Made by a program: the position numbers and the translations under genes. 11,243 nucleotides of DNA, from contig JAUXGM010000075.1 in NCBI GenBank assembly GCA_030622125.1, forward strand, positions 1 to 11,243, written 5' to 3'. The stretch comes from a bacterium. Its GTDB lineage: Bacteria; AUK180. Positions 1 through 11,243 of the stretch are shown here, in pieces. How positions within the stretch are numbered: the stretch's first letter is position 1; each line of letters starts with the position of its first letter. The notes beneath the pieces were generated by a model, which made no database searches, was not told the DNA's origin, and saw only the letters and a program-made list of their open reading frames with translations.

Positions 1-12
1 CAGAAAACAAGC

Positions 13-63
13 GGGACGTACCTTCCCGTATCAGATACGGGATAAACTCCGAAGGTGCGTCCC
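13..63. repeat. Nested imperfect palindrome (two-tier hairpin)
   Basis: The outer arms are GGGACGTACCTT (13-24) and AAGGTGCGTCCC (52-63), which pair over 12 positions with one G-T wobble. Directly inside lies a second perfect hairpin, CCCGTAT (25-31), loop CAG, ATACGGG (35-41), leaving 42-51 as a one-sided bulge. The right outer arm resembles the start of both tandem copies at 72 and 144 (RAGGTGYGTCCC), so it belongs to the same repeat family. Its function is unknown. The shape suits a REP/MITE-type element or a strong RNA hairpin. Confidence 0.7.
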
Positions 64-71
64 AAGAAAGT

Positions 72-121
72 TGAGGTGTGTCCCGGATTCTTCATTAGAT
101 AACGATATACCTCCCGAGAAC
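72..121. repeat. Tandem repeat copy 1 (50 bp, 72-bp period)
   Basis: The first of two 50-bp copies, starting TGAGGTGTGTCCCGGATTCT and ending ACCTCCCGAGAAC. It differs from the copy at 144-193 at three positions only. The 22 bp between copies (122-143) is partly similar to the 22 bp after copy 2, so the original duplicated unit was probably 72 bp and its second half has decayed. Confidence 0.85.
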
Positions 122-143
122 AGTATTGCCAAAGGAAATAGAA

Positions 144-193
144 TGAGGTGTGTCCCGGATTCTTTCTTAGATAACGATAGACCTCCCGAGAAC
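144..193. repeat. Tandem repeat copy 2 (50 bp, 72-bp period)
   Basis: The second copy of the unit at 72-121, with 47 of 50 positions identical by direct comparison. Only two copies are present and the linkers resemble each other, which argues against a CRISPR array. Confidence 0.85.
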
Positions 194-231
194 GATATTA
201 CCGGTTCGATAGGAAGAAAATCCTGGATTCT

Positions 232-247
232 TTCCGATAAATCGGAA
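232..247. repeat. Short perfect palindrome
   Basis: TTCCGAT (232-238), AA, ATCGGAA (241-247): a perfect 7-bp stem with a 2-nt centre. It sits between the tandem repeat and the GATTCC-type units. A 2-nt loop is too small for a good RNA hairpin, so it may be a cruciform or a protein-binding palindrome, or simply a remnant of a larger repeat. Confidence 0.5.
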
Positions 248-267
248 TTTGAATAATCGGCAAGGTC

Positions 268-313
268 CTCATAATGACAGACAGGGACGGATTCCGGTTT
301 TCGCCGGAATGAC
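268..313. repeat. Dispersed repeat unit A (CTCATAATGAC ... GGAATGAC)
   Basis: CTCATAATGAC (268-278), then 11 nt, then GATTCC (290-295). The latter starts a perfect hairpin ATTCCGG (291-297), loop TTTTCG, CCGGAAT (304-310), and the unit closes with GGAATGAC (306-313). The same CTCATAATGAC-N11-GATTCC order occurs in unit B 113 bp downstream. The ATTCCGG/CCGGAAT hairpin ending in GAATGAC matches the general form of small palindromic repeats widely scattered in some bacterial genomes. Confidence 0.7.
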
Positions 314-380
314 ACAATAAAGGAATGAGATTATTACGATGCAGTTTACCCCGACTTGATACGGTGCGCGAAAGCAAAAT

Positions 381-433
381 CTCATAATGACGCGGAGGGA
401 TAGATTCCACGCCCACAAGGGGCTCTGAATGAC
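381..433. repeat. Dispersed repeat unit B
   Basis: CTCATAATGAC (381-391), 11 nt, GATTCC (403-408), a weak inner GCCC-acaa-GGGC hairpin near 411-422, and a closing TGAATGAC (426-433). The left half copies unit A with identical spacing, while the inner part differs. Repeats that share ends but vary in the middle suggest repeated insertion or recombination of a repeat family. Confidence 0.65.
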
Positions 434-473
434 CCCGCAAATAAACTAAAAACTAAAAGTGTAAAGTAAAAAA

Positions 474-503
474 AAAATAAAAAAGATAGATTCCTGCCGG
501 AAT
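474..503 (-). terminator. Possible weak intrinsic terminator for the permease gene
   Basis: Read on the minus strand, ATTCC-GGCA-GGAAT (503-490) forms a 5-bp hairpin, followed after five bases by a run of T residues broken by one A (484 downwards). It lies about 130 nt beyond the permease stop codon. The stem is short and the T-run is slightly displaced, so this is a tentative call. Confidence 0.3.
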
Positions 504-573
504 TTATCCCGCACACCCAATCAAGTTGAGTGCATGCTTGATGCGAGTTAGGAATGACCCCGTATCAACGGGG
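489..573. repeat. Dispersed repeat unit C with inner hairpins
   Basis: Starts GATTCC (489-494) and reaches GGAATGAC at 551-558, with two inner stems: ATCAAG (520-525)/CTTGAT (537-542) and CCCCGT (558-563)/ACGGGG (568-573). The sequence just after the last stem (TAAACTCCGA, 574-583) is identical to that after the inner hairpin of the nested palindrome at the left edge (43-52), so the two elements are related. It appears to be a longer or composite member of the family. Confidence 0.6.
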
Positions 574-634
574 TAAACTCCGAGGGGTGAGTTCAAGATG
601 ACAGAACTGTGTTTGACACTTTTACACTTTCACA

Positions 635-1573
635 TTAATACAAATACTCTATAAGTAACAAGAAGAGTGGAATCGAAATTATTGCCGTTATATACGAAGC
701 GAAAATGGAAGAAAAAATGTACTGCTTTGCTGTTTCATCAGAGGGGTATCTTTGAGTGATTATTGCAAGATTTGTAGCCGGCGGTGTAATTACTACAAGC
801 GAAAGCACAATCGATTTTATTCTTGAAAGCTGCATTAAATAGATGAGAATTATAAATAGTGCCGGGATCAAAAAGTTCTTGATTAAAACAAATCTGTAAT
901 TTTTAACAATATATGAAAGGTTAAATTTGCCTATCTGTGACAGTATGCCGCCAAGTACGATCATTATCCCATAGACACCAACTATACCGATAATGTTTAA
1001 GATATCAAAGGCGAATTTCGGAATATATTGTTTTACATTTAGTAAGCCGAGAAGCATAGCAACTATCGTAATAACAAATGGTATTGGTACAGAATAAATG
1101 GTAATTTTTGTTTTTCTGCCGGTAATAAGAAAAACTCCGAGTGACCATATTAAAAGCATGAAAAACATTGTATACATAAAATTCAAGATAAGTGCCAGTT
1201 CTTGATCCTCACCCTTAAAAAATTCAAGTATCATAGGGAGAACAAGATAGCCACAGTTTGTAAAGGTTATCATAGCGATAAATTGATCCTTAAATTTTAT
1301 ATTAAATATCTTGATACATAATAGACCGATTATGATTGTAATTACGATAAATAGAATACTGATAAAAGGTATTGTCCAGTATTTTTTTAAGAGATCAAGA
1401 TTGAATTTCAATAGAAATTTATTTAAGACCATTGCGGGAATGAGAAAGTTGATGAATACCTTACTGATCGTTCCAAGGTATTTTGTATCAATAAATCTTT
1501 TAAATAAGAGAAAGCCGAAAAAAAGAAGCCCAAAGGTTTTGATTAAGAAGAGAAAAATCGGTACTATATCCAT
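635..1573 (-). CDS. AEC-family membrane permease
   Basis: A 312-residue integral membrane protein made almost wholly of hydrophobic helices, about ten by eye. It starts with a helix at residues 3-24 followed by a short basic loop, the usual beginning of auxin-efflux-carrier (AEC, Mem_trans) proteins. The N-terminal section with NFLIPAMVL and a later section with TNCGYLVLPMI resemble the two pseudo-repeats of the family, and the length fits (about 300-320). Characterised bacterial members export or import organic acids such as malate; the substrate here cannot be told. It is transcribed divergently from the envelope operon and has its own promoter. The start at 1573 gives a complete first helix. 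No Shine-Dalgarno sequence precedes it and the predicted transcript start is only a few bases upstream. Family call fairly sure, substrate unknown. Confidence 0.8.
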   Translation of the reverse strand: MDIVPIFLFLIKTFGLLFFGFLLFKRFIDTKYLGTISKVFINFLIPAMVLNKFLLKFNLDLLKKYWTIPFISILFIVITIIIGLLCIKIFNIKFKDQFIAMITFTNCGYLVLPMILEFFKGEDQELALILNFMYTMFFMLLIWSLGVFLITGRKTKITIYSVPIPFVITIVAMLLGLLNVKQYIPKFAFDILNIIGIVGVYGIMIVLGGILSQIGKFNLSYIVKNYRFVLIKNFLIPALFIILIYLMQLSRIKSIVLSLVVITPPATNLAIITQRYPSDETAKQYIFSSIFASYITAIISIPLFLLLIEYLY

Positions 1574-1582
1574 AATAAAGTT

Positions 1583-1610
1583 ATTATAAGATAAAAATCA
1601 AAAAAATCAA
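1583..1610 (-). promoter_or_regulatory. Promoter of the AEC permease
   Basis: On the minus strand, TTGATT (1610-1605), a 16-bp spacer and TATAAT (1588-1583). The -10 box ends 9 nt before the ATG at 1573, so the start point (about 7 nt after the box) would leave only 2-3 nt of leader. It mirrors the plus-strand promoter around base 1621. Confidence 0.6.
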
Positions 1611-1631
1611 AAAATTTTCTATGTTTCAATT

Positions 1632-1659
1632 TTGATTTTTTTTGAAAATAAGTTATAAT
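1632..1659 (+). promoter_or_regulatory. Promoter of the envelope operon
   Basis: TTGATT (1632-1637), a 16-bp spacer and TATAAT (1654-1659), 8 nt before the ATG at 1668. A start point near 1666 predicts a nearly leaderless mRNA, in keeping with the absence of a Shine-Dalgarno sequence. The region is very AT-rich, so chance matches are possible, but the boxes agree exactly with those of the divergent promoter. Confidence 0.6.
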
Positions 1660-1667
1660 TATAAATT

Positions 1668-2636
1668 ATGAAAAAGATAGTTTTAAGGGTAATTGCTTTT
1701 TTTATTTTATTATGGATCTTTATATATTGTGGATACACATTTTTGGGTCTATTCATCGTAAAAAAAGAGGTTACCGTTCCATCTATTGTTGGGGAAGAAA
1801 TGAAGATGGCAAAAAGAACCTTACGGAATAGCCGTTTGAGATTCACGGTCGAATATTCAAAGAGAAATGATTATCCTAATAATTTTGTATTTTACCAGTA
1901 TCCCAAGGGAGGTAACAAAGTCCTTATTGGTTTTACGATAAAACTTTATATTGCTGAAAATAGCAATAAAAGTGTGGTGCCTGATCTATTGGGTTTGGAC
2001 AAAGCCAATGCGAAGATAATTCTTAAAAAAATAAGGCTTAATTTAGGCAAAGTGATATATAGGAAAAGTAAGGTTAATTTAAAAGATCAAATAATATATC
2101 AAAAACCCGAGCCCGGGGAAAATGTTGATTATAGTAGTAATGTAGATATTATAATAAATGATGGAATGTTGCAAAGAAACTTAATCGTTCCTTATTTTTT
2201 AAGGAATGATTATCAATATGTTAAAAGGTTGTGTAATGAATTGGGACTTATTGAAGCAACTCCAAAAGATGAAATAGGGGAGATAGTTTACCAGAACTTA
2301 ATGCCGGGAAATATTGTCAAATATAGGAGTAAGATAAATTTTGAGGTGGCATCAGAGACCGTGAAAACAGCCGATAAAAGCATTATTAAAAATGACATTA
2401 ACCGAATTTCGCCAAAATCCGACCATCAATTTTTCAATATTGATTATACATTACCGAATTTTTTTAGTAAAAAGAAGTTAAGGGTAATTTTAAAAAGTAG
2501 TAAAGGCAAGCAGATATTAGTTAATAAAAAGGTAAAAGGAGGATATCGTCTAAGCAAACTAATAAAATATAGTGAGAAAACGAATATTATCATCTATTTA
2601 GATGGAAAACAAATAAAAAAATGGGAATTAGAATAA
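1668..2636 (+). CDS. Membrane-anchored stand-alone PASTA-domain protein
   Basis: 322 residues: a short cytoplasmic start, one membrane helix (about 5-31), then three extracytoplasmic PASTA domains (about 35-96, 102-165, 171-228). Each opens with a VP-type motif (VTVPSIVG, VVPDLLGL, IVPYF); the second has the typical QKPEPGENV turn and the third QNLMPGNIV. PASTA domains bind peptidoglycan fragments or help position cell-wall enzymes, and usually sit at the end of Ser/Thr kinases or PBPs; here neither is fused. The tail (about 254-322, with LRVILKSSKGKQ and IIIYLDGKQIKKWELE) resembles, from memory, the beta-rich domain that follows PASTA repeats in some kinases and stand-alone PASTA proteins. 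It is first in the operon and overlaps the PBP gene by 16 nt, which suggests the two proteins act together. PASTA call confident; role inferred. Confidence 0.87.
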   Translation: MKKIVLRVIAFFILLWIFIYCGYTFLGLFIVKKEVTVPSIVGEEMKMAKRTLRNSRLRFTVEYSKRNDYPNNFVFYQYPKGGNKVLIGFTIKLYIAENSNKSVVPDLLGLDKANAKIILKKIRLNLGKVIYRKSKVNLKDQIIYQKPEPGENVDYSSNVDIIINDGMLQRNLIVPYFLRNDYQYVKRLCNELGLIEATPKDEIGEIVYQNLMPGNIVKYRSKINFEVASETVKTADKSIIKNDINRISPKSDHQFFNIDYTLPNFFSKKKLRVILKSSKGKQILVNKKVKGGYRLSKLIKYSEKTNIIIYLDGKQIKKWELE

Positions 2637-4705
2637 AGAATAAATGGCAAAAACTCATTATTCTATTAGCATTACCAATAATATTGGGAGCAATAGGAGC
2701 ACTTATATTAATGATGGTGGTTGGCATTATGAGATTTCCGATTGACCTTTCCCGGTACCAACCATACGAGCTAACAAAGGTTTATGATATAAATGGTGAG
2801 CTTATCTCTAAACTTTCAGCTGAGAAGCGTGAATTGATCTCACTTGATAAGTTACCGGAATATCTTCCGAATGCAACACTTGCAATCGAAGATGCAGGTT
2901 TTTATTCCCATAAAGGCATAAGATTAAAAGCGATTGTCAGGGCGTTCGTTCAAAATGTTAAAACCCGTTCCCTTTCGCAAGGGGGCTCTACGATTTCTCA
3001 ACAACTTGCAAAGAATATGACAAATCGTGCTGAGAAGAAGATCATAAGAAAAATAAAAGAGGCACTCTTTACAATTAAGATAGAAAAAACATATACCAAA
3101 AATCAGATATTAGAACTTTATCTTAACCAGATCAATTATGGTTATGGAAATTACGGCGTTGCCTTAGCCGCTAAGGCATATTTTGGAAAAACACCGGAAG
3201 AACTTACACTTGCAGAGTCAGCACTACTTTCGGGTATTCCGCAACGTCCTAATTACTATTACCCTCCAAAACATCTTGATTTGGCACTGAAAAGACAGAG
3301 AGTCGTTTTAAAGGAAATGCTTAAATATAACTTTATTACCAAAGAAGAATATGATAATGCAAAAAAAGAGAAAATAATAATAAAACAAATAGATAAAAAA
3401 GAAAGATTCGCACCGTATTTTATTGATTATTTAATTAAACAGCTTGTAAAAAAATACGGATATGAAACAACATTTAACGGTGGACTAAAGGTTTATACAA
3501 CTATTAGAAAAAATGTGCAAGAGAGCCTTGAAAAAACAATGAGTTCATCAAAATATCAGGGCGGTATGGTAGTGGTTGATCCCAAGACAGGCGGCATTCT
3601 TGGTATGGTCGGCGGAAGGAACTACAAAGAAAACAAATTTAATAGAACTACTCAGGCAAGGAGACAATGCGGTTCTGCGTTTAAGGTTTTTCTCTACACG
3701 ACATACATCAAATACCGTATTGGAACATTAGCAGACCTCTGGTATGATACACCGATCCATTTCCCACAACTTGAAGGTGCTAAAAGGGAAAGGAAAGAGA
3801 AAAAAGATAAAGATAAAGATAAAAAAGATAAAGATAAGGAAAAGTCGGATGAAGAAGAAGAATATGACAGCGGAGCCATCTATAAATTAATAGGCTGGGT
3901 TCCAAGTAATTATTCGGGATTTCGTGGTCCGTCAATCGTATATGACGGGATCATAAGATCAATAAATATTATAGCGATCAAGGTGCTTCTTGCAACAGGG
4001 ATAAAAGAGGTTATTGAAACAGCACATAAAATGGGTATAAAATCATATTTAAAACCCATTGTGTCATTACCATTGGGAGCAAATGAAGTTTCTCCGCTTG
4101 AAATGGCAACCGCATTTTCGCCACTTGCAAATGGCGGTTACAGAGTAGAATCATATTCAATTGTCAAGGTTGAAGATCAGATGGGAAGAGTTCTTGAAAG
4201 AAATTTTCCTATCAAAACAAAGGTATTGGATGAACAGACCGTTTATGTAATGGATTGGGTATTGAAAAAAGTTGTGGCACATGGAACAGGGATGAGAGCA
4301 AGAATAAAAGGTTATCCTATCGCCGGTAAAACGGGTACTACAAATAATTTTACAGATGCCTGGTTCCTTGGTTTTACTCCGAATTATGTCGGTGCTGTTT
4401 TTTTAGGAAATGATGATCCCTCCGTATCATTGGGTTACAACAAAACAGGTGGTGCTATTGCAGCTCCTTTGTGGAGAAAGGCAATGAAACCGATATTAAC
4501 CAGGGAAGTTCCGATCGATTTTAAAATGCCGACAGATATTAAATTTTTGAACATTGACAGAGCAGCAGGAACACTTACCACTTCTCAAACCCAAAAAGTT
4601 ATCAAACTTCCCTTTGTAGAGGGAACGGAAATAGCAATTAAGAAAAAAGAAAAAAGAGAAGATATCCTATGGAATAATCTGAAAGGAATACAATGGATAA
4701 AATAA
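2621..4705 (+). CDS. Bifunctional class A penicillin-binding protein (PBP1A type)
   Basis: A 694-residue inner-membrane enzyme that polymerises lipid II and cross-links the glycan strands. It has one N-terminal membrane helix (about 11-37). The GT51 glycosyltransferase domain (about 60-240) contains IEDAGFYSHKG with the catalytic Glu90, GGSTISQQLAKN (121-132) and ILELYLNQINYG. The transpeptidase domain (about 310-630) has all three motifs: SAFK (Ser352, Lys355), SIN (447-449) and KTGT (570-573). So it should be active in both halves. Two oddities: a highly charged Lys/Asp/Glu insertion (about 387-416) between the first two motifs, and Cys350 where RQPGS is usual before the nucleophile. The start lies inside the end of the PASTA gene and lacks a clear Shine-Dalgarno sequence, so translation is probably coupled. 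It overlaps the next gene by 13 nt. Confidence 0.95.
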   Translation: MGIRIKNKWQKLIILLALPIILGAIGALILMMVVGIMRFPIDLSRYQPYELTKVYDINGELISKLSAEKRELISLDKLPEYLPNATLAIEDAGFYSHKGIRLKAIVRAFVQNVKTRSLSQGGSTISQQLAKNMTNRAEKKIIRKIKEALFTIKIEKTYTKNQILELYLNQINYGYGNYGVALAAKAYFGKTPEELTLAESALLSGIPQRPNYYYPPKHLDLALKRQRVVLKEMLKYNFITKEEYDNAKKEKIIIKQIDKKERFAPYFIDYLIKQLVKKYGYETTFNGGLKVYTTIRKNVQESLEKTMSSSKYQGGMVVVDPKTGGILGMVGGRNYKENKFNRTTQARRQCGSAFKVFLYTTYIKYRIGTLADLWYDTPIHFPQLEGAKRERKEKKDKDKDKKDKDKEKSDEEEEYDSGAIYKLIGWVPSNYSGFRGPSIVYDGIIRSINIIAIKVLLATGIKEVIETAHKMGIKSYLKPIVSLPLGANEVSPLEMATAFSPLANGGYRVESYSIVKVEDQMGRVLERNFPIKTKVLDEQTVYVMDWVLKKVVAHGTGMRARIKGYPIAGKTGTTNNFTDAWFLGFTPNYVGAVFLGNDDPSVSLGYNKTGGAIAAPLWRKAMKPILTREVPIDFKMPTDIKFLNIDRAAGTLTTSQTQKVIKLPFVEGTEIAIKKKEKREDILWNNLKGIQWIK
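3803..3835 (+). repeat. Hexanucleotide repeat inside the PBP gene
   Basis: Five copies of AAAGAT (from 3803, 3809, 3815, 3824 and 3830), with one extra AAA between the third and fourth. They encode Lys-Asp pairs. Because the unit is two codons long, gain or loss of copies would change the length of the charged loop without breaking the reading frame. Confidence 0.8.
4682..4687 (+). promoter_or_regulatory. Ribosome binding site of the TPR gene
   Basis: AAAGGA, 5 nt before the ATG at 4693, still inside the end of the PBP gene. It supports this start and the 13-nt overlap. Confidence 0.65.
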
Positions 4706-6342
4706 AATATGCCTTAATACTCATTTTGTTTTCCGTGATGATCTTCGGATACTCTATAAATGAAGGAGAGGAATTTATAAGAGATAAAAAATATGATGCT
4801 GCATTTAACTATTTTACCGATTACTTCTCTAATTATGATAAAATTAAAGAAAAGAATTTGAAAAGTAGAGATCTAATAACCTTTTATCTTGCATTATCGC
4901 TTTATAAGATGGAAAGATATGAGGACGCTTATTCCTTACTTTCTGAAATAATGGAAGATAACAAAAACAAAATAGGTTACAATTTATTGATGGGACTTCT
5001 TATTATAAAATTGGGGGAAGAGGACCAGGGAATGAAATATTTAAAACAGGCATCACTTTTAGAGGGAATAAAATTAAAAAATAGTTTAGATATTATAGAT
5101 GGTAAATATAAATTGAAAAGAAGAACAAGATTTATCATACGGAATATTAATAGAATTGATCCCGAAGGGGTAATCACTTATGATTATTATCATAATCTTT
5201 TATTCAATTATTTCAAAAGGATAGGTAAACTTACATCTCTTGGTGTCGAATATGAAAAGCTCATACTAAAAACAATGTCAGACACTAAAAATGAGGAAGA
5301 ACTCTATAAAAAAAACAAGGACTTATTTAAGGAACTTGCAAATTGTTATGTTAAAGCTAAATACTATGATTCATTAAGTTTCGTTTTAGATGTTTATTTG
5401 AAAAATTACAAGAGTTTTGCCAGTAAAGCAGAAGTATTAAATTATATTATTTTTTCTGCAAGTGTAAATCTTAAAGCTGGAAATTATATTGAATGTCAAA
5501 AAAAGTTACTGAGAATTACAAATAAGGAACTGAAGATTCTTTCTAAATCCGATCTAATTGAATATTATAGAATTTCAATGGAACTTTACTATGTTTTGAA
5601 TATCTCTGAAAAATTAGGCGACCTTTTGGATGAATTTTTAAAAAGTAAGATAAAGAAAGTGCCGATAGATGATATAAAGAATTTCACCGATTATGCAATA
5701 AGTATCAATGATCTTGATGTTGCATATAAATTGATCAAATTATTTATGAAAGAGTCTCCAAATGATTTTAGAGGTTATCTTCTTCTCGCTAATTATTATT
5801 TGAAAAAAGGTAATTATCGATCGGCAATGACCTTATTACAAGAGATCAAAAATACGCCTTCCGATAATTATCTTGCTCATAGTGAATATGGGAAATTTAT
5901 ATTTAATGTTGCTTTAAGTAAATACCTTAATAACGAGGATTACAAAAAAGAGCTTGATGAAGCAATTGTTGAGGAAGAACTTGCTCTTGAATTTATGCCT
6001 GAAGATTTTTCCGGCAGATTTGATATATATAAGATATTAGGAAAGGTTTATTACTTAAAAGCGTTATCAATTGGTCAGATCGGGGAGATGATCGATATAG
6101 AAAGTAAACTTGTTAAACGAGATATTTATATGAATAAATCAAAAACTTATCTTAAAAAGAGCAGGAAATATTTAAAGAGAGATGTTGAAATATTAGAGTA
6201 TAAAGGCTGGACGAATATTTTCTTGAGACATTATGATAGCGCCTTTGAGGATTTTGTAAATATACTTAAAATAGATCCGTTCTCAAATAATTCTAAACTT
6301 ATGTTAAAATATATAAAAAGTGCGAAAAGGAGTGAAAGGTGA
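4693..6342 (+). CDS. Secreted TPR-repeat protein of unknown function
   Basis: 549 residues with an N-terminal hydrophobic segment (about 5-19) that looks like a Sec signal peptide, so the protein is probably exported. The rest is almost entirely alpha-helical, with degenerate TPR-like units. The clearest are near residues 62-95 (FYLALSLYKMERYEDAYSLL), 359-392 (GYLLLANYYLKKGNYRSAMT) and 498-531 (YKGWTNIFLRHYDSAFEDF). The middle part (about 130-340) is Lys-rich and its repeats are too worn to assign. TPR proteins are scaffolds; in an envelope operon such a protein could hold a PBP or glycan assembly complex, but nothing specific can be shown. A good Shine-Dalgarno sequence precedes the start, and the stop overlaps the next start codon (GTGA). 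I do not recognise a named family. Confidence 0.85.
   Translation: MDKIKYALILILFSVMIFGYSINEGEEFIRDKKYDAAFNYFTDYFSNYDKIKEKNLKSRDLITFYLALSLYKMERYEDAYSLLSEIMEDNKNKIGYNLLMGLLIIKLGEEDQGMKYLKQASLLEGIKLKNSLDIIDGKYKLKRRTRFIIRNINRIDPEGVITYDYYHNLLFNYFKRIGKLTSLGVEYEKLILKTMSDTKNEEELYKKNKDLFKELANCYVKAKYYDSLSFVLDVYLKNYKSFASKAEVLNYIIFSASVNLKAGNYIECQKKLLRITNKELKILSKSDLIEYYRISMELYYVLNISEKLGDLLDEFLKSKIKKVPIDDIKNFTDYAISINDLDVAYKLIKLFMKESPNDFRGYLLLANYYLKKGNYRSAMTLLQEIKNTPSDNYLAHSEYGKFIFNVALSKYLNNEDYKKELDEAIVEEELALEFMPEDFSGRFDIYKILGKVYYLKALSIGQIGEMIDIESKLVKRDIYMNKSKTYLKKSRKYLKRDVEILEYKGWTNIFLRHYDSAFEDFVNILKIDPFSNNSKLMLKYIKSAKRSER
6326..6332 (+). promoter_or_regulatory. Ribosome binding site of the lipoprotein gene
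   Basis: AAAGGAG, 6 nt before a GTG at 6339. It decides in favour of the GTG start, which overlaps the TGA of the TPR gene and gives a complete lipoprotein signal peptide. Confidence 0.75.
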
Positions 6343-7271
6343 AAAAATATTTTTTATTATTAATCTTGTTACTGATATTTTCAGGATGTTCTTTCTTAAA
6401 CATTAAAAATAAAGATGAGATAAGAGTATTAAAAGAAGCATTGATTAATCCGAAAAATCTTAATTTGAGCTATGAGGAATCTGGAAAACTCATAGATATT
6501 AGAGATATTGGAATTACCAATGAAGGTTACTTCATAATTGAAGGAAGGGAAAAAAAAGCATTAAATATTTATGATGGATTAGGAAATTTTTTGAGGACAA
6601 TAACCGATTATTCCGATGGTTCGGGTTTATGTAAAATTCAATTTCCTTCTTCTATAGCTTGTTATGAAAATAACAATATAATCTATTTACTCGATTCAAT
6701 GGGGAACAAGATTTTAATATATAATTTAAATGGTATTTACCTGGGAATTTTTTATGATTTTTCAGATTCGGAAGAGGATATGCCTTATTATCCTGTTTTA
6801 ATTCGAAAGAATAAAATGACAAATTATCTTATTGTAGTAGATACATATAATCATAGATTGATTGAGATAAATGAAAGTAAAACCGTTGTATTGGAGATCA
6901 AAGACGGTGGAAGTAACGATGGCAAGTTAGAATTTCCACAATCGGTTACAACCGATCAAGCGGGGAATTATTATGTTGCCGATGGTGCTGTTATTAAGGT
7001 TTATTCTGCAAGAGGTGGGTATCTTTTCAAAATTAAAAAAAAGATGATGGGAAATGTTACCGATCTTGTTATATGGAACTCAAAATACCTTGTTGCTGCC
7101 GACTCGGAGAATAAAAAGGTATTATTTTTCTCAAAATCGGGAGAGTATCTTACTTCTTTTGATTCGCCGCTGCCCGGAATAAAATTTGAGAATCCATACC
7201 GTTTATATGTTGATAATTCAGAACGATTATACATAGTAGATAATGAACTTGGGGAGATTTTTTATTATTAA
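6339..7271 (+). CDS. NHL-type beta-propeller lipoprotein
   Basis: 310 residues. The signal peptide MKKYFLLLILLLIFSGC ends in a lipobox (FSGC), so Cys17 should be lipid-modified and the mature protein tethered to a membrane. The body is a series of roughly six beta-rich blades of about 40-45 residues (near 51-90, 98-140, 150-188, 196-228, 238-275, 281-310). They show typical NHL/6-bladed propeller phrases such as FPSSIA, VVDTYNHRLIEI, FPQSVTTDQAGNYYVAD and YRLYVDNSERLYIVDN. Such propellers bind proteins, peptides or sugars; a catalytic role is not evident. It starts with GTG in a 4-nt overlap with the TPR gene, and only 3 nt separate its stop from the glycosyltransferase. The fold call is good; its partner and function are unknown. 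As a lipid-anchored neighbour of an exported TPR protein, it may form a complex with it. Confidence 0.82.
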   Translation: MKKYFLLLILLLIFSGCSFLNIKNKDEIRVLKEALINPKNLNLSYEESGKLIDIRDIGITNEGYFIIEGREKKALNIYDGLGNFLRTITDYSDGSGLCKIQFPSSIACYENNNIIYLLDSMGNKILIYNLNGIYLGIFYDFSDSEEDMPYYPVLIRKNKMTNYLIVVDTYNHRLIEINESKTVVLEIKDGGSNDGKLEFPQSVTTDQAGNYYVADGAVIKVYSARGGYLFKIKKKMMGNVTDLVIWNSKYLVAADSENKKVLFFSKSGEYLTSFDSPLPGIKFENPYRLYVDNSERLYIVDNELGEIFYY

Positions 7272-7274
7272 AGT

Positions 7275-8408
7275 ATGAAAAAAATATGTCATATCATTAC
7301 TCAATTGGAATTAGGTGGTGCTCAGATAAATACATTAAAAACGCTCAAACATTTCTCAGACCGTGGAGATGACCTCATCTTGATTACAAATCAAGCCGGT
7401 ATATTAAACGGTAAGGCAAACAAATTACTTAATGTAAAAAAGTATTTTATAAAGCCACTTGTTAGAGAAATAAATCCATTAAAAGACATTAGAGCATTAA
7501 AAATGTTGACGAGTATATTAAAAAAGGAACGTCCGGATATTGTTCATACCCATTCCTCAAAAGCAGGAATTTTAGGAAGAAAAGCAGCTAAAAAGGCAAA
7601 GATAGGTTGTATAATACATACGGTTCACGGATATGGTTTCAATTATTTTAAGAATAAACTTATTAGAGGATTTGCTATTTTCACCGAACGGAACGCAGCA
7701 AGGATTACCGATAAATTGATATTTGTTTCAAGGGACGATATGAAGATTGCCAAAGAATTAAAACTGGGAAGGAATGAGAAATATCTACTTATTAGAAGTG
7801 GCGTAGATTTTAATCTCTTTCAAGATATTGGGCACAGAAAATCTACGGTAAGAAAAAATCTGAATCTTCCTTTAAACAGAAAAATCATTATAAATGTTGC
7901 ACCTTTTAAAAAACAGAAAAACATACCTTTATTTCTTGATATTATAAAAGAATTGCGGAAGGATTTTGAGGATATTCTCGGTATTGTTATAGGCGATGGC
8001 AATTTAAGGTCCAAATATGAAACATACATTAAAAGTAATCATTTGGTTGAAAATATATTGCTTTTGGGCTTTAAGGAAAACCCCAGGGATTTTGTTTATG
8101 CTTCCGACATTTTTCTTTCAACCTCACTGTGGGAAGGGTTACCAAGAAGCGTCCTTGAATCTTTGCTATTGGGTATTCCTGTGATTGCTCCGAACATCGG
8201 TGGTATCAATGAGGTAGTTATAGATGGTAAAAATGGGTTCTTATATGAAACAAAAAACGCAGCCGGTGCAATCAACGAATTAAAGAAACTACTAAATAAT
8301 GAAGACTATTACAGAAAACTTTCAAAAAATGCAAAGAAAAGTATTAGTTCTGAATTTTCACTGGAAACAATGCTAAATAATCTGGAAAATCTCTATGATA
8401 ATTGTTAG
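7275..8408 (+). CDS. GT4-family glycosyltransferase (GT-B fold)
   Basis: 377 residues, the usual size for the family, with no membrane segment; probably works at the cytoplasmic face of the inner membrane. The N-terminal half has the acceptor-side glycine motif (LELGGAQ, 11-17), DIVHTHSSKAG and the HTVHGY segment. The C-terminal half has the nucleotide-sugar site with the E-x7-E motif (Glu287 and Glu295 in EGLPRSVLE), followed by GIPVIAPNIGGINEVV. These are standard for retaining GT4 enzymes that move a sugar from a nucleotide donor to a lipid-linked or polysaccharide acceptor; donor and acceptor cannot be read from the sequence. It begins 3 nt after the lipoprotein stop without a clear Shine-Dalgarno at normal distance (GGGGAG is about 18 nt away), so reinitiation is likely. 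Its end overlaps the WecA-like gene by 14 nt, which fits consecutive steps on one lipid carrier. Confidence 0.9.
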   Translation: MKKICHIITQLELGGAQINTLKTLKHFSDRGDDLILITNQAGILNGKANKLLNVKKYFIKPLVREINPLKDIRALKMLTSILKKERPDIVHTHSSKAGILGRKAAKKAKIGCIIHTVHGYGFNYFKNKLIRGFAIFTERNAARITDKLIFVSRDDMKIAKELKLGRNEKYLLIRSGVDFNLFQDIGHRKSTVRKNLNLPLNRKIIINVAPFKKQKNIPLFLDIIKELRKDFEDILGIVIGDGNLRSKYETYIKSNHLVENILLLGFKENPRDFVYASDIFLSTSLWEGLPRSVLESLLLGIPVIAPNIGGINEVVIDGKNGFLYETKNAAGAINELKKLLNNEDYYRKLSKNAKKSISSEFSLETMLNNLENLYDNC

Positions 8409-9393
8409 TTTTATATCGTTTATTATTGGAGTTATATTATATTTTCCAATAAATGAGATCGCTAAAAAAAGAAAGATCGTAGACACGCCTGATGGAACTT
8501 TAAAAATTCATAAAAAAAGTGTCCCTTATCTTGGGGGGCTTATTGTTCTCGGTGCACTTTTCGGAGGCGTCTTTATTGAGATATTTCTTTTAAAATATCC
8601 CTATAATTCAATGCTCAAAGGCTTGCTTATCTCTTCATTATTTATTAGTTTTCTCGGAATAGTTGATGATATACACAAGTTACATTGGGAGACAAAACTT
8701 TTAGGTGAGATAATTCTCGGAATTATCTTGATCTCATATAATATTCAGATTGATTTTATCTTTTTTCCAAGATGGTTGAATATAATACTCACGCTACTTT
8801 GGGTCTTATTTATAACAAACGGGTACAATATAATAGATGTTTCGGATGGTGTAAGCGGATTTACATTTCTGATCTTTTTAGCTTCATCTGTGATCATTTC
8901 ATTTATTACGGGTAATCTGTTTTTACCCCTTATCATCTATCCTTTGATCGGCGGTGTTCTGGCATTTTTGGTATTCAATTTACCAAAAGCGAAGATCTTC
9001 GCGGGTGATGGCGGTTCTCTCCTTTTCGGTTTTCTCGTCGGTGTTATTACCATTCATCTCGGTTATACAAAATTTAACAGGTTTTCAATAGTTGCCCCGT
9101 ATTTCCTCAATTTTTATATAATATTCGAGGTTGCACTTGTGGTTGTTTCGCGTCTTAAACTTGGGCTATCTCCCTTTTTCGGGTCTCCGCATCATTTTCC
9201 GATCAGATTAAAGAATATCGGATTAAATGATTATAAGGTCTTATCATCAATTATTTTAATAAATCTTGTTTTTTCAACTCTCGGTATTATTTGCGTTGTT
9301 ACAAATCGTCTTTTTCCGTTATATCTTTTAATCGGAGGTATTATTGTAATGATCACAATGCTTCTTATTTTTCTTAAAGTTGGAGAAAAATGA
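8395..9393 (+). CDS. WecA/MraY-like polyprenyl-phosphate sugar-1-phosphate transferase
   Basis: A 332-residue polytopic membrane enzyme (about ten helices) of the glycosyltransferase-4/PNPT family, expected to load a HexNAc-1-phosphate from a UDP-sugar onto undecaprenyl phosphate. The family motifs occur in order: DTPDGTLKIHKKSVPYLGG (30-48), GIVDD with Asp91-Asp92, NIIDVSDG (145-152), FNLPKAKIFAGDGGS with Asp205, and the last cytoplasmic loop LGLSPFFGSPHHF with His266-His267. It resembles WecA/TagO/WbpL more than MraY, so it probably starts a surface glycan, O-antigen-like chain or teichoic-type polymer rather than lipid II. The final loop reads GSPHHF rather than the commoner DRxHxHH form. 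It overlaps the upstream glycosyltransferase by 14 nt and shares ATGA with the oxidoreductase downstream. Family assignment confident; exact sugar unknown. Confidence 0.9.
   Translation: MIIVSFISFIIGVILYFPINEIAKKRKIVDTPDGTLKIHKKSVPYLGGLIVLGALFGGVFIEIFLLKYPYNSMLKGLLISSLFISFLGIVDDIHKLHWETKLLGEIILGIILISYNIQIDFIFFPRWLNIILTLLWVLFITNGYNIIDVSDGVSGFTFLIFLASSVIISFITGNLFLPLIIYPLIGGVLAFLVFNLPKAKIFAGDGGSLLFGFLVGVITIHLGYTKFNRFSIVAPYFLNFYIIFEVALVVVSRLKLGLSPFFGSPHHFPIRLKNIGLNDYKVLSSIILINLVFSTLGIICVVTNRLFPLYLLIGGIIVMITMLLIFLKVGEK
9382..9385 (+). promoter_or_regulatory. Ribosome binding site of the FAD oxidoreductase gene
   Basis: GGAG, 4 nt before the ATG at 9390. The start codon overlaps the upstream TGA as ATGA, the classic arrangement for coupled translation. 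Confidence 0.6.
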
Positions 9394-10610
9394 AAAAAGT
9401 AATTATTCTCGGTGGTGGGTTGGCAGGTTTGAGTGCCGTTGCCCATTTAAGAAAAAGATATGATGTATTACTCCTTGAAAAAGAAGCAATTCCCGGAGGC
9501 ATATTAAAAACTACGAACATTAACGGCTATATTTTCGATCATACAGGTCATCTTATTCATAGCTTAAACAATGAAATGAAGAGCTTTATAAAGGCTATGA
9601 AATTGTCGCTTATTGAAGTAAAAAGGTCATCGGCAGTTTATATTGAAAATAAATATATACCATATCCGATCCAGTTAAATTTTAAATATTTGAATGAAAA
9701 ACAGAAGATCATTAATGATATCTTAAAAAGTCAACAGGAAATTGTAATTTCAACCGATACGAATTTTTATAAATGGGTTGAAAATTACTTTGGAAAAACA
9801 TTAAGCGATCTTTTCTTTATTCCCTACAATGAAAAACTTTTAAGGATTGATCTTTCAAATGTCAGTTCGGACTGGTTTTCGAGATACCTCCCGATCCCGG
9901 ATAAAATAGAAATGATCCGATCATTAAAAAATGGGATCAATGATGCCGGTTACAATGCTACATTTTGCTATCCTCAAAGTGGAGGAATTCAGGTTATAAC
10001 AGACAAAATGAGTGAACTTTTCAAAAAAAATATTAGGACGAACATAAATATTGAAGGAATTGATATTGAGAATAGGATCATTAAAACAAGGGCTGAAAAA
10101 TATAATTATGATATTCTGATTTCAACGATACCTTATCCTGAATTTCTAAAACTATCGAAAATTGAAGCCAATTATAAGATCGATTATGTCAATGTCTATG
10201 ACCTTAATGTCGGAGTAAAGAAAGCAAATTTCCCATATCATTGGGCTTATTTTTCTGGAAAAGATCTGCCGTTTTACCGAATTGGCTCCTATTCAAATAT
10301 TTCAAATGCTCTTGTGCCCAAAGAAAGGGAAAGCTTTTACATAGAAGTAAGTTTTACTGATAAAAGACCGAACAAAGAAGAAATTTTAAAAATGGTGGAA
10401 CAAGTCGGAATATTCAAAATAGAGGATATTGAGGTTGCAGAAGAAAAGATAATAAATTACGCTTATCCGATCTACAATCTTGATATAAAAAGATTAAGAA
10501 ATCATCAAAGGCAGTTTCAGGAAAATGGTGTTTTCTTTTTTGGAAGATCCGGCAGCTGGAAATATCTTTCAATGGCGGATATATTTAAAGAAAGTTACCA
10601 AATTTTTTGA
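9390..10610 (+). CDS. FAD-dependent amine-oxidase / UDP-galactopyranose-mutase-like protein
   Basis: 406 residues, no membrane segment. The N-terminus is a dinucleotide-binding fold for FAD: ILGGGLAGLSA (6-16) with the acidic residue Glu30 in LLLEKE closing the second strand, then the PGGIL segment. The middle has YIPYPIQLNF (89-98), a phrase seen in UDP-galactopyranose-mutase-like proteins. The C-terminus (about 380-406) has the second FAD-contacting strand with FFFGRSGSWKYLSMAD. Proteins of this kind, often annotated protoporphyrinogen oxidase or amine oxidase, are common in polysaccharide clusters. Here the position after a WecA-like transferase and a GT4 enzyme makes a sugar-related role more likely than haem synthesis. 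Whether it is a mutase (pyranose to furanose) or an oxidoreductase cannot be decided. It is the last gene of the operon, and its stop overlaps the next promoter. Confidence 0.82.
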   Translation: MKKVIILGGGLAGLSAVAHLRKRYDVLLLEKEAIPGGILKTTNINGYIFDHTGHLIHSLNNEMKSFIKAMKLSLIEVKRSSAVYIENKYIPYPIQLNFKYLNEKQKIINDILKSQQEIVISTDTNFYKWVENYFGKTLSDLFFIPYNEKLLRIDLSNVSSDWFSRYLPIPDKIEMIRSLKNGINDAGYNATFCYPQSGGIQVITDKMSELFKKNIRTNINIEGIDIENRIIKTRAEKYNYDILISTIPYPEFLKLSKIEANYKIDYVNVYDLNVGVKKANFPYHWAYFSGKDLPFYRIGSYSNISNALVPKERESFYIEVSFTDKRPNKEEILKMVEQVGIFKIEDIEVAEEKIINYAYPIYNLDIKRLRNHQRQFQENGVFFFGRSGSWKYLSMADIFKESYQIF

Positions 10611-10635
10611 CAAAAACTATTAAAAGTAATATAAT
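10607..10635 (+). promoter_or_regulatory. Perfect-consensus sigma70 promoter
   Basis: TTGACA (10607-10612), a 17-bp spacer and TATAAT (10630-10635): an exact match to consensus at optimal spacing. The -35 box overlaps the TGA (10608-10610) of the operon's last gene. A start near 10642 would leave about 13 nt of leader, just enough to include the ribosome binding site. It implies strong, constitutive-type expression of the secreted protein downstream. Confidence 0.85.
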
Positions 10636-10641
10636 ATGAAT

Positions 10642-10648
10642 AAAGGAG
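10642..10648 (+). promoter_or_regulatory. Strong ribosome binding site of the Fn3-like secreted protein
   Basis: AAAGGAG, 6 nt before the ATG at 10655. Together with the consensus promoter it marks this as a highly expressed gene and fixes its start. Confidence 0.8.
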
Positions 10649-10654
10649 AAGAAA

Positions 10655-11243
10655 ATGAAGAAAACATTTTTTCTGATTATAACTTTATTGCTTATCTTTA
10701 CTGCGGGAATGCCAATATATGCAAATCCGCCTAATGCTTTTGATATCATTTCACCAAAGGATTTAGTTGAACTTTCCTCTAAAACCGTAATGTTTCAATA
10801 TGAAGATAAAGGTGATCCTGATGGCGATACATTGACCTATCATATTTGGATAAGAAATTATAAAAATGAATATTACAGCGGACCTTTTGGCAATACCACA
10901 TCAAATACCTTTCAGACCGTTTTGCAGGATGACAATATGAAATACTCATGGTATGTAATAGCAGAAGATACAAGTGGAGAAACAACTACATCTACAAATA
11001 CCGGTACATTCGCCATAAACATTGTTGAGGAAACGCCGCTCCCGTTTGATCTTATTTTACCTGAGGATGGTTCACAACAAGAGACCGGTACCATTATACT
11101 TGAGTGGGAAAAAACAACCGATCCGGATCCATTGGATACGATTGCATATACGGTAAACTATTCAACGGATGGCTGGAATTCAAGAACGGCGATACCAAAC
11201 ATAAATGATACTGCTACTGCAATTTCAATATTAAAAGATAACA
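10655..11243 (+). CDS. Secreted protein with tandem Fn3-like repeats (partial, 3' end missing)
   Basis: 196 residues are visible before the window ends; the frame is still open. A clear Sec signal peptide (residues 1-23) has a likely cleavage after IYA, before NPP. What follows is at least two tandem beta-sandwich modules of about 100 residues (about 25-124 and 128 onwards). They share the pattern FDIISPKD / FDLILPED, then TVMFQYEDKGDPDGD / TIILEWEKTTDPD, then a tyrosine-containing strand. This is the usual look of fibronectin type III-like or related bacterial surface modules. The DPDGD turn is acidic and could bind calcium, which is an inference. It has its own consensus promoter and strong ribosome binding site. 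Probably a large, abundant extracellular or cell-surface protein; its end, including any anchor, repeat number or sorting signal, lies outside the window. Confidence 0.8.
   Translation, partial: MKKTFFLIITLLLIFTAGMPIYANPPNAFDIISPKDLVELSSKTVMFQYEDKGDPDGDTLTYHIWIRNYKNEYYSGPFGNTTSNTFQTVLQDDNMKYSWYVIAEDTSGETTTSTNTGTFAINIVEETPLPFDLILPEDGSQQETGTIILEWEKTTDPDPLDTIAYTVNYSTDGWNSRTAIPNINDTATAISILKDN

Follow-up and report, generated by a model that had tools for sequence, protein, structure and literature searches.

The seven genes at positions 1668 to 10610 of the DNA analysed here are best regarded as a family-specific envelope-growth operon built of two older modules, a reading to which we would attach a probability of roughly 0.6. 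The first module consists of the genes for a PASTA-repeat protein, a class A PBP, a TPR protein and an NHL lipoprotein (module 1), and the second of those for a GT4 glycosyltransferase, a PNPT-superfamily transferase and an FAD protein (module 2). Both halves are of known families; their combination is a family-level variant, of which no published description was found in the open-access literature.

Genomes compared

The stretch analysed (the window) is the entire contig C161, 11,243 bases long, from a genome of 2.08 Mb in 192 contigs belonging to the GTDB phylum AUK180, i.e. Candidatus Uvuciota, whose habitat is deep-sea and marine hydrothermal sediments (PMC11382960). Of the 60 genomes searched, only six others share the class of the window genome (G000): four in the window's family (G001-G004), which with the window genome counted in comprises five genomes in four genera, and two in a sister family (G005 and G006), for which completeness is only 72-80%. 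Gene content was queried family by family. An Rfam search of the window gave zero matches, and its first 330 positions (1-330) are an interspersed repeat with 61 matches in its own genome and none in the six class relatives.

The block as a unit

The features of the block are as follows.

1632..1659, + strand: operon promoter TTGATT-16-TATAAT, its last base 8 nt short of the PASTA start codon
1668..2636, + strand: PASTA-repeat membrane protein with an Ig-like C-terminal domain (a PASTA-kinase ectodomain without the kinase)
2621..4705, + strand: class A PBP, two catalytic domains, motifs intact
4693..6342, + strand: exported TPR protein (its sister-family counterpart is a lipoprotein)
6339..7271, + strand: NHL-type beta-propeller lipoprotein
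7275..8408, + strand: GT4 glycosyltransferase, EX7E motif (E287/E295)
8395..9393, + strand: PNPT superfamily (WecA-like) sugar-1-phosphate transferase
9390..10610, + strand: UDP-galactopyranose mutase (UGM) homologue, eukaryotic type
10607..10635, + strand: perfect consensus promoter TTGACA-17-TATAAT of the next gene, overlapping the last stop codon and marking the end of the block

The junctions between the seven ORFs are, in order, -16, -13, -4, +3, -14 and -4 nt, so that the seven same-strand genes with overlaps of 4-16 nt or a 3-nt gap described in an initial annotation of this DNA stand exactly as it gave them; domain searches likewise agree with the protein families that it named. That annotation had also proposed conservation of gene order across relatives as a check, and the identical seven genes, in identical order and on one strand, were indeed found in all five genomes of the family. 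Tight junctions are kept along the block in every one of these (four genera), and this includes the border between the two modules, where the NHL gene meets the GT4 gene; in G002 that junction is nominally -59 nt if counted from an early ATG, while an ATG lying 4 nt past the NHL stop matches the other genomes. Across the family the PBP shows 59-69% protein identity and the other six proteins 29-57%. In G002, G003 and G004, neither of the window's two flanking genes (complete or partial) has a counterpart next to the block. An order kept in this way amid changing surroundings goes beyond what chance would give.

As a control, a six-gene block around the LCP gene was found to be equally conserved in the family, again with differing flanks. 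In this family, then, gene order is held within operons and reshuffled outside them, and the seven genes follow that pattern as a single unit; since the LCP block is just as well conserved, however, conserved order is evidence of an operon-like unit and not, by itself, of shared function. To this extent the earlier proposal of one operon-like unit, joining a wall module to a lipid-linked glycan module, has been borne out across the four genera of the family.

The initial annotation had missed the promoters at both borders of the block. In G000, G001, G003 and G004 a TATAAT element, accompanied by a matching -35 element, stops 8 nt short of the PASTA ATG, while in G002 it lies 6 nt before the likely PASTA start (3925 of L067); for each of the five family genomes the operon mRNA is accordingly predicted to be nearly leaderless. 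At the other border, the perfect promoter is followed (window 10607-11243) by an AGGAG resembling a Shine-Dalgarno sequence and by an ORF for a secreted protein, FN3-like in appearance, that runs off the contig and for which a family search gave nothing above cut-off; unlike the near-leaderless operon, this next gene has a Shine-Dalgarno site.

As to the claim that the block contains no internal promoter or terminator, this holds for the gene junctions, where neither kind of site was seen, but must be qualified in that one + strand promoter-like site with 10/12 matches does occur, at 4014-4043, inside the PBP gene. At the NHL/GT4 border the window has neither a promoter-like nor a terminator-like site, and across the five family genomes no promoter-like site of at least 10/12 matches was found there; in G001 and G004 one lies about 300 nt inside the NHL gene. 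Judged from these features of the sequence, the seven genes are probably co-transcribed.

The two modules outside the family

Module 1 is present in all seven genomes of the class. In the sister family the first cluster runs PASTA, PBP, TPR lipoprotein and NHL (G005 and G006), and after the NHL gene comes an M23 peptidase gene in G006 and the start of its counterpart in G005, the contigs ending at that point; the TPR proteins of the two families correspond (hhalign 99.3% over 519 columns). In G005 only, the TPR and NHL genes are separated by a small ORF and a gene for a YhcG/DUF1016 PDDEXK nuclease (L069:5838-7565).

The GT4, PNPT and FAD genes of the sister family, on the other hand, sit on contigs other than those of the PBP cluster, the contigs of the two modules share no end overlap, and module 2 is preceded in both genomes by 460 nt or more of non-coding DNA and by its own promoter, TTGATT-17-TATAAT. 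With its halves on different contigs and under separate promoters in the sister family, the operon as a class-wide unit is rejected. The initial annotation had raised the matter of whether the PBP and glycan genes come apart in close relatives, and the outcome depends on how close these are: linkage is found throughout the family but is replaced by separate contigs and a separate promoter one family away.

Further afield, a profile of the FAD protein finds matches at E 1e-30 or better in 123 of 386 genomes, the class itself counted in. Outside the class, 16 of the 27 genomes examined have a PNPT and/or GT4 of these families beside the FAD protein, while relatives of the PBP, PASTA, TPR and NHL proteins were found near the FAD loci in none of the 27, the stretch covered being mostly 1.5 kb to either side, and at seven of the loci 12-18 kb. 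A profile of the PASTA protein gave no match at other PBP loci outside the class, although with short flanks this is a weak test. Since the modules are apart in the sister family, and module 2 occurs without the PBP outside the class, the PBP-glycan join is a family-level feature. The simplest history is that, in this family's ancestor, a glycan module that was already old became attached to the wall module; less simply, the join may be older and have been lost in the sister family.

Genes of the wall module

The PBP has GT51 and transpeptidase domains with intact catalytic motifs, and scores above the cut-off of TIGR02074 (class A PBP). Its transpeptidase domain carries a Lys/Asp/Glu-rich insertion between the SxxK and SxN motifs (window 3773-3880, about residues 385-420), the length and sequence of which vary among the relatives.

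The PASTA protein, of which one was found per class genome, has a transmembrane segment and PASTA repeats, and its match to PASTA kinases is confined to their ectodomain, domain and profile searches revealing no cytoplasmic kinase domain. Its C-terminal domain (pLDDT mostly near 90) is closest to 3py9 (S. aureus PrkC), with Z 8.9 and an rmsd of 2.2 over 70 residues, but the next-best structures reach Z 7.4, the fold is a common one, and the comparison effectively concerns residues 245-322 only, the PASTA repeats having been modelled poorly. The NHL protein (an NHL/6-bladed propeller) has a lipobox-like Cys in all seven class genomes, whereas the TPR protein has a lipobox in the sister family only and is without one in the window's family, a point that tells against the reading preferred here.

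The PNPT and GT4 enzymes

The PNPT matches PF00953, with the DD, NxxDxxDG and HH motifs intact, and scores 67.2 bits against WecA sensu stricto (TIGR02380), below the curated cut-off of 326 bits. Three further PF00953 genes occur in the genome: MraY is on C183, the gene on C49 has an aminotransferase next to it, and that on C89 shares a polysaccharide-type locus with a Bac_transf sugar transferase. The idea that the operon PNPT is the genome's MraY was rejected, as another PF00953 gene shares a contig with an ftsI-type PBP and mur genes. In the GT4 protein the catalytic motif is intact, and its profile lies near BshA and near PglA, an enzyme that works on an undecaprenyl-PP-linked sugar.

How the two modules might work together

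In the mechanism that we propose, module 1 would provide a bifunctional class A PBP together with three partners (the PASTA ectodomain, the TPR protein and the NHL lipoprotein) that probably serve it in the periplasm, sensing for it or activating it, much as the Lpo lipoproteins do in E. coli, where LpoA is an outer-membrane lipoprotein with a TPR-like N-terminal domain and an activator of PBP1A (PMC4632607). Within module 2, the PNPT would transfer a sugar-1-phosphate to undecaprenyl phosphate, so starting a lipid-linked glycan, the UGM homologue would generate a UDP-furanose, in the simplest case UDP-Galf, and the GT4 enzyme would add a sugar to the lipid-linked acceptor. We infer both the substrates of these enzymes and the partnership of the PBP. 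A single promoter before the PASTA gene would drive both modules, and with one promoter for both, wall and glycan output would rise together, each drawing on the same undecaprenyl-phosphate pool.

A competing view that deserves to be taken seriously, even if we are inclined to doubt it, is that the modules are mere neighbours: the glycan module would have landed behind the wall operon in the family ancestor and would simply be using its promoter, the two having only growth-related expression in common. It agrees with this view that the sister family has module 2 by itself, under a promoter of its own, and that elsewhere the module was seen with no PBP beside it; retention of the join in four genera, despite replacement of the flanking genes, speaks against it and for the envelope-growth operon.

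Destination of the glycan

Where the product of module 2 would end up is a separate matter. Since LpxC and Omp85 are present in all seven class genomes, an LPS-bearing outer membrane (i.e. a diderm cell plan) is likely. The glycan presumably ends on the cell surface. Domain and profile searches found no ligase, flippase or polymerase in the seven-gene operon. Proteins of the Wzy_C family (O-antigen ligase/polymerase) number nine to ten per 2-3 Mb genome in G000-G006, and may represent ligases or polymerases on offer for LPS or other glycans; their genes are spread over many contigs (e.g. L108, L115, L122), many in frames of 600-1000 aa. The acceptor may be wall, LPS or protein, all three being in play: attachment to peptidoglycan is possible, and as a destination we rate LPS or some other surface glycan no lower, if anything somewhat higher.

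The possibility that module 2 builds a secondary wall polymer on undecaprenyl phosphate, which LCP then moves onto the peptidoglycan made by the module 1 PBP, appears unlikely to us. It would make sense of the operon partnership with a PBP, and also of the distribution of LCP, with one gene in each of the five joined family genomes (outside the operon) and none in the two unjoined sister genomes; but the latter are incomplete (72-80%), and the contrast amounts to one evolutionary event. Moreover, the LCP gene belongs to an unlinked nadD-yqeK block, the operon lacks a polymerase or flippase, and in a cell with LpxC, Omp85 and so probably an outer membrane, LPS is the usual acceptor. The LCP block itself (L128:2207-11998) is a conserved six-gene block of the family that includes, besides nadD and yqeK, two proteins of about 1180 aa. 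Distinctly improbable, in our estimation, is the fullest version of the idea, in which an LPS-bearing diderm phylum would make an LCP-attached, furanose-containing wall polymer in step with a PBP, under a kinase-less PASTA sensor and from one near-leaderless mRNA.

The FAD protein as a UGM homologue

The initial annotation had called the FAD protein UGM-like, and profile comparison now places it with UGM of the eukaryotic type, over its full length: its profile matches T. cruzi UGM (4dsg) at E 6e-84, full length, and A. fumigatus UGM (AfUGM; 3ute) at E 2e-75, as against about 1e-16, and the N-terminal half only, for bacterial UGM, and 2e-16 for protoporphyrinogen oxidase. Even as a single sequence, the window protein matches 4dsg at E 7e-32. 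An FAD Rossmann motif accompanies this full-length homology to solved UGM. Equivalents of AfUGM H63, Q107, N163, W315, Y317 and R327, which we take to be UGM active-site positions, are kept (as H54, Q95, N147, W285, Y287 and R297), R297 being nearly invariant. At the position of R182, which with R327 makes up the pair of arginines for the substrate diphosphate, the alignment has Tyr/Phe/Met-type residues, with an Arg one residue earlier, and that of W167 is Leu/Phe/Tyr in the window's family, so that the exact sugar may differ. PF03275 (bacterial-type GLF) has no match in the FAD protein and none in any protein of the seven class genomes, which makes the FAD protein the best candidate for their UGM.

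That it might instead be an oxidoreductase of the protoporphyrinogen or amine oxidase type, near which Pfam and NCBIfam do put it, we consider very improbable, given that the UGM match, which spans the whole protein, scores about 220 bits above that to protoporphyrinogen oxidase, and that PNPT and GT4 accompany the FAD protein in many genomes.

Significance and comparison with known systems

The co-ordination of pathways that use undecaprenyl phosphate has been described in a review as largely unknown (PMC7831098), and if the coupling proposed here is functional, the operon would tie peptidoglycan synthesis genetically to a second such pathway. Two further points are of wider interest, namely the occurrence throughout the class of a PrkC-type PASTA ectodomain without a kinase directly before a class A PBP, and the recurrence among bacteria of a PNPT-GT4-UGM module whose mutase is of the eukaryotic type.

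Four known systems invite comparison. With the PASTA kinases PrkC, PknB and Stk1 the window protein has in common the transmembrane segment, the PASTA repeats and, less certainly, the C-terminal domain, which is nearest to that of the S. aureus PrkC ectodomain, but it has no kinase domain, and the kinase encoded on C89 of the same genome carries PEGA rather than PASTA. The PBP1A-LpoA and PBP1B-LpoB systems of E. coli (PMC4632607) share with module 1 a class A PBP, a TPR-type partner, lipoproteins and a diderm host; here, however, the putative partners are encoded together with the PBP, and a PASTA ectodomain and an NHL propeller are among them. The eukaryotic-type UGMs (4dsg, 3ute) are homologous to the FAD protein along its whole length and agree with it in the FAD motif and at most active-site positions, but differ at the R182 and W167 positions already described, the gene here lying moreover in a bacterial PNPT-GT4 module and its product having no PF03275 match. 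Finally, as with LCP-dependent wall glycopolymers (PMC7831098), a single genome here holds one LCP protein together with a PBP and a pathway for a lipid-linked glycan, but any such polymer would be putative, LCP is unlinked and the host is an LpxC-bearing diderm.
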